A stretch of DNA of 64,000 nt. It comes from Acidobacteriota bacterium (GTDB taxonomy: Bacteria; Acidobacteriota; Blastocatellia; UBA7656). The position numbers and the translations under genes were made by a program. Positions 1 through 64,000 of this stretch are shown here, piece after piece (within the stretch, counting starts at the first letter, position 1; each line of letters starts with the position of its first letter). Location of the stretch: contig JBBPIG010000008.1 in NCBI GenBank assembly GCA_038040445.1, positions 171,127-235,126 on the forward strand, in the 5' to 3' direction. The notes beneath the pieces are model-generated. The model searched no databases, was not told the origin of the DNA, and was given only the letters and a program-made list of their open reading frames with translations.

Positions 1-1
1 G

Positions 2-952
2 CCGCTTGCAGGCGGACGTGTCATTTGTCTGGATCGCGGCAGCGGATCTTTGCTGTGGACGAGCGAACCCGGCGGAATCGTCGGAGTGCCGGTTGCCGTT
101 GGCGAGAATTCCGTCTACATCGCAACGCGCAAGGTCGCCGACGATGGATCAGAAGCGGGCGGATCGCTGCGCGCGGTGGACAAAGCTACCGGTCTGACGG
201 TGTGGGTGAAAGACTATCCGCGGCCTTTCGCCTCGCCTCTCGAGCCGGGCGGCAATCGGATTTATGCCGGGAGTTCGGATGGATCGTTCTACGCGCTCGC
301 CTCAACCAGCGGGGATGTGATCTGGAAGGTTGAGACTCAAGACATTGTTCACGGCCGGGCCCGTATCACCGATCGCGCGATCTATTTCGGAAGCGACGAC
401 GGCGCGCTGCGCGCGGTAGACCCGGTCAACGGGCAGATGATTTGGAAGTATCAAGCGGTTGGCAAAATCATCGGTCAGCCCGCGGTCGATGCGCGCGACA
501 TCTACTTTGGTTCGGGGGACGGCTACATCACTTCGGCCGATTGTCTGACAGGCAAGCTCAAATGGCGTTCGCGAACCGGGGCTGCCGTCGAAGCGTCGCC
601 GGTGCTGGCCGGCGGCCGCGTGCTTGTAGCGTCGTTCGACAACTTCGTTTACGCGTTGTCACGTTCAAACGGGGACCGAATCTGGAAGCGGCGTCTCGAA
701 AACCGCATCGCTTCTGCTCCGATAGTAGAAGGAGACGCGAGCCTGGTTGCTCCGCTCCGAGGCGAATACGTTGCCGTGTTCCTGAATTCCGACGGCCGCC
801 GTGTAAACCTCTACCAACTCGAAAAGGACTTCGAGATCGTTGCCGATCCTGTCTTCTCGGGCGATACGCTGGTGCTCGCGACGGATAAGGGCCTCGTCGT
901 CGCCAGGACCACTCGATCGGCCGACATCCCGCCGAGTGCCGTCAAGAAATAA
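2..952 (+). CDS. PQQ-type beta-propeller protein, 3' part
   Basis: The reading frame is already open at base 2 and stops with TAA at 950-952, so the start lies left of the window. At least six blades of a PQQ-like (quinoprotein/BamB-like) propeller are visible as alternating strands such as IYFGSDDGALRAVDPVNG and IYFGSGDGYITSADCLTG, each followed by a K/I-W-(K/R) strand. Such propellers occur in outer-membrane assembly factors, dehydrogenases and exported scaffold proteins. Without the N-terminus (signal peptide, fused kinase or other domains) the function cannot be set. The tail ends in a short lysine-rich linker. The family is sure; the role is unknown. Confidence 0.85.
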   Translation, partial: PLAGGRVICLDRGSGSLLWTSEPGGIVGVPVAVGENSVYIATRKVADDGSEAGGSLRAVDKATGLTVWVKDYPRPFASPLEPGGNRIYAGSSDGSFYALASTSGDVIWKVETQDIVHGRARITDRAIYFGSDDGALRAVDPVNGQMIWKYQAVGKIIGQPAVDARDIYFGSGDGYITSADCLTGKLKWRSRTGAAVEASPVLAGGRVLVASFDNFVYALSRSNGDRIWKRRLENRIASAPIVEGDASLVAPLRGEYVAVFLNSDGRRVNLYQLEKDFEIVADPVFSGDTLVLATDKGLVVARTTRSADIPPSAVKK

Positions 953-1317
953 CAGTCTAAAAAGAGATCGCCGCCGCGCTGATGAAAAGGTGGATACAAC
1001 CCTGATCAACAGCGCAGCGGCGACGCGTGGGAACTAATAGTGGGAGCTTTAGTCCGAAGGAGCCTGAGGGCGACAGAACAACTCGATGTACTGCTTTATG
1101 ATTGCGAATGGCGGGGGCAGCCGTTCTATTATCAATCGGCGTTCCACAAATGACGTAGTCATCAGTTCGGCAGAATCGCGTTCCGTATAAAGGAGAAATC
1201 ACAATCAGGCTGGCATGGTCGGGTAAGACCGGAGGCGCGTTCAACCAGAATGAAAGAGGCATTTCAACTGCATTGCGCGATACTGACCGAGTGATCAACG
1301 GGAAATAGGAGGCGAAA
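953..1317. other. Non-coding stretch between convergent genes
   Basis: I see no convincing gene here. The last part (about 1190-1309) looks translated: a ribosome-binding-like aaaggag is followed by a 34-codon open frame, but the expected start position (1204) is ATC rather than ATG, so it is either decayed or not a gene. The frame ends in TAG at 1307-1309, inside the ribosome-binding site of the tiny frame at 1318. Confidence 0.4.
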
Positions 1318-1386
1318 ATGTCACTCCCGAAGAGCGATGACAACCATTGTCATCTTCGCGTACCACCACCTGTCACTCAAATGTGA
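1318..1386 (+). CDS. Possible 22-residue small protein
   Basis: An ATG at 1318 sits five bases after a perfect AGGAGG, one of the best ribosome-binding sites in the window. It opens a 22-codon frame (MSLPKSDDNHCHLRVPPPV...) ending in TGA at 1384-1386. The stop abuts the stop codon of the convergent aminotransferase at 1387. There is no hydrophobic segment and I recognise no family. It could equally be the truncated 5' end of a lost gene. Only the start signal supports it. Confidence 0.3.
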   Translation: MSLPKSDDNHCHLRVPPPVTQM

Positions 1387-2622
1387 TCAAGCTTTCCCAT
1401 GCGCCTTAGCGTTCTGAAAGACGCGGCACATCCGCTCGACGCCATCGGCGATCGCTTCCGGTGTCTCCCTGGAATATGCAAGCCGCAATGTGTTCGCGCC
1501 GCTGCCATCGACGAAGAAAGGCTGGCCGGGCACGTAGGCGACTCCGCTGTCGATCGCCTCGGGCAGCAACGCCGTCGCATTGGTTCCAGCAGCAAGCTCC
1601 ATCAGAATGAAAAACCCGCCGGCCGGTCTGGTCCAGCGCGATCCGGCTGGCGCGAAACGATCGAGCGCTTCGAGCATCGCTGCGCAGCGAACCTGATAAA
1701 ACGTGCGAAGCGCGGGCAACCGCCGCTCGATCAGCCCCTCGCGTATGGCCTCGATGACAATCGCTTGATCGAGCATGCTCGACGAGAGATCGGCGCCTTC
1801 CTTGGCTAGCTCGACCTTCGCGGCAAGCTCTTCAGGCGCGCGCAACCACGCGGTTCGCAAGCCCGGCGCGAGCGTTTTTGAAAAAGTGCCCAGATAAACG
1901 ACGCGGTCCGGGCATAGCGCCGCCAACGGCATTAGCCGCGAAGCGTCTTCAGTGAAGGAGAGATCGAAGTAGGCGTCGTCTTCGATTATCAACAGATCGT
2001 TCTCGCCGGCGATCTCGACCAGTTGGTTGCGGCGTTCGGCTGCCAGCGTCACGCCCGAGGGGTTTTGAAAATTAGGGATGGTGTAGATGCACTTGATGCG
2101 TCGCCCTTCCAAGCGTGCGCGCTCGATCTTCTCTCGCAGATCGGGGATGACGATGCCGCCCTCATCCTGGCGGACGCCTATCATTTGAGCCCCGGCGTTG
2201 TGCAGAGCGATGATTCCGCCGATGTAGCTTGGAAGCTCGACCAGTGCGACGTCGCCCGGATCCAAAATCACTCGAGCGATCAAATCGAGTCCCTGCTGCG
2301 AGCCGGTTGTCATCACGATCTGGGAAGGGTTCGAGCTCGAGATGCCGCGTGAGCGAAGGTTGGCGGAAACAGCTTCGACAAGTGCGCTCTGGCCGCGGGT
2401 CGGTCCATACTGAAGCGCGAACCGGCCGCGCTCGCGTATGACGCGCGCGGAGATTTCAGCGATCTCTTCGAGCGGGAATGTTTCAAAGCTTGGCGCGCCC
2501 GCGGCAAGCGAGATCACTTCCCGGTTGCCGAGCAGCGTGGTCAGCTTGCGGATTGCGTTGGGTTGCAGACGCCGGCCTAGCACGGACAGCATCTCGTGGT
2601 ATTCGATTTGGGTTTTCAGCAT
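1387..2622 (-). CDS. PLP-dependent class I/II aminotransferase (LysN/2-aminoadipate type)
   Basis: This 411-residue fold-type I aminotransferase would transfer an amino group between an amino acid and a 2-oxo acid in the cytoplasm. The N-terminal block ISLAAGAPSFETFPLEE, the cofactor-binding motif IIEDDAYFDL and the Schiff-base lysine in GTFSKTLAPGLRTAWL place it with the LysN/MocR-like group, here without the N-terminal GntR helix-turn-helix. Members act on 2-aminoadipate, branched-chain or aromatic amino acids, and the substrate cannot be read from sequence. It starts 15 bases after the DUF1573 lipoprotein gene on the same strand, so the two are probably co-transcribed. A second start at residue 11 is possible. 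Confidence 0.88.
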   Translation of the reverse strand: MLKTQIEYHEMLSVLGRRLQPNAIRKLTTLLGNREVISLAAGAPSFETFPLEEIAEISARVIRERGRFALQYGPTRGQSALVEAVSANLRSRGISSSNPSQIVMTTGSQQGLDLIARVILDPGDVALVELPSYIGGIIALHNAGAQMIGVRQDEGGIVIPDLREKIERARLEGRRIKCIYTIPNFQNPSGVTLAAERRNQLVEIAGENDLLIIEDDAYFDLSFTEDASRLMPLAALCPDRVVYLGTFSKTLAPGLRTAWLRAPEELAAKVELAKEGADLSSSMLDQAIVIEAIREGLIERRLPALRTFYQVRCAAMLEALDRFAPAGSRWTRPAGGFFILMELAAGTNATALLPEAIDSGVAYVPGQPFFVDGSGANTLRLAYSRETPEAIADGVERMCRVFQNAKAHGKA

Positions 2623-2637
2623 GCAATGCGCCGCCGC

Positions 2638-3243
2638 TCACCCCTTCACGTCGAAGGCAAACTGCACCATGTGAGAGGGATTAGTTTTATCGTTTGATTT
2701 TATGGTTATCGACTTGACGTGCTCACCCGGCGCTTTGCCCGTCTCGACTTTTACCTTGATTTTGCCGGCCTGACCAGGCCGGAGGACCTTCGGATAGTCC
2801 ACGGTGGTGCATCCTCAGCTTGGCACGACCGCTTCAATATTGAGATCGGCCCGCCCTCCGTTTCTGATGGCAATCGCCCGAATGAGCGTCTTGTCCTGGG
2901 GGTGCTTGCCGAAGTCTATTTTCTTTTCCGGCGCGATCAGTTTCGGCGCGCGCGCGCTGCTCGCGGTGTTCGCGCTTCGGTCCGCCGGAGGCTTCTCAGC
3001 CGGCGTAACTGCATTGCCGGCAGCCTTCGGTTCCGGCGGCGGTATCGATTGAACCGTTGGCGGGGTGCTCGGCGAAGCGTTGTTTTGAGCGACGCGAAGT
3101 TGTTCGGCAGCGTTGCTGTTAGCTTGCTGCTGAGGAGCGTTGGTATTCGAGGAGCCGGAGGGTCCCGTTGAGCTCGAGCATCCCGAGAGTAACGCTATCA
3201 GCACAAGCAGGGCGGCGTACGGTCTTATGATCGAGGGTTTCAT
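2638..3243 (-). CDS. DUF1573 lipoprotein with in-frame TGA at the motif cysteine (candidate selenoprotein)
   Basis: The gene has 201 codons before its final TGA (2638-2640) and one internal TGA at 2815-2817 (codon 143). The N-terminus is a lipoprotein signal with lipobox LLSGC (Cys22), followed by a low-complexity Ser/Pro/Asn/Gln linker and a DUF1573 domain (about codons 113-201). The domain begins with KIDFGKHPQDKTLIRAIAIR and should contain S-C-G-C-T; here it reads VVPS-(TGA)-GCTTVDYPKV. After the TGA the same frame keeps the family's L-x-PG-x-x-GKIKV and the SITIKSNDKTNP strand. The TGA thus replaces exactly one conserved Cys, with no frame change. Either it encodes selenocysteine (UGC redox motif) or it is a nonsense mutation leaving a 142-residue fragment. 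The gene would be exported and lipid-anchored; the precise function of DUF1573 is unknown. Confidence 0.8.
2765..2782 (-). other. SECIS-like hairpin downstream of the in-frame TGA
   Basis: On the coding strand, CCGGCCT-GGTC-AGGCCGG forms a perfect 7-bp G+C-rich stem with a GGUC loop. The loop starts 39 bases after the in-frame TGA at 2815-2817. The E. coli fdhF SECIS also presents GGUC in its apical loop. The distance here is a little longer than usually described for bacterial SECIS elements, and the sequence also encodes the conserved RPGQAG of DUF1573, so chance is possible. Confidence 0.35.
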
Positions 3244-3287
3244 GGCGCTGATAATTTAGCATAACGAAGCCGCAGGTGTGCAACGTG

Positions 3288-3365
3288 CCCCTGGGAGCGC
3301 AGGCATCCTTGCCTGCCGGTTCTCGCACAACAACAAGCTCCGCAGGTATGCCTGCACTCTCAGGG
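3288..3365. repeat. REP-like inverted doublet, 'GGGAGCGCAGGC' family, copy 1
   Basis: The left arm (3289-3317) contains CCTGGGAGCGCAGGCATCC and its own small hairpin GGCATCCTTGCC. The right arm (3341-3365) is an imperfect inverted copy. The same family occurs at 45516-45619. It lies between the starts of the DUF1573 gene and the end of the Smr gene. Confidence 0.75.
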
Positions 3366-3779
3366 TCATTCAGCCTTGCTCTCCGCTTCATCGAGCTTCA
3401 GCGTTACGACCGTAGCTCCCCATCCGCCGGCCTCCTGCGGCGCATCGCGAAAATCAACCACGTCATTCGTGCGCGAAAGGATCGACCGAACCATCTCCCG
3501 CTGAACGCCGATCCCTTTACCATGAATGATGCGAACCCATCGCACGCCGCGGCGGCGTGCTTCCTCGATGTAGCCTTCAACGACAGCGCGAACCTGACCG
3601 GGCGGTATCGAATGAAGGTCGATCACATCGCGGAATTCGATCGTGACGACCTCCGGGAACGGATTGTTCGGGTCGGGCGAGTCAATTTCGGCTTTGTCGG
3701 AAACGGGGTTCGTCGATCGCTGGCGCCTCTTAGTTCGAAGCTCGCGGCGGAATCTTCCGAACAGTAGATCGAGACGCAT
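3366..3779 (-). CDS. Smr-domain protein
   Basis: About 137 residues from the ATG at 3779 (a TTG at 3836 would add 19 residues; neither has a clear ribosome-binding site). The C-terminal half is an Smr (small MutS-related) domain: IDLHSIPPGQVRAVVEGYI, then the loop RIIHGKGIGVQREMVRSIL with the H-G-K-G signature. Stand-alone Smr proteins bind or nick nucleic acid; in MutS2 the domain is a nuclease involved in ribosome rescue or recombination. A short basic N-terminal segment (LFGRFRRELRTKRRQR) could contact nucleic acid. The specific role is not known. Confidence 0.85.
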   Translation of the reverse strand: MRLDLLFGRFRRELRTKRRQRSTNPVSDKAEIDSPDPNNPFPEVVTIEFRDVIDLHSIPPGQVRAVVEGYIEEARRRGVRWVRIIHGKGIGVQREMVRSILSRTNDVVDFRDAPQEAGGWGATVVTLKLDEAESKAE

Positions 3780-3953
3780 TGTCCAATGATATGTGGCTTG
3801 AGGCGACGGCCTCAAGGTATGCAGAAACGAGCGCAACCTTAATTCTGCGTTTGGAAGGCCAGCTTGCCCGCCGATTTGAAATCATGAATAATCCTTTATT
3901 GAACTTCTCCGCGCGCGCCGCATGAGCAACAAAGACGCGCGGTCTGCTTCTGC

Positions 3954-4766
3954 GTGCGTATGACCTTACTGACTGTCACTTCACTGATTGCAGCTCTACT
4001 GCTGGCCGGGCTCGATGTGCCCGCTCAATTTCCCAGCGCGGCCAGACAGAGCTACCCGGCCGTCATTAAGGACTCCCCGGATCGGCGAGAGAAGGGAGAA
4101 CGCGAGTGGAGGCGGATGCTTGACTCCTACGGCGTACCGCCAACGCCGCCCGACCTTTATCCCATCACCGGCACGCCGCGCTCGCTGTTGGGCGTCTCCG
4201 GCGGCATAAAGCTTCTGACCGGCAAGCCCGAACCCGGCACTGAAACATTCGCGCTTCGTCAGGCGATGAAGGCATTCATCGATCGGTGGCGCGAACTGCT
4301 CGGAGTCGATTCGGCGACGGTTTCGCTGATCAACGCCGAGGTGTCGGGCGATACCGAGCGGCTCACTTATCGGCAGGGGAACTATGCTTATCCGGTGGCG
4401 GGCAACTTCGGCGAAATGGTCGCGGTTGTCAGCAAGGACGCGAGGCTATTGCAGCTCGACGACAGGTTTGTCCCAGTCGTTGACTTGCCTTTGAAACCCG
4501 CTATCGAAAGGAGCCTCGCCGCCAAAAAATGCATCGGCCGAACGTTCAGCTATACGGACATAGCCGGAAGAGAGCAGCGGACCGCGATCAGCTCCGCCGA
4601 CGAAGTGAACGTTAAACGGCTGGTTGTCCTTCCAATCGAGAAGGGCGATGCGGTTGAAGTCTACCTGGCCTGGGAAGTAGTAGCGGGAAAGTCGCTTTCA
4701 TGGACGGTGTATATCGACGCGGTGAAGGGCGAGGAGCTGAGAGTGGTTCAGAATTTTCAAACGTGA
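3954..4766 (+). CDS. Exported protein with PepSY-like C-terminus, unknown function
   Basis: This 270-residue protein starts with a hydrophobic leader (LLTVTSLIAALLLAGLDVPA) suited to Sec export. The rest resembles the propeptide/PepSY type: an alpha/beta region with ...YRQGNYAYPVAGNFGEMVA and a final strand pair AWEVVAGKSLSWTVYIDAV-GEELRVVQNF, the way PepSY/FTP inhibitory domains end. No peptidase motif is present, so it would be a stand-alone domain. It is followed by a heptamer repeat and the membrane/coiled-coil gene at 4857. I do not recognise an assigned family. Confidence 0.75.
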   Translation: MRMTLLTVTSLIAALLLAGLDVPAQFPSAARQSYPAVIKDSPDRREKGEREWRRMLDSYGVPPTPPDLYPITGTPRSLLGVSGGIKLLTGKPEPGTETFALRQAMKAFIDRWRELLGVDSATVSLINAEVSGDTERLTYRQGNYAYPVAGNFGEMVAVVSKDARLLQLDDRFVPVVDLPLKPAIERSLAAKKCIGRTFSYTDIAGREQRTAISSADEVNVKRLVVLPIEKGDAVEVYLAWEVVAGKSLSWTVYIDAVKGEELRVVQNFQT

Positions 4767-4770
4767 AGAA

Positions 4771-4856
4771 TAGGGGTTTTGGGATTAGGGGTTAGGGGTT
4801 GGCGCGGAGAAGCGTTCTCAAACCCAGCCCCAATCGCCAACCCCCAATCCCCAACT
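4771..4856. repeat. Inverted pair of heptamer arrays (TTAGGGG / GATTGGG type)
   Basis: The left array repeats about every seven bases (GGGGTTT-TGGGATT-AGGGGTT-AGGGGTT). The right half, read on the other strand, also repeats with period seven (AGTTGGG-GATTGGG-GGTTGGC-GATTGGG). The two arrays are inverted copies around a short centre. The element fills the whole gap between the stop at 4764-4766 and the likely ATG at 4857. Confidence 0.75.
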
Positions 4857-7103
4857 ATGGAAACAGTCATAACGCGCGATACTGACGTACTTCGTGAATA
4901 CCTGGCGGCTCTCGACGAGCGCGAGCGAGTGTTGTCCCCATTCGCCAGGCTTGCCGCCACCATCAAGCTCGCTCGGTTGCGCCGCGAACTGAACAACGCA
5001 CGGCTTGAAACCACCGATGAGGACTTTGCGGCGTTGCGGAGGGAAATAGACGAGCGCCTCAACCGCTCTTTGTTGCGCCGCTTTCAAGGCAACAACTGGG
5101 GCTCGCGAATATCTGTATTCCTGATACTCGTGGCCGGCCAGCAACTCGCGCTGGCGCTCATATGGTTGCTGACGATGTTGTTCGTTCGCTTCGCTCCGGT
5201 GCCAAAGGGGTGGAATCCTGTGCTGCCGCACGAACAACCTGCTTTCCTGTTCGGCTTCATTTTCATCTTCTTCTTTGCGACGCCGATGCTGGCGCTGTTT
5301 GTGTTGTCCGGGGGGAGATACCTTCGCTCGTGGCGGACCACGCTGCCGGCGACGATTGCGATTTTCGCGCTATCCGCGCTCGGCGCCTTCCTCGTGGTGC
5401 GAAACAAGGAAACGAGCAATCCGGTGCGTCACACGACTTCGTTGGGACAGTTCATGAAAGGGCGAGACGTGAACCCCGCGAGCTACGGCGAGTGGGTGAA
5501 TGCCAACTGGTTGATGAAGGATGTGAAGTTCCAGCGCGACTACGAACGTTACCTTCGCGCAGGTCCGGGACGTTGGATCACGTCGCGCTTCGACTCCCCA
5601 AATGATGCGGCGTGGTCAGACTCGCTTGGGATAATGAATGAGTACCTGGACGACGGGCAAGATACCGACGGCTTCGGCGAATGGTTGCGGTACTACCTGG
5701 ACCGGAATCGAATCTATGCCGAAGACCGCATCGACCGCGAAGTGGCTGCGTTGACCGGCAGCGCGAATCAGCGATTCCTCGGGACCTGGCAGCTCGAGCC
5801 TTATCTGAAAGAGCGCGACCAGCGATTGTACCGCGCGTATCTCGGGTCGGTTGACAGGGCGATGAAGACGTTGGGCCTGATATGGCTTGGCCTCCTCGCC
5901 CTCGTCCTGCTGGCGGCCTACGCAGCTACGCCGGTTGTTTCGTTGTGGAAACGCATGCCGGGAAGCGGCCGCATGCGCGGGGAATCAGTCGCGCTGGACT
6001 CGGACGAGCACGCGGCTTCGAGCCCGGCGGACGAACGTTATAGCTCGTTTCCCGAACGGAGCGAGATCACCACGCCCCCATTCTTCGAGACGCCGTTCAA
6101 ACTGTTATCGCGAGTTCATCGGGCGTTTTTGCGATTGGCGATCTTCGCTTCACTCTTCGTCTTCGCTTTCTTGAGCTTGGTGTATGCGCTCGATCTAACA
6201 AGCGAGCACCCGAACCCGCAGTCGCAGATGGCGCTGATGCGAAGCAATCTGCTTTTCGGGGGCTCACCCGATCGCGCCGAGAGCGACAAGGGCGAGCTGC
6301 TCTCTCGTAGCAGCTCGACGGATTCGCGAGTTGCGGGAGAGACGGCCAAAGCCTCGCGGGAAACACTGCTGGCCACGCGAGTGCAAGAGCTTGAACAGAC
6401 GCTCGACGAGGACGACTATCAGAGCGACAAGAAGTTCAAAGAACAATACAAGATCATTGCGAGTCAACGCAGCGAGTTGAGCTCGATCAGGAGCGCGACG
6501 GGGCAGCTTCAGCAGACGCTGCCGGAGCAAATCTCGAGCGTCGGCTCGCGAGTCGGCGCCGCCGAAGCGCGCGCCGGCGAAGTGATGGGACAGGCCGAGG
6601 CCGCAAGGCAGGCGGCTGAAAGCGTTCAGAAGCAGCTCGGCACCAAGCTGAGCGAGGTCGAAACTCGAGCGGCGCGCGCGGTCGAGCAGGTCGGCAAAGT
6701 CGAAGATCAGGCTTCGCTGCTCGCGACTCGGACCGAAGCGCTTGAGAGAGAACTCGACCGCCGCGCCCGGCAAATCGAAGCTCGAACTGAAGAACTCGGC
6801 GAGCGAACCGCGGGACTCAAAGAACGCGAGGAACGAGTAGACCGGTTGCAGCGGGTCGCGTTCGCGGCGATCCTCGCGGAGCTCAAATCCGGCGCCGATG
6901 ATCTCGAGCGCCGCATCGCTTCATCGTTCTACCGCTTCTTCAGCAAAGGCGAAGCGCGGCGTGATGCCGACTCGCTTCGCCAGCGCATAACGGCGCTATC
7001 GACCGAGCTTCGTGCGATGAACACCGATCAAGCGAAGCAATTCATCGAGCAGCTTGATGCGTTGGGCAAGCGTGTTGATCAAATCGCCGAGCACATCAAA
7101 TGA
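4857..7103 (+). CDS. Multi-pass membrane protein with long C-terminal coiled coil, unknown function
   Basis: About 748 residues from the ATG at 4857; the frame is open further upstream but only through repeat DNA. After a cytoplasmic helical N-terminus come several membrane segments (for example VFLILVAGQQLALALIWLLTML and FGFIFIFFFATPMLALFVLS), a soluble region, two further membrane segments near residues 345-365 and 420-440, and then roughly 240 residues of coiled coil rich in Glu/Arg/Ala. The coiled coil repeatedly pairs EALERELDRRARQIEARTEE-type heptads. The layout suggests an envelope-anchored scaffold or mechanosensing protein, but I recognise no family and no enzyme motif. Confidence 0.75.
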   Translation: METVITRDTDVLREYLAALDERERVLSPFARLAATIKLARLRRELNNARLETTDEDFAALRREIDERLNRSLLRRFQGNNWGSRISVFLILVAGQQLALALIWLLTMLFVRFAPVPKGWNPVLPHEQPAFLFGFIFIFFFATPMLALFVLSGGRYLRSWRTTLPATIAIFALSALGAFLVVRNKETSNPVRHTTSLGQFMKGRDVNPASYGEWVNANWLMKDVKFQRDYERYLRAGPGRWITSRFDSPNDAAWSDSLGIMNEYLDDGQDTDGFGEWLRYYLDRNRIYAEDRIDREVAALTGSANQRFLGTWQLEPYLKERDQRLYRAYLGSVDRAMKTLGLIWLGLLALVLLAAYAATPVVSLWKRMPGSGRMRGESVALDSDEHAASSPADERYSSFPERSEITTPPFFETPFKLLSRVHRAFLRLAIFASLFVFAFLSLVYALDLTSEHPNPQSQMALMRSNLLFGGSPDRAESDKGELLSRSSSTDSRVAGETAKASRETLLATRVQELEQTLDEDDYQSDKKFKEQYKIIASQRSELSSIRSATGQLQQTLPEQISSVGSRVGAAEARAGEVMGQAEAARQAAESVQKQLGTKLSEVETRAARAVEQVGKVEDQASLLATRTEALERELDRRARQIEARTEELGERTAGLKEREERVDRLQRVAFAAILAELKSGADDLERRIASSFYRFFSKGEARRDADSLRQRITALSTELRAMNTDQAKQFIEQLDALGKRVDQIAEHIK

Positions 7104-7173
7104 GCCGGAGGGTGTGATTAGAGTGCGACGATCACAAAAGTGTTTTGCGCGAATCCCACTCACTGCCGAGATT

Positions 7174-7308
7174 GTGTGAAAACCCCCAACTTCAGTTGGG
7201 GGATTGTTAGATTCAACCTACGGCGGAGGACGAATCTCTTGTCCCGTCGTAGGCTGAACTGAAACATCCCCCAACTTGAAGTTGGGGGTATTTCGGGAGT
7301 TTTCACAC
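7174..7308. repeat. REP-like inverted doublet with CCCCCAACTT stems
   Basis: The outer ends GTGTGAAAAC (7174-7183) and GTTTTCACAC (7299-7308) are perfect inverse copies. Inside, each arm carries a hairpin of the form CCCCCAACTT-CAGTTGGGGG, then a shared inner part around TTCA-CCTACG / CGTAGGCTGAA. The same outer and inner modules, with a different hairpin stem, recur at 19343-19592. Confidence 0.8.
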
Positions 7309-7355
7309 ATCTCTGCCGTGGGAGGGATTCCCGAAGTATTGAAGAGAGGCGACGA

Positions 7356-8963
7356 GTGGTTGACACAGTTGCGGAGACGGAGCGGCGCGGAGAGGACGAG
7401 AGCGGGCGCGTCGTCCCTGCTCCCCCGGTCCTCCGCCGCTCTGCTCCTACTCTTCGCTCCACGATCGAGATCGCTGCCGGACTCGCTTTGATACTCGCGG
7501 TGATGGGCTGGATCGAATTCGGCGGTCCGGCGATTCTCGACAACGACGGCTACTATCACATCCGCTGGGCTGCGATGCTGCGCGAGAATTGGCCGCACCT
7601 TCCGCCGTTCAAAGCGCTGCCGCTCACCACACTCAACGAGCAAAACTACGTCGATCATCATTACCTGTTTCACGTGCTGTTGATTCCTTTCACCCTGGGC
7701 GATTTGAGAGTAGGCGCAAAGCTCGCGGCGGTTGTCTTTTCAAGCCTCGGAATTGTCTCGATGTTCGCGCTGCTGGTCGCCTATCGGGTTCGATATCGAT
7801 GGCTATGGCTTGCGCCGATGGTCGCCGGCTCCGAGCATTTTCTTTACCGGATGTCGATGACGCGAGCGCCGGCGTTGTCGCTTGCGTTGTTAGGCTTGGG
7901 GACGCATCTGATCCTCAAGCGCAAGCACGTTTGGCTGGCGCTTCTCTCCTTCGTCTTTGTCTGGTCCTACAGCCTGTTTCCGCTGATGCTTGCCTTTACC
8001 CTGGCCTACTCGATCACGGTTTATTTGGCCGAGCGCCGAATAGATCTGTGGGGCGCTCTTGCTTCGGCGATCGGGATAGTCGCCGGACTCGTCATCAATC
8101 CTTACTTCCCAAAGAACCTCACGTTGTTCCGCGAACACTTTCTAATGAAGTACACCGGCACCTACTCGGTAGACGTAGGCGTTGAGTGGTATCCGTATGA
8201 GACCTGGGTGATGCTGGGCATCAGCGCCGTAGCGTTCGCGATTTACTTGATTGCGCTGTTGGCGTTTGACTATCGAGAGCGCGTGCGCGACGCCAAGCCG
8301 CTGTTCTTCTTGATCGTGTCGGTGATGTTTTTGTTGTTGGTTTTCAAATCGCGGCGGTTCATCGAATACTGGCCGCCGTTCGCGGTTCTGTTCGCTGCGT
8401 TCACGATGGGGCCAAGGCTTGAAGGCATGAACTTCGCCTGGCTGACTCGAACTCGAGATCGAGTATTCGCAGCGACGGCTGCGGCGGTTGTTACGGTTGC
8501 GGCTATCTTGTGGATGGGCTGGTGTGTTTGGCAGGCGCGCGAAGACGTCAAAAGCGAAACGGACCCTTTCGCTTACCGAGGCGCGGCGGAATGGATCGCT
8601 GCAAACACGCCGCCGGGCTCGATGATCTTCAACACGGACTGGGATGATTTTCCGATGCTGTTCTACTACAGCCCGAACAACACATACATTGTTGGGCTCG
8701 ATCCGACTTATCTGCACAATCGCGATCCCGAGCTATGGAAGCTGTATGCGAAGATCACTCTGGGCGAAGAAGACAACCCGGCCCCGCTGATCCGCGAACG
8801 GTTTGGAGCTGAGTACGTGTTCACGGATAACGAGCACCCGGACTTCATTCAAGTGGCTGAAGATAGCGGCGACTTCGAGAAGGTGTATGAGGACAAGTTC
8901 ACTACTGTGCTGAGGGTTCGGAAGGCTGATGAGCCGAGACCGAAGAAAGAAGACGAGAACTAA
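7356..8963 (+). CDS. GT-C-like integral membrane protein
   Basis: A 535-residue polytopic protein starting at GTG (7356) behind a gagagg sequence. After a charged N-terminus and a first membrane helix it has ILDNDGYYHIRWAAML, an Asp-x-Asp-containing first periplasmic loop like those of GT-C glycosyltransferases and STT3-type oligosaccharyltransferases. Roughly ten membrane helices follow, then a soluble C-terminal domain (from about residue 405) with FNTDWDDFPMLFYY. GT-C enzymes move sugars from lipid-linked donors to proteins or glycans on the outer face of the membrane. The assignment rests on topology and the one motif; donor and acceptor are unknown. Confidence 0.7.
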   Translation: MVDTVAETERRGEDESGRVVPAPPVLRRSAPTLRSTIEIAAGLALILAVMGWIEFGGPAILDNDGYYHIRWAAMLRENWPHLPPFKALPLTTLNEQNYVDHHYLFHVLLIPFTLGDLRVGAKLAAVVFSSLGIVSMFALLVAYRVRYRWLWLAPMVAGSEHFLYRMSMTRAPALSLALLGLGTHLILKRKHVWLALLSFVFVWSYSLFPLMLAFTLAYSITVYLAERRIDLWGALASAIGIVAGLVINPYFPKNLTLFREHFLMKYTGTYSVDVGVEWYPYETWVMLGISAVAFAIYLIALLAFDYRERVRDAKPLFFLIVSVMFLLLVFKSRRFIEYWPPFAVLFAAFTMGPRLEGMNFAWLTRTRDRVFAATAAAVVTVAAILWMGWCVWQAREDVKSETDPFAYRGAAEWIAANTPPGSMIFNTDWDDFPMLFYYSPNNTYIVGLDPTYLHNRDPELWKLYAKITLGEEDNPAPLIRERFGAEYVFTDNEHPDFIQVAEDSGDFEKVYEDKFTTVLRVRKADEPRPKKEDEN

Positions 8964-9269
8964 CCATCACCCTCAAGAGGGACACGGTTCGAGTCATATG
9001 CAGGCGAGCTTCGTCGGCCATTGTTCCTCGCATCGTTTGATTCATGATATCGGGTTAGCGGTTATGAGTAGTGCGTTGGCAACTGGGAAGTTTTGGTATT
9101 TGAAAACCCTCCGGCCGCAGTATGATCCAGCATGGGCTCTGGGGTACGGCATTCTGACACCTTGACAGTTTAATTGTAGCGCCCCAATGAGGCGGCCATT
9201 TCGAAGTTAGACGCCAAAGCGATGTGGATAATGCGACCCTGGAACAAGGAGCATTACTTGATCCGATCT

Positions 9270-10023
9270 ATGAATTCAAAGAGAATAATTAGCTTGTTTG
9301 CCAATCCTTGGTTGGGACTTCTTGGAACGATCTTCAGTATACTAGGGGGTCATACTATCTATTTATCTATTCAATTTGTCGAAGAGAGAGCGGAACTTGA
9401 CATATTATGTACACCCAAGCAGATCAGTGATCGTAAAAGCGGGACAGTCTACAAGTTTACGTGTTCTATACAAAGATAAAGACCTAGACACAGATGTAAC
9501 TGCTGTTCAAGTTTCTATCTGGAACCAAGGAAAAGACTTGATTCGGAAAGAGCAGATACTGAGTAATGCCAAAATAGTAACCCGTCCTCTTGTGCCCGTT
9601 CTTGAAGCCACAGTCAGCAAGCCCAGTAGAAATGTTATCGATTTCAATATAGACGAGTCCCACTTATCTGAGGGCTATGTTCCTTTATCTTGGAGAATAC
9701 TTGAACAAGATGATGGGGCTGTTGTCCAACTAGTCTATGCAGGCTCCTCGGATATAGAAATACAGGTTGAGGCTACAATCGAGGGGCAAGCTGTGGCTCC
9801 AACGCGCTTTGCACCCGGTAGGAACTGGTTCATTCTTCTTTTGCTGGTAAATATTATCGGTTATGCGGTAATGAGCGTACGTCTTATCAAGAGCCACATG
9901 CCTATTATAGTAAGAATCGTTTTGTTGCTCTTAACCCTCCCGATATGTCTTATGAGCGTTTATTACTTCATACGGTCTTTGATGGGAGCATTAACAGCGT
10001 CAGGCTCTCCATATGGGATTTAG
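9270..10023 (+). pseudogene. Two-helix membrane protein broken by a +1 frameshift in a G5 run
   Basis: The 5' part (from ATG 9270, possibly 9222) encodes NPWLGLLGTIFSILG and then runs out of phase. The 3' part (from about 9346 in the next frame) encodes VILSIYLFNLSKRERNLTYY followed by about 200 residues ending in two more membrane helices. Removing one G from the run GGGGG at 9345-9349 joins both into one reading frame with a continuous first membrane helix. The protein type (N-terminal helix, RELTYYVHP-like motif, beta-rich domain, 'IWNQGK') is one I have seen as an uncharacterised bacterial protein. The region is clearly more A+T-rich than its surroundings, which suggests horizontal acquisition. 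Confidence 0.75.
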
Positions 10024-10494
10024 ATTGGATACTAAAAAGAAATATTGATTAGCGGAACCAACATTCTGCACGGAGGTTTCTATCACCTAAACGCGTCCAT
10101 ACAACAGGATGGTCGCGAGGCAAGGTTCCGATCATCTATTCCTATCCAGCGGGCCTTTGCTGAAACGAGACCGACCTTAGGCTCTGGTTCGTTGACATCA
10201 GAACCCGCGAAGCGGGTGGCGGCCGTGGTTCACGAGCGCCGGTAGAGAACTCTGGTGGCGAGGATTTCAGGACATCACTTTCCGGTTGATACTTTCCGCC
10301 GGCCGCCACCCTCTTCGAGGGTTCGCGTACTTCGGTGTCGAGTTGTCCACGGGTTCGCGGACTCACCCGTGGCTTTACTCCGGCATCCCGTCCGGGATTC
10401 AACCGCAAAATCTAACGCGCACTCAGCGCGGTACCCAAGGACTCCAGTTACTTTCGCCCCGGAATGTTGTATATTCCTCGCACGAGGTTTGGCC
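10024..10494. other. Non-coding stretch with hairpin repeats
   Basis: No gene is supported between the frameshifted membrane protein and the antitoxin at 10495. The stretch holds the REP-like doublet at 10201-10327 and a further perfect 8-bp hairpin, CCACGGGT...ACCCGTGG, at about 10347-10374. A frame open from 10255 into the antitoxin is composed of repeat DNA and is not taken as coding. Confidence 0.5.
10201..10327. repeat. REP-like inverted doublet, ACCCGCGAAGCGGGT family
   Basis: The left arm (10201-10223) is a hairpin ACCCGCGAAGCGGGT followed by GGCGGC. The right arm (10302-10327) is GCCGCCACCC followed by TCTTCGAGGGTTCGCG, an imperfect inverse copy with its own hairpin. It lies just upstream of a toxin-antitoxin pair. 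Confidence 0.7.
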
Positions 10495-10737
10495 ATGAAG
10501 ACTATCAATGCCGGAGAAACAGAAAAGACCCTCAAGGAACTCTTGGAAGAGACTGCTGCTTCTCATGAACCAATTCAAATCATCAGCGATGCTTCTAACG
10601 GGATCCTCGTCTCAGAGGAAGACTGGCGTGCCATACAAGAAACTCTTTACTTGCTCTCGATTCCTGGAATGCGCGAATCCATTCGAGACGGAATGGCAAC
10701 ACCGATTGAAGAATGCTCTAAGGAGTTGAACTGGTGA
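10495..10737 (+). CDS. Type II antitoxin, Phd/YefM family
   Basis: This 80-residue protein begins MKTINAGETEKTLKELLEET and continues with EPIQIISDASNGILVSEEDW, the Phd/YefM pattern of an N-terminal DNA-binding fold with the VSEEDWRAIQETLYLL helix leading into a toxin-binding tail. It would neutralise the YoeB-like toxin encoded directly downstream and repress the operon. Its TGA stop overlaps the GTG start of the toxin gene by four bases, the usual coupling. The ATG at 10495 is preferred because upstream sequence is repeat DNA. Confidence 0.9.
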   Translation: MKTINAGETEKTLKELLEETAASHEPIQIISDASNGILVSEEDWRAIQETLYLLSIPGMRESIRDGMATPIEECSKELNW

Positions 10738-10997
10738 GCTGGCTGCTTGTGTATGCAAAGCAAGCCCAGAAAGACGCGAAAAAACTAGCTGCTGCCGGCC
10801 TCCGAAGAAAGGCCGAACAGTTGTTGAAGATCATCAGTGAGAATCCCTTTCAAACGCCACCTCCTTATGAAAAGCTCGTGGGCGATCTTTCAGGAGCGTA
10901 CTCTCGGAGAATCAACATTCAGCATCGCCTGGTCTATCAGGTTTATGAAGATCAGAAAGTGGTAAAGGTGTTACGAATGTGGACTCATTATGAGTGA
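10734..10997 (+). CDS. Type II toxin, YoeB/Txe family mRNA interferase
   Basis: The 87-residue product matches YoeB/Txe: WLLVYAKQAQKDAKKLAAAG, a helical stretch ending ENPFQTPPPYEKLVGDLSGA, then YSRRINIQHRLVYQVYED and the C-terminal VVKVLRMWTHYE. The family cleaves ribosome-bound mRNA. The expected catalytic residues (Glu, Arg, His/Tyr at the C-terminus) appear present (RRINIQHRLVYQV, WTHYE). GTG start at 10734, overlapping the antitoxin stop. The pair looks intact. Confidence 0.9.
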   Translation: MSWLLVYAKQAQKDAKKLAAAGLRRKAEQLLKIISENPFQTPPPYEKLVGDLSGAYSRRINIQHRLVYQVYEDQKVVKVLRMWTHYE

Positions 10998-11100
10998 TGG
11001 AGAGTCCGCCCCGGAACCATTGCACGGCGACCGGGTGATTGGGCTCGACTTGCGGCCCGCTCTGCTTGGCGGGTGCAGCTTATCGATCGGAGAGTAAGAT

Positions 11101-11313
11101 ATGCGATATGCAATCGTGATCGAAAAAGCCGAAAACAATTACGGAGCCTATGTTCCTGATTTACCTGGTTGCGTGGCGACTGGAAAAACAATAGAAGCAA
11201 CCGAAAGGGAAATCCGTGAAGCCATAAAATTTCATTTGCGCGGACTTCGCGAAGATGGATTACCCATTCCGGAGCCATCAAGCCGTGTCGACTATGTGGA
11301 AGTTGCTGCTTAG
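11101..11313 (+). CDS. HicB-like antitoxin, orphan
   Basis: A 70-residue HicB-type protein: MRYAIVIEKAENNYGAYVPD, LPGCVATGKTIEATEREIRE and a final helix-strand. It has the partial RNase H fold of HicB but no added DNA-binding domain. The ribosome-binding site GGAGAG lies nine bases ahead of the ATG. I find no HicA within several hundred bases on either side, so it is either solitary (a known situation for short HicB-like proteins) or the remainder of a lost pair. Confidence 0.8.
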   Translation: MRYAIVIEKAENNYGAYVPDLPGCVATGKTIEATEREIREAIKFHLRGLREDGLPIPEPSSRVDYVEVAA

Positions 11314-11467
11314 CGCTCTTCAAATCCGAGAAGCTTCCATGCCTAACGAAAGGCAGGCACCGCGGCGGCGGCAATCCCAGCAACGCCGGTCGTGGATTGT
11401 TCGAACCCGACCTACGATGGCGCCGCGACTAAGCCGTGCACTCAACGTTAGATCGCCCGAGGGAGAA

Positions 11468-12241
11468 GTGACTCTTCTTAGTAAGTCATCAAACTGGACC
11501 GCCTCAAAGTTCCTGACCGCTGAATGGCGTCATCTGGCGATGCTGAACTTCGAGGTCGATCCGAAGGTGCTGCGGCCATTCGTGCCAGCCGGAACCGAGT
11601 TGGATCAATGGCACGGCCGAACCTTCATCAGCGTCGTTGGATTCCTGTTCCTCAACACACGCGTCTTCGGCATAGCGATCCCCTTCCACCGCAACTTCGA
11701 AGAGGTGAATCTGCGCTTCTATGTAAGACGGAAGGCGAGCGACGGATGGCGGCGCGGCGTGGTCTTCGTGAAGGAAATCGTGCCGCGCGCCGCGATCGCG
11801 CTGACGGCGAGGATCGTCTACGGAGAGAACTACGTGGCCGTTCCCATGAAGCACCACATCGAAGGCGAGAACGGCGGCGCTGCAAAGCCGCGAACCGTCT
11901 GGTACTCCTGGCGGTTTCGCGGGCGAGAGAACCGAATCGAACTGACTGTTCAGGGCGACGCTGACGAGGCCCCCGAGGGAAGCGACGCGGAGTTCATAAC
12001 CGAACACTACTGGGGCTACGCCCGTCGGCGAGGCGGCCGTACAATGGAATACCGCGTCGAGCACCCGCGTTGGCGGATTGCGCGGGCGTCCGCAGCGCGG
12101 CTCGATTGCGACGTGGATGGACTCTACGGAAGCCAATTCGTCGAGTCCTTGCAGGGGCAGCCGGCATCCGCGTTTCTCGCCGACGGATCGGAAGTCACCG
12201 TTTTCAGAGGGACCTTGCTGACTTCACGAGAAGACCAATGA
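11468..12241 (+). CDS. DUF2071 (YqjF-like) protein
   Basis: The DUF2071 core starts with FLTAEWRHLAMLNFEVDPKV and LRPFVPAGTELDQWHGRTFI and runs to FRGTLLTSREDQ, about 257 residues from the GTG at 11468. The frame is open much further upstream (to 11255) but that part is arginine-rich, overlaps the HicB gene and resembles no family, so the later start is preferred although its ribosome-binding site is poor. DUF2071 proteins are acetoacetate-decarboxylase-like in fold; their reaction is unknown. The stop overlaps the start of the DCC-protein gene by four bases (ATGA), and both are often found together. Confidence 0.8.
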   Translation: MTLLSKSSNWTASKFLTAEWRHLAMLNFEVDPKVLRPFVPAGTELDQWHGRTFISVVGFLFLNTRVFGIAIPFHRNFEEVNLRFYVRRKASDGWRRGVVFVKEIVPRAAIALTARIVYGENYVAVPMKHHIEGENGGAAKPRTVWYSWRFRGRENRIELTVQGDADEAPEGSDAEFITEHYWGYARRRGGRTMEYRVEHPRWRIARASAARLDCDVDGLYGSQFVESLQGQPASAFLADGSEVTVFRGTLLTSREDQ

Positions 12242-12966
12242 CGGAACAGGAAGAACCGATCGGATGGGTGCTGTATGACGACTCCTGCGGATTCTGCAGG
12301 CGGTGGGTCCCGTTCTGGGCGGGTGCGCTTTCTAAGAGGGGCTTTGCCATCGCGCCCCTGCAAAGCGAGTGGGTTGTGCAACGGCTGAACACGGTGCCGG
12401 AGGATCTGCTTCTGGACCTGCGGCTTTTGCTTGCGGACGGTAGGCAGGTGCGCGGCGCAGACGTTTACCGCCACGTGATGGGCCGGATCTGGTGGGCGTA
12501 CCCGTTTTATCTGCTTTCCGTGGCGCCACTGCTGCGGCAGGTTTTCGACTGGGGCTATAGGACCTTCGCAGACAATCGCTACCGTTTTTCGCGTGCGTGC
12601 CGGCTCCTCCTGCCGTCGAGGATAGGAACCGCATCAGCGGATAACAACGCCTTGCTTATCGAGTCCTCGATCGTTGACTTAGAGCGTTCTCAAAAACGCA
12701 ATCAACGCGCGTTTGTCTTCACTCGAGAGGTCGAGCCCAAACTCGTGACCCGGCACCGCGCGAGTTTTCTTGCCCGGGGCTTTCCATCCGCTCGGGACGT
12801 AGTCGTCTCGCAATCGCTTTCGGTCAAACCACTCCTCGAGCGTCGCAATCGACCCCGAGTGCTCGATCAGGTTTCGATACCACAGCCCCTTCAGCGAAGG
12901 CGTCTTGTAATAACCGGTTCCTTTTCTTGTCCTCAATGCCAGATTCGGATCGGTGCCGACTGGTAA
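12238..12966 (+). CDS. DCC-family thiol-disulfide oxidoreductase-like protein (DUF393)
   Basis: The N-terminal 135 residues form the DUF393/DCC domain: WVLYDDSCGFCRRWVPFW with the D-x-x-C-x-x-C pattern, later GADVYRHVMGRIWWAYPFYL and FADNRYRFSRACRLLLPSR. Such proteins have a thioredoxin-like motif and are thought to be membrane-associated redox proteins. ATG at 12238 overlaps the previous stop. Odd feature: the family normally ends near residue 140, but no stop occurs and the frame continues 288 bases into the tail-to-tail cytochrome gene. The last hundred residues are therefore antisense to that gene and probably carry no function. Confidence 0.75.
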   Translation: MTEQEEPIGWVLYDDSCGFCRRWVPFWAGALSKRGFAIAPLQSEWVVQRLNTVPEDLLLDLRLLLADGRQVRGADVYRHVMGRIWWAYPFYLLSVAPLLRQVFDWGYRTFADNRYRFSRACRLLLPSRIGTASADNNALLIESSIVDLERSQKRNQRAFVFTREVEPKLVTRHRASFLARGFPSARDVVVSQSLSVKPLLERRNRPRVLDQVSIPQPLQRRRLVITGSFSCPQCQIRIGADW

Positions 12967-14214
12967 GCGCATAATGCGCAGCCGAGCGGTGCCCGGATCG
13001 TTCTTGGGCGGAGTGAATCCGTCAGCAGGGATCAGCATGTTGTTCGTGTAGAGCGGCGGCGTGTGGCACATCGCACAGCCTTCGCTCTTGAAGACTTCCT
13101 GCCCGCGCCGCGCAACACCATCGGACTTGTTCGGGTTCGGAGGCGGTTCAAGTGAGTAGACAAACTTCCCAATCGCGTACAACGCTTCGTCGCTGAATCG
13201 ATGACTGAGCTTGCGCTGCTTCTCATCGAAGAACTTGTGTTGACCGATCGAGCCGTCGTCGGCAACGCTAACGAGGATTGCGTATCGGGCGATGTCTTCG
13301 GGGCCACGGTTGACGTGAGTGCCGGTGTGATCGATGTACCGGCGGTCCTTCATACCTATCAGGTCGGGAATCTTTGTGATGAAGTAAGGGCTCCCGTTGA
13401 AACGCGAGAACGTACCGGGCTGCGGAAACCCGTCCACCTGCCCGATCTCTCCGGGTGTCATCGTCTTGAAGCGTTCGTGAATGTCGTCCTTAAGCCAGGG
13501 CATTCCGTACGCCGCGTACTCTGCATGATTGAGCGAGATGCCTTTTCGCTCGAGGTCCTTTCCGAATCCTTCGACGACAACGCCAATGGACTCGAACGCG
13601 AACGTGAGGTTGCCTTGAGCGCCAAGCAGCAGCGAACCGTCCGGCATGATCCGGCTGTGACAACCTGAGCAGTCCGCGAGCGAGGCTTTCAACTTGCCAT
13701 CGCGACCAACGCTCCAGCGCAGCGCGGGAATGATGCCGTCTTTGGTAATTGCGTCTCCGCCTTTGCGGACGGCTTCCGCATCGCTCAGAAAGTTGAAGAT
13801 GCGAGGGTCATCGGTTCGCGTAACGGGGAAGTCGAGTCCCCCGAATACCGCGCGGCCGGCTTCGATCCAGTCGCGTTCGGTCCTGAGCTTCTCCGGCTCG
13901 ATCAACCTCTGCGGGCCTTGCTTGAGCATCCACTCTCGGTAGCCCTTGGGCTCTTTATCCGGAGCGTAGACCGGATACGTGCGCAGGTTGTCGACAGGCG
14001 CGGCGTAGTACTCTTCTTCACTGTAGAAATTTGGGGTGGCGTTAATCCCGGCGACCGGCGTGGCCCACGTAGCCAGTTGCTTTGCGTCCCAGATCCTGGG
14101 AACGCTGATCTTGTCTGAAGCCGGCCTGTTCTGAGCACCTGAGCCGGGCATCATCAAAAACACAGTTGCCGCGGCCCACACAAGCACAAGGATGAAACGA
14201 TCAGGTCTTCGCAT
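12679..14214 (-). CDS. Exported di-heme c-type cytochrome
   Basis: A 511-residue protein with a signal peptide (FILVLVWAAATVFLMMPGSGA) and two heme-binding sites, CSGCH (182-186) and CAMCH (380-384). The second sits in a typical C-terminal mono-heme domain (RRGQEVFKSEGCAMCHTPPL). The region in between contains AYGMPWLKDDIHERFKTMTP and resembles large periplasmic cytochromes of the di-heme peroxidase superfamily, but I cannot assign the electron donor or substrate. It would act in the periplasm. Convergent with the DCC gene, whose frame overlaps its 3' end. Confidence 0.85.
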   Translation of the reverse strand: MRRPDRFILVLVWAAATVFLMMPGSGAQNRPASDKISVPRIWDAKQLATWATPVAGINATPNFYSEEEYYAAPVDNLRTYPVYAPDKEPKGYREWMLKQGPQRLIEPEKLRTERDWIEAGRAVFGGLDFPVTRTDDPRIFNFLSDAEAVRKGGDAITKDGIIPALRWSVGRDGKLKASLADCSGCHSRIMPDGSLLLGAQGNLTFAFESIGVVVEGFGKDLERKGISLNHAEYAAYGMPWLKDDIHERFKTMTPGEIGQVDGFPQPGTFSRFNGSPYFITKIPDLIGMKDRRYIDHTGTHVNRGPEDIARYAILVSVADDGSIGQHKFFDEKQRKLSHRFSDEALYAIGKFVYSLEPPPNPNKSDGVARRGQEVFKSEGCAMCHTPPLYTNNMLIPADGFTPPKNDPGTARLRIMRLPVGTDPNLALRTRKGTGYYKTPSLKGLWYRNLIEHSGSIATLEEWFDRKRLRDDYVPSGWKAPGKKTRAVPGHEFGLDLSSEDKRALIAFLRTL

Positions 14215-14459
14215 CTTTGAACCTCGCGATTAGTCTAATCCATTGGTCCACCCTGACAAAGGAACCGCAACCTGCCAGAGCCTTCATGAAACATGAACCT
14301 ACGGCTCCCGCCAAAGGTTACGGGGGAATCAGTATGAAGATAAGGCCGGGCGAAGATATGACCTGATGACGGGTGGCCGACTGATCGGCGATCGATTGAA
14401 CCTTGTTCGTCCCATCGACCATCGGTGTTCGATTCTACGCCCGACTCTACGTCCGATTC

Positions 14460-14489
14460 TTGATAGCTTAGCGATCGGTCGGCTATACT
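14460..14489 (+). promoter_or_regulatory. Sigma70-type promoter of tRNA-Ser
   Basis: TTGATA (14460-14465) and TATACT (14484-14489) are separated by 18 bases and end 16 bases before the tRNA. It is the clearest -35/-10 pair I found. Confidence 0.6.
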
Positions 14490-14505
14490 CTGACCGGCCA
14501 TTGAC

Positions 14506-14598
14506 GGAGAAGTCGCCTAGTGGCTGAGGGCGGCGGTTTGCTAAACCGCTATAGGCTGTAAAGGCCTATCGAGGGTTCGAATCCCTCCTTCTCCGCCA
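14506..14598 (+). tRNA. tRNA-Ser (anticodon GCT)
   Basis: The acceptor stem GGAGAAG pairs with CTTCTCC, followed by G and an encoded CCA. The anticodon loop TTGCTAA lies in the stem GGCGGTT/AACCGCT with GCT at 14540-14542. The long variable arm (ATAGGCTGTAAAGGCCTAT) and T-loop GGTTCGAATCC are typical of tRNA-Ser. A run of seven T follows directly and may end transcription. Confidence 0.95.
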
Positions 14599-14632
14599 AT
14601 TTTTTTCACCCCTTCCGCGATTCAGACCCAGC

Positions 14633-15109
14633 TTATGGTTTCTTCGTGTCGGGAGCGCAGGGTTGCGTTTGGCAAGCACCGTTACAACAGAACTCGAGTG
14701 GGGGACAGCCCCCCGCTTTGCATACATTGTTGACGACTCTCTTCACGCACTTGACCTTCTTAGCTTCGGCCGCAGCCGCTATCCTGTGGCTGTTGTATCG
14801 GACCTTTCCGGTCAAAGTGGCGACCCCAGCTTTTACAACAACGTCGATGTCTTTTAGTGAGGCCCGCTTAGATAGGCGCTCTTTGATTTGGGCCGCGAGC
14901 GCTGCATCGTCAGCCTTCGAACAATCAGTTTTGGTTGACGGCTTCGTCGCGCTCTTAGTCGCGCCGCTCTTGTTGGTGTTTTGCGCTGCAGACGCGCTTG
15001 TGGTTGAACCGCCCGCTACAGGGTGCATCGAAGCGAAGGCGATCATCCCAAGAAACAGTGGAAGCAGCAGCGCTGTTGCGGAAATTCTCGTTGGTGAGGT
15101 CTTTGTCAT
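14633..15109 (-). CDS. Exported BON-domain protein with Cys-rich tail
   Basis: 158 residues: a signal peptide (residues 1 to about 43), a low-complexity Lys/Ser/Thr linker, one BON domain (about 66-125: AAQIKERLSKRASLKDIDVV then VKAGVATLTGKVRYNSHR), and a tail with eight cysteines (CKAGGCPPLEFCCNGACQTQ ...). BON domains usually bind membranes or act in osmotic and envelope stress. The eight-Cys tail is unusual for the family and would form disulfides after export. The gene lies ten bases upstream-to-downstream of the kinase end, on the same strand, so it may be co-transcribed with the kinase. Confidence 0.85.
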   Translation of the reverse strand: MTKTSPTRISATALLLPLFLGMIAFASMHPVAGGSTTSASAAQNTNKSGATKSATKPSTKTDCSKADDAALAAQIKERLSKRASLKDIDVVVKAGVATLTGKVRYNSHRIAAAAEAKKVKCVKRVVNNVCKAGGCPPLEFCCNGACQTQPCAPDTKKP

Positions 15110-15119
15110 CGTTTTCTCC

Positions 15120-18050
15120 TTATCTGAAGTTTTCTATCATCGAGATCAAGGTCCTTGTTAACTGCTTACCGTAGAAAATTGCCTTTCCATCAGGCGACCA
15201 CGCCATGCTGGAGAAATAGAGCTTCGGGTCAGTGTTTGAGGTGACTCTCCTTCCTTTACCGCCATTAACGCTAATCAGCCAGACGTTATCTTTAGCGTCT
15301 TCCCGCACCGGCACAGCGATAACCCGGCCGTCCGGTGATAAAAAAGAATTATAAAGATAGGCAGACTTCGGGTGAGCAATTTCATGCTTAACCCCTCCGG
15401 TCGCTGAAACCTGAAACAACGTAATCCCGCGTGGCTCCTCCGAAGGAACGTCGAGGTCAGCCGTTCCGGCAACAAGGTTATCGCCAGACCAACCTAGCAG
15501 CCGCAAGAAGGAATTCTTCTGAAAGATGATTTCGGATCTCTCCGTCTTTGTGTCCAATACCCAGATGCTCCAAAGCTGGTTGCCGTCAGCGGGCGCTACT
15601 CTTGTCCTCGACAGATAAGCGATACGTGTGGCATCAGGTGAAAGGAAAGGGCAATAAAAGATGAGATCAAGGTTTGTGGGCACCAAAGTATGAGTCTCAC
15701 CTGAACCATCAACAGCCACCATGCAGACGCTCGATTGTTCATACGATGTGCAATAAACAATCCTCTTGCTGTCGAATGTCCAGGAATAATCTTTGGGCAG
15801 CACCCGGTTATAGGGCGCGCTGACTTGCCCTCCGGTGTTAACGCCATCGGTGGTTAGCTGTCTTTCATCTCCGCCCGCGGCTCTCACCGTCCATAGATTC
15901 CAGCCTTTACTTCGACGCACAAATGCGACGTGTTCGCCATCGGGCGACCACAGCGGCTTTATTCCTTCAGCGGCTAACTGATTCTGTGGACCCTCAGTCG
16001 CTATTGGTCTGGTTAGTATCCGGCACTTGTCCAGCTTAACATGACCAAGTTCCCGGATAGATTGATACGCAATCGTCTTACCATCAGGTGAAACATCGGG
16101 CCACAGCTTGACGTTCACGTCCGATGCCAGCTCGAGCTCACTGCCAGTGTCCAGTCTCACTCCCCAGATATCGCTCTCTTCTTTCAGGTTTTTGTATAGT
16201 ATTTTTGTGCCATCCGCTGAAACATCTTGGACGAAAACACTAGTCTCTCCAAAGGTAATCTGCAGCGGTTTTCGACCATCGAGATAAGCTATGCATATCT
16301 GGAACGTGCCGTCACGGTCGGAGCTATAGACTATTCTCTTCCCGTCCGGGAGCCATGCAAGATTCATGTCTCTCGCCGGATCATTGGTAATTCGTGCCGG
16401 CGCACCGCCTGACACTGGCATCACCCATAGATCCTCTTGCCCGTCCTTGTTGGCTACGTAAACGATCCGGTCCTCGCCCGGCGATACGCTCAAGTACACT
16501 ATGCGCTGATCGAAGTGCGCTACCAGTTTGGTATCCCCAGATGTCGTATTCAGAGCTAGGAGATCGGTGTCAAAAGCAGAGCCGTAGGTGTACAGGTAGT
16601 AAATGGTATGTCCATCATCCGACCAGGATATCAGTTTGTATTCAGTATCGACCTGCTTAAGCAATGTTGGCGTGCCGCCAAAAGCCGGCATTCGCCAGAT
16701 TCCGAACTGCTTTCCTCGATTCGATTTGAATGCTATTTGACTGCCGTCAGGTGAGAAGATCGGATTATTGTTGTTCCATTCTCCCTTAGTGATCTGAATC
16801 GGGTTCGGATCTCCGCCTATGCTCTGCTTGATCCACAGATTGGGGACTCCGCCTCCCATCGTAGAAAAGGCGATTAATTTGCCATCGCGCGAGAGGACGC
16901 TTTCGACATCCTCGTCCGCCTCATTCTTCCAATTTGCAAGCTGGACAAACTTCAAGGAAGACAGAAATTCTGTCTGAGTCTCGTTGGGCGTTCTGGCGAT
17001 CAACCACCAAATAACTCCGGCGACAGCGACTGCAATCGGAACAATCACCGCCACTGGTAAGCGGACGCGCGGAGACAGTATCCTGGATGTCGTCGAAACG
17101 AAGCTTCCGGTGGGTAGGATTCGAGTCTTGATAGTCATTGGAGAGCTTACCGCGGAAGGCCTCGTTGAAGCGCCCCTGATCTGTATTCCCTTGCTCTGAA
17201 TATACTCGACCAGTTCCAGCTTCAATTCATTGACCGAATCGTACCTATCCGCCGGCTCTTTCTTCATTGCTTTCGTTACTATTCTCTCGAGGTCCCGGCC
17301 CACTTCCCGTCTTACTTTGCTGAGAGGTTTAGGCTCCTCGTGCAGAATCGCGTGCATTGCTTCTATCGAGCTTCGACCGGTGAAGGGGCGCACGCCGCTC
17401 AGCATCTCATAAAACGTGGCGCCGAATGAAAAGACATCACTGCGCGCATCAACGGCCTCGCCCCGCACCTGCTCCGGTGACATGTAAGGAGCCGTTCCAA
17501 TGATGGCCGCCGCCGTGGTCACGTGCATCATCGTAGGAGATTCGTCGGTCAGCTTGCTCAGATATGAGGAAACTTGTTTCGCGAGCCCGAAATCAAGCAC
17601 CACTGCCGAGCCGCGTTCGTTCACGATTATGTTCGAGGGCTTTATGTCTCGATGTATGACCCCGTTCTTATGAGCTTCTTCAAGGGCCTCTGCGACGTCC
17701 AACGCATAACTCACCGCGCTTTCTATCGGCATCGGGCCTTGCGTCAGCAACTCGTGAATCGTTCTCCCCTGCAGGTACTGCATAGCGATGAAGACCAGGT
17801 CGCCTTCCTTCCCCACTTCAAAAACGGTGCAGATGCTTGGGTGAGACAGAATCGAAGCGGCGCGGGCCTCGCGCAAGAATCGCTGGTGAGCGTTTTGATC
17901 TGCAGTCAGCTCGGGCGAGAGAGTTTTGATGGCAACGACTCTGCCAAGCTCGAGGTCTACCGCTTTATAGATCTCGCCCATGCCACCGCGGCCGATCAGT
18001 TCCTTGATCTTGTAGTGCGAGATCGTTGAGTCCGGGCTCAGGGTGCTCAT
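15120..18050 (-). CDS. Transmembrane Ser/Thr protein kinase with TolB-type propeller
   Basis: 976 residues from the ATG at 18050 (GGAG seven bases ahead; an upstream start at 18077 is less likely). Residues 14-280 form a Hanks-type kinase: glycine loop GRGGMG (20-25), Lys42 in VVAIK, HRDIKPSN (133-140) and DFG (153-155). One membrane helix follows (VAVIVPIAVAVAGVIWWLIA, about 340-360), then about 600 residues of periplasmic WD40/PD40-like propeller with repeats of the form ...FSPDGSQIAFKSNR and WLPDGKRIVYSSDRDG. This kinase-TM-propeller design is common in Acidobacteriota and is taken to sense an external ligand. All catalytic residues are present; the target is unknown. Confidence 0.95.
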   Translation of the reverse strand: MSTLSPDSTISHYKIKELIGRGGMGEIYKAVDLELGRVVAIKTLSPELTADQNAHQRFLREARAASILSHPSICTVFEVGKEGDLVFIAMQYLQGRTIHELLTQGPMPIESAVSYALDVAEALEEAHKNGVIHRDIKPSNIIVNERGSAVVLDFGLAKQVSSYLSKLTDESPTMMHVTTAAAIIGTAPYMSPEQVRGEAVDARSDVFSFGATFYEMLSGVRPFTGRSSIEAMHAILHEEPKPLSKVRREVGRDLERIVTKAMKKEPADRYDSVNELKLELVEYIQSKGIQIRGASTRPSAVSSPMTIKTRILPTGSFVSTTSRILSPRVRLPVAVIVPIAVAVAGVIWWLIARTPNETQTEFLSSLKFVQLANWKNEADEDVESVLSRDGKLIAFSTMGGGVPNLWIKQSIGGDPNPIQITKGEWNNNNPIFSPDGSQIAFKSNRGKQFGIWRMPAFGGTPTLLKQVDTEYKLISWSDDGHTIYYLYTYGSAFDTDLLALNTTSGDTKLVAHFDQRIVYLSVSPGEDRIVYVANKDGQEDLWVMPVSGGAPARITNDPARDMNLAWLPDGKRIVYSSDRDGTFQICIAYLDGRKPLQITFGETSVFVQDVSADGTKILYKNLKEESDIWGVRLDTGSELELASDVNVKLWPDVSPDGKTIAYQSIRELGHVKLDKCRILTRPIATEGPQNQLAAEGIKPLWSPDGEHVAFVRRSKGWNLWTVRAAGGDERQLTTDGVNTGGQVSAPYNRVLPKDYSWTFDSKRIVYCTSYEQSSVCMVAVDGSGETHTLVPTNLDLIFYCPFLSPDATRIAYLSRTRVAPADGNQLWSIWVLDTKTERSEIIFQKNSFLRLLGWSGDNLVAGTADLDVPSEEPRGITLFQVSATGGVKHEIAHPKSAYLYNSFLSPDGRVIAVPVREDAKDNVWLISVNGGKGRRVTSNTDPKLYFSSMAWSPDGKAIFYGKQLTRTLISMIENFR

Positions 18051-18337
18051 AGCCGTTCTCCACACTTGCGTGGCCAAGACCTCGCGATCCGAAGAGAGCG
18101 GACCTCCTGTTCGGCGAGAAGACCAGGTGTTTACAAAACTTCAAACGCTTACAATGACCACAAGCCTTGAAGCTTATATGCTGTTGAGCCTGCGACTGAT
18201 AAGCTTCAGTCGCGCCGTTACTGTTTAGTTCATCGAAAGAAAAAAAGCAAGCGGCACGAACTACTGAGGACTGTCTGATTTAACACACCGCACGTTTGAA
18301 CAAGATGGCTCTTCGGCGCCCAGCTCTTGAGTTCAGA
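18051..18337. other. Intergenic region upstream of the kinase gene
   Basis: No gene is seen. It must hold the kinase promoter (on the minus strand). An imperfect inverted pair, AAGCTTATA...TAAGCTTCAG, lies at about 18169-18211. Confidence 0.4.
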
Positions 18338-19126
18338 TCATGAGTCCAATCTGAAATCCGCGACGACCGGCGCGTGGTCGGAAGGCTTCTCCCAGCCGCG
18401 AGGTTCTTTGTCTATCAAGACAGAAGTCGACTCTTTGGCAAGCGGCTCGGTCACCCACACGTGATCGATTCGCAGTCCAAGGTTGCGCCGGAATGCTCCC
18501 GCGCGATAATCCCACCACGAATACTGATTCGCTTCTGAGTTGTGCATCCGGAACGCATCCACAAAACCCCATTGCCTCACGAGGTCCAACGCGTCCTTCT
18601 CGGGCTCGCTGAAAAGGATTCGCCCGCGCCACAGCTCCGGATTGTGGACGTCGCGTTCTTCAGGCGCGACGTTGAAATCGCCGCACAGCAGCACTCTCTC
18701 GCTCGGCTGATAGCACGAGTCGAAGAAGGCTCGCAGCCGTCGCAGCCATTCCAGCTTGAAGTAGTATTTGTCGGCGCCGACCGCCTGGCCGTTGGGAGTA
18801 TAGACATTGACGATTCGGATTCCGCTTATGGTCGCCGCAAGCACACGAGACTGAGAGCCGGGCTCGTCATCTGGCAAGCCGCGGCTGACCCGTTCACACT
18901 TGACGCGTGAGAGGATCGCGACCCCGTTGTATGCAGCTTGCCCGAACGATTCAGACAGGTAACCTAGCCGGGCGAACTCTTCGGCGGGAAACTTCTCGTC
19001 GATGCACTTGGTCTCTTGCATGCACAAGACGTCGGGACTGGCGGCTTCAAGCCATCGGACGACCTGGGGTAAGCGCGCCAGCACCGAGTTCACATTCCAC
19101 GTGGCGATCTTCAATGCGTTTCCCAT
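18338..19126 (-). CDS. xth: Exodeoxyribonuclease III
   Basis: 262 residues of the exonuclease III/AP endonuclease family. It has MGNALKIATWNVNSVLARLP with Asn for metal and DNA contact, the glutamate in VLCMQETKC, GVAILSR, the LCGDFNVAPEERDVHNP block, and the C-terminal IDHVWVT and SDHAPVVADF that carry the catalytic Asp-His pair. The enzyme cuts DNA 5' to abasic sites and degrades 3' ends during base-excision repair. Length and all motifs are normal. It is a separate unit, downstream of tRNA-Arg and its terminator on the same strand. Confidence 0.95.
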   Translation of the reverse strand: MGNALKIATWNVNSVLARLPQVVRWLEAASPDVLCMQETKCIDEKFPAEEFARLGYLSESFGQAAYNGVAILSRVKCERVSRGLPDDEPGSQSRVLAATISGIRIVNVYTPNGQAVGADKYYFKLEWLRRLRAFFDSCYQPSERVLLCGDFNVAPEERDVHNPELWRGRILFSEPEKDALDLVRQWGFVDAFRMHNSEANQYSWWDYRAGAFRRNLGLRIDHVWVTEPLAKESTSVLIDKEPRGWEKPSDHAPVVADFRLDS

Positions 19127-19143
19127 TTCGAATCAGGACGCCG

Positions 19144-19171
19144 AAAGAAACGGGCCGCGGCTAAGCGGCCC
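19144..19171 (-). terminator. Rho-independent terminator of tRNA-Arg
   Basis: On the minus strand, stem GGGCCGC (19171-19165), loop TTAGCC and stem GCGGCCC are followed by GTTTCTTT. It begins 14 bases after the 3' end of the tRNA and precedes the xth gene. Confidence 0.7.
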
Positions 19172-19185
19172 TTTGCTGAATTTAG

Positions 19186-19258
19186 TACCCGCGGCAGGAG
19201 TCGAACCTGCGACTTCTTGCTCCGGAGGCAAGCGCTCTATCCACTGAGCTACGCGGGC
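19186..19258 (-). tRNA. tRNA-Arg (anticodon CCG)
   Basis: Read on the minus strand: acceptor GCCCGCG paired with CGCGGGT, D-arm TAGCTCAGTGGATAGAG, anticodon loop CTCCGGA between CTTGC and GCAAG with CCG at 19225-19223, T-arm GCAGGTTCGACTCCTGC. CCA is not encoded. Confidence 0.95.
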
Positions 19259-19342
19259 AAGCGTTTATGCGAACGGACAGCATAGCGAGGAACTGTGATC
19301 AGTGTCAATTTTCGGCCAGGTGCGCGTCAGACTTTCGCGCAC

Positions 19343-19592
19343 CACCTCTGAGAGAGACTATGAAAACTCCGGGAATACCACCCACGGGCAGTGGGTGGAT
19401 TGTTCAAGTGCAGCCTACAAAGGGGCGCGCCCGGATTCCCGTTTTTCCTCTCCTCCCCTCGCGGCGCGAGGGGAGACAGAGATAAAAAAAACACAGGGGG
19501 CCGGCGGCTCTCTACGTAGGCTGGGCTTGAACAATCCACCCCACTGCCGTGGGTGGTATTCCCGGAGGTTTTCAGAGTCTCTGTCAGAGGTG
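19343..19592. repeat. Large REP-like inverted doublet with CACCCACGGGCAGTGGGTG stems
   Basis: A 250-bp palindromic element. The outer arms CACCTCTG...GAAAACTCC and GGAGGTTTTC...CAGAGGTG are inverse copies. Next come GGGAATACCACCCAC hairpins on both sides, then TTCAA/TTGAAC and AGCCTAC/GTAGGCT, then an unrelated centre. The outer GAAAACTCC-GGAATACC and inner CCTAC modules match the element at 7174-7308, while the hairpin stems differ but still pair. The remaining 19259-19342 and 19593-19738 hold no recognisable gene. Confidence 0.8.
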
Positions 19593-19738
19593 ATGAATCC
19601 GTGATGCTAAGGCCTACAGGATCGCCTTGCTGCGTCTCAGATGCCCACACGCGTTTCTCCGCTAGTAAATCTGGCGAAGGTTATGGCCAAGTGTATGCAC
19701 TCATCGTTTGCACCCGCGCTTGCGGAGCAGGACAAGAA

Positions 19739-20803
19739 TCACGGCCTGGCTTCAAACACAAGATTGAACGGCGTTTGGGTCGCGCGGCGGAATCGCTTGA
19801 AGCCTCCGCTCGTGACCACCTCGCGAATCCGAGCCTCACCCGCTTGCGCGCCAAGACCCAACCCCACTTCTTGAGAGCGCGATGCCGGCGTGCAGATCAT
19901 CGTAGACGCTGCATAAAAAATCCGGCCTATCGGATTCAAATTGTCCTCGACTTTATCATTGGCAAATGGCTCGACTATCATCCACGAACCATCGGGCTTC
20001 AACGTGCTGAGCACGTGAGCCGCCGCTCCGGCCGGATCGCCCATGTCATGCAGGCAATCGAAGAACGCCACGAAGTCATAGTCGCTGCCCGGGTAATCTT
20101 TCGCCTTCGCCACCTCGAAGCTCACCCGGTCGGATACACCTGCTTCGACCGCCTTCTTGCGGGCGTACTCAATCGAGCCTTGATGGTAATCGAATCCGAT
20201 AAAGGTTGATTTCGGGTACGCCTGTGACATCAGAATGGTCGAGGCGCCGTGGCCGCAACCGACATCCGCTACGCTCGCCCCTGCCTTCAGCTTTTCCTCG
20301 AGGCCTTCGAGCGCGGGTATCCAGGAGCTCATAAGGTTTGCCGCGTAGCCCGGTCTGAAGAACCGTTCGGTGCCCCGAAACAGTCCGGGATCGTGTTCGT
20401 GCCAGCCCACCCCGTCGCCAGTTCTAAATGCATCCGTGATTCGAGGTTCGGCCTTCACCGCCGAGAGCGCAAGTTGGAACGCGCCCGGCAAGAAGACCGG
20501 TCCGTTCTCGTCGGTGAGCGCGAACGCCTGTTCTTCGGTTAAGAAGAATCGGCCGGGTTCCGCATCGTAGCTTGCGTAGCCCCCGGCCGCTTGCGACGCG
20601 AGCCATTCGCGCACATACCGCTCGGTTGTGCCGGTGCGCGTGGCAAGCTCTTCCGAGGTGATCGGGCCCGCTTCGGCCATCGCCTTGTACAAGCCCAATT
20701 TGTCTCCGATTACCGCCATCGCCGCATGAAAGGTCCCGCCAAAATCATTCAGAAACCTTCCAAGAAGCTCGCTCATCTTTTCCTCGTTGATAGCCATCAT
20801 CAC
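19739..20803 (-). CDS. SAM-dependent class I methyltransferase with winged-helix N-terminus
   Basis: 354 residues. The N-terminal 85 residues form a winged-helix dimerisation domain of the O-methyltransferase type (GPITSEELATRTGTTERYVR, EWLASQAAGGYASYD). The catalytic half has SAM motif I VADVGCGHGASTILM, acidic motif FIGFDYHQGSIEYA and the later DYDFVAFFDCLHDMGDPAGA. The overall order matches the Rv2258c-like family. The methyl acceptor is probably a small molecule but cannot be identified. Two in-frame ATGs lie at the start behind AGAGGTG; the gene stands alone. Confidence 0.9.
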   Translation of the reverse strand: MMMAINEEKMSELLGRFLNDFGGTFHAAMAVIGDKLGLYKAMAEAGPITSEELATRTGTTERYVREWLASQAAGGYASYDAEPGRFFLTEEQAFALTDENGPVFLPGAFQLALSAVKAEPRITDAFRTGDGVGWHEHDPGLFRGTERFFRPGYAANLMSSWIPALEGLEEKLKAGASVADVGCGHGASTILMSQAYPKSTFIGFDYHQGSIEYARKKAVEAGVSDRVSFEVAKAKDYPGSDYDFVAFFDCLHDMGDPAGAAAHVLSTLKPDGSWMIVEPFANDKVEDNLNPIGRIFYAASTMICTPASRSQEVGLGLGAQAGEARIREVVTSGGFKRFRRATQTPFNLVFEARP

Positions 20804-21033
20804 CTCTTCTGGGATTGTTCTTTTTGGGAGTAGGTGGATATGAAATCACGACGGTCGTTTCATTTCAACCGGCGGCAGGTCAGTTCCGCGGTTAGTTCAT
20901 TCCGACACGAAGACTCAAAGATGCCAAGCCACACCAAGTCACCGGCTTCGAGTCTCCTTCGTGCCTTGGTGACTTAGTGGCGGAATGCAGTTTTTCAGCA
21001 GCCCGGCAAAAGCAAATGACGACAGAGCGGTCT
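20804..21033. other. Intergenic region with inverted repeat
   Basis: No gene is seen. AAGTCACC (about 20936) and GGTGACTT (about 20969) are inverse copies inside a stretch rich in short hairpins, probably a degenerate REP-like unit. Confidence 0.35.
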
Positions 21034-21783
21034 TCAGAAGCTTGCCTTCATCTCGATGGGCTTCTTGTCCTTTGAGAACGCAGCGAGCGAGCAGTTCCAA
21101 ACGGCAGTCCTGGAATTCAGCACGATGTCGGCGTTTGTCTCGGTGATCGGCGACGGCGCGTGCAACACGAACCGCATCCTTACGATCGAGAGAATCAACG
21201 GCTTGAATTGTTCTTCCATTTCTTTTGACGCCTTGTCTTCTTCGGGACTCGGCTTCGGCTGCTCTTGTACTTTGCCGTTCACCTTTACTTCCGCCTTCAC
21301 TTCGGCCTTTGCTTTTGCATCGACGTCCAGAAGGAACTTCTGGGTGTAGAAGCTCTTGTTATCCTTCTTCTCGATCTGCACCGACCACTGCGGGTCCGAT
21401 CCAATATCGCCTTCCTTCAGGCTGCTCTTTCCGAAGTTCGCCAGCACGCGCTGAATGTCCTGGAGCTGCTTGAACGAGAACACAAGGTAGATGCTCTGAA
21501 CACCGTTTTGCTTCACGTCCCTGACTTCCTTCAGCTTGATGGTTGGAGGCAGCGCGGTGGTCAGCTCCTTTTTGAACTCGGCCAGCGCATCGGCCGGAGA
21601 TTTCTTTTGCGTCATTTCGGCTCCGGCCATCTTTTCAGGAAGGTCGGGCAGCGAAATGAAGATGACCAGGTCACCGCTTCCGTCCGCGTTGAGGAATATC
21701 TCCTGCTCGATGCTGAAGCAGCCGGTGACGAACACGCAACAGACGATTATGATTCCATAGCCAACCAAACATTTGATTTTCAT
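21034..21783 (-). CDS. Putative lipoprotein, unknown function
   Basis: 249 residues from the ATG at 21783, which has GAAAGGGG four bases ahead; the frame is open further upstream without support. The leader MKIKCLVGYGIIIVCCVFVT ends in lipobox VTGC, so it is predicted to be lipidated. The body starts IEQEIFLNADGSGDLVIFIS, a strand pattern seen in exported proteins of this phylum (LppM-like type), followed by an Ala/Lys/Val/Glu tract of alternating KAEVKAEVKV and a C-terminal beta domain. There is no catalytic motif. It follows the M14 peptidase gene at a distance of 92 bases on the same strand. Confidence 0.75.
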   Translation of the reverse strand: MKIKCLVGYGIIIVCCVFVTGCFSIEQEIFLNADGSGDLVIFISLPDLPEKMAGAEMTQKKSPADALAEFKKELTTALPPTIKLKEVRDVKQNGVQSIYLVFSFKQLQDIQRVLANFGKSSLKEGDIGSDPQWSVQIEKKDNKSFYTQKFLLDVDAKAKAEVKAEVKVNGKVQEQPKPSPEEDKASKEMEEQFKPLILSIVRMRFVLHAPSPITETNADIVLNSRTAVWNCSLAAFSKDKKPIEMKASF

Positions 21784-21875
21784 AAACCCCTTTCTCTGGT
21801 AAGCGATCCGCAATGTCTTGTCAGGTCTCCGCAGACCGCGATCAATGTCGCAGCAGACTCTCTCGCGGTCAATGC

Positions 21876-24713
21876 TCACTTCAAGCTCACCGGTTCTGCT
21901 CCTCCGTAATAGATGCCATTGAACAAAAACTTGAACGTCCCGTGTGGTTGAGCGCGGAACGTGATCTCCGGTCCAAAGAGAAACAGCTTGCCTTTTCCGA
22001 TCTTTGCTTCCGCTACGGCTACGCCATCCTGAAGATACTTCTGACCCCACGCCCAACCGCTTCTGAGAGGTTTGTCGCTGTCGAACCAGGCAACCGCCTT
22101 TACCTCTTTCAAAGCAGCTTCAGGTTTGAGCCGGAACACGGGGCTGTTGTCGAAGAACACGTCGACCTTGTCACTCATCCCGTAAGCGAGCGGGTTGTTG
22201 TTGTCTACACGCACTTGCAAGACTGATCCCGGAACGTAGTACTTCTCTCGCGGCAACGCGCGCTCAACGCCTTCTGGTGGTTTCTCCATCAACGCGTTTG
22301 CGATCGGCAAACCCGTGTTGTAACCGAGACTGGTCGAGCTGCCAATGGTGAGAATCGTTCCGCCTGCTTCAAGAAACTGGCGCAACTGCGGAATCGTCTT
22401 TGCAACCGTCACGCTGCCGAGCCGCTCGCGAAACTCAGCGGGTATGCTCTGCGGATCAATTGGTCCGCCGCCTCCGCCTCCGCCGCCTCTTCCACCCGGC
22501 CCTCCGCCATCGCGCGCGGGGATGCCTCCGTCCGCGAAGATGAGCACGTCGAATTTACTGGCGAGATCGCCCGCGTCGAGCGCCGGCGGATAGACGACGC
22601 TGAACCGAAACTCGTACTGTTCCAGGAGCCAGCGGATCCACCCCGATGGCATCGAGCCGCCGTAGCGATCCCACAGACCAATTCGCAAAGCGCGCAGCTT
22701 GTATGCTTCGCCCGTGGGCTTTGAAGCTACTGCGTCGAAGGTCAACCCGATGTCGTTGGCCAGCTTCTGCAGCTTGGGAAGGGTGGATGGCTTTGCTGAA
22801 ACGAAGATCGCGCCGGCCGGATATGGCTTGCCGTTCGCGCTGACCGGCTGCTTCAGCCAGTAGACTTCTTCGCCGCTTGAAAGCAGCCGATTCACCGCAA
22901 TGATCGAGTCGTTGACTTGATGACTGAGTAGAAACCCGGCCGCGCCAGCGACCGTGTTGACTTTGCCCGGCGCCGGTTTCGCCAGTCCGGTGATCTTCTC
23001 AAACGGGCCCTCGAATCCGTCGAGAACCCGATCGAACGTCACACCCATCTGAAAAGCGAGCGTGTAGCCGGCGCTGTCGTAAGGAGGAGTGGGCGGACCA
23101 CCGGGATATGGAATGTCGTCCGGATGATCTTGCGGCTCGAACATATCAAGAACGTGCGGGCGGAAAGCCTGCGCGGTCTTGACGACGTAGGAACCCGCCG
23201 GATAGCTCTTACCCGCGACTTGAAAGGCGCTGGTGGCGCGATGGATGGTGACGCCGTTCTTGATCAGAGCGTTGACGAACTTTGTCGCGGTCAGGAAGTC
23301 CGCCTGATCTGACGTGAGGATGTAACCGCGAGGATCACGGTTCTCCGGTTTGCGAAGCAACTCGAAATACTTGATCGGCACGCCGCGTTGAAAGGTAGCT
23401 TGCGGCGAGTCGCCGGCTTCGGGCGAGTCGCCAGCGCGGCGCGCAACACCCGCTTGCTGACTGTCTTTGGCGACTGCCGCGTTCACCTCGGCAAGCACCT
23501 TCGGATGAATCGTCCAGTTGTCCCGGCTTCCGCGCTCGATCGAGTTTTTGCCCATCCGATAGATGTTGAACAGCAAGTCTTCCCGATGTTTCGAGGCAAC
23601 ATCCAGCACAGCGCGGTTCGCGCTCATCGAGTACTCGATGGACTGGCGGAAATGCCATTTCTGCGGCGCGATGGGGTAAGCCTGCTCGCCCTTCGGCAGA
23701 AGCCGGTTGGGCAAAAACGGGATCTCAATAGGCGTCGGGCTGCCGATGGATTCGGTCAGCAAACCGATCATATTGTGAAAGCCGGTGGTTGAACGCAGCC
23801 CGCCATTCCACCACGTTGAATAAGGCGCGCCCGCACGCTGTGTCGCTCCCGGCTTGCCTTCAGTTGCGAACCGGTTGTGCATCGCGGCCCCGACCAGGTC
23901 GATGCCCAGCGGCACAAGCGGATCGTGATAATAATTGAACGGATCGCGGAATGGCGGAGCGAACAACACGGTTCCCGCCGGGCCGGTCTGATGGTGATTG
24001 TAAACAACGTGCGGGAACCACTCGTGATAGAAAATGCGGTTTATCGCTTCGGTCTCGGGCTGGTTGACCATGTAAAAGTCGCGATTGTTGTCGTGACCGA
24101 TGTACTTCTGGTAAAGGCGCGGCAGCCCGGCCGTGGATCGCTTCATCGGGTCGGGGTTGCGCATATACCAGTTCGAGACCAGATCAAGCCCGTCGGGATT
24201 CACACAAGTCGCCAGCAGAATCACGTCCTTGAGAATTCGCAGCGTCTCGGGATCGTTCATGCTCACCATCTGATAGACCAATTCCATCAGTTGCTGCGCG
24301 CCAAGGACTTCGGTGGCGTGCAAGCCGCCGTCGATCCACACGACCGCCTTGCCTTCAGCCGCCAGCGCTCGCGCCTGCTCGTCGGTGAGCCCCTCGGCAG
24401 TCGCGAGCCGGCGCTCGATTTCTTTGTACTGCTCGAGCTTCTTGTGATTCTCAGGCGCGGTGATGATTGCCATGAGCATCGTCCGGCCTTCAGCGGTTTT
24501 GCCGATCTCAATCAGCTTCATACGGTCGGACTGCTGCGCAAGCTTCTTCCAGTAGTCGACGAGTTGAGTGTAGTTGGCGAGTTGATAGTCGTCCCCGAAA
24601 TTGAACCCGAGCTGCTCCTTCGGGCTGGTGACTTTGGTTTGAGCGACCGCCGTAGCTGCGAGAAGCAAGACTGCGGCTAATGGTGCAATAATGCGGCTCC
24701 CGCGCTTATTCAT
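21876..24713 (-). CDS. Exported M14-family zinc carboxypeptidase with C-terminal amidotransferase-like domain
   Basis: 945 residues with a signal peptide (IIAPLAAVLLLAATAVAQ). The peptidase domain (about 45-380) has zinc ligands H132 and E135 in GGLHATEVLG and the later VVYNHHQTGP. The family's substrate-arginine region NPDGLDLV and DNNRDFYM are also present. From about residue 680 a second domain (LRIGLWDRYGGSMPSGW, FDVLIFADGG) resembles the class I glutamine amidotransferase-like fold often fused to these peptidases. A Gly-rich loop (GGGPGGRGGGGGGGG) lies in it. An in-frame insert AGVARRAGDSPEAGDSP near residue 430 comes from short repeats. It would trim exported peptides in the periplasm. 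Confidence 0.92.
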   Translation of the reverse strand: MNKRGSRIIAPLAAVLLLAATAVAQTKVTSPKEQLGFNFGDDYQLANYTQLVDYWKKLAQQSDRMKLIEIGKTAEGRTMLMAIITAPENHKKLEQYKEIERRLATAEGLTDEQARALAAEGKAVVWIDGGLHATEVLGAQQLMELVYQMVSMNDPETLRILKDVILLATCVNPDGLDLVSNWYMRNPDPMKRSTAGLPRLYQKYIGHDNNRDFYMVNQPETEAINRIFYHEWFPHVVYNHHQTGPAGTVLFAPPFRDPFNYYHDPLVPLGIDLVGAAMHNRFATEGKPGATQRAGAPYSTWWNGGLRSTTGFHNMIGLLTESIGSPTPIEIPFLPNRLLPKGEQAYPIAPQKWHFRQSIEYSMSANRAVLDVASKHREDLLFNIYRMGKNSIERGSRDNWTIHPKVLAEVNAAVAKDSQQAGVARRAGDSPEAGDSPQATFQRGVPIKYFELLRKPENRDPRGYILTSDQADFLTATKFVNALIKNGVTIHRATSAFQVAGKSYPAGSYVVKTAQAFRPHVLDMFEPQDHPDDIPYPGGPPTPPYDSAGYTLAFQMGVTFDRVLDGFEGPFEKITGLAKPAPGKVNTVAGAAGFLLSHQVNDSIIAVNRLLSSGEEVYWLKQPVSANGKPYPAGAIFVSAKPSTLPKLQKLANDIGLTFDAVASKPTGEAYKLRALRIGLWDRYGGSMPSGWIRWLLEQYEFRFSVVYPPALDAGDLASKFDVLIFADGGIPARDGGGPGGRGGGGGGGGPIDPQSIPAEFRERLGSVTVAKTIPQLRQFLEAGGTILTIGSSTSLGYNTGLPIANALMEKPPEGVERALPREKYYVPGSVLQVRVDNNNPLAYGMSDKVDVFFDNSPVFRLKPEAALKEVKAVAWFDSDKPLRSGWAWGQKYLQDGVAVAEAKIGKGKLFLFGPEITFRAQPHGTFKFLFNGIYYGGAEPVSLK

Positions 24714-24818
24714 AAAGACACCTCGCAGGCACTGTCGAAGTCATTCTTGAGTATCCACTGAATTGGGTTAACGGCTCACACCTGAAAACCGAGTGGCGAG
24801 CACTGGTTCTACATCAAT
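24714..24818. other. Upstream region of the M14 peptidase
   Basis: No gene is seen; it contains the peptidase leader with GAGGTG ahead of its ATG (minus strand). Confidence 0.3.
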
Positions 24819-25073
24819 TCATTGCTGATCGTAAAGGCCGAGATCGAGCAACTGCTTATAGTCGACGATACCGACCCTCAGTCTATCGAGAGGAACCCGA
24901 TTCGGTCGACGACGTTGATATTGAATGCCTGCGGGTCCGCGAAGTAAACACGGCTTGCCGCTCTTGATCGAGACAGAGACTGTCAACTGCTCGAAGTGGA
25001 TTCGGCTGAGGAACTCAAAGGGAGCTTCACGTTTGGGATACGTGCGCAACCGGGATCTCTTCGGTTTTCTCAA
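24819..25073 (-). CDS. Unrecognised small ORF downstream of the YgiT-type antitoxin
   Basis: An 84-codon frame whose first part overlaps the antitoxin's 3' end in another frame. The distal part (HFEQLTVSVSIKSGKPCLL, VPLDRLRVGIVDYKQLLDLG) has a normal amino-acid mix and could be the remnant of a real protein. I recognise no family, and there is no clear start signal. It may be non-coding. Confidence 0.25.
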   Translation of the reverse strand: MRKPKRSRLRTYPKREAPFEFLSRIHFEQLTVSVSIKSGKPCLLRGPAGIQYQRRRPNRVPLDRLRVGIVDYKQLLDLGLYDQQ

Positions 25074-25269
25074 ACGGCCTCGCTCCCGTCGCTATATCGT
25101 TTACGGCATGAAGTATATCGGCGGAGTAGTATCGAGTGCCGCATAAGTCGCAGACTCCGATGATGACCTCTTCGAGGATTACAAACCCGGCCTTATGTTT
25201 GAACGCCTCGCGCTTGACCTTCTTCGGCCGAACGATTCCTTCGCAGTACTCACATTTGTAGCCGTACAT
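25027..25269 (-). CDS. YgiT-type zinc-finger antitoxin (MqsA N-domain-like)
   Basis: 80 residues with two CxxC pairs: YKCEYCEGIV and VCDLCGTRYYSADILHAVND. This is the short YgiT-type zinc-finger family that accompanies DUF4258 or MqsR-like toxins. Its ATG (25269) lies three bases after the stop of the upstream reading frame on the same strand, which is a (broken) DUF4258-like toxin. The gene itself looks intact, so it may now be an antitoxin without a working toxin. Confidence 0.8.
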   Translation of the reverse strand: MYGYKCEYCEGIVRPKKVKREAFKHKAGFVILEEVIIGVCDLCGTRYYSADILHAVNDIATGARPFEKTEEIPVAHVSQT

Positions 25270-25272
25270 AAC

Positions 25273-25693
25273 CTATTCCTCAGACTCGGTCATCGCATAG
25301 ACCGTGATTATGAGGTAGCGGCCCGTACTTGTAAAACGCCCGACGACGCCAACCTTCGTTTGCTCACCCGGCTCCCTCGATGACGTATCGGATCCCCCTT
25401 GGGTCGTTCCTTTCAGTTCGATCTACATTTCCGTTCAAGACGGCGTGCTCGATATCCACTTGACCAGCGACGAATCCGGGAGTTGCGTAGAGAATGGGGA
25501 CACGCCAAGTTCTACCGTCTCCGCTGAGGCTCGGCGTTCCGGCGCAGTACACCGTGCCTGCACGGGAAACTAAGACCCCGTTGACTCGGCCCCTAATATC
25601 AGGGGCGTCGAAGCTCGGAGTGTGTTTTATTGCCAGGTTTTTGCGTCTGGACATCAGAGGCATCGTAGCAAATGACTTCAAGGAGTTCGTCAT
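25273..25693 (-). pseudogene. DUF4258-like toxin, frameshifted, with unrelated N-terminal part
   Basis: The distal part in one frame reads DIEHAVLNGNVDRTERNDPR, then GIRYVIEGAG, and stops at 25364. In the next frame it continues GEQTKVGVVGRFTSTGRYLI and ITVYAMTESEE to TAG at 25273-25275. Dropping one G of the GGG at 25369-25367 joins both into a DUF4258-type C-terminus in the expected toxin-antitoxin order. The N-terminal part (PDIRGRVNGVLVSRAGTVYC, RTWRVPILYATPGFVAGQ) does not look like DUF4258 and may come from another gene by deletion fusion. Confidence 0.6.
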
Positions 25694-25708
25694 CGACCAT
25701 CGAAATCG

Positions 25709-27091
25709 CTAGATCCCCATCGACGATTCCCACTCCCCGAGCGTTTGATCCAACCTGTCCATCAAATCATCAACCTGCTCGCGAGTGATGCACAGCGGCG
25801 GCGCGATGAAGATCGGCATTCCTCGCTTCAAGGCTCCGGGGCGACGAGGGCCGTACAACGACATATAAAAGGCAAGACCGTTCTTTAAACCAATTGCCTG
25901 GAACTTCTCATCAGCGTTAGCCTCGGGCGGAAACCACTCCATCGTGTCCTTGTCGCGTACTAGCTCTAACACCATCAGCAAACCTTTGCCGCGCGCCTCG
26001 GCGATCGTGCGGCGCGCGAGAAAGCGTTCCGCGTTTGAGTGTAGGTAAGCTCCGACTGTGGCGCTGTTCTCGACCAGCTTGTCTTTCTCGAGGATGTCCA
26101 AGACCGCGAGACTCGCGGCGCATGCCAGCGGGTGACCCATGTTCGTGAAGCCGTGAACGAAAGTTTCGCCGGCCGCGAACGGCTCGTTCACTTCGTCGCT
26201 AACGGTCACCGCGCCCATCGGGACATAAAGCCCGGAGATTCCTTTTGCCGTGGTCATGATATCCGCTTGCACGCCGAAGTGCTCCATCGCGAACCAGCGG
26301 CCAGTGCGGCCAAAGCCGGTTACTACTTCGTCGGCGATCAACAACACATCGTAGCGATCACAGATTTCGCGGACCGCTTGCCAGTACTCGGCGGGCGGCA
26401 TCAGGCCATAGTCTTTGCCGGCGCCGACCGGAGTCGCGATGAAAGCCGATACCTGCTCGGGCCCGACGAAGTAGATCGTCTCTTCGAGCTCACGTGCGCA
26501 TTGAAGCGCCCAGTCTACTTCGCTCATTCCCTCGGGACGTTCCTTCGGGTTGCGGTAGTGCCGAACGTGAGGCCAGTTCGCGAGCATCGGAAGAAACGGC
26601 TTGCGAAAGCCCGGCCCGCCCGCGACTGACAACGCGCCTAGCGACATTCCGTGATAGCTATCCCAGGTCCCGATCACGACGTTCTTCTGCTCGTGGCCGC
26701 GAGCGAGGTGATACTGGCGGGCGATCTTGATCGCGGTCTCGACCGCTTCCGAGCCGCCCGAGCACAGATAGGTGGTGTTGAGATTGCCGGGCGCGAGGCG
26801 CGCGATTCGGGCACAGACATCGGCGCGCGGTTGATTGGAAAGCGCGGGATGACAGTAAGCGTACTTCTCGGCTTGTCGAGTGATGGCTTCGATGACACGA
26901 CGGTCGCCGTGCGCTATGTTCATCGCAATCGGACCGCCCGACGCGTCAATGTAGCGATTGCCGTCAGTGTCGTAGAGGTATATGCCTTCGGCGCGCTCGA
27001 GTGCTGGCGCGAACGCGTGATAGGAGAAGAGGTGCTTCCAATCGCCCTCGGCGGTTCGCTGGTTTGGGATCTCTCTTTCTGGTGTTGCCAT
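25709..27091 (-). CDS. Class III PLP-dependent aminotransferase
   Basis: 460 residues of the class III (ornithine/omega-aminotransferase) family. It shows EGIYLYDTDGNRYIDASGG, the cofactor phosphate loop CSGGSEAVETAIKIAR, the acidic motif LLIADEVVTGFGRTG, and the Schiff-base lysine in MTTAKGISGLYVPMGAV. Members use omega-amino acids, diamines, taurine or beta-alanine with pyruvate or 2-oxoglutarate as acceptor. The exact substrate is not readable. It is cytoplasmic. It is divergent from the acyl-CoA ligase at 27446, with two REP-like elements in between. Confidence 0.9.
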   Translation of the reverse strand: MATPEREIPNQRTAEGDWKHLFSYHAFAPALERAEGIYLYDTDGNRYIDASGGPIAMNIAHGDRRVIEAITRQAEKYAYCHPALSNQPRADVCARIARLAPGNLNTTYLCSGGSEAVETAIKIARQYHLARGHEQKNVVIGTWDSYHGMSLGALSVAGGPGFRKPFLPMLANWPHVRHYRNPKERPEGMSEVDWALQCARELEETIYFVGPEQVSAFIATPVGAGKDYGLMPPAEYWQAVREICDRYDVLLIADEVVTGFGRTGRWFAMEHFGVQADIMTTAKGISGLYVPMGAVTVSDEVNEPFAAGETFVHGFTNMGHPLACAASLAVLDILEKDKLVENSATVGAYLHSNAERFLARRTIAEARGKGLLMVLELVRDKDTMEWFPPEANADEKFQAIGLKNGLAFYMSLYGPRRPGALKRGMPIFIAPPLCITREQVDDLMDRLDQTLGEWESSMGI

Positions 27092-27106
27092 TGATAACTC
27101 CTGGGA

Positions 27107-27215
27107 TGTTTGTAGTCCCGTCTTCAGACGGAAGTTTGTATCTCCTCGCTTCAGCTAAGAAAGAGGGTTGTCGCGAGCTTTACAAACTTCCGCCTGAAGG
27201 CGGGACTACGAACAT
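27107..27215. repeat. REP-like inverted doublet, GTAGTCCCG family
   Basis: The left arm is TGTTTGTAGTCCCG then GTCTTCAGAC (hairpin) GGAAGTTTGTA. The right arm is TACAAACTTCC then GCCTGAAGGC (hairpin) GGGACTACGAACA, an inverse copy. Together with the next element it fills the 354-base gap between divergent genes. Confidence 0.8.
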
Positions 27216-27297
27216 TCATGTTTTCTCTGCCCACGCAATGGACGCCACTGCTCTCCGTGACTATTTGCCGGGCGGTAGTATAATCCGAATCCGAACT

Positions 27298-27429
27298 ACG
27301 TCAAAGCGCGTGCAAGGGACGTTCAGAGTACCGACTTTAGTCGGCTATCTTGCGTCACCAGTACTTTGCTGCATGCCGAGAGAGAAGCCGACTAAAGTCG
27401 GTACTCTGAACGCTTGTTTGGTTTGACGT
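27298..27429. repeat. REP-like inverted doublet, CCGACTTTAGTCGG family
   Basis: The outer ACGTCAAA and TTTGACGT are perfect inverse copies. The arms GTTCAGAGTACCGACTTTAG (27321-) and its inverse (27386-27411) each carry the hairpin CCGACTTTAGTCGG. It lies 16 bases upstream of the acyl-CoA ligase start and so within its likely leader. Confidence 0.8.
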
Positions 27430-27445
27430 CGAACAAGGAGTCGAA

Positions 27446-28981
27446 ATGCTGACCGTTGAACTCATTCGCCGCGGGGCGCGTTACTTCCCCGACCGAACCG
27501 CTGTGCTGTTCGAAGACAAATCGCTCACTTTCGCCGAGGTCGATCAACTCTCAAATCGTTTCGCGCACGTTCTTGCGCGCGGCGGCATCCAACGCGGTTC
27601 TCGACTGGCGATACTCGCCAACAACAGTCTCAACAGCATGCCTGTTGATTTCGCCTGCATTAAAGCGGGCGCCGCGCGCACGCCGTTGAACGCGCGCCTC
27701 TCGATGGACGAGCACGAGCATATGTTGCGCGAGATAGGCGCGAGAGTCGTGATTTACGATGCGGAGCTGGCCGACCGGGCCGAGGCTCTGGCCGCGCGCG
27801 TCGCGGGCCTGACGATGCTCGGCCTGGGTTCAACCCGCTGCGGTGCGGACTTGCTCGTAGAAGCATTGTCCGCTCCGAAAAATGATCCGCAAACTCCAGC
27901 AGAACCCGACGACGTTATTTTGACGGTGTTCACCTCCGGCACAACCGGGCGACTAAAAGCAGCCGAGCACACCCAGGCCACTTACGCGGCGGTGTGCAAC
28001 AACACCTCGATTAACCTGCCGGACATTGGACCCGATGACGTGATGCTCCACGCGGCATCGCTGTTTCATGCGAGCGGTTGTTTCATGCTGCCCTACTGGA
28101 TGAAGGGCGCAACGACTGCCGTTCTAGCGCGATTTGAACCGGCCGAGTTTCTGAATGCAATCGCTCGTTGGCGCGTGACTTCGATACACCTCGTGCCGAC
28201 CATGCTCGCGATGTTGTTGGCTCACTCGGATATCGAGAAGGCGGAAATGCCGACGGTCAGAACGATTGTCTACGGCGCATCGCCGATGCCGCTGCCGGTC
28301 ATCAAACGAGCGCTTGAGCTTTGGGGTCCTCGCTTTGTGCAGTACTACGGCCAGACTGAAGCGCCGCTGTTTATCACCAGGCTCGACAAAGAAGATCACG
28401 TTGGGCCGTGGGCTGATCGGCGGCTGTTAGCTTGCGGCCGGCCTTCGGTGGATTGCGAAATCCGATTGATTGACGACAAGGGCGACGACGTGGCGCCGGG
28501 TGAGCAAGGCGAGATTGCTCTTCGCGCGCCGTTTGCGATGGCGGGCTACTTCAACGCGCCTGATCTGAATGACGCGATGTTTGTCGAGGGAGGATGGCTT
28601 CGGACTCGCGACGTCGGACGCTTTGATGAAGCCGGGTTTCTTTATCTGGTGGACCGCACGTCGGACATGATCATCACCGGCGGCTACAACGTGTACCCTC
28701 GGGAAGTCGAAGATGCGTTGTTGGCTCATGCGTCGGTGCTCGAGTGCGCGGTTGTCGGTGCTCCGCACGAGAAATGGGTAGAAGCGGTGACTGCGTTCGT
28801 CGTCTTGCGATCAGGAAAAACGGCCACCGAAGGTGAGTTGATCGAGTTCACTCGCAAGCGGTTGGCGAGTTACAAGGTTCCCAAGTCGGTTCGCTTCATC
28901 GAGCAGATACCCAAGAGCGCCGTGGGAAAAGTTCTGCGTCGAGCGCTACGCGATCCTCTCTGGAAGGATGCGGTGGGATAG
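27446..28981 (+). CDS. AMP-dependent acyl-CoA synthetase/ligase
   Basis: 511 residues of the ANL superfamily, which activates a carboxylic acid as acyl-AMP and transfers it to CoA. Motifs in order: P-loop TVFTSGTTGRLKAAEHTQ, YYGQTEAP, the hinge motif GWLRTRDVGRFDEAGFLYLV, TGGYNVYPREVEDAL, and the C-terminal lysine in PKSAVGKVLRRALRD. The P-loop has R where the canonical motif has P (GTTGRLK for GTTGxPK), a tolerated change. It is probably a medium/long-chain or aryl acid ligase; the acid is unknown. ATG at 27446 has AAGGAG five bases ahead. Confidence 0.92.
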   Translation: MLTVELIRRGARYFPDRTAVLFEDKSLTFAEVDQLSNRFAHVLARGGIQRGSRLAILANNSLNSMPVDFACIKAGAARTPLNARLSMDEHEHMLREIGARVVIYDAELADRAEALAARVAGLTMLGLGSTRCGADLLVEALSAPKNDPQTPAEPDDVILTVFTSGTTGRLKAAEHTQATYAAVCNNTSINLPDIGPDDVMLHAASLFHASGCFMLPYWMKGATTAVLARFEPAEFLNAIARWRVTSIHLVPTMLAMLLAHSDIEKAEMPTVRTIVYGASPMPLPVIKRALELWGPRFVQYYGQTEAPLFITRLDKEDHVGPWADRRLLACGRPSVDCEIRLIDDKGDDVAPGEQGEIALRAPFAMAGYFNAPDLNDAMFVEGGWLRTRDVGRFDEAGFLYLVDRTSDMIITGGYNVYPREVEDALLAHASVLECAVVGAPHEKWVEAVTAFVVLRSGKTATEGELIEFTRKRLASYKVPKSVRFIEQIPKSAVGKVLRRALRDPLWKDAVG

Positions 28982-29061
28982 ATGAGTTCGTAACTACTGC
29001 CGCCAAAATCTGCTATGCTATGCGAAGTCACAGGGTCATACAGGTCGCGAGAGGAGTTACG

Positions 29062-29274
29062 ATGAGCAGTGAATACAAAGCCGTAATAAAGCAGGATGGC
29101 GATTGGTGGATTGGTTGGATAGAAGAAGTTCCCGGAGTGAACTGCCAGGAAGCCTCGCGCGATGAGCTGATTGAGACGCTCCACATAACGCTGCGAGAGG
29201 CGCTTGAACTTAATCGACAGGACGCAATCGCGGCGGCCGGAGGGGACTACCAGGAAGAACCAATCGCTGTATGA
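29062..29274 (+). CDS. HicB-type antitoxin
   Basis: 70 residues: MSSEYKAVIKQDGDWWIGWI, EEVPGVNCQEASRDELIETL, a helix, and a tail EEPIAV. This is the short HicB form with a partial RNase H fold. ATG at 29062 lies six bases after AGGAG. Its stop overlaps the ATG of the HicA-like gene by four bases. It would neutralise HicA and may repress the operon. Confidence 0.88.
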   Translation: MSSEYKAVIKQDGDWWIGWIEEVPGVNCQEASRDELIETLHITLREALELNRQDAIAAAGGDYQEEPIAV

Positions 29275-29459
29275 AGCGAAGTAAACTGGTTCACCATCTG
29301 AATGCTCACGGCTGTGAATTGCTCCGCGAGGGCAAGCGTCACTCCTGGTGGCAAAATCCCACGATGAACCGACGGTCAGCGGTACCCAGGCACAACGAGA
29401 TAAGTGATGTCCTCGCGAAGAAAATCTGCAAGGATCTTGTAATACCATCCCCCAAGTAA
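29271..29459 (+). CDS. HicA-type toxin
   Basis: 62 residues: MKRSKLVHHLNAHGCELLRE, then GKRHSWWQNP with the active-site His and a C-terminal VPRHNEISDVLAKKICKDL. HicA is a double-stranded-RNA-binding-fold mRNA interferase. The usual motif is G-x-(S/G)-H; here it is GKRHSWW, which preserves His. ATG overlaps the HicB stop (ATGA). The order HicB-HicA is less frequent than HicA-HicB but known. Confidence 0.85.
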   Translation: MKRSKLVHHLNAHGCELLREGKRHSWWQNPTMNRRSAVPRHNEISDVLAKKICKDLVIPSPK

Positions 29460-29460
29460 C

Positions 29461-29707
29461 ATGAAAGACCGGAAGAGAGCGCAGTTGATTGGTCGGCACA
29501 CCTTGAGCGATCCACGAATCTGTCACGGCAAGCCGACCTTTCGCGGTAACGCGGGTGCTGTTTGAAGATGTGCTGGAACAAGTCGCTAGCGGCATGGCCT
29601 GGGAGACAATCATCGAAGAGTGGAACGACAGCATCGACAAAGAGGCCATCCGAGAAGCTGGGCAGTTCCGCCCCCAAAATGAGATTCCGGTGCGTAAACT
29701 GGAGTGA
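29461..29707 (+). pseudogene. DUF433 antitoxin-like gene, frameshifted
   Basis: From ATG 29461 the first frame reads RICHGKPTFRG and then hits a stop. In the next frame TRVLFEDVLEQVASGMAWET and IIEEWNDSIDKEAIREA follow to TGA 29705-29707. Deleting one A from the AA at 29548-29549 restores the DUF433 signature KP-x-(I/F)-RGTRV. It lies one base after the HicA stop. DUF433 proteins are usually antitoxins paired with PIN or other toxins; none is seen nearby. Confidence 0.75.
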
Positions 29708-29722
29708 GGTTCAGTTAGGCTT

Positions 29723-31762
29723 TCACGGTGACCCAACAGTGAACGTTCTCGACAATCCAGAATACGGAACTACCGTACCGTGCGACCTCGAGGCTCCGTC
29801 GTGCCGAATTCGGTAGACACCCGGCCGCGTTCCCGGTGGGATCGTCCATTCGACAGTCGCGAGTGATCCGAGCAGAGACCTTCGCCATATGAATCGAGTT
29901 TCCCAATCCCGGTCACGAGCCACGGTAACCCACGAAGACCCATCCTGGCGCTGAACCATCAAATACGTATCCTGAATCTTCAGATCATTCCGCGGGTGTC
30001 CCGCCCAAAAGGACACGTTTACAGTTTGTCCGGGCTGATAGGCGGCGTTGGTGTCTCGGTGAACATCTCCAAAGTGTTTCCACAGCGGCTTCCACTCACT
30101 GGTATGAACCGGCGCCGCGCGTTGTTCGTGTCGAAGATCGAGTGGAGGTGGGCCGGGATCTACGGAGTCCCCATTGCGAAGCGCTAGGGCCAACCGGTCA
30201 AACTCTTGTTGATAGGCTGCGAGTGTCCACGGACCAAAATGCGTAGACGCTCCCTCATAGAGTTGTTTGGCGTATTCTTCGCGCGTTGTGACGTAACCGG
30301 CGTAGGCATTCGATAGACCGGCGATGACCGCATACTCGACGCCCGCATGCGCAAGTTGGGCCATCACTGTATTGATTAGCCGCCGCCCCGCCATTGTCGT
30401 GAACTCACCAGGCACGGCGATGATGACGAGGTTGCCGATTCTCGCAAGTTGTATCGGCAGGACCGGCGGTGACCACGGAAACGGTTTCTTCGACCCGATC
30501 TCCGCTATGATCGGTTTCTCGCACTGACAGTCCGAGTGGAGCTTCTTGCAGATGAACCACAGGAATTTGTGTTCATCGCAAGCCCTTCCCAGCCAACCTA
30601 TACCCGGGCCGTCTGCTGCGCCGGCTATCATTTTGAATCCAAGCGCCGCCGTGCAAGTGCGATGGCTGAAGCCGTCAGTGTACTGAGGCATAACCTCGAC
30701 CGCGTCCATCTTTCTATATGCGTGACGGTAGTCTACGCCTCCAGAGAGCAATTGAGCGGTCGGGTCGCAGTAGAGTCTTAATGCGTTGTTATATTGCTTC
30801 TCTCCGGAAATCCTCGTGCTATCGACGTCGTTCACACCGCCGCCGTCGGCATCTCCGCAGACGTTCGGTGTCACGTCACCTTCGTTGCTTTGCGCGAATG
30901 CAGCCACGAAGGTGTGAGGACAGTAATCCGCAGTCTTCAACCGCTCGAAAAGGTACGCGGCGTAGCCCTTGTTATCTCCGCTAATCAGACGGTTGTCGTT
31001 GTGCATCGAGGTGCAATGGACGGGAAACCAGTTGATCAGTCCGGCCTCTCGATCGGAACGGACAAACTTTAACAGCGTCATCTGTTTGTCAGTATCGTAT
31101 GCGTAGCGTTCGCGCTCTGAACGCGGGTTTTTCTCGTAAGCTTCCCGGGATCGATTGCGGCTCGCATCAAGTAGATCACCGCGTGCGATACGAATTGTCC
31201 CGGGCGCCAAGTCCTCGTGGGCTCGAACGATAGACTGATAAACGCCGTCGACGATTGTCTTGAAGTTTTGCCGATCAAAGCCAAGGATGGTCAAGTTGTA
31301 CAGCGCGTAGTGGGAGAACCCGCCAGGACCGGCGTGGTTATGAGTTGCGCTGAGGACAACGTTCTTATCGCAGTACAGGTTTCCATATTTGTATCGAAGC
31401 CTTTCGACAACTTGTTGCTTGACCCCTTGAAAGAGTTGCCCCAGGTCGGCGCTGACGAAAACAACTCGCTTTCCGTTACAGGGACTCTCGATGACAAAGG
31501 CCCGCGACCACAGCCGAAAATGGATTCCTCGAGTACGCTGACCCACCTGCCCGTATCCCATCATCCCGAGGCCTGAGGCTGGACCGGTGATGTCGTAGAT
31601 GCCGCTACCGATCCGGAAGTCAGTGTTCCCGGCACACTCACGATCGGGCGCGACAACCCGCGCGCCTGGCAGAGTGAGCGGCGCGACGCCGGTCGAAGCG
31701 CACGGACTGACTAGAGCCACGATTACGAACGATAGAGCGAATGACAGAATTCGCAGATTCAC
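29723..31762 (-). CDS. Neutral/alkaline ceramidase
   Basis: 679 residues with a Sec leader (ILSFALSFVIVALVSPCA). It hydrolyses ceramide to sphingosine and fatty acid outside the cytoplasm. Family marks: the zinc motif SATHNHAGPGGFSHY (H141-N-H143), CTSMHNDNRLISGDNKGYAA with the catalytic Ser, SNEGDVTPN, and a C-terminal immunoglobulin-like domain ending VYRIRHDGASRSHGTVVPYS. The length agrees with the family (about 650-700). The start is GTG at 31762 with a weak ribosome-binding site. Presence in a soil bacterium may reflect use of eukaryotic or own sphingolipids. Confidence 0.9.
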   Translation of the reverse strand: MNLRILSFALSFVIVALVSPCASTGVAPLTLPGARVVAPDRECAGNTDFRIGSGIYDITGPASGLGMMGYGQVGQRTRGIHFRLWSRAFVIESPCNGKRVVFVSADLGQLFQGVKQQVVERLRYKYGNLYCDKNVVLSATHNHAGPGGFSHYALYNLTILGFDRQNFKTIVDGVYQSIVRAHEDLAPGTIRIARGDLLDASRNRSREAYEKNPRSERERYAYDTDKQMTLLKFVRSDREAGLINWFPVHCTSMHNDNRLISGDNKGYAAYLFERLKTADYCPHTFVAAFAQSNEGDVTPNVCGDADGGGVNDVDSTRISGEKQYNNALRLYCDPTAQLLSGGVDYRHAYRKMDAVEVMPQYTDGFSHRTCTAALGFKMIAGAADGPGIGWLGRACDEHKFLWFICKKLHSDCQCEKPIIAEIGSKKPFPWSPPVLPIQLARIGNLVIIAVPGEFTTMAGRRLINTVMAQLAHAGVEYAVIAGLSNAYAGYVTTREEYAKQLYEGASTHFGPWTLAAYQQEFDRLALALRNGDSVDPGPPPLDLRHEQRAAPVHTSEWKPLWKHFGDVHRDTNAAYQPGQTVNVSFWAGHPRNDLKIQDTYLMVQRQDGSSWVTVARDRDWETRFIWRRSLLGSLATVEWTIPPGTRPGVYRIRHDGASRSHGTVVPYSGLSRTFTVGSP

Positions 31763-31987
31763 TTTTTTGGAAGGTGAGAAGAATACTCAGTTCTTAACGG
31801 TTTCAAAGATAATCTAGTGACTTGTAACAGCCGCTTCGCTAGCGTTCCAATGAAAACGAAATCGGTGCGAACCCGTCAACGCCGCGTCATCGGTGGTCCA
31901 TGAGTCGTAATTCCAGCGCTGCATAGACCACGGCTGACACTGATTCGACCGAATCGCGCGGATATCACTCGAGCCAGCGTCCTCAGA
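31763..31987. other. Intergenic region
   Basis: Short gap with no recognisable gene or repeat; it holds the ceramidase promoter region on the minus strand. Confidence 0.3.
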
Positions 31988-34075
31988 TCATTGCGAAGCC
32001 GAATCATTCGGCAGCGCGAAAACGATGATCGTAGCCGAACCTGGCGGCACCGCCCAGAACGCGTTTGCCGCACCCGTGGCTACCGCAACGTACTGCTTGC
32101 CGTTGATCGCGTACGTCACCACCCCGCCGTTCATCCGCCCGCCCGTGTTGAATCGATAAAGCACCTCGCCAGTCTTTCCATCGAGCGCCATGAAGTCGCC
32201 CAGCAGCTCGCCGGTGAAGATCAGATTCGCAGAGGTCGTTGTCACTGCCGCGAGCAGCGGCCTCGGAGACTCATACTTCCATCGAACTGCTCCGGTCGAC
32301 GCATCGACTGCGGTCAGCCAGCCGCGCGATTTGTCGGGAGGATCGGCTCGCACCCCACCGCCCATGTAGAACTGGCCTTCAACGTAACGAGCCTCGTCGG
32401 CCTTGTTGAACGTCCCGCACCAATCGACCGCGTTGACGTAGAGCATGTTCGTGCCGGGGTTGAACGCCGGGCCGTTCCACTGCACGCCGCCCAGCACCCC
32501 CGGACACGCGCGAACTCCTTCGCGGGTAAGCGGCAAGTCGGTGTTCAACCGCGTAGTCACCGGCACCTCGTAAACCTGCTGGTGAGTCTCGCGATCGAGA
32601 ACGTGTAACAAGCCGTCCTTTCCCACAGTCGCAACCAGCCGTCGAGTCTTACCCGCAATCGTCGTAGTGAAAAGAGGGCTAACCTGAGTCGTGTCCCAGT
32701 CGTGCAGATCGTGAGGAACAAGTTGATAAAACCATTTCAGCTTGCCGGTGCGAACGTCCAAGGCAACCATCGAGCAGGTGTACAGGTTCTTACCGGGCCG
32801 CGCTTCGCCGTAGAAATCCGGCGCCGGATTGGCGACCGGGACGTATACCAGTCCCTGCTCGACATCGAGCGACAGCGGCGCCCAAACCGCGCCTCCACCT
32901 TTGAGTTTCGCGTCGGCTTTCTCCCAGGTCTCCGAGCCGGGCTCGCCATCGTCGGGCACGGTGTTGAATCTCCAGACCTGTTCGCCGTTAGACAACTTGA
33001 AAGCGCCGACCCAGCCCTTCACGCCAAGCTCGCTTCCCGCGGGACCGATGAGAATCAGGTCTTCGAACACAACGGGCGCCATGGTGAAGCCGCCCTCGTT
33101 CTTTGTCATATCGACAAGAGCGCGGTCCCAAATCAACTTGCCCGTAGCGGCGTCAAGCGCGATGAGGTAACCGTCGTGCGTTCCTCGAATCACCATCCCG
33201 TCCTTGATCGCGACGCCGCGATTCAGCGGCCAACCCTCTTTACCTTTTGGCCTGCGGTCGTGGCGCCATCGAACTTTCAATGTCGTCGCGTCGAGCGCCA
33301 TCGTCGAATCCTTAACCGTGATGTACATCAGCCCGCCGGATACGACAGGATTGGTGTGGAACGCGTTCATGTCTGCTGCCTGATACATAGCGACAGGTCT
33401 GAGCGACGCGGCGTTCTGGCGATTGATCTGTTTGAGGTCCACGAATCGCTGGCCGCCGTAGTCGTGATTGGACATCAACCAATCAGTCGTGGCGGCTTGA
33501 GCCGAGTTCAACTCCGCTTGCGTAGGTTTGCCGCCCGGCGCGCGAGATGTTCCGGCGGCTGATTCCCTGGCCGGCGCGGCGTCGCCCATCTTACTCGCGA
33601 AGTCCGGCCTGTCGGCGCCGCCCTGAGCGGCTATCGTCGTCCGTTTCAGCGAAGGCGAGTTTGCCACCAGCGCTTTGCTGCCGGCTCGGTAGCCGTTGCT
33701 TTGGAGTATGAACGCAACAACCTCCGCATACTGCTGGTTGGTCAGCGTGCCCGCTGCTCCGTACGGCATCTGCGATCGGATGACAAAATGCAGATCGTCA
33801 ACCGTGTGTTTGCCGTCACCCCATTTGATCATGAAGCGCGAGCCAGCCAGCGGTGTTGATGTCGCCCCTTCCAGACCCTGCCCGTGACAAAAGGCGCATT
33901 GTTTGGCGTAGACAGCGCTGCCTCTCGCAGCCTGCGCGGCAGTGAACAGGCTTTCGGCCTGGGCACCACCCGATGATGAGACCGGGCTCACCCAAAACAC
34001 CAAAAGCAAAAGGCCGAACGCACCGAGAGAGAGCACCGAGCGATACGAGTTTATGGCGACGCTGGGAACGTTCAT
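31988..34075 (-). CDS. PQQ-dependent dehydrogenase with N-terminal cytochrome c domain
   Basis: 695 residues; ATG at 34075 stands six bases after GGAGG, better than the TTG one codon earlier. A signal peptide is followed by a heme site CAFCHG (AKQCAFCHGQGLEGA, about residue 60) and then the eight-bladed quinoprotein domain: DYGGQRFVDLKQINRQNAAS, VRWRHDRRPKGKEGWPLNRG, LVPHDLHDWDTTQVSPLF, GNDGLLHVLD-like blades. Such quinohemoproteins oxidise alcohols, sugars or aldehydes in the periplasm and pass electrons to the internal heme. The usual order is heme at the C-terminus; here it is at the N-terminus, as in some membrane-bound glucose/ethanol-type family members. The substrate is unknown. Confidence 0.9.
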   Translation of the reverse strand: MNVPSVAINSYRSVLSLGAFGLLLLVFWVSPVSSSGGAQAESLFTAAQAARGSAVYAKQCAFCHGQGLEGATSTPLAGSRFMIKWGDGKHTVDDLHFVIRSQMPYGAAGTLTNQQYAEVVAFILQSNGYRAGSKALVANSPSLKRTTIAAQGGADRPDFASKMGDAAPARESAAGTSRAPGGKPTQAELNSAQAATTDWLMSNHDYGGQRFVDLKQINRQNAASLRPVAMYQAADMNAFHTNPVVSGGLMYITVKDSTMALDATTLKVRWRHDRRPKGKEGWPLNRGVAIKDGMVIRGTHDGYLIALDAATGKLIWDRALVDMTKNEGGFTMAPVVFEDLILIGPAGSELGVKGWVGAFKLSNGEQVWRFNTVPDDGEPGSETWEKADAKLKGGGAVWAPLSLDVEQGLVYVPVANPAPDFYGEARPGKNLYTCSMVALDVRTGKLKWFYQLVPHDLHDWDTTQVSPLFTTTIAGKTRRLVATVGKDGLLHVLDRETHQQVYEVPVTTRLNTDLPLTREGVRACPGVLGGVQWNGPAFNPGTNMLYVNAVDWCGTFNKADEARYVEGQFYMGGGVRADPPDKSRGWLTAVDASTGAVRWKYESPRPLLAAVTTTSANLIFTGELLGDFMALDGKTGEVLYRFNTGGRMNGGVVTYAINGKQYVAVATGAANAFWAVPPGSATIIVFALPNDSASQ

Positions 34076-34212
34076 CAAACACCTCCACGGTCTGTTCGCG
34101 AGATGGCTTTCTTAGCCGCACTTCAGGGCAACGCGGCGATGGTATCAGACACGCGGCGCTCTTACAACGGTGGTGAGAAAGCCATCTTTGCCTTCGAATA
34201 GCACAGCGCCGA

Positions 34213-34429
34213 GTAGTGTCCTAATCTTGTGTTGGGCGACTAGGACACTATTGGGCGACCGCGTATTTGGACTGCGGTGGCGTCTTTGCGTTGCCACCGC
34301 TTTGTGTCGTTTCGTGGGCGATAACCAAAAACGGCGGCAACGCAGGCCGCCGCAGTCCAAATATTCCGTCGCCCGTCATCGGTCGTGCGCCAGGGCACCG
34401 CAAATATCAACACAAGATTAGGACACTAC
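34213..34429. mobile_element. MITE-like element with 22-bp perfect terminal inverted repeats
   Basis: The ends 34213-34234 (GTAGTGTCCTAATC...) and 34408-34429 (...GATTAGGACACTAC) are perfect 22-bp inverse copies, giving a 217-bp element with no coding capacity. A third copy of TAGGACACTA at about 34241 forms a hairpin with the left end. Inside lies a REP-like doublet, TTTGGACTGCGG...CCGCAGTCCAAA (about 34265-34362). The flanks 34079-34212 and 34430-34540 hold nothing else recognisable. Confidence 0.75.
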
Positions 34430-34540
34430 CCCGCGCCGAATCCGATACCGGTGCGGGTCTAAGCGTGGTATAAACCTGGCGTCGCAGGTCGACGAAGGCG
34501 TTTCTCGCTGGACATTGAATAGGCGCCGAGAATCGAGCAA

Positions 34541-35281
34541 ATGATACGGAACGGTTCGCCGCAGCAAACGCTATCGAGGATCGTCTGTTGCTTATGGCTG
34601 TGCTTGGCCGGCGGGGCGGTCATCGGCATCGAAACTCCAGCCACCGCGCAAAGCGACGACAAATGCATCGCCTGCCATAGCCGTGAGAAGGAGAGAGCAG
34701 GCCAGGTTGTTTCCATTTATCAAACCAGCACACACGGCAAGATGAATATCGGTTGCGAGGGCTGCCACGGCGGCGACGCTTCGCAAGCGGAAAAGCTCCA
34801 GGCTCACGCGGGTCGCTTCATCGCGAGACCGGACACGAGCGCGACTTTGGAGATGTGCGGCCGGTGTCACCGGCAACCGCTCGAGTTCTTCAAGAACAGC
34901 CGTCACTTCGCGGCTCGGCCGAATGTGCGGCGGCTCGATTGTGTCGAATGTCACGGCGTGCACGGCATCGGCGCGGCTTCAGAATCGTTTCGCTGGCCGC
35001 AGTTCTGCGCCGGCTGTCACGGTCTGGAGTACCTGCCGCAGTTGCCGCGCACGTTTCAGGAGATGCTTGCGCTGGCCGATGATCTGGGCGACGGGCTTCA
35101 CCGGCTGGAAGCGAAGGGCCGCGCGAACACCGAACTTATTCAACGTCGCAAAGAGATTCGTCACTTAATCTCAGAGTTGGTGCACCAGACGGATGCCAGA
35201 GGGGGTATGGAACGCATCCCTCGCATTTTGAAGTTGGGCGCGACGTTGAAGCAACGAATCGCGTCGGAAGAAAAACGGTAG
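34541..35281 (+). CDS. Exported pentaheme c-type cytochrome
   Basis: 246 residues with a leader (IVCCLWLCLAGGAVIGIETP) and five CxxCH sites: CIACH, CEGCH, CGRCH, CVECH and CAGCH. Extra His residues are spaced for bis-His ligation. The C-terminal 80 residues are helical without heme. Multi-heme proteins of this kind relay electrons in the periplasm. It is followed after 160 bases on the same strand by a Tat-type amidohydrolase and is divergent from the PQQ/heme dehydrogenase. A redox partnership is plausible but inferred from position only. Confidence 0.9.
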   Translation: MIRNGSPQQTLSRIVCCLWLCLAGGAVIGIETPATAQSDDKCIACHSREKERAGQVVSIYQTSTHGKMNIGCEGCHGGDASQAEKLQAHAGRFIARPDTSATLEMCGRCHRQPLEFFKNSRHFAARPNVRRLDCVECHGVHGIGAASESFRWPQFCAGCHGLEYLPQLPRTFQEMLALADDLGDGLHRLEAKGRANTELIQRRKEIRHLISELVHQTDARGGMERIPRILKLGATLKQRIASEEKR

Positions 35282-35443
35282 CCACTACTCTCTCCTCCTG
35301 CGGCTTGCGTCATGAGGCAAAGAAGCAGTAGCGTTCAAGGTCACGTGAACAGCTTGAGCACCTTGTTGAAATAGGCGGGCCTTCGCCTGCATTACGATTC
35401 TGTTTCAGTCATTGGCTGACTGCGTCAGCTGAAAGGAAAACCT

Positions 35444-36913
35444 ATGTGGACTCGCAAGTGTTTCGCCGATGAAGATAAGCCCATTCAATCTCCCATACCC
35501 ACCGAGATCGTTTCAAACGAAGAGTTCATTCCGCCGCCGCAGTCACCCCAGCAGCAGCGCTGGGAAGCGCGCATTGTTGAAATGTCAGATCGATGCGCGA
35601 AGACTCTCGGTATATCGCGGCGCAGCTTCCTGCAGAGCACCGGCGGTATGGCCGTAGCGATGCTCGCTTACAACGAGGTCTTCGGAAAGACTTATGAGGT
35701 CGATCCGGTTGAAGCGCTCGATCCGGCGGCCTTCGCCGAAAAATGGCCGAAGAACGAATTCATCTTCGACAATCAAACCCATCACGTGGATGTCGAAAGC
35801 CGCTGGTTCGAGGCGAGCGAGGCGGGCAAGCAAGCCGCCGACTTCCTTCGGAACTTCCGCCCGCAAGCCGGCTCAACCGCCGAGCGATTGGCGTTGCTCA
35901 ATGAATCGCATTACATCAAAGAGATGTTCATGGACAGCGACACCATGATGGCGATCATCAGCGGGGTGCCCACCGCCGAGTGGCGCGAGAACATTCTGCC
36001 GCCCGATAAGATGGTCAAGACTCGCAATGACATCAACCAGATGGCCGGCAAATCGCAACGCATGCTAAGCCATGGGCTGCTGCGTCCCAATATGGGCAAG
36101 TCCGAGCTTGAAGAGATGGAGCGGCAGGTGAAGACGCTCAAGATCGATTCGTGGAAGATGTATCCCGGCTCGGTGATCGGAGACGGCGCCTACTGGCTCG
36201 ACGATGAAAAAGCCACTTATCCATTCTGGGAGCGCAGCAAGAAACTCGGCGTCAAGAATATCTGCATTCACAAGGGGCTGCCGCTCGGGTTGTTCAACGA
36301 GGAACACTGTCACCCGAAGGACGTCGAAAAGGTCGCCAAAGATTTTCCCGATCTCAACTTCATCATCTACCACTCGGGTTGGAATCCCACGGCAGGCGGC
36401 GGACGGCGGCGCGAAGGGGCCGAGGCCGGGCCTCAGTACATCCCGTGGTGCTCCGAGCTGATCGACATAGTCAAGCGCAACAATCTGCAGAACGTCTACT
36501 TCGAAGTGGGCAGCACGTGGCAGGGGCTTTCGGGCGGATTCGGCGGACCCGATGTGCCGGCGATGCACTTCCTCGGACAGGTGATGAATCTTCCGGGCGG
36601 AGAAGATCGAATAATCTGGGGCACCGACTCGATCTGGGGCGGCAGCCCGCAATCACAGATCGAGCGGCTGCGCCGATTCCAGATTCGTGATGACGTCGCA
36701 GAGAAGTTCGGCTACAAGAAGCTCACGCCTGAGATCAAAGCGAAGATATTCGGGTTGAACGCAGCGCGGATTTACAAGATTGACGTGAAAGCCCAGCGCA
36801 AGGCGATTCAGACCGACAAGATCGCCGAAATGAGAGAGGAGTACCAGCAGGCGCCTCGTCCGAGCAACACCCAGTTCGGTTGGGTCTGGCGCACTCGCGG
36901 CCAGAGGGCGTGA
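35444..36913 (+). CDS. Tat-exported amidohydrolase-family protein
   Basis: 489 residues. Residues 1-60 form a polar extension. A twin-arginine motif (GISRRSFLQSTGGMAVAML) follows at about 62-80. The remainder is an amidohydrolase-2 type TIM barrel: FDNQTHHVDVESRW (metal His-x-His-like), LGVKNICIHKGLPLG, NFIIYHSGWNP, FEVGSTW and RIIWGTDSIWGGSPQ with the closing Asp. These enzymes hydrolyse or decarboxylate aromatic or lactone substrates. Tat export means folding with its metal before transport. The long segment before the RR motif is unusual but recurrent in this subgroup. The substrate is unknown. Confidence 0.88.
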   Translation: MWTRKCFADEDKPIQSPIPTEIVSNEEFIPPPQSPQQQRWEARIVEMSDRCAKTLGISRRSFLQSTGGMAVAMLAYNEVFGKTYEVDPVEALDPAAFAEKWPKNEFIFDNQTHHVDVESRWFEASEAGKQAADFLRNFRPQAGSTAERLALLNESHYIKEMFMDSDTMMAIISGVPTAEWRENILPPDKMVKTRNDINQMAGKSQRMLSHGLLRPNMGKSELEEMERQVKTLKIDSWKMYPGSVIGDGAYWLDDEKATYPFWERSKKLGVKNICIHKGLPLGLFNEEHCHPKDVEKVAKDFPDLNFIIYHSGWNPTAGGGRRREGAEAGPQYIPWCSELIDIVKRNNLQNVYFEVGSTWQGLSGGFGGPDVPAMHFLGQVMNLPGGEDRIIWGTDSIWGGSPQSQIERLRRFQIRDDVAEKFGYKKLTPEIKAKIFGLNAARIYKIDVKAQRKAIQTDKIAEMREEYQQAPRPSNTQFGWVWRTRGQRA

Positions 36914-36943
36914 GGGGATTACCCGAGGCACGACGAGTTCTCC

Positions 36944-37016
36944 AAGGGCATGGAGTTCAGGCTTTAGCCTGGTTGTTGCTGACACAGCCAGCCTGAAGGC
37001 TGAACTCCATGCCCTT
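36944..37016. repeat. REP-like inverted doublet overlapping the sirtuin frame
   Basis: AAGGGCATGGAGTTCA at the left and its exact inverse at the right (ending 37016) flank CAGGCTTTAGCCTG and CAGCCTGAAGGCTG hairpins. The right arm supplies an in-frame ATG (37009) for the sirtuin, which is probably not its real start. Confidence 0.85.
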
Positions 37017-37029
37017 CCGCTTCGATGAC

Positions 37030-37785
37030 ATGTCCAACGAGCAATCTCTTATCGACGAACTGAAAAAAATGCTTGCCGCAAGCAAGCGAGCCGTCGTCTT
37101 CACCGGCGCCGGCATCAGCACCGAATCGGGGATCCCCGACTTTCGCAGTCCGGGCGGCATCTGGACTAAATACCAACCAATCGACTTTCGCGAGTTTATG
37201 TCATCGGACGAAGCGCGCCGGGAAACGTGGCGGCGAAAGATGGCCGTCGACAAGTCTATCTCTCAAGCGGAGCCAAACCGCGGCCACCGGGCTATTGCTC
37301 AGCTCGTCGCACAGGGACGAGTCTCGAGCGTGATCACTCAGAACATCGATGGCTTGCACCAGCGATCGGGCGTCCCCGATGAACAGGTCATCGAGCTTCA
37401 CGGCAACGGCACCTACGCAGCTTGCCTCGAGTGCTCGAAGCGTTACGAACTGTCAGACGTATTCGCTGAGTTTCAGATCGCCGAAGAGCCTCCGGTTTGT
37501 GAGTGCGGAAGCTTCATCAAGAGCGCGACGATTTCGTTTGGTCAGCCTATGCCGGTCGAGGCAATGCGGCGCGCGCAGGCGGAGTCAAAGAGCTGCGATC
37601 TGTTTCTGGCGATCGGGTCATCACTCGTCGTCTATCCCGCGGCGTCATTTCCGGCAGTGGCCAAGCAGAACCGCGCGCGACTGGTGATACTCAACCGCGA
37701 AGCGACGGATCTCGATTATCTGGCGGATCTGGTGCTCAACCTCGAGATCGGCCCGACGCTTGGCGCGGTGACTGGAGTTGATTGA
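37030..37785 (+). CDS. cobB: Sir2-family NAD-dependent protein deacylase
   Basis: 251 residues from ATG 37030; the ATG at 37009 lies within repeat DNA. It has all sirtuin motifs: GAGISTESGIPDFRSPGGIW, TQNIDGLHQRSG, the catalytic His in ELHGNG, GQPMP, and GSSLVVYPAASFP and ILNREATDLD for NAD. The zinc site has CLEC and, further on, CEC, so the second pair is C-x-C. The enzyme would remove acyl groups from lysines in the cytoplasm, using NAD. The symbol is by class; the acyl specificity is not decided here. Confidence 0.93.
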   Translation: MSNEQSLIDELKKMLAASKRAVVFTGAGISTESGIPDFRSPGGIWTKYQPIDFREFMSSDEARRETWRRKMAVDKSISQAEPNRGHRAIAQLVAQGRVSSVITQNIDGLHQRSGVPDEQVIELHGNGTYAACLECSKRYELSDVFAEFQIAEEPPVCECGSFIKSATISFGQPMPVEAMRRAQAESKSCDLFLAIGSSLVVYPAASFPAVAKQNRARLVILNREATDLDYLADLVLNLEIGPTLGAVTGVD

Positions 37786-37855
37786 ATCAGCAGACTATCG
37801 TGCGCAACCTATCGCGCTTGTGCGAGCACCGCTGAGTTTATATAAATAGCAGGTC

Positions 37856-38989
37856 ATGAAAAGTATCACGCACCCAGGGTTACTGCTTTGCCTGGCTCTC
37901 TTGGTTCTCGGCGCTTCTGCTATAGCCCAGCAGAAAAAACGGGATGCACAACCGAGTCAACCTGAGACTACCGCTGAAGAAGCGGCTCAGCTCGAAGCCG
38001 TCATCACCACCGATGCCGGCGTGATTCGCTTTGAGTTCTTCTCCGCCAAGGCTCTCAAGCACACGCAGCAGTTCATCAAGCGTGCGCGCAACGGTTCTTA
38101 CGACGGTTCGGCGTTTCACCGCGTGATCCAGCGTGGAATCATTCAAGGCGGAGACCCGCTGCTCAAAGATACACAAACGGCGCGCGAGCGTTGGGGTACC
38201 GGAGGCTTGAATCAGATCGCCGATGAGTTTAGCGACATCAAGCATGTTCGGGGCACCGTTTCGACCGTTCGCATTCCGGGACAAGCGAACAGCGGCGGCG
38301 CCCAGTTCTTTATTTGCTCGTCGCCTCAGCCTCAGCTCGACGGGCAGTTCTCAGCTTTCGGTCAGGTCACCGAAGGAATCGACGTTGTGGATCGGATCTC
38401 ACTCGCGCCAACTGACAGCAATGGGTTGACGGTCACCCCTGTGAGAATCATCAGCGTCAAGATCGAACCCAAGAAGCTCGAACCCTTCAAAGACGCATCT
38501 GTCGACCAGATGCGTAGAGAAGTTTTGCTACGAACGAGTCTCGGCGAAATGACGCTCGAGATGGACCCCGGGCTTGCTCCCGAACATGTGCGCAACTTTT
38601 TGAAACTCGTCGAAAGCGGATGGTACGACCATACGGCGTTTCAGCGCATCGTGCCGGGTTTCGTCATTCAAGGCGGCGCCGGATCGACGCGCGCCGACAA
38701 CAAACCGCACCCCGCGGACAAATGGGTACACAAGCTGAAGGGGGAGTTCAGCCGGACGGCGCTTCACATTCGCGGCGTCTTGTCGATGGCGCGAACAAGC
38801 GACCCCGATTCGGCGGAGACTTCCTTCTTCATCGTGCTAGGCCCGGCGCCGCACCTCGATGGCAAGTACTCGATCTTCGGCAAGGTGGTTGTTGGCTTCG
38901 AGACGATTGAGCTGATCGAGAAGGCGGCTCGCAACGGTGAAGCGCCCGTCCAACGCATCGAGTTGATCGAAGCAGTAATCAAGCAGTGA
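37856..38989 (+). CDS. Exported tandem cyclophilin-type peptidyl-prolyl isomerase
   Basis: 377 residues: a Sec leader (LLLCLALLVLGASAIAQQ), then two complete cyclophilin domains, about 45-200 and 220-375. Each shows F-H-R-V-I and the G-x-F motif: domain one SAFHRVIQRGIIQGGDP, FFICSSPQPQLDGQFSAFGQ; domain two TAFQRIVPGFVIQGGAG, FFIVLGPAPHLDGKYSIFGK. The catalytic Arg is present in both. The cell normally encodes single-domain periplasmic PpiA; a duplicated one is less common. It would assist folding of exported proteins. It is directly followed by a heptamer repeat. Confidence 0.92.
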   Translation: MKSITHPGLLLCLALLVLGASAIAQQKKRDAQPSQPETTAEEAAQLEAVITTDAGVIRFEFFSAKALKHTQQFIKRARNGSYDGSAFHRVIQRGIIQGGDPLLKDTQTARERWGTGGLNQIADEFSDIKHVRGTVSTVRIPGQANSGGAQFFICSSPQPQLDGQFSAFGQVTEGIDVVDRISLAPTDSNGLTVTPVRIISVKIEPKKLEPFKDASVDQMRREVLLRTSLGEMTLEMDPGLAPEHVRNFLKLVESGWYDHTAFQRIVPGFVIQGGAGSTRADNKPHPADKWVHKLKGEFSRTALHIRGVLSMARTSDPDSAETSFFIVLGPAPHLDGKYSIFGKVVVGFETIELIEKAARNGEAPVQRIELIEAVIKQ

Positions 38990-38990
38990 A

Positions 38991-39103
38991 GTTCAGGGTT
39001 CAGGGTTCAGGGTTCAGAGTTCAAGCTTTAGCTTGCCGACCAATCGCAGCAACCTGAAGGTTGAACTCTGAACTCTGAACCCTGAACCCTGAACTCTGAA
39101 CCC
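38991..39103. repeat. Inverted pair of heptamer arrays (GTTCAGG type)
   Basis: The left array has GTTCAGG three times, then GTTCAGA and GTTCAAG. The right array on the other strand reads GTTCAGA-GTTCAGG-GTTCAGG-GTTCAGA-GTTCAGA-GTTCAAC. The two are inverse copies around about 35 bases. The element begins two bases after a stop codon and ends five bases before another. Confidence 0.85.
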
Positions 39104-39108
39104 TAGTC

Positions 39109-40434
39109 TCAACGCGCGGATTCTTCGGCGCCTTGTACGATGGCGACCGCGCGTGGGGCGTGTCGAAGGGTGAGTATCAGGCCTGCCCCAATCATCGCAG
39201 AGAATGACAGGTATAACATTGCTCCCAAAAACGAATTGGTCCGGGTGTTGAGGTATCCGACAACGTACGGCCCGACGAATCCTCCAAGGTTTCCGATCGA
39301 GTTGATCAAGCCGATCGACGCGGCGGCTGCGGAACCGGTCAGAAAGGTCGTCGGCAGCGCCCAGAAGGAAGGGAAGAAGCTGTACAATCCGGCGGCTGCG
39401 ATGCAGAACATGCTTACGGCCAGAGCCGTGTTGCTCTGAGTGAGCGCGCTTAGGAGCAGCCCCGCACCGGCGACCATCATTGGCGCCGCCGTGTGCCATC
39501 GTCTCTCGCCGCTGCGATCCGACGACCATCCTACAACCAACAACGCGATGAACCCGGCGAGATATGGCAATGCTGAGATCAGCGTGACGATTAAGTTCGG
39601 AAGCCCCGACAGGGCCTTGATGATGGCCGGCAGCCAGAAGTTGAAGCCGTACAGACTTGTCACGATAAAGAAGTAGGCAAGCGCGAGCAAGACGACTTCA
39701 CGGTGCTTCAACGCTTGCAAGACTCCCAATGAGTGGGTCGCCGTCTTGAGCTCCTTTTCCTTTTCGAGTTCCTTTGTGATCCACTCTCGCTCGTCGGGTG
39801 CGAGCCACTTCGCCTGGTGCGGCCAGTCGGTCAAGTAAAAGAGCGTCACAATGCCGAGGATGATCGCCGGGGCGCCTTCAATGATGAACAGCCATCTCCA
39901 ACCCGCCAGGCCAAACCAGTTCACGCCAAGAAGGAGCCCCGAGATCGGTGAGCCGATGAAGTTGGAAAGCGGCACGGCTGCCATAAACAACGCCACCGCT
40001 TTCGCTCTGTCCTGATAGCGAAACCAGTGGGTAAGGTAAACGATGATGCCCGGAAAGAATCCCGCTTCCGCCGCGCCGAGCCCGAGCCGCAGCCAGTAGA
40101 ACTGCGTCGCCGAATTCATGAAACCCATCAGCACCGCGACGATTCCCCAGGTGATCATGATGCGCGCGATCCACTTTCGAGCGCTCCACAACTCAATGAG
40201 AATCGTTCCCGGGATCTCGAGCAGAAAATAACCGACGAAGAATATTCCCGCGCCGAACCCGAAGACGTCGGGTGTGAAGTTGAGATCCCTGGTCATCTCG
40301 AGATTGGCGTACGATATGTTGACGCGATCGATGTAGTTGATGATGTAGAGCAGGAATAAGTAGGGCAGGATGCGCCGCATTATTCGCTTACGGGCGCGAT
40401 CGGCTGCGTCGGTTGAGGGAGCCAGGCTTACCAT
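39109..40434 (-). CDS. MFS transporter, anion:cation symporter (ACS) type
   Basis: 441 residues from ATG 40434. It has 12 predicted membrane helices, with the ACS hallmark near helix 1 (LLYIINYIDRVNISYANLEM) and the loop GAAEAGFFPGIIVYLTHWF. Such carriers take up organic anions (tartrate, phthalate, hexuronate) together with protons or sodium. An upstream ATG at 40500 would add 22 residues that are encoded by the relic ParE toxin gene in another frame, so it is rejected. The substrate is unknown. Confidence 0.9.
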   Translation of the reverse strand: MVSLAPSTDAADRARKRIMRRILPYLFLLYIINYIDRVNISYANLEMTRDLNFTPDVFGFGAGIFFVGYFLLEIPGTILIELWSARKWIARIMITWGIVAVLMGFMNSATQFYWLRLGLGAAEAGFFPGIIVYLTHWFRYQDRAKAVALFMAAVPLSNFIGSPISGLLLGVNWFGLAGWRWLFIIEGAPAIILGIVTLFYLTDWPHQAKWLAPDEREWITKELEKEKELKTATHSLGVLQALKHREVVLLALAYFFIVTSLYGFNFWLPAIIKALSGLPNLIVTLISALPYLAGFIALLVVGWSSDRSGERRWHTAAPMMVAGAGLLLSALTQSNTALAVSMFCIAAAGLYSFFPSFWALPTTFLTGSAAAASIGLINSIGNLGGFVGPYVVGYLNTRTNSFLGAMLYLSFSAMIGAGLILTLRHAPRAVAIVQGAEESAR

Positions 40435-40444
40435 GTTGACGGCC

Positions 40445-40507
40445 TCACTTCGAAGCATGGATCGCAGCCAATGATCTGAGTGCCCGGTCGGACCAGACAA
40501 CTTTCAT
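40445..40507 (-). pseudogene. ParE/RelE-type toxin, 5' fragment
   Basis: ATG (40507-40505) overlaps the antitoxin-relic stop. It encodes only 20 residues (MKVVWSDRALRSLAAIHASK), the N-terminus of a ParE/RelE toxin, before TGA 40447-40445. The rest of the toxin is missing and the MFS gene starts 10 bases on. Confidence 0.55.
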
Positions 40508-40695
40508 TGAGACATTCCCAGCTTTTCACGGATCTCGTCGCTGGTCCAAACTCGACCTGCTTAGATGTCAGCAATTCCTTCCTCAATCAAGTGTCGCTCG
40601 AGCATCAGACGCGTGAGGTCTTCCCAGGTGGCATCGTCGGGTAACGACTCTATGAGCTTCAGGGCTTCTTCTTTAATGTGTGTGGTCTCCTGCAT
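40504..40695 (-). pseudogene. ParD-like antitoxin with nonsense codon
   Basis: From ATG 40695 (GGAGG ahead) it reads MQETTHIKEEALKLIESLPD, DATWEDLTRLMLERHLIEEG, IADI and then TAA (40563-40561). In the same frame it continues AGRVWTSDEIREKLGMSQ to TGA at 40504. The family pattern 'GLADVEAGRV' shows that TAA replaces a Glu codon (GAA to TAA). The module is therefore doubly dead, with toxin truncated and antitoxin interrupted. Confidence 0.7.
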
Positions 40696-40740
40696 CGGTT
40701 CCTCCGCGCGGACCTTTTATCACAGGCTCAGTATCAGGTT

Positions 40741-41184
40741 TCACCGTTTCAGATGCTTCTGCCCGCCGACTTCATACGATTCACGCATCCAGCGTTGAAC
40801 GTCCCGGTCGAGGTCGGCTTCGGAGTATACACGGAACGAGTGGCCGATAAAGTGGGGCGCGTACTTTTCTACCTTGAAGAATCTGGGGTCGTCATCGACT
40901 CTGGGGAGCGCGAGGGTGCAGAGCAGATGAGACTTGCGCGGATAGCATCCGCCGAATCGCACTCGCACTTGAAACACGACGCGGGTTTTTTGGGGAATCA
41001 TGGTGACAGGCCCACATCTTCGAATCATTTCGGCGAACTTGTTGAAAAGCTGAAGCACATGAGGCTCACTGCGAGCGAAGAGGTCTTCTAGAGTGAACTT
41101 GCCACACGAATGCCACAGGTTCTTTGTGACGAATCGCTCGCCGCACTTCGGACACTGCCAGAGTGGTGGAAGCTCTGCTGGCAT
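40741..41184 (-). CDS. DUF5655-domain protein
   Basis: 147 residues from ATG 41184, with GAGGAG nine bases ahead; an earlier in-frame start is less likely. The N-terminal WQCPKCGERFVTKNLWHSCG is a small zinc-ribbon-like segment (C-x2-C, H, C). The DUF5655 region follows: FTLEDLFARSEPHVLQLFNK, a strand VFQVRVRFGGCYPRKSHLL and the C-terminal HSFRVYSEADLDRDVQRWMRE. DUF5655 resembles a PD-(D/E)XK-derived fold and its function is unknown. Confidence 0.8.
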   Translation of the reverse strand: MPAELPPLWQCPKCGERFVTKNLWHSCGKFTLEDLFARSEPHVLQLFNKFAEMIRRCGPVTMIPQKTRVVFQVRVRFGGCYPRKSHLLCTLALPRVDDDPRFFKVEKYAPHFIGHSFRVYSEADLDRDVQRWMRESYEVGGQKHLKR

Positions 41185-41505
41185 AGAGAAGATCTCCTCG
41201 GTATTCAGGCTGGTCAGAGTTCCCTTTTGAATGCCCGGTCTCATAGCGCAGTTCGGTCTAGAGGCCGAGCCAACCTGGAAATTCGCGCCCGATGTTACAT
41301 TCTTGCTGTCGGGTGATCAAGTTAACCCAAGAGCCGACGACCTCACTGCGAGTCGCCCTTTCTCGCTCTCGCTGTAGTTGGTTCGCCTCTATTTCAAGGC
41401 GTATACTCTCCTCTCCGACACGGTCGTGCGAAACTAATTTCCATTCGAAGTCGTATTCGGAGCGCAACTTCATCCGATGAGACGGTCTTTTCAAAGGAGA
41501 CTCCT
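41185..41505. other. Intergenic region between divergent genes
   Basis: No gene is supported. A 78-codon frame on the minus strand (41258-41494; KLVSHDRVGEESIRLEIEAN ... GSWVNLITRQQE) has a normal composition but no recognised family and no good start. AAAGGAG precedes the ATG at 41506. Confidence 0.35.
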
Positions 41506-42279
41506 ATGATCCGAAGAGCACTCACTCTTATCCTTCCTTTCGCTTTTCTGTTCTGCGTGCAGGCATCGGCTCAAACCGTCGACGAGCTGATCAAGAAGAA
41601 CCTCGACGCGAAGGGCGGCCTTCAAAAGCTCAAAGCCATCAAGAGCGTCAAAATAACGGGCAAGATCATCCAGCAGGGAATCGAGATCCCACTCGTCATT
41701 CAGCAAAAGCGGCCCCGTCTGGTTCGATTGGATGTGACCTTCCAGGGCAAGTCTCAGACTATGGCCTATGACGGCGAGAGCGGCTGGAAGACCAATCCGT
41801 TTCAGGGCTCCCCGGATCCCGAAAAGATCGCCGGCGATGATTTGAAAGAAGCTGAAGAGCAAGCCGACATCGACGGCGCGCTGGTCGACTACAAAGAGAA
41901 GGGCCACAAGGTCGAGCTTGTCGGCAAGGAGGATATGGAAGGCACCCCGGTCTACAAACTGAAGCTCACGCTCAAGAACGGTGACGTGCGCAACATCTAT
42001 CTCGATGCCGAGAACTATCTCGAGCTGAAGGTCAATTTGAAGCGAAAGACGCCCGGCGGGGAGATTGAGGTGGATCAATACGTTGGAAACTACAAGCCGG
42101 TCAACGGAGTCTTGTTCCCCTTCTCGCTCGAGACCAAAGTCAAAGGGCAGACCGTCAGCCAGATCACTCTCGAAAAGATCGACCTTGATGTCGCTATTGA
42201 CGATTCGATATTCAAGATGCCGGCCAAGCCCCCGGAGAAGCCGAAAACCGAAGAGAAGAAACCGCCGGTCCATGAGTAG
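41506..42279 (+). CDS. Exported LolA-like / outer-membrane lipoprotein-sorting-like protein
   Basis: 257 residues: Sec leader (LTLILPFAFLFCVQASAQ), then TVDELIKKNLDAKGGLQKLK, a pattern of antiparallel strands (PRLVRLDVTFQGKSQTMAYD, GESGWKTNPFQG) and YLELKVNLKRKTPGGEIEVD. This is the LolA/LppX-like half-barrel fold of periplasmic lipid or lipoprotein carriers, in the variant common in Acidobacteriota. A charged Pro/Lys/Glu tail ends it. AAAGGAG lies 8 bases before ATG. The same-strand BNR protein begins 140 bases later. The cargo is unknown. Confidence 0.8.
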   Translation: MIRRALTLILPFAFLFCVQASAQTVDELIKKNLDAKGGLQKLKAIKSVKITGKIIQQGIEIPLVIQQKRPRLVRLDVTFQGKSQTMAYDGESGWKTNPFQGSPDPEKIAGDDLKEAEEQADIDGALVDYKEKGHKVELVGKEDMEGTPVYKLKLTLKNGDVRNIYLDAENYLELKVNLKRKTPGGEIEVDQYVGNYKPVNGVLFPFSLETKVKGQTVSQITLEKIDLDVAIDDSIFKMPAKPPEKPKTEEKKPPVHE

Positions 42280-42419
42280 CACCGCTTGTGCGAGGACAGA
42301 TTAATTAACCGCTGATTTGCGCTGCCTGTCGGAACGCCGATCTTCGCCGATCTGCGAATATCAGCGGCACGGCAGTCAGCGAGAATCAGCGGTTCATTCG
42401 CAGCGAGAGGAAGACACCT

Positions 42420-45400
42420 ATGCGCTCTCATTCATTCACCATAACTTCGTTGTTTGTTGTCCTCGCCGCTTCGCTAACGCTTAGCGTCGCCGCGCAGACC
42501 ACGGTCAAACTCGATTCAAACAGCTTCGGCGCGATCGAGGCCCGGCACATCGGACCGGCAATCACTAGCGGCCGCATTGCCGCAATCGACGGAGTAGCAA
42601 GCGACCCGCGCATTCTCTACGCCGGCAGCGCCGGAGGCGGAGTGTGGAAGTCCATCAACGCGGGCACGACCTTCAAGCCGGTCTTCGACAAGTACACTCA
42701 ATCCATCGGGGCGGTCACCGTCGATCAAGCTCACCCGGACACCGTGTGGGTCGGCACGGGTGAATCGTGGACCCGCAACAGCGTCTCCGTGGGGACGGGC
42801 GTGTACAAGACGACCGATGCGGGCGACACCTGGAAACTGATGGGGCTTGAAGACTCCGAGCGCATCGCGCGCATCGTGATCGATCCGAAGAACTCCGATG
42901 TAGTCTACGTCGCGGCGACCGGCCACCTGTGGAACAGCAACGAACAGCGAGGCGTCTTCAAAACCACCGACGGCGGTAAAACCTGGCAACGCATCCTGTA
43001 CATCGACAAGGACACCGGCTGCTCGGATATCGCGATCGATCCACAGGAGCCCAACATAGTCTACGCGGGCATGTGGCAGTTTCGGCGAAAGCCCTACTTC
43101 TTCACGTCAGGCGGGCCGGGCAGCGGACTCCACAAGAGCACCGACGCCGGCAAGACCTGGAAGAAGCTGACTAAAGGTCTTCCCGAAGGTGAGCTTGGCC
43201 GTATCGCAATCGCGATCGCGCCCACTCGGCCGAATCTGGTCTACGCAATCGTCGAAGCCAAGAAGAGCGCGCTGTATCGTTCCGAAGACCTGGGCGAGAC
43301 CTGGACCAAGGCAAGCTCATCAACCAGCGTGACCGGGCGGCCGTTCTACTTCGCGCGAATCCTCGTCGATCCGAAGGACTACAATCGGCTCTACAAACCT
43401 GATTTCAATGTAGGCGTGAGCACCGACGGCGGGCAATCGTTCACTCAACGCGGGGGGCGCGCTCACGGCGACTATCACACCATCTGGGTCAATCCGGTGG
43501 ACACGTTTCAAGTATATGTCGGGACAGACGGCGGCGTGTACCAGTCCAACGACAAGGCGAACACTTTCAAGTTCCTGAGCAACATTCCTGTAGGCCAGTT
43601 CTATCACGCGAGCTTCGATATGGAGCAACCTTACAACGTGTACGGCGGGTTGCGGGATAACGGGTCGTGGATGGGACCCTCGCAGAGTCCGAACGGGGTT
43701 GAGAACAAAGACTGGCGCAACGTCGGGTTTGGTGACGGCTTTTTCGTCTGGCCCGATGCTATCGACAAGGACATCGTCTACAGCGAGTTTCAAGGCGGCA
43801 ACGTTCTGCGCTTTCACAAATCAAGCGGCGAAGTGAAATGGATCAAGCCGCTGCCCAGGCAAGGCGAGCCGAAGTATCGCTTCAACTGGAACACAGCGCT
43901 GGGGCTGAGCCCGACTAACAAGAAGGTGATCTACATCGGCGCGCAGTTTCTGTTTCGCACTACGGACAGAGGCGAATCCTGGGAGCGCATCTCGAACGAT
44001 CTGACGACCAACGATCCTGAGAAGCAGAAGCAGGAAGAGTCCGGCGGATTGTCGATCGACAACTCATCCGCCGAGAATCACTGCACTATCGTTGCAGTCG
44101 CGGAATCGCCGCTCGATGAAAAAGTGATTTGGGCCGGAACTGACGACGGAAATCTGCAACTCACGCGCGACGGCGGCAAGGCGTGGACCAACGTCGCCGG
44201 CAACATACCCGGCTTGCCTGCGAACACCTGGTGCACCAGCGTCGAGCCGAGCCGCTTCGATCGCGGGACCGCATACGCAACGTTCGATGGCCACCAGACC
44301 GGTGACATGAAAGCTTACGTCTTTAAGACCACCGACTTCGGCAAGACGTGGAAGCCGCTGGCGAGCGAGGCGATCAAGGGCTACGCGCACGTGGTTCGCG
44401 AAGATCGCGTCAACCGCGATCTGCTTTTCCTGGGAACCGAGTTCGGGTTGTTCGTTTCAATTGACGGCGGCGCGCAATGGGCGCAGTTCACCGGCAACCT
44501 GCCGCCGGTCGCCGTGCGCGACATTGCGATTCATCCGCGCGAGCACGATTTGATCCTCGCCACCCACGGCCGGGGCGTTCTGATCATCGACGACATCACC
44601 GCGCTTCGACAGATCAACGCGAAGATTCTGGAGTCGACTGCTTACGTACTGGACTCGCGTCCATCGCCGATCACGATTTCGGTCGGGGCGCAGAATTTTC
44701 CCGGCGATGGCGACTTCGTCGGGTCCAATCCACCGGAGGCGGCGACGATTACCTATTACCTGAAAGATCGTCACGTGTTTGGCGACATGAAGATCGAAAT
44801 CTACAACGCCGAAAGCAAACTCATGACGACTCTTCCCGCGGGCAAGCGCAGAGGAATCAACCGCGTTCAGTGGTTCATGCGCCAGAAGCCGCCGAAGGTT
44901 CCGCCTTCGCCGAACCTCGCCGGGCCCTCGTTGACCGGACCGATGGTGCCCGAAGGCGTGTACACCGTTAAGCTCATCAAGGACAAGGAGACTTTCACCG
45001 GGCAGGTCAAAGTCGTTGCTGATCCGAAGTCTACGCATTCAGCGGCCGATCGCGCGCTTCAACAGCAAACAGTTTGGAAGCTGTACGGCATGCAGGAGCG
45101 GCTTGCCTTCGTCGATGATGTCGTAACCGATGCGCGAGACAAGACGAAGGACCGAGCCAAGAAGCTCGATAGCGGTGACGCGGTTGCGAAGGATCTCGAA
45201 ACTTTCGCCGACAAGCTGGACGCGCTGCACAAGACGCTGGTGGCAACGAAGGAAGGCACGATCACCGGCGAGGAGCAGTTACGCGAGCGAATAGTCGAGC
45301 TCTACGGCTGGGTGACCCAGTTTGGCGGCCGTCCGACGCAATCGTTGCTGGATCGGATTCCGGTGCTCGAAAAAGAAATCAACGACGCGAACGCGGCGTT

Positions 45401-45515
45401 CGAAGCGATCATCGGGAAAGAGCTTGCGGGGGTGAACACGAAGCTCTCGAGTAAGAAGCTTGATCCGATCAAGGTGATGACGAAAGAAGAGTACGACAAG
45501 AAGCAGGAAAAGTAG
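42420..45515 (+). CDS. Exported VPS10/BNR-type beta-propeller protein
   Basis: 1031 residues: Sec leader (FTITSLFVVLAASLTLSVAAQ), two linked propellers with many Asp-box (BNR) turns such as STDAGKTWKKLTKG, RTTDRGESWERISN and KTTDFGKTWKPLAS, and an Ig-like/helical C-terminus from about residue 750. The sortilin/VPS10 and xyloglucanase-like (GH74-type) propellers share this pattern. The catalytic acid pair of GH74 was not identified, so calling it a glycosidase would be a guess. Such proteins are numerous in Acidobacteriota. It may bind or process extracellular polymers. Confidence 0.88.
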   Translation: MRSHSFTITSLFVVLAASLTLSVAAQTTVKLDSNSFGAIEARHIGPAITSGRIAAIDGVASDPRILYAGSAGGGVWKSINAGTTFKPVFDKYTQSIGAVTVDQAHPDTVWVGTGESWTRNSVSVGTGVYKTTDAGDTWKLMGLEDSERIARIVIDPKNSDVVYVAATGHLWNSNEQRGVFKTTDGGKTWQRILYIDKDTGCSDIAIDPQEPNIVYAGMWQFRRKPYFFTSGGPGSGLHKSTDAGKTWKKLTKGLPEGELGRIAIAIAPTRPNLVYAIVEAKKSALYRSEDLGETWTKASSSTSVTGRPFYFARILVDPKDYNRLYKPDFNVGVSTDGGQSFTQRGGRAHGDYHTIWVNPVDTFQVYVGTDGGVYQSNDKANTFKFLSNIPVGQFYHASFDMEQPYNVYGGLRDNGSWMGPSQSPNGVENKDWRNVGFGDGFFVWPDAIDKDIVYSEFQGGNVLRFHKSSGEVKWIKPLPRQGEPKYRFNWNTALGLSPTNKKVIYIGAQFLFRTTDRGESWERISNDLTTNDPEKQKQEESGGLSIDNSSAENHCTIVAVAESPLDEKVIWAGTDDGNLQLTRDGGKAWTNVAGNIPGLPANTWCTSVEPSRFDRGTAYATFDGHQTGDMKAYVFKTTDFGKTWKPLASEAIKGYAHVVREDRVNRDLLFLGTEFGLFVSIDGGAQWAQFTGNLPPVAVRDIAIHPREHDLILATHGRGVLIIDDITALRQINAKILESTAYVLDSRPSPITISVGAQNFPGDGDFVGSNPPEAATITYYLKDRHVFGDMKIEIYNAESKLMTTLPAGKRRGINRVQWFMRQKPPKVPPSPNLAGPSLTGPMVPEGVYTVKLIKDKETFTGQVKVVADPKSTHSAADRALQQQTVWKLYGMQERLAFVDDVVTDARDKTKDRAKKLDSGDAVAKDLETFADKLDALHKTLVATKEGTITGEEQLRERIVELYGWVTQFGGRPTQSLLDRIPVLEKEINDANAAFEAIIGKELAGVNTKLSSKKLDPIKVMTKEEYDKKQEK

Positions 45516-45619
45516 CCCTGGGAGCGCAGCCCTGGGAGCGCAGCCCTGGGAGCGCAGGCATCCCTGCCTGCCTCCTCTAGCGCAACGCCAAGCAGGCAGG
45601 GATACCTGCGCTCCCAGGG
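45516..45619. repeat. REP-like inverted doublet, 'GGGAGCGCAGGC' family, copy 2
   Basis: CCCTGGGAGCGCAG is repeated three times in tandem. The third copy leads into GGCATCCCTGCC and, after 30 bases, an inverted right arm ending CTGCGCTCCCAGGG. It starts directly after the stop of the BNR protein. Same family as 3288-3365. Confidence 0.85.
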
Positions 45620-45684
45620 TCAGTAGTTGCTCGGAAGGGTTCGCGCCGTGGTCGGAGTACTTGGATGTCGGTTAGACTGTACCT

Positions 45685-46137
45685 ATGAGCACACCAACTG
45701 AAGCAAGAGTCACTACGTGTCCCTCGTGCGGCGCGAACAACCGAGTTCCTGCTGAAAAGCTTCGCGAGGGTCTTGAACCTGTTTGCGGCCAATGCAAGAG
45801 TCCGCTTCCTGTCTCGGCTCATCCTATGACAGTGACCGATGCGAATTTCGCGGAAGAAGTCGAGCGTTCGCCGCTGCCAGTGCTGCTGGACATGTGGGCT
45901 CCGTGGTGCGGGCCTTGCAGAATGATCGCACCGATAGTCGAGCAACTCGCGAGCGAGCTTGCGGGCCGCGTGAAGGTAGCCAAGCTCAACGCCGACGAGA
46001 ACCCGATGACCGCGTCGCGCTTCAACGTTCGCAGCATTCCGACGCTGCTGGTGTTGAAGGATGGGCAAGAGGTCGATCGACTGGTCGGCGCGTTTCCGAA
46101 GCAAGAGATTCTGCGCAGAGTGCAGGCGGTGATTTGA
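45685..46137 (+). CDS. trxC: Thioredoxin 2 with N-terminal zinc ribbon
   Basis: 150 residues: an N-terminal zinc ribbon with two CxxC pairs ([23 protein letters not shown]), then a standard thioredoxin domain with active site [14 protein letters not shown] and the cis-Pro loop [15 protein letters not shown]. It reduces protein disulfides in the cytoplasm; thioredoxin 2 is often linked to oxidative stress. No good ribosome-binding site is seen before ATG 45685. The DdpX-like gene follows 50 bases later. Confidence 0.93.
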
Positions 46138-46187
46138 GTAGTGAATGCAGGACCACCCATAGGCATTTAGCTAGCGGAGGAATCCGT

Positions 46188-46859
46188 TTGAATCACTCAG
46201 GCAGAACTCGGCTGGCATTTCTTCTAGCGCTGCTAGCGATCGCACCAACTGTCTTCGCTCAGGAGCCGCCGAGGGAAACCGGTACCTTTCGAAAGCCGGA
46301 TCTTGTCGAGCTGATCAAACTCGATCGCACCATCAAGCTCGATATTCGATACGCAACTTCAAACAACTTCCTCGGACGGCCGGTATACAAAGAAGCTCGC
46401 GCGTTTCTTCAGCGGCCTGCCGCCGAAGCGCTCGTTCGAGTGAACAAGGCGCTGCGAATAAAAGGCTACGGGTTGATCATCCATGATGGCTACCGGCCGT
46501 GGTCGGTGACCAATATCTTCTGGGACGCGACACCCGCGGACAAGAAAGAATTCGTGGCGGATCCGAGTCAAGGCTCGCGTCACAATCGAGGCTGCGCGGT
46601 TGATCTCTCCCTCTTTGACTTGAAGACCGGCAAAGTAGTCGTGATGCCTTCCGGGTATGATGAGATGACCGAACGATCTCACATCAACTACACTGGCGGG
46701 ACCGATGAGCAACGTCGATTGCGCGACATTCTGCGCGCTGCGATGGAAGCGGAAGGCTTCGCGGTGTACGAGCCCGAGTGGTGGCACTACGACTACAAGG
46801 ATTGGAAAGAGTACCCGATTCTGAACATCAGTTTCTCGGAAATCCGGAGGCAGAAGTGA
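46188..46859 (+). CDS. ddpX: Exported D-alanyl-D-alanine dipeptidase (VanX/DdpX family)
   Basis: 223 residues from a TTG at 46188 that has GGAGG seven bases ahead; no ATG fits this signal. A Sec leader (LAFLLALLAIAPTVFAQ) precedes the metallopeptidase domain: DIRYATSNNFLGRPVY, IHDGYRPWSVTN, the zinc motif GSRHNRGCAVDLSL (His and Asp), a Glu in the YEPEWWHYDYKDW segment with the last His. It splits D-Ala-D-Ala, either for peptidoglycan peptide reuse or as a vancomycin-resistance component. No vanHA partners are present, so a recycling role is more likely. Confidence 0.92.
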   Translation: MNHSGRTRLAFLLALLAIAPTVFAQEPPRETGTFRKPDLVELIKLDRTIKLDIRYATSNNFLGRPVYKEARAFLQRPAAEALVRVNKALRIKGYGLIIHDGYRPWSVTNIFWDATPADKKEFVADPSQGSRHNRGCAVDLSLFDLKTGKVVVMPSGYDEMTERSHINYTGGTDEQRRLRDILRAAMEAEGFAVYEPEWWHYDYKDWKEYPILNISFSEIRRQK

Positions 46860-46952
46860 GCGGGTCCTAGCGCCGCCATTATTCTTTTCGACGTCTTCGG
46901 CTGCGCGGTAACCTGTGAGCGTCGAACCTCTGTCAGATAAAAGGGAGAGCTT

Positions 46953-47507
46953 ATGCCTTTGTCAAAGAAGCTTCAGGAAGTCGTCGATAGGATCTCGCAC
47001 AACAGAGAGAAACTGCTTCAGTCGGTTTCCGGTTTGAGCGACACGCAGCTCAATCACAAAGCAGAGGAAACCGCGTGGTCGGTCAGCGACGTCCTCAATC
47101 ACGTTTCGCTGACCGATGAAGCCAATGCAAAGCTCACCTCAAACATGCTCAAGCGAGCGCGTGCGAGCAGCCTGCCGCCCGATCCTTCGCCCGAAGCCTC
47201 AGTGATCCATTCGATGGACGACATATTCGCGCGAATGAACACTGCGAAGTTTCAAGCGCCCGAATTTGTCGCGCCTCATTCGCACTCACCCGTGGATGAA
47301 TCGCTGGCCAGGCTCAACGCTTCTCGCGAGAGAATGCTGGCGAATGTGGAACAGCTCGACGGATATAATCTGAGCGAGCTCACTTATCCGCACCCGTTCG
47401 CCGGAGACCTGAACACTTACCAATGGGTTTTGATGGCGGGCGCGCACGAGTTCAGACACGCCGAGCAGATCGATAGAATGAAATCGCAGCCCGGTTTTCC
47501 GGAGTGA
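46953..47507 (+). CDS. DinB-superfamily protein
   Basis: 184 residues with the four-helix DinB fold: helix one ISHNREKLLQSVSGLSDTQL, WSVSDVLNHVSLTDEANAK (first metal His), and the C-terminal WVLMAGAHEFRHAEQIDRMK with the H-x3-H pair. DinB-like proteins bind a metal and several are thiol-dependent S-transferases (bacillithiol, mycothiol), but the substrate is unknown here. ATG 46953 follows AAGGGAG. No operon partner is evident. Confidence 0.85.
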   Translation: MPLSKKLQEVVDRISHNREKLLQSVSGLSDTQLNHKAEETAWSVSDVLNHVSLTDEANAKLTSNMLKRARASSLPPDPSPEASVIHSMDDIFARMNTAKFQAPEFVAPHSHSPVDESLARLNASRERMLANVEQLDGYNLSELTYPHPFAGDLNTYQWVLMAGAHEFRHAEQIDRMKSQPGFPE

Positions 47508-47526
47508 GATCGAGGGGGACGGTGAG

Positions 47527-47602
47527 GTTCAGAGTTCAACCTTTAGGTTGCTTCCAACAGGTTGCTCTTCGAAAACAGCAAGCTAAAGCTTGAACTCTGA
47601 AC
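47527..47602. repeat. Short inverted heptamer array (GTTCAGA type)
   Basis: GTTCAGA-GTTCAAC-CTTTAGG on the left, then the inverse arm CTAAAGCTTGAAC-TCTGAAC on the right. Its sequence is related to 38991-39103. It touches a relic gene fragment on the right side. Confidence 0.7.
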
Positions 47603-47603
47603 G

Positions 47604-47720
47604 CTACGGGCGCGGCGTCACTTGCAGGTTCTGGTTGTCCAGCGTGAACCCGACAAACCCGATCATCATTTCTTCCCAGGTCTGCGGCCCCCAGCGAACG
47701 GCCTTCGCCGGATCAGTTGG
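47604..47720 (-). pseudogene. C-terminal fragment of an exported cytochrome/redoxin-type gene
   Basis: About 38 codons in one minus frame, [20 protein letters not shown] ending in ...QVTPRP and TAG at 47606-47604. The W-G-x-Q-T-W-(D/E)-E-M-M-I-G-(F/Y) motif recurs at the C-terminus of large cytochrome c/thioredoxin fusions in this phylum (from memory; a search should confirm). There is no start, and the upstream part is missing because the carbonic anhydrase gene begins there. Confidence 0.45.
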
Positions 47721-48424
47721 TCATCCGAGCCGGCGAAAGGTTTATCTTCCCGCTGGCGAGACGATAGACTCCGGTTGCGATTCGCAGCTCTTTCTTTTCA
47801 ACCAGTTCCTTTATGATGTCGCTCTGATCCAAAACGCTCTTGGTTTGAACCGCAACATTCTCATCGACAGCGAACGGGAGAATGTCTTTTGCGTCCGGAT
47901 GCTTGCGCCGGGCGATAGCCACAGCGGGCTTGATCTTCTCGATGATGGCTTCGATGCCCGGAGAGAATTTGCCACCATCGACAGTTGCTTTCACCGCCCC
48001 ACAGGACTCGTGCCCGAGCACAAAGAGCAGCTTCGAGTGAAGGTGCTCGGCTGCGTACTCGATGCTCCCGAGCGTGACCGGGTCAACGACGTTTCCGGCG
48101 ACGCGAACGACGAAAAGCTTGCCGAGCGATTCATCAAAGACGATCTCAGGCGGAACGCGCGAGTCCGAGCAACTAAGAACGATCGCATATGGATGTTGTC
48201 CCTTTGTCAGCTCGGCTCGCTCGCGCTTGTAGTTTGCGTGGCTGTGCTTGCCCTTCACGAACCGCGTTTCCGTCCATCAGGCGCGCCAATAAATCTGCCT
48301 TCGACGTGGAAGACTTCTCTGATGACGCGGGGAGAGATAGCGGCCCGAGAAACAACAGGGCCGCGGCGACGAGACAGTATCCGAGTCCGAGTTTGAGAGA
48401 CGGACATTGCTCGATTCTTTGCAT
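47713..48424 (-). pseudogene. Exported beta-carbonic anhydrase, frameshifted near the N-terminus
   Basis: Start 48424: leader YCLVAAALLFLGPLSLPASS, then DLLARLMDGNA, after which the frame is lost. In the next frame from about 48263 it reads FVKGKHSHANYKRERAELTK and the whole beta-carbonic anhydrase core: IVLSCSDSRVPPEIVFDE (zinc Cys, Asp-Arg pair), LGHESCGAV (zinc His and Cys). Dropping one G in GCGGTTC (about 48262) restores DGNAFVKGK, as the family requires. If the frameshift is real the enzyme is dead. If it is a sequence error, it hydrates CO2 in the periplasm. Confidence 0.8.
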
Positions 48425-48568
48425 GGTGAACCTCCGAGGATGGCTGCCATCCTATCGGCGTGGGTGCGGAATGCAACACGAGGTAGCATCGGCTTCGGCC
48501 TATGCAACGCCCTCCGGAGGTCTCATTGAAGAAACATGCTGCCGACATCATAATCAAGGTTCACGCAA

Positions 48569-51500
48569 ATGCAAGAGCCCCAAAGATCAAGTTTGATCAT
48601 CTCGCGCGACTCGGCGACGCGACTATCAGCCGCCGCCGAGTGGCTCAATAGCTATTCTCTCGATGCAGAGATCCTGATCGTCTCTCCGACGCGAGAAGCC
48701 GGCGACGAATTCGTCCGCAATGCGGCGTTATCGTCAGGGGCTCGCTTCGGACTCCAGCGGCTTACGCTCGACCGGCTTGCTGCCAGCCTCGCCGCGCCGG
48801 TACTCGCTCTGCGAGGCCTGGCGCCGACGACAAGCCTATCGCTCGAAGCCCTCACCGCGCGCGCGATTCACTTGCTTGTGTCAGACGGAGCGCTTTCGTA
48901 CTTCGCTCCGGTGGCGAAGCGGCCGGGGTTTCCACGCGCGGTCTCGCGTACGCTGGATGAGCTTCGAATGAACAAGGTAGACATCGAAGCGATTCGTCGA
49001 TTGCCGCGCGGCGGGCCGGATCTGGCCGCACTTGCCGAAAGCGTCGAACGCGAGCTTGCGTCGGCGAAGCTTGCCGATCGCTCCGCAATGTTCGAAGCCG
49101 CGACCCAAGCCGCAACAAGCGCGCTCCGTCCTTATCCGATAGGTCTGTCCTTGCTGATGCTCGATCTCTCGGTTGCTACCACTCGCGAAGCGGCCTTGCT
49201 TGAAGCGCTCGCCCAAACCGCGCCCCGCGTGCTCGCGATAGCAGCTCGAGGCGACACGCGAACGATCGCGAAGCTTCAGCCTGCAATGGGCTGTGAAGCC
49301 GAGGAAATCAGAGAGGGCGAACCAGCAAGCTCGCTCGCGACATTGAAGGCGCATCTGTTCGAAGACTCAAAGCCGGAGGAGTCGGAGCTGGACGAAAGCG
49401 TCACGCTCAGCTCGTCGCCTGGCGAAGCGCGCGAATGCGTCGAGATCGCCCGCCGAATTCAAGCAGAAGCCGGGCGCGAAATCCCATTTGATCGAATCGC
49501 GGTCTTTCTGCGTTCAGCCGGCGAGTACCGTCCGCACCTCGTAGAAGCTCTCCGGCGCGCAGCGATTCCCGCCTATTTCGCGAGAGGCACGACCCGGCCC
49601 GATCCCGCCGGGCGCGCGTTGCTCGCGCTGCTCGCGTGTAGAGCCGAGGACTTTTCCGCTCGCCGCTTCGCCGAGTACACCTCGCTCTCACAGGTGCCGG
49701 ATCGCGAAGCTGCGCGCGACCCGGAAGCCGGCTGGACGCCGCCGCCGAACGAGCTTCTGCCGCGGGGGCTCGAACCTGAACCTTCCAGTGATACCGAGTC
49801 AGAGGCGGAACCGTTGCCGGTCGATCTCGAAAACACGGCTGAGATTGGAGGCTCGCTTCGCGCGCCATGGCGGTGGGAGCGATTGCTTGTTGACTCCTCG
49901 GTAATCGGCGGAAAAGAGCGATGGAGGAAGAGGATCGAAGGGCTCGAAGCTGAATTGCGATTGAGACGGCAGGAATTGATCGACGAAGGAGAAGAGACGC
50001 GCGCTGCGGGGCTTGATCGTCAGATTCGTGACATCGAACATCTTCGCGAGTTCGCGCTTCCGTTGATTGATGAGCTGGCGGCGTTACCTGATCGCGCGAC
50101 CTGGGCAGAATGGTTGACTCATCTTCGCAAGCTTGCGCGGGCCGCGCTCCGAAATCCCGAGGGGGTGCTGGAGACGTTGGCCGAGCTTGAACCAATGTCG
50201 CCGGTCGGTCCGGTTGATCTCTACGAGGTTCAGATCGTTCTTGCGCCGCGTCTGCGCGAGCTGTCGGTTCCTCCGCCTCGCCGGCGCTACGGCGCGGTCT
50301 TCATCGGTTCAACCGACGCCGCGCGCGGAATGAGCTTCGATGTGGTGTTCGTGCCGGGGCTCGCCGAGAAGCTTTTCCCGCGAAAGCTGATCGAGGATCC
50401 GATACTTCTCGATGAGCAGCGCCGTCACATCGACGAGTGCGATTTGATGACTCAAAAAGATCGCGGGGACGCCGAGCGCCTCGCGCTGAGGCTGGCAGTG
50501 GGAGCCGCTTGCGAGCGAGTTCATCTGTCTTACCCGCGCATCGACGTTCAGCAAGCTCGCCCGCGCGTGCCTTCATTCTACGGACTCGAGGCTCTTCGCG
50601 CGGCGGAGGGTTATCTTCCCGGGTTCGACAAACTCGTATCGCGGGCGGAGTCGAGCGCGAGCGGGCGGCTCGGCTGGCCGGCGCCCACCGACCCACGGGT
50701 TGCGATCGACGAGGCGGAGTATGACCTGGCGCTTCTGGCGCCGCTGATTGGCGCCGACCCCGAGACAGTAGCGGGCACAGCCCACTATCTGCTCTCGACT
50801 AATCGTCATCTCGCGCGCGCATTGCGCGCTCGTTCAAGACGCTGGCTCAAGCGATGGACTCCGAGCGACGGACTTGTAGAACCGGATGATCTGGCTCGCG
50901 AAGCGCTCGCCGCCCATCAGCTCTCAGCGCGTTCGTTCTCGCCCACGGCGCTTCAGAACTACGCGGCCTGCCCGTATCGGTTTTTTCTTCAAGCCGTGCA
51001 TCGGCTGCAGCCTCGCGAAGAACCGGCTGCCATCGAAGTGATCGATCCGCTCACGCGCGGGTCGCTGTTTCACAAGGTGCAGTACGAGGTGTTGACGATG
51101 CTGCGTGAGGCCGGGCTTTTGCCTCTCAATCCAGCGACGCGCGAGCGGGCTATCGCCCTGGTCGATGATGTGCTCAACCGGGTAGCATCGAGCTTTGAAG
51201 ACAAGCTGGCGCCGGCGATCCCGCGTGTCTGGGAAGACGGCATCAACTCGATTCGCGCTGATCTGCGCGAGTGGCTTCGACGAGCTTCGGAGGCAGACGA
51301 CGGATGGGTGCCTTACAAATTCGAGCTGTCGTTCGGGCTGGCCGATCGCGGCCGTGAAGACGAAGACCCGGCAAGCGTCGCCGACCCGGTGGCGGTCACC
51401 GGCGATTTGAAACTGCGAGGGTCTATCGACCTGGTCGAACGCCATGTCAGCGGCAAGCTTCGCGCGACCGATCACAAAACAGGCAAGGCGCGAGCGCGCG

Positions 51501-51853
51501 ATGGAGTAGTCGTTGGCGGAGGCCAGCACTTGCAGCCGGTGCTTTACGCGCTGGCCTGCGAGAGGCTGCTCGAGGCGCCGGTCGAATCAGGGCGGCTTTA
51601 TTACTGCACCAGCGCCGGCGGCTTCACGGCCGTCGAAGTTCCTCTCGATGACTTCAGCCGTGGCACTGCTGGAATAGTAATCGAAACGATCGGGCGGGCG
51701 CTTGCAGAAGGCTTTCTTCCGGCGGCCCCAGCACGAGGCGCCTGCGATTGGTGCGACTATCGCGCCGCGTGCGGGCCTCTCGAATACATCCGAACATCGC
51801 GCAAGCCGGGCGACTTGCTGTTCGAGCTCAAGCGTCTGAGGGAGCTGCCGTGA
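48569..51853 (+). CDS. AddB-like PD-(D/E)XK nuclease with Fe-S cluster motif (first pair)
   Basis: 1094 residues. The N-terminal 700 resemble the inactive helicase-like part of AddB (RGMSFDVVFVPGLAEKLFPR is the typical late-helicase motif); no Walker A is visible. The C-terminal nuclease begins at CPYRFF (about 801, first Fe-S Cys), then GSLFHK, RGSIDLVE (about 950), DHKTGK (968), GGGQHLQPVLYA, and the cluster end CDWCDYRAAC (about 1060). AddB cuts the 5' strand in AddAB double-strand-break processing. Its TGA overlaps the GTG of the AddA-like gene by four bases. The start lacks a clear ribosome-binding site. Confidence 0.9.
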   Translation: MQEPQRSSLIISRDSATRLSAAAEWLNSYSLDAEILIVSPTREAGDEFVRNAALSSGARFGLQRLTLDRLAASLAAPVLALRGLAPTTSLSLEALTARAIHLLVSDGALSYFAPVAKRPGFPRAVSRTLDELRMNKVDIEAIRRLPRGGPDLAALAESVERELASAKLADRSAMFEAATQAATSALRPYPIGLSLLMLDLSVATTREAALLEALAQTAPRVLAIAARGDTRTIAKLQPAMGCEAEEIREGEPASSLATLKAHLFEDSKPEESELDESVTLSSSPGEARECVEIARRIQAEAGREIPFDRIAVFLRSAGEYRPHLVEALRRAAIPAYFARGTTRPDPAGRALLALLACRAEDFSARRFAEYTSLSQVPDREAARDPEAGWTPPPNELLPRGLEPEPSSDTESEAEPLPVDLENTAEIGGSLRAPWRWERLLVDSSVIGGKERWRKRIEGLEAELRLRRQELIDEGEETRAAGLDRQIRDIEHLREFALPLIDELAALPDRATWAEWLTHLRKLARAALRNPEGVLETLAELEPMSPVGPVDLYEVQIVLAPRLRELSVPPPRRRYGAVFIGSTDAARGMSFDVVFVPGLAEKLFPRKLIEDPILLDEQRRHIDECDLMTQKDRGDAERLALRLAVGAACERVHLSYPRIDVQQARPRVPSFYGLEALRAAEGYLPGFDKLVSRAESSASGRLGWPAPTDPRVAIDEAEYDLALLAPLIGADPETVAGTAHYLLSTNRHLARALRARSRRWLKRWTPSDGLVEPDDLAREALAAHQLSARSFSPTALQNYAACPYRFFLQAVHRLQPREEPAAIEVIDPLTRGSLFHKVQYEVLTMLREAGLLPLNPATRERAIALVDDVLNRVASSFEDKLAPAIPRVWEDGINSIRADLREWLRRASEADDGWVPYKFELSFGLADRGREDEDPASVADPVAVTGDLKLRGSIDLVERHVSGKLRATDHKTGKARARDGVVVGGGQHLQPVLYALACERLLEAPVESGRLYYCTSAGGFTAVEVPLDDFSRGTAGIVIETIGRALAEGFLPAAPARGACDWCDYRAACGPLEYIRTSRKPGDLLFELKRLRELP

Positions 51854-54800
51854 CGAAGCCTCACAAAGCGGCGCTCGCCGATCAAGCTGCGCGGGATCGG
51901 ATTCGCAACGACTTCGACACAACTCTTGTCGTCGAGGCGGCAGCAGGCACGGGCAAGACCAGCGAGCTGGTTGGCCGCATCGTCGCGGGCATCAAGTCAG
52001 GCCGCGTCAAGCTCAATAAAATCGTCGCCGTCACCTTCACTGATGCCGCCGCCGGCGAGTTGAAGCTCCGTCTGCGAGACGCGATCGAACAACATCGCCA
52101 AGACCCGCAGTGTCCGGCTGAAGCTCGGGAGCTTCTTAAGGACTCGCTGCCGCAGCTTGAAGAAGCCCGCATCGGCACTATTCATTCCTTCTGCGCCGAT
52201 CTGCTGCGCGAGCGTCCGGTCGAAGCCGGCATAGATCCTCTGTTCGATGTAGCCCCGGAAGACACTGCGCGGCCGCTATTCGAACTTGCATTCGATCGCT
52301 GGTTCGAACAGCAGCTTGCAAATCCCGGCGAAGCCGTTCGGCGCATTCTGAGAAGACGCCCACGCCGCGAATACCGTAGAGATCTTCCCGGCATTCTCGC
52401 GCGCCGCCCGCGCGATGCGGGTCCCAAGCGCGCGCTTCGTGGCGCCGCGAGAGAGTTGATCGAGCGCCGCGATTTTCCGGCTCAGTGGCGGCGCAATCCC
52501 GAGTTCGATCTGGAAGCGGCGATTGATGGGTTGATCGCCGAAATGACCTCGCTTGCCCAGTGGGCGGACTCCGGCAGCGCAAACGACTACTTCTTGAAGT
52601 CGCTCAAAGAAATCAAGGTGTTCATCGAAGAGGTGAATCGCGTTGAAGAGGTTGCCGGCCGCGACTACGACGGACTTGAAGCAACGCTCACCGAGATGAA
52701 TCGCGGCAAGCACTGGAAGTGGGTCGGCTATGCGTCGAGCAAGATCAGCTATCCGAGAGACGAGTTGATCGCGCGGCGCAACGCGGTCAAAGAGAGCTTG
52801 CAGGGTTTCGTCGATCAGGCTGGAGCCGACCTCGCTCCTCGACTGCGAGACGAGCTGTGGCCGGTGATTGAAGAATATGAAAGATTGAAAGAGCGCGCGG
52901 GCTGTTTGGACTTTTTGGATCTGTTGCTTCGCTCGCGCGACCTTGTAAAAGAGAACGCCTCGGTGCGAGCCGAGCTGCAACAACGCTTCACTTACATTTT
53001 CGTGGATGAGTTTCAGGACACCGACCCGCTTCAAGCTGAGTTGCTGATGCTGTTGTCGGCAGACGATCCGAACGAAAAAGACTGGCGTCGCGTCCGTCCG
53101 GTTGCGGGCAAGCTGTTCATAGTCGGCGATCCGAAGCAGTCGATCTATCGTTTCCGCCGCGCGGATGTCGCGCTGTATGAACAGGTGAAACGCCAGATCA
53201 AGACCACCGGCGGAGACCTTCTCGAGTTGAACGTCAGTTTCAGGTCTGTGCCCGCTATTCAACAAGCGGTGAACGCCGCGTTCTCACGAGTCATGGGCGC
53301 CACTCCCAGTCCGGCTCCTGGGGCCGGTTTGAAGGCAGGCTCGACGCAGGCTCGCTACGTGCCGCTCGCGCCTCACAGGTCCGGCGTTGATTCTCAACCG
53401 GCGATCGTTGCGTTGCCGGTGCCCGCCCCTTACGGCGATTACGGCAAGGTGGTCGAGTGGAAGATCGAAGAATCATTGCCCGGCGCGGTAGCGGCTTTCG
53501 TCGACTGGCTTGTGCGCGAAAGCGGTTGGACCATCACTGAGCGCGAGCATCCTGACGTGCAGGTACCCATCCGGCCTCGTCACGTGTGTTTGTTGTTCCG
53601 CCGATTCCGCAGCTTCATGACCGACGTCACCCGGCCGTACGTTCGCGCGCTCGAAGCCAGACGTCTGCCTCATCTGCTTGTCGGAGGAAGCTCTTTCCAT
53701 TCGCGCGAAGAAGTCGAAGCGATCCGCAATGCGCTTGCCGCCATCGAGCGGCCCGACGACGAGCTTGCGCTGTTTGCGACTCTTAAGGGCCCGCTGTTCG
53801 CGATCAGCGATGCGCAGCTCCTGGCTTATCGATCCAGGTTTGCGACTTTGCATCCGTTCAAGCAAGTGCCCGAGGACTTGCCCGAGTCTCTGGTCGAAGT
53901 CGTCGACGCGCTTGCCGTATTGCGAGAGCTTCACCTGGGGCGCAATCGACGGCCTGTTGCGGACACCATCGGGCGATTGCTTGCGACGACGCGAGCGCAC
54001 GCCGGATTTGCGAACTGGGCGACCGGGGAACAGGCGCTGGCAAACGTGACTCGGCTGATGGATATGGCCAGGCGAGCCGAGCAGGGCGGTCTGATCTCGT
54101 TCCGCGCGTTTGTCGACTGGCTCGACGATCAGGCCGAGAACGGTGAAGCAGGCGATGCGCCGATCATTGAAGAAGGAGCGGAAGGCGTTCGCATAATGAC
54201 CGTTCACAAAGCGAAGGGACTCGAGTTCCCGGTCGTCGTGCTAGCCGATATGACTGCGAAAGAAGCGCGCGAGCCTTCGCGTTGGACCGACACCGAAGCC
54301 GGTCTGTGCGTGATGAGGCTTGCAGGCTGCTTGCCGCCCGAGCTTCAAGAACATGCCGGCGACGAGCTGCAGCTCGAACGCGAAGAGGCCGCGCGAGTGC
54401 TGTACGTTGCCGCGACTCGCGCGCGCGATCTTCTGGTTGTCACCGCAGTGGGCGACGAGCGTCGCGAAGGCTGGCTCAGCGTTCTTGATCCCGCGATCTA
54501 TCCGCCTGCGAAGGAGAGCTTCAAACCCGAGACTAATCATCCGCCGGGCTGTCCGGAGTTCGGCGCGGACAACGTGGCGTTTCGTCCGAAGAACGGTCTG
54601 CGCAAACCAGGATCGGTGACGCCGGGCTTGCACAAACCGGAAGCAGGGGAGCACAGCGTTGCGTGGTGGGACCCGTCGGTGCTCGAGTTGAACAGGCAGG
54701 ATGAAATCGGCGCGAGGCTGAACAAGCTGCTCGCGGCTGATGAAGAAGGCAAGCGCTCAGAGCAAGGCATTCGCGATCACTCGGAGTGGCAAGAGAACCG

Positions 54801-55515
54801 CACTCGCGTTCGTGATCGGGCCAGCGCGCCGAGCGTGAGGGTCGTAACGGCGACCGAGCACGCAAAGGGAGAAGAGCAAAGGGCGAAGAGCGAAGAGCAA
54901 AACGCTGCGGCGATGTCTCATACACCGGTGCAAGCTGACCCGCCAGTTGGACAGTTAGACTTGTTCGCCGCCCCACCGCCGCCTTCTTCGCGATCCGGAG
55001 TAACCGTCGACAGCGGCGCGATCCCCGACGTAGCTGTTGAATCGGCCGGCATCGACTTCTCGCGCCCGCATGGCAAACGCTTCGGGACTCTCGTTCACGC
55101 GGTGCTGTCTCTGGTAGATCTGAACGCGGATGCCGCAGGCGTGCAAGCGGCTGCGGAACTTCAAGGCCGATTGTTGGGCGCGGGCGCTGAAGAAATCAAC
55201 GCCGCAAAAGAGACGGTCACGCGCGCGTTGGCTCATCCGCTTCTGCGACGCGCCGCCGCGGCCTCGCTTGCGGGTCGCTGCAGACGCGAGAGTCCGATAG
55301 CAATCAAACTCGAAGACGGGATGCTGGTTGAAGGAATCGTTGATCTGGCGTTTATCGATGAAACCGATCCCGGCATGTGGATCGTGGTGGATTTTAAAAC
55401 CGACTTCGAGATTGGAGGAAGGCTTGAGGAATATCGCGAACAGATCGCGCTTTACAGCGAGGCAATTGCACGGGCAACCAAGCAGCGGGCCACCGGCGTG
55501 CTGCTAAGGTTATAG
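51850..55515 (+). CDS. AddA-like UvrD helicase-nuclease (first pair)
   Basis: 1221 residues from GTG 51850 (GTGA overlap; the frame is open to 51748 but that is inside the AddB-like gene). Helicase motifs: GTGKT (33-37), FVDEFQDTDPLQAELL (about 385), FIVGDPKQSIYRFRRADV, VTVHKAKGLEFPVVVLAD and VLYVAATRARDLLVV. The C-terminal nuclease is GKRFGTLVHAVL, LVEGIVDLAF (about 1160), VVDFKTD and YREQIALY. It unwinds and resects DNA from double-strand breaks together with AddB for RecA loading. A heptamer array (54862-54904) is translated as GEEQRAKSEEQ in the linker between helicase and nuclease. Confidence 0.92.
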   Translation: MTKPHKAALADQAARDRIRNDFDTTLVVEAAAGTGKTSELVGRIVAGIKSGRVKLNKIVAVTFTDAAAGELKLRLRDAIEQHRQDPQCPAEARELLKDSLPQLEEARIGTIHSFCADLLRERPVEAGIDPLFDVAPEDTARPLFELAFDRWFEQQLANPGEAVRRILRRRPRREYRRDLPGILARRPRDAGPKRALRGAARELIERRDFPAQWRRNPEFDLEAAIDGLIAEMTSLAQWADSGSANDYFLKSLKEIKVFIEEVNRVEEVAGRDYDGLEATLTEMNRGKHWKWVGYASSKISYPRDELIARRNAVKESLQGFVDQAGADLAPRLRDELWPVIEEYERLKERAGCLDFLDLLLRSRDLVKENASVRAELQQRFTYIFVDEFQDTDPLQAELLMLLSADDPNEKDWRRVRPVAGKLFIVGDPKQSIYRFRRADVALYEQVKRQIKTTGGDLLELNVSFRSVPAIQQAVNAAFSRVMGATPSPAPGAGLKAGSTQARYVPLAPHRSGVDSQPAIVALPVPAPYGDYGKVVEWKIEESLPGAVAAFVDWLVRESGWTITEREHPDVQVPIRPRHVCLLFRRFRSFMTDVTRPYVRALEARRLPHLLVGGSSFHSREEVEAIRNALAAIERPDDELALFATLKGPLFAISDAQLLAYRSRFATLHPFKQVPEDLPESLVEVVDALAVLRELHLGRNRRPVADTIGRLLATTRAHAGFANWATGEQALANVTRLMDMARRAEQGGLISFRAFVDWLDDQAENGEAGDAPIIEEGAEGVRIMTVHKAKGLEFPVVVLADMTAKEAREPSRWTDTEAGLCVMRLAGCLPPELQEHAGDELQLEREEAARVLYVAATRARDLLVVTAVGDERREGWLSVLDPAIYPPAKESFKPETNHPPGCPEFGADNVAFRPKNGLRKPGSVTPGLHKPEAGEHSVAWWDPSVLELNRQDEIGARLNKLLAADEEGKRSEQGIRDHSEWQENRTRVRDRASAPSVRVVTATEHAKGEEQRAKSEEQNAAAMSHTPVQADPPVGQLDLFAAPPPPSSRSGVTVDSGAIPDVAVESAGIDFSRPHGKRFGTLVHAVLSLVDLNADAAGVQAAAELQGRLLGAGAEEINAAKETVTRALAHPLLRRAAAASLAGRCRRESPIAIKLEDGMLVEGIVDLAFIDETDPGMWIVVDFKTDFEIGGRLEEYREQIALYSEAIARATKQRATGVLLRL
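54862..54904 (+). repeat. Translated heptamer array inside the AddA-like gene
   Basis: GCAAAGG-GAGAAGA-GCAAAGG-GCGAAGA-GCGAAGA-GCAAAAC, six units with a seven-base period, in the interdomain linker. In-frame status is preserved. Confidence 0.7.
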
Positions 55516-55543
55516 TCACTTCAGCTTGCTATCGAGCAAACGA

Positions 55544-56569
55544 ATGAAAGGCAACATCTCAATTGCTGAACTGAAAGCCGGAGAGGAAATCTGGCTCGCT
55601 GTTGCCGTGACCTCGGCTCGCGAGATCAGACCGCAACAAGGTAGGCCTTTCTTGCTCGCCAGTGCCCGAAACGCAAGCGGAACCATCGCGCTGAAAATAC
55701 CAACCGAGATTCTCAAGTCAACACCGAAGCCAGGGTTGTGGGGAATCGTTGGCCGCCTCGAGACATTTCAGAATCAGCCGCAGTTCGTAGTCTCGGAACT
55801 CAGACCAATCACCGTCGACAAGTATCGAGAGCTGCAGAACGCTGAACCTCTCTTACCGCGGGCGTTCACGCTCGACATCGAAACCATCCCGGTTCCCGCT
55901 TTCAAAGAAAGAGCAGCCACTCGCCTGGAGCGCGCAATGCAACGCGGAAAGATGAGCGAGGAACAACACCAGAGATACTTCGAGGACCAGGCCGCCGAAG
56001 AAGAGCGCGCTTACAGATCGGGCTCGCTCGCGGCTACATCCGGGCGAGTGTTGTCTATAGCCATGCACATTGGGCCCATCGGCGGCGTCGAAATAGAAGG
56101 CGTCGAGCAGAGCGAAAGCGAACACGTGTTTGGCATCGACGCCGACGGACAAGAACAAAGCGAACAACAAACGCTGACGGATTTTATCGCGCTGATGCGG
56201 AGCTTCGACGCTGACATCGATGAACTTGTCGGCCATAACATCATCGGCTTCGATCTCCCGTTCATTTTTCAACGCTGTTTGGTCAACGGGATCGCTGTTC
56301 GGCCGTTCGTTAATCTTGCGGAGTTCAACGTGCGAGGCGTCTACGACACGATGCATCGCTGGTGGTTGGGCTCGAAGAACCGAGTTGCACTCGACGACAT
56401 AGCCTGGGCGCTTGGAATTCCATCGAGCAAGACGGATGAAGTCGAGGGAAGCCGAGTGTTCGAGTTGTATCAAGCAGAAAGGCTCACCGAGATTCGCGAA
56501 TACAACCTGAACGACGTGCGTGTGACGCGCAAGGTTTATGAGCGAATGGTGTCTGGCTTCGGAAGGTAA
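55544..56569 (+). CDS. OB-fold plus DEDD 3'-5' exonuclease (PolB-exonuclease-like)
   Basis: 341 residues from ATG 55544. The N-terminal 95 residues look like an OB-fold nucleic-acid binding domain (WLAVAVTSAREIRPQQGRPF, LWGIVGRLETFQNQPQFVVS), as found next to some phosphodiesterases. The rest is a DnaQ-type exonuclease: FTLDIETIP (D-x-E, about 109-111), LVGHNIIGFDLPFI (the second Asp) and YNLNDVRVTRKVYE (final Asp). It begins 28 bases after the AddA-like gene on the same strand, so it may be co-transcribed. Such proteins could trim single-stranded DNA or RNA. The combination OB+DEDD is uncommon. Confidence 0.85.
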   Translation: MKGNISIAELKAGEEIWLAVAVTSAREIRPQQGRPFLLASARNASGTIALKIPTEILKSTPKPGLWGIVGRLETFQNQPQFVVSELRPITVDKYRELQNAEPLLPRAFTLDIETIPVPAFKERAATRLERAMQRGKMSEEQHQRYFEDQAAEEERAYRSGSLAATSGRVLSIAMHIGPIGGVEIEGVEQSESEHVFGIDADGQEQSEQQTLTDFIALMRSFDADIDELVGHNIIGFDLPFIFQRCLVNGIAVRPFVNLAEFNVRGVYDTMHRWWLGSKNRVALDDIAWALGIPSSKTDEVEGSRVFELYQAERLTEIREYNLNDVRVTRKVYERMVSGFGR

Positions 56570-56970
56570 CTGACAAACTGGGTTCCACCTAACAGACTCT
56601 GCCAGGGATATGCCCTAGTACCCAGCGGCCAACTCCTGGTGGATCAATCCAGAGCATCGAACCAAGTTCCGTGTCGGCTGGATAAGGATGATAAAGAAGG
56701 CCATTCGCCGTTTCGCGAACGGCGATACCCAACCTCGTCAGCGACTGTGTGAAAAGGCGAACGAATCCCCAAACCGGAAGGTTGGGGGATTGCGAGGATT
56801 GCCGCCTGACACTCAAGCCTCAAGATGTGTTTGTCGCACTCAAGCTCCTCGGATACGATTCGTAGCTGAGATGATCGTGTACGGTTCTTGCCAAAGTTGA
56901 TGCCGCATACTATTCAAGTATCGTGAGTCCCGGCAGGCCGTGAGGCCCCGATCGTTTAGAGCAAGGCGAG
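56570..56970. other. Non-coding stretch with REP-like hairpin
   Basis: AATCCCC-AAACC-GGAA-GGTT-GGGGGATT (56764-56791) is one strong hairpin, preceded by GTGTGAAAA like the element at 7174. A minus-strand frame (56589-56816) contains IAVRETANGLLYHPYPADTE and SMLWIDPPGVGRWVLGHIPG, which looks like a real protein's tail, but it has no start and no family that I recognise. It may be a relic. Promoters for the downstream genes should lie here. Confidence 0.4.
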
Positions 56971-58461
56971 GTGGAATTGGATCAAACCGTTTTTCTGTTA
57001 CTGATGTTAGCGATTGGACTTGCGCTCGGCGGCGTAGCCGTGTGGTTCGCGCTTCGACCGCGATTAAGGCACGAGTACGACCGCGCCAGAAGCGAATCCG
57101 AAACAGAACGCGCAACGCTGGTCGAGCGGCTTCAGGGCAGGCACGATCAGACGCGCAAGCTCGAAGCTGACCTCGGCGAGTTGAACTCGAAGCTGTCGGA
57201 GTTTCAGAACGAAACCGCCAGCCTGCTTGCGCGGATTAGCTCGCTTGAAGCCCAGCTCGAAGCCGAACGCAAAGCCGCTACCGAAAAGCTTGGACTGCTT
57301 GAAGACGCTCAAGGCAAACTGTCCGATGCCTTCAAGGCACTGTCAGCCGACGCGCTCAACACGAACAGTCAGAACTTTCTCAGCCTCGCCAGAGAGACAC
57401 TGGGTCATTTTCAAGAAGCCGCCAAGGGGGACCTCGACACTCGTCAGAAAGCCATAGGCGAACTGGTTCAGCCGCTAAAGGAATCGCTGGACAAAGTCGA
57501 TTCAAAGATCCGCGAGCTCGAGTCAACACGTGCGTCGGCTTATTCGTCGCTTACCGAGCAAGTAAAGTCTCTCGCCACAACTCAGACGCAACTGCAAAGC
57601 GAAACAGCAAACCTCGTCAAGGCGCTGCGCTCCCCAACCGTTCGTGGTCGATGGGGTGAGATTCAACTCAAGCGAGTGGTCGAGATCGCCGGCATGGTCG
57701 AATACTGCGACTTTGATGAGCAGCCCAATGTCCAGGGTGAGGATGGCAGGCTGCGCCCGGACATGATCATTCGTCTGCCCAACGAAAGAAGAATCGTGGT
57801 TGACTCGAAGGCGCCGCTGCAAGCCTATCTCGAAGCGCTTGAAGCGCCGGACGATGAAAGCCGAGTTGCAAAGCTGAAGGATCACGCGCGGCAGATCAGA
57901 ACGCATCTGACGAAGCTCGGCGGCAAAGCTTACTGGGAGCAGCTTCCGTCGACTCCGGAGTTCGTGTTTATGTTTCTGCCCGGCGAAACATTTTTCAGCG
58001 CGGCCTTGGAGCAAGACCCGGGCCTGATTGAATTCGGCGTCGAGCAACGGGTGATCGTCGCCACCCCAACAACGCTCATCGCTCTGCTAAAGGCCGTCTC
58101 GTATGGCTGGCGACAAGAGCAGATGGCTGAGAACGCTCAGACAATCAGCAGACTCGGACGGCAATTGTACGAGCGGCTAAAAACTCTCGCCGAGCATTTC
58201 TCCGACGTGCGCAAGGGTTTGGACCGCGCGGTCGACTCCTACAATAAGGCTGTGGGGTCGTTTGAAGGGCGAGTGCTCGTCACCGCGCGGCGCTTCAAGG
58301 AGCTTGGCGCGACGACCGGCGAAGACATCGAGCCGCTCGAGATAGTCGACCGCTCGACGCGCTTGTTGGACATGGGAGAGACGGGGCTTATTCCGGGATT
58401 GCTTGAAGGCGAGGATTCGGACGAGGAAGAGACAGCATTGAAAATGAAGATTGAGAATTGA
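56971..58461 (+). CDS. rmuC: RmuC-family DNA recombination protein
   Basis: 496 residues from GTG 56971, with AAGGCGAG ahead. One N-terminal membrane helix ([20 protein letters not shown]), a coiled coil (about 30-200) and the RmuC domain: [56 protein letters not shown] and [15 protein letters not shown]. RmuC suppresses DNA rearrangement at repeats in E. coli and carries a PD-(D/E)XK-like fold. The final residues ALKMKIEN and the stop codon are supplied by a heptamer repeat, so the original C-terminus may be altered. It lies between two AddAB-like pairs. Confidence 0.93.
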
Positions 58462-58590
58462 AAATTGAAAATTGAGAAAATTGTAGATTTAAATTCGGGG
58501 GCCGCAACGGCAGTCAGCAAATTTGCAATTTTCATTTTTCAATTCTCATTTTTCAATTCTCAATTTTCAATTCCCGATTTTCAATTTCCG
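58450..58590. repeat. Inverted pair of heptamer arrays (ATTGAAA type)
   Basis: The left array is ATTGAGA-ATTGAAA-ATTGAAA-ATTGAGA. The right array, read on the other strand, is ATTGAAA-ATCGGGA-ATTGAAA-ATTGAGA-ATTGAAA-AATGAGA-ATTGAAA-AATGAAA. A centre of about 50 bases separates them. The element overlaps the RmuC stop and ends 23 bases before the AddB-like start. Confidence 0.9.
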
Positions 58591-58612
58591 ACTCCTTGCC
58601 TCTGGAGCTACG

Positions 58613-61600
58613 TTGTCCAAACAGATCTGGCTAGCCCCCATCCTCAGCAACAATCGTGAGCGGCTGCTCGAGCGCGCGTCGGACGTGCTGGCATCCGGGC
58701 CGACTGAAGGCCTGTTGTATCTGGCCGCTTCGCGCCCGTTGCTGGAGCTGGCCGCCGGTAGATTGCTCGACGGCGTTCGCGTTCGCGGCGTGTGGGGTTC
58801 GCTGCCGGTGCACCTGTTTCGAGGTTTCGCCAGGTTCGTGCTCGCGACCGCGATCGAAGACGAAACCGGCTTGCCGCTCGCTCCGCGAATTGCGATCGAT
58901 CAAGAAGAACTTCCTCTAAAACGCAGCCTGCTCTCCCAGATCGTCAAGCGGTTGGCGCGTGAAGGAAGTCTCAAAGCCATCGCGCCGCTCGCGCATCGCG
59001 ACGGCTGCATCAACACCATCGCCACTTTGATCGGCGAGATCCAGCGCGCGGCCAGAACTCCAGCCGAGTTCAACGCGATTATCGACGCGCGCGCCCGCGA
59101 TCTCTACCAGATGAGCGGTGGAGCGAGCGATCCATCCGTCCCAACCGGGCAGACCATTCCGCTTCAGATCGATTTCGATCGGGACATCGGATTGATCTAC
59201 TCGGCGTATGCGGCGGCGCTCGATGGCTACGGCCTGACTGAAGACGATGCCGATCAGTTGCGCGCGTTGGCAGTTTTGCGGGGAGAAGTCGACGGGAAAA
59301 GGGTGAGCGTGCCGTGGCTTTCGGATGTTCGGCTGCTGGTGCTTGATGGCTTCTTTGACTTCACTCCGGTTCAGGGCGAGATGCTCAGGCTGCTGGTTCC
59401 GCAGGTAGCCGAGGTGATAGTGAATCTAAATCGTGACGAGCGAAACGCCGATATCTTTCGCCCGTTCGAGCGAACGATTGATCAACTCGCATCCATTGCC
59501 GAGTTCGAAATACAGCAGAGCGCGGAAGCTCAGCCGGTTGCGGCCGGGCTGTCGTTGCTGAGCCGGCGATTGTTCAACTCAAGCGTGACCGAACCCACCA
59601 TCGCCGATGAGCAAGCTGCGGCTGAAGCTTCCGAAGAGGTTTTCGAGAATTCACTCAGCATTAGTTTGCTCGACTGCGGCGACCGGCAGACTGAAATCCG
59701 CGCGATAGCGAAAGAGATCAAGCGGCTGGTGTTGCTTGAAGGCTATCGCCCCAGCGAGGTCGCGGTTGTGGTTCGCCAGCGCGCTTTATATGAGGACACG
59801 ATCGACCGAGTCTTCGAAGAAGAACGAATCCCTTGCGCGCTCAGCCGCCGCATTGCGCTAACCGAAGTGCCGTCGGTGCGGGCGGCAGTGAAACTGTTCG
59901 AGCTGCTTATTGAACTCGCGCGCGAAGGCGGCGCCCCAAAGGCCGGCGAAATTGCCGATCTGGTGAAGTCCGGTTACTTCGGTTTATCCGAAACCGAGCT
60001 GGCCGGGTTGCGTGAGCGCTTCGCATGGGACGACGGTCGACAGTCGACGGTCGACGGTCGGGGCTGGGACGCGGACGAACTCGAGAACGCGATCGCCTAC
60101 GTGGGCGGCGAGCTGCGCGTTGACCGGTGGGTGAAACGCGCTCGGCAATTGACCCATCAACCGGCCGACGAAAAGTTTTTGGCAAAGGAGCCCGACGACG
60201 AACCGGAGCTGGAGGATGAGAGCGTCGCCGCATCCGATGAACAACCTGCCGCAGTGAAGCGGCGCGTCGAGCGCGCGGAGCCCGTCGATGTCCCGCTACC
60301 GGGCTCGGAACGAAGAGCCAAACCGGCGAGTGAGCTTCATCCGGCGTTGATCGCGTGGTCGGCTCTGATCGTCGAGCGGTTTGCCCAGCTTCTGGGTGAC
60401 GCGCGTCGCGAAGCCAGCCCTCGCGAGCTGCGCGATGCGATGATGCGGTTGCTCGAGCAGCTTCAATTTGCCGGCCAGGTGCGAGGTCCTCAGCACGCGA
60501 GTGTCTCGGACCCGGAGCTCCCGGCCTTGACGCTCGATCTGCGCGGACTCGAAGGACTGCGCCGTGCGTTTGCCGCCGCCACACGAAGCCTCGAGATGGC
60601 CGAACGCGTTGGCGCCGAAGCCGAGACTGAATCGACGATAAAGCTCGCGACACTTATCGAGGAAGCGATGCGATGCGTGCGGGCACAATCCCTGGTGACG
60701 CGCGGCCCCGATCCGGATGGCTTGAAGGTGCTTGAGGTGACCGATGTTCGCGGGCTTCGATTTCGTGCGGTGTTCATCGCCGGACTGGTCGAAGGCGGCT
60801 TTCCGCTGCGCGCCTCGCGCGACTGGCTTTACCCGCATGAAGAGCGCGAGCGATTGAAGCAGTACGGTCTGACGCTCGAGGACATCTCGCCCGACACGCT
60901 TCTCAAAGAGGAGCACTATTTCTACCAGGCTGCCTGCCGCGCAACCGAACGGCTCTATCTGTCGCGCCCGCTGGTGCTGGAAGATGGCTCGGAGACGGTG
61001 CTGTCTTACTACGTTCAAGAGCTTAGCCGCGCGGTCGCGCCGGCTGTAATCAGGAAGGAAATTGTGCGAACTGATTTCGACGGGCGCACTTTGTTCGAGT
61101 CGTCCCGGAGTTCCGAGCTGGCCGTGTCGCTGGTGCGGCAGGAAGAGAGGAGGAGGTATCAAGCGCAAAGAGACGGCAACTTTCCCAAAGACGTCATCGA
61201 GCCGCTGATCGAAATGGCTTCCGATCGGAAATACTTGAGCGAATCGGCGCGGAACCGAATCGCCATCGAACGCGAGCGAGGCAGCCGCCGGTTCGGAGAG
61301 TTCGACGGGGTGATCAGCAGCCGCAGGTTGATTGAGAGACTTGCGGAGCAGTACGGCGCCGATCACGTATTCAGCGCGAGCGAGCTCAGCTTGTACGGTA
61401 AGTGCCCGTTCAAGTTTTTCGCCGAGAAGGTGCTGAGGCTGGAGCCGCGCGGTGAAGCGGCGCTCGACCTGACGGCGCTGGATGCGGGAAGCCTTTTGCA
61501 CGAAGCACTCAGGCGGTTCTTCGAGCGTCATCGAAACCAACGGCTCACGGAGCTTGATCGCGCGGAACTGCGTCGCGAACTTGGCGAAGTGGCCGACGAG

Positions 61601-62326
61601 GTATTTGACGAACACCAGCGCGCCGTTCCTCCTCTCAATCCAAAGGTGTGGAGCATCGACCGCGACATAAGAAAGCTGTTGCTCGAACAGGTGCTGGATT
61701 ATGAGCTGACGGTTCAGGGGCAGACTCGATCCGAAGATGTGCGGCCGGCTTACTTCGAGCTTGCGTTCGGTATGCAGGGCGGCGCGGTCGATCCGAGTTC
61801 GACCGATCGGCGGCTGGAGCTTAAGCGAGGTTCGGGCGATGGAATTGAAACCGTTCACGCGCGCGGTCAGATCGACAGAGTCGATGTCGCGCGCGACGGG
61901 ACCGCTATCGCGTACGACTACAAGCTGTCCAGAGGCGCCGGGCTCGACGACATGCAAGAGGGTCGAGCATTGCAGCTTCACCTTTATCTTGCAGCGCTTG
62001 AACAACTACTTTTGCCTGAGAGCGCGATCGGCGGCGGCGGGTACTACACGATGAGGGGCGGCCACACCCGGCGCAACCAGGGTTTGTATCGGGCCGTGAA
62101 GCATGCCTATACCGCCGTGGGAAAGAGGACGTCTTCGACGTTGTCGGACTCAGAGTGGAACAGGGTTCGCGCTGAGATGGAAGCGCGCGTGTGGGAATTC
62201 ATCGACGGCATGCGAAGGGGCGACTTTCAAGTTGCGCCGTCGGCTCCCGAGGCTACGTGCCCGCACTGTGATTTTTCGGCGGTCTGCCGCTACGAGAAGT
62301 TTCGGATTCAAAGAAAGGACCGATGA
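58613..62326 (+). CDS. AddB-like PD-(D/E)XK nuclease with Fe-S cluster motif (second pair)
   Basis: 1237 residues from a TTG at 58613 (GGAG five bases ahead). The frame is open to 58523 but only through repeat DNA. No Walker A is present in the N-terminal part (IWLAPILSNNRERLLERASD), as in AddB/RexB. The mid-region has VRGLRFRAVFIAGLVEGGFP. The nuclease is CPFKFF (about 930, Fe-S), GSLLHE (959), RGQIDRVD (1083), YDYKLSRG (1101) and CPHCDFSAVC (1216). It differs clearly from the first AddB-like protein, so this is not a recent duplication. A heptamer array (60035-60062) is translated as DDGRQSTVDGRG. The stop overlaps the next ATG. Confidence 0.88.
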   Translation: MSKQIWLAPILSNNRERLLERASDVLASGPTEGLLYLAASRPLLELAAGRLLDGVRVRGVWGSLPVHLFRGFARFVLATAIEDETGLPLAPRIAIDQEELPLKRSLLSQIVKRLAREGSLKAIAPLAHRDGCINTIATLIGEIQRAARTPAEFNAIIDARARDLYQMSGGASDPSVPTGQTIPLQIDFDRDIGLIYSAYAAALDGYGLTEDDADQLRALAVLRGEVDGKRVSVPWLSDVRLLVLDGFFDFTPVQGEMLRLLVPQVAEVIVNLNRDERNADIFRPFERTIDQLASIAEFEIQQSAEAQPVAAGLSLLSRRLFNSSVTEPTIADEQAAAEASEEVFENSLSISLLDCGDRQTEIRAIAKEIKRLVLLEGYRPSEVAVVVRQRALYEDTIDRVFEEERIPCALSRRIALTEVPSVRAAVKLFELLIELAREGGAPKAGEIADLVKSGYFGLSETELAGLRERFAWDDGRQSTVDGRGWDADELENAIAYVGGELRVDRWVKRARQLTHQPADEKFLAKEPDDEPELEDESVAASDEQPAAVKRRVERAEPVDVPLPGSERRAKPASELHPALIAWSALIVERFAQLLGDARREASPRELRDAMMRLLEQLQFAGQVRGPQHASVSDPELPALTLDLRGLEGLRRAFAAATRSLEMAERVGAEAETESTIKLATLIEEAMRCVRAQSLVTRGPDPDGLKVLEVTDVRGLRFRAVFIAGLVEGGFPLRASRDWLYPHEERERLKQYGLTLEDISPDTLLKEEHYFYQAACRATERLYLSRPLVLEDGSETVLSYYVQELSRAVAPAVIRKEIVRTDFDGRTLFESSRSSELAVSLVRQEERRRYQAQRDGNFPKDVIEPLIEMASDRKYLSESARNRIAIERERGSRRFGEFDGVISSRRLIERLAEQYGADHVFSASELSLYGKCPFKFFAEKVLRLEPRGEAALDLTALDAGSLLHEALRRFFERHRNQRLTELDRAELRRELGEVADEVFDEHQRAVPPLNPKVWSIDRDIRKLLLEQVLDYELTVQGQTRSEDVRPAYFELAFGMQGGAVDPSSTDRRLELKRGSGDGIETVHARGQIDRVDVARDGTAIAYDYKLSRGAGLDDMQEGRALQLHLYLAALEQLLLPESAIGGGGYYTMRGGHTRRNQGLYRAVKHAYTAVGKRTSSTLSDSEWNRVRAEMEARVWEFIDGMRRGDFQVAPSAPEATCPHCDFSAVCRYEKFRIQRKDR
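60035..60062 (+). repeat. Translated heptamer array inside the second AddB-like gene
   Basis: GGTCGAC-AGTCGAC-GGTCGAC-GGTCGGG, four units of seven bases. The frame is kept across it. Confidence 0.7.
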
Positions 62327-64000
62327 CCAGAACGACCGACGACCGGCGACCGACCAGAACGACCGACGACCGGAGACCGGAGACCGGCGACGCGCACGGT
62401 ACGACCGACGACCGACGACCGGAGACCGGCGATCTGGGAGTCGGTCAATCCGTCGCCGGTCGTCCCCCGTCATCCGTCACCGGTCGTCCCCCGTCATCCG
62501 TCACCGGTCGTCCCCCGTCATCCGTCGCCGGTCGTCCCCCGTCATCCGTCGCCGGTCGTCCGTCATCGGTCTCCCGTCGGTCCCCGTCATCCGTCACCGG
62601 TCGTCCGTCGTCTTTTCGCGAGCTGAAGCCGGAGCAGCAGCAGGCGGCCTACACGCTTGACCGCCACGTCTCGGTGACCGCCGGTCCCGGCGCAGGCAAG
62701 ACCACCGTGCTTGTCGAGCGCTACCTCCACATTCTTCGCACGCGCGACATCAGCGTAGATCAAATCGTCGCCATCACCTTCACCAACCGCGCTGCAAACG
62801 AGATGCGTGAGCGGCTCAGAAGAGAGCTGGATGAGATATTGTTGTCGGCGACTCCGATTGAACGCGCAAAGTGGATGCGTCACAAGCGGACGCTCGACAG
62901 CGCGATCATCACGACGATCCACGGCTTTTGCGCGCGCCTTTTGCGAGAGTTCCCGGTCGAGGCCGACATCGATCCCCAATTCGTCCTGATGGACGCGCAT
63001 CAGTCGGTGATGCTCGAAGAAGCGGTCGCTGAAGAATCGCTCACCGAGTTCATCAGCGCGGATCATCAAGCGGTCACGCAACTCGCCGCAGGCGTTGGCC
63101 GCGCGCGGCTCGCACGAGGGCTGATCGGCATTTATCGCACGATGCGAAACCAGGGGTTGACGCTCGAAAAGCTAAAGGAGGAGACCGAGAAGAGCCACAA
63201 GACAGTTGAGGACTACAAACGCGCGTTGGTCGAGTTGACAGCGCAGATGAACGAGTTCATCCAGGCTCGCGGGCTCTCGGCTGGGGCCGAAGAGAAACGT
63301 AAGGAGGCCGAGCGACGTTGGCCTCTGCTTCGGGAGTTCCTCTGCGCGGTTTCCGCGTCGACCTCACCTGCGGAGTTCTCCGAGGCGATTCAAGAATTCC
63401 GCGGCGCGGCCCGGCCAAAGGCACAGGGCAAAATTAATGAGATGGTCAAAGCGCTCGATGAGCTGATCTGGGAGGACAATCTCCGCGGGCGAGTTCCGCA
63501 GGTTTTCTTTGACCTCCTCGCCAGGACGTACGCGCACGAGTTGATCAACGCAATCGCGCAGATCGAGCGGCGGCTCAACGAAGAAAAGCGGCGCAGGTCG
63601 GCGCTCGATTTTGATGATCTGCAGTTGCGAGCGCTCAGTCTGATCGAAGAGCATCCCGAAGTTTTGCGCAGGACGCCGGGGCGATACCGCTTCTTTTTGG
63701 TGGACGAGTTTCAGGACACCAACGGCTTGCAGCGCGAGTTGCTGGCGCGGCTCGCGTTTGGTGGCGCGGACTTCAGTCAGCGCGAATCAAATGACAGGCA
63801 GCGGGAGGAGAGCAGACTGAAGTCTGCGCCACGTGCGAATCTGTTTATCGTCGGCGACCGCAAACAATCGATCTACGGTTTCCGCGGCGCGGACGTGGAC
63901 GTATTCCGCGAGATGACCGCGCTAATAGAAGCCCGGAACGGTGTGCCGGTGCCGCTCAACCGAAACTTCCGAAGCCAGGCCCCGCTGATTCGTTTCTTCA
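62323..64000 (+). CDS. AddA-like UvrD helicase (second pair), 5' part, with repeat-encoded N-terminal extension
   Basis: The gene runs off the right edge; 559 residues are visible. ATG 62323 overlaps the previous stop (ATGA). No other ATG, GTG or TTG lies in frame before the helicase domain (next is a GTG inside it), so the first 96 residues must be translated unless CTG is used. They are only TRTTDDRRP/ETGD and then PSSVTGRP units. From 97 the domain is normal: FRELKPEQQQAAYTL, GPGAGKTTVL (121-130), VAITFTNRAANEMRERLRRE, LVDEFQDTNGLQRELL (about 459) and FIVGDRKQSIYGFRGADVDV. The C-terminal nuclease is not visible. It would work with the second AddB-like protein. Confidence 0.88.
   Translation, partial: MTRTTDDRRPTRTTDDRRPETGDAHGTTDDRRPETGDLGVGQSVAGRPPSSVTGRPPSSVTGRPPSSVAGRPPSSVAGRPSSVSRRSPSSVTGRPSSFRELKPEQQQAAYTLDRHVSVTAGPGAGKTTVLVERYLHILRTRDISVDQIVAITFTNRAANEMRERLRRELDEILLSATPIERAKWMRHKRTLDSAIITTIHGFCARLLREFPVEADIDPQFVLMDAHQSVMLEEAVAEESLTEFISADHQAVTQLAAGVGRARLARGLIGIYRTMRNQGLTLEKLKEETEKSHKTVEDYKRALVELTAQMNEFIQARGLSAGAEEKRKEAERRWPLLREFLCAVSASTSPAEFSEAIQEFRGAARPKAQGKINEMVKALDELIWEDNLRGRVPQVFFDLLARTYAHELINAIAQIERRLNEEKRRRSALDFDDLQLRALSLIEEHPEVLRRTPGRYRFFLVDEFQDTNGLQRELLARLAFGGADFSQRESNDRQREESRLKSAPRANLFIVGDRKQSIYGFRGADVDVFREMTALIEARNGVPVPLNRNFRSQAPLIRFF
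62327..62616 (+). repeat. Mirrored short-repeat array (GACCGGCGAC / 24-bp unit) within the helicase gene
   Basis: The left half repeats GACCGACGACCGGCGACC-like units. The right half repeats a 24-bp unit (starting CCGTCATCCGTC) four times, with a divergent fifth. The two halves are inverse complements of each other (GACGACCGGCGAC / GTCGCCGGTCGTC). Both are open in the reading frame of the helicase. Confidence 0.9.

Follow-up and report, generated by a model that had tools for sequence, protein, structure and literature searches.

A very probable UGA-encoded selenocysteine in a short DUF1573 lipoprotein of Acidobacteriota, with a covarying two-hairpin RNA element downstream of the codon

An in-frame TGA within the DUF1573 domain of a lipoprotein gene

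We asked whether an in-frame TGA codon in a lipoprotein gene of an Acidobacteriota bacterium is read as selenocysteine (Sec), or whether it reflects a recent nonsense mutation, both of which had been considered in the initial annotation of this DNA. The gene lies on the minus strand at positions 2638–3243 of the window, by which we mean the whole stretch of 64 000 nucleotides that was analyzed, and it consists of a 201-codon frame followed by a terminal TGA (2638–2640), with the TGA at codon 143 (2815–2817, minus strand) as the sole interruption. That one frame continues on both sides of this codon, as first described, was borne out, as was the fit of both sides to DUF1573. The read-through protein matched Pfam DUF1573 (PF07610) over residues 106–190 (2674–2928, minus strand), across the TGA and with the codon inside the domain, at an E-value of 9.8e-19 and with 67.6 bits compared to a gathering cut-off of 26.1 bits. 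The sequence around codon 143 reads P-S-(TGA)-G-C-T-T-V-D-Y-P-K-V-L-R-P-G-Q-A-G-K-I-K-V, in agreement with the initial description of S-(TGA)-G-C-T followed by Y-P-K and PG-x-x-GKIKV, so that a Sec residue at position 143 would be the first of an S-U-G-C-T motif having Cys145 (2809–2811, minus strand) as its partner. The gene also encodes an N-terminal lipoprotein signal, LLSGC22, the cysteine of which (3178–3180, minus strand) is the lipid attachment site predicted from the sequence and is invariant in five orthologues.

Conservation of the TGA codon and selection on the sequence beyond it

Upon searching 147 relatives, we found TGA, rather than TGC or TGT, at the same column in 5/5 syntenic orthologues from four genera, with the orthologues in the genomes G001, G002, G004 and G005, all of the same bacterial family, carrying it at the same codon. 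These loci were considered orthologous because of their clade support (99/99) and their synteny with a gene for a PLP-dependent class I/II aminotransferase (PF00155; 1387–2622, minus strand, directly downstream in the window), which was adjacent on the same strand in 5/5 orthologous loci with 61–81% identity. A gene for a BamB/PQQ-like beta-propeller protein (window 50–952) is also kept near the orthologues, its position not being fixed.

The TGA column was furthermore invariant in 19 TGA-type genes. Longer paralogues (about 270–460 aa) that share this TGA column were found in the families f1, f5, f6 and f9 of the class Blastocatellia. TGA-type genes were also seen in further Acidobacteriota, a Terriglobia genome being one of them, as well as in a genome of the Desulfobacteraceae. 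When the window protein alone was the query against the collection of genome contigs no match was obtained, while an alignment of the TGA-type domains gave 23 named loci. Sec and Cys were interchanged at least four times on the DUF1573 tree, which is the pattern of Sec/Cys homologues. In one genome (G041; L021, G041:C153) a Sec-type and a Cys-type DUF1573 gene are neighbours, and in another (G019; L132, G019:C24) a Cys-type and a Sec-type domain lie within a single open frame; both pairs have the appearance of recent duplications in which Sec and Cys were switched.

The sequence following the TGA is under purifying selection. Between the window gene and its nearest orthologue, the 38 domain codons preceding the TGA had a pN/pS of 0.162/0.398, and the 40 codons that follow the RNA element described below had one of 0.085/0.611; the degeneration of this copy that had been raised as a possibility was hence not seen. 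Downstream of the element, pN was 0.085–0.318 compared to a pS of 0.611–0.894 among the orthologue pairs, with pN well below pS after the TGA in 10/10 pairs. Within the 18 codons right after the TGA, pS was unusually low (0.17–0.49), which points to a constraint at the RNA level.

The selenocysteine machinery of the genome

The initial annotation had proposed a search for the genes of Sec synthesis, and all of them were present in the window genome, with tRNASec(UCA) found at 70.6 bits (above the cut-off), SelB at 359 bits over 578/581 positions, SelA at an E-value of 1.8e-143 and SelD at 4.9e-105. The selD gene (L162; G000:C21:108415-109344, minus strand) itself has one in-frame TGA, located at the usual SelD position (VSCAG-TGA-AAKLAP) and followed by a hairpin with a GGUGC loop that starts 32 nt downstream, inside the usual range of bacterial SECIS elements (bSECIS). 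SelD (AG-U-AAK) counts among the selenoproteins of this genome. We conclude from this complete set, including a TGA-bearing selD, that the genome decodes Sec. The gene for FdhA, checked as another selenoprotein of this genome, was without an in-frame stop. Since tRNASec was found in 133/147 related genomes, the co-occurrence of TGA-type genes with Sec machinery carries little weight. G046, a genome that carries a TGA gene and is 89% complete, had no tRNASec and no SelB above the cut-off, possibly because of an assembly gap.

A two-hairpin element confined to the TGA genes

A gap-free alignment of 18 TGA genes revealed two consecutive hairpins downstream of the TGA. The first, SL1 (2784–2800, minus strand; GGACU...GGUCC), pairs alignment columns 18–22 with 30–34 and was paired in 100% of cells, and the second, SL2 (2766–2781, minus strand; CGGCCU-GGUC-AGGCCG, with the loop GGUC at 2772–2775), pairs columns 37–42 with 47–52 and was paired in 97.8% of cells; standard pairs made up 98.9% of cells for the element as a whole. 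Compensatory changes were seen at the outer pair of SL1 (C-G, G-C or U-A) and at two pairs of SL2, or three if counting the closing pair found by RNAalifold, which gave the same two hairpins without any prior structure. The covariation score was 0.292 compared to 0.073 for shuffled alignments, with 0/500 shuffles scoring as high, a count that is not a probability as the sequences are related but that agrees with the controls using slid registers and Cys homologues. None of the slid registers came near the score, and in 12 Cys homologues, a set including genes linked to the tRNASec-derived RNA described below, the two-hairpin structure was not found, with 40% of cells being paired as in the shuffled alignments.

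Codon usage within the element was near fixed among 19 TGA genes, with GAC in 19/19, GTC in 19/19, AAA in 18/19, CCT in 16/19 and GGT in 18/19, encoding D, V, K, P and G, respectively, for which Cys homologues having the same residues use mixed codons. It was this codon table together with the covariation that allowed the two hairpins to be recognized. Folded alone, the window RNA was no more stable than its shuffles (z −0.34), and its lowest-energy fold keeps SL2 and rearranges SL1 (−19.3 versus −16.4 kcal/mol), so the case for SL1 is a comparative one. A single hairpin directly after the UGA was tried as a SECIS candidate and rejected, the single-sequence folds being inconsistent. R1, a covariance model built from the element, matched TGA genes of the DUF1573 type in other parts of the class and phylum, and the five further genomes of the phylum that were found with this model all had TGA.

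Two further Sec-containing DUF1573-type families

The window genome encodes a second DUF1573 selenoprotein (L036; G000:C42:21056-21370) of about 360 aa with a G-U-G-C-T motif, scoring 103.4 bits against the NCBIfam model NF041425, named 'OS_HP2 family (seleno)protein', which is above the cut-off of 100 bits. A third, DUF1573-like family with vicinal Sec and Cys (L124–L130; in the window genome G000:C5:49265-49321, minus strand) was matched by R1 and found in 7/7 genomes of the bacterial family, in frames open for about 400–580 codons and with the motif S-U-C, or T-U-C in one case. This U-C paralogue gave 36 bits against the OS_HP2 model. It has the same two-hairpin arrangement, with the distance from UGA to SL2 being one codon longer in 6/7 and the loop starting 42 nt after the UGA in most members. 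DUF1573 selenoproteins have thus expanded within one Blastocatellia family to three Sec-containing paralogues, all of which ordinary annotation cuts at the TGA.

A tRNASec-derived RNA with a GCA anticodon

Four genomes from three genera (G000, G001, G003 and G005) also carry a tRNASec-like RNA with a GCA (Cys) anticodon, located within about 10–120 nt downstream of a Cys-type DUF1573 gene, on its 3′ side (L002 1501–1591, minus strand; L071 1964–2057; L072 2281–2373; L074 2285–2380). None of the 158 further genomes scanned in the class gave a match to it, and in G006 there is an assembly gap where it would follow the same Cys-type gene. The RNA has a 6-bp D-stem with a 4-nt loop, a long variable arm and an anticodon arm that equals that of tRNASec except for U34 being changed to G. 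As its helices covary, we regard it as a maintained structured RNA. It has no encoded CCA, which is present in both tRNASec and the tRNASer of the window, its base 73 varies, and its terminal pairs are imperfect in two genomes. The lack of an encoded CCA and the variable base 73 suggest a possible regulatory role in place of one as a functional tRNA. Insertion of Sec at UGC in the linked Cys-type genes was considered and is rejected for now, these genes being without the recoding element.

Predicted structure and possible function of the Sec-containing domain

An AlphaFold model of the window protein had pLDDT values mostly above 90 for residues 101–200, with Foldseek matches to 2qsv and to PapD-like domains of HYDIN. 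The domain is thereby predicted to be a beta sandwich that most resembles 2qsv and PapD-like/ASH domains, those of HYDIN among them, with U143 and C145 placed between two strands in the model. A literature search for an experimentally tested function of DUF1573 found none. In exported proteins, Sec is usually a redox residue. By analogy with selenoproteins in general, we find it reasonably likely that the U-G-C pair forms a selenenylsulfide and performs redox work in the envelope.

Alternative explanations

A Cys-type gene could easily come to show this TGA through a nonsense mutation or an error in sequencing, as the codon is one base from TGC and TGT and Cys homologues using these codons exist. 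The syntenic conservation of the TGA in four genera excludes the recent mutation, and a chance lesion of either kind has to be squared with the same TGA in the independent assemblies of four further members of the family and in paralogues from several families, with the purifying selection past the codon and with an RNA element confined to TGA genes, which makes this explanation vanishingly improbable. Equally negligible is the reading of UGA as a general sense codon in this organism (code 4 or 25), for which no supporting evidence was found; in the window gene and its paralogues the frame is closed by TGA or TAA past the conserved domain, the homologues have Cys rather than Trp or Gly at this column, and Sec machinery is present. 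Marginally less remote, and still very improbable, is insertion of Cys through an opal suppressor tRNACys resembling selC*, the UCA-anticodon tRNA that some Deltaproteobacteria are known to have. The bacterial family does have the odd tRNASec-derived RNA with a Cys anticodon, but this anticodon, GCA, cannot read UGA, the only UCA tRNA found was an ordinary tRNASec, and SelA and SelD are complete.

With these three explanations set aside, codon 143 almost certainly encodes Sec, as the initial annotation had proposed as a candidate, on the combined evidence of Sec machinery, TGA orthologues, selection and a covarying recoding element. What Sec does in the protein is a separate matter, where the main rival to a redox role is binding of a metal or metalloid at a U-x-C site, or anchoring of the protein. 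An Ig-like fold lacking a known catalytic site, a CxC spacing that a soft metal could fit and the related family with vicinal U-C would be compatible with this, yet the customary redox role of Sec in exported proteins and the lack of metal-related genes noted beside the window gene argue against it, and we consider it rather unlikely.

Proposed mechanism of Sec insertion

In the mechanism that we propose, SelD, SelA and tRNASec(UCA) would give Sec-tRNA, which SelB, through its binding of the GGUC-loop hairpin SL2 downstream of the UGA, would deliver to the ribosome, with SL2 being the putative SECIS hairpin and SL1 acting as a folded spacer that would shorten the effective distance between UGA and SL2. 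Once the protein is mature and in the envelope, Sec143 and Cys145 would probably form a selenenylsulfide/selenol–thiol redox pair within an exposed loop. We hold with very high confidence to the core of this explanation, an exported DUF1573 lipoprotein with UGA143 decoded as Sec, to which the binding of SelB to SL2, the spacer role of SL1 and the redox function are added by inference. More tentatively, and with slightly less than even confidence, we suggest that Acidobacteriota have a distinct, bipartite class of SECIS for DUF1573-type selenoproteins, shared by three paralogous families including that with vicinal Sec-Cys, in which SL1 would position the distant SL2 for SelB so that the folded length, and not the linear one, determines SECIS spacing.

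Comparison with known systems

The initial annotation knew of no described DUF1573 selenoprotein, which proved wrong. OS_HP2 (pfam07610, UxC) was described in the 2008 GOS paper (PMC2398784), and a DUF1573 selenoprotein (pfam07610, motif UGC) is listed in two reviews (PMC9312934, PMC13188914). The window protein shares with OS_HP2 of the Olavius algarvensis symbiont and the GOS metagenome the DUF1573 domain and a Sec residue that is first in U-G-C. It differs in belonging to a subfamily of short lipoproteins that was seen in a single Blastocatellia family only and, together with its acidobacterial relatives, in having the two-hairpin element with a GGUC loop; in the Desulfobacteraceae TGA homologue (L140, 2612) the downstream RNA is without the acidobacterial two-hairpin sequence. 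Having reached 70.5 bits against NF041425, below its cut-off, the window gene is, judged by sequence similarity, a divergent, short lipoprotein subfamily within this known selenoprotein kind. The short subfamily and its presence in Acidobacteriota appear to be new, as does the two-hairpin element, as far as the literature and databases searched show; the little-studied OS_HP2/DUF1573 family is thereby extended to this phylum.

The GCA RNA, in turn, resembles tRNASec variants with sense anticodons, the selC* tRNACys and allo-tRNAs, the last being unusual related tRNAs of Acidobacteria (PMC7609411), in its D-stem, variable arm and anticodon arm, and differs from them in its missing encoded CCA, variable base 73 and, in two genomes, imperfect terminal pairs.

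With regards to recoding, the bSECIS model (PMC13188914) sets 16–37 nt from UGA to the apical loop, and the same review acknowledges a subset of genes outside the model. The SL2 loop starts 39 nt after the UGA in 18/18 aligned sequences, or 38 nt with the closing U-A pair opened. Being strictly conserved, the element violates the spacing rule accepted for bacterial SECIS elements, which allows the way in which SelB gauges its distance from UGA to be tested directly and would explain possible misses by model-based SECIS scans. Like a canonical bSECIS, SL2 is a post-UGA hairpin within the coding sequence, with a 6-bp stem and a small loop of G followed by G (GGUC); unlike it, the loop lies 2 nt beyond the range and an extra conserved hairpin, SL1, is found between the UGA and SL2.
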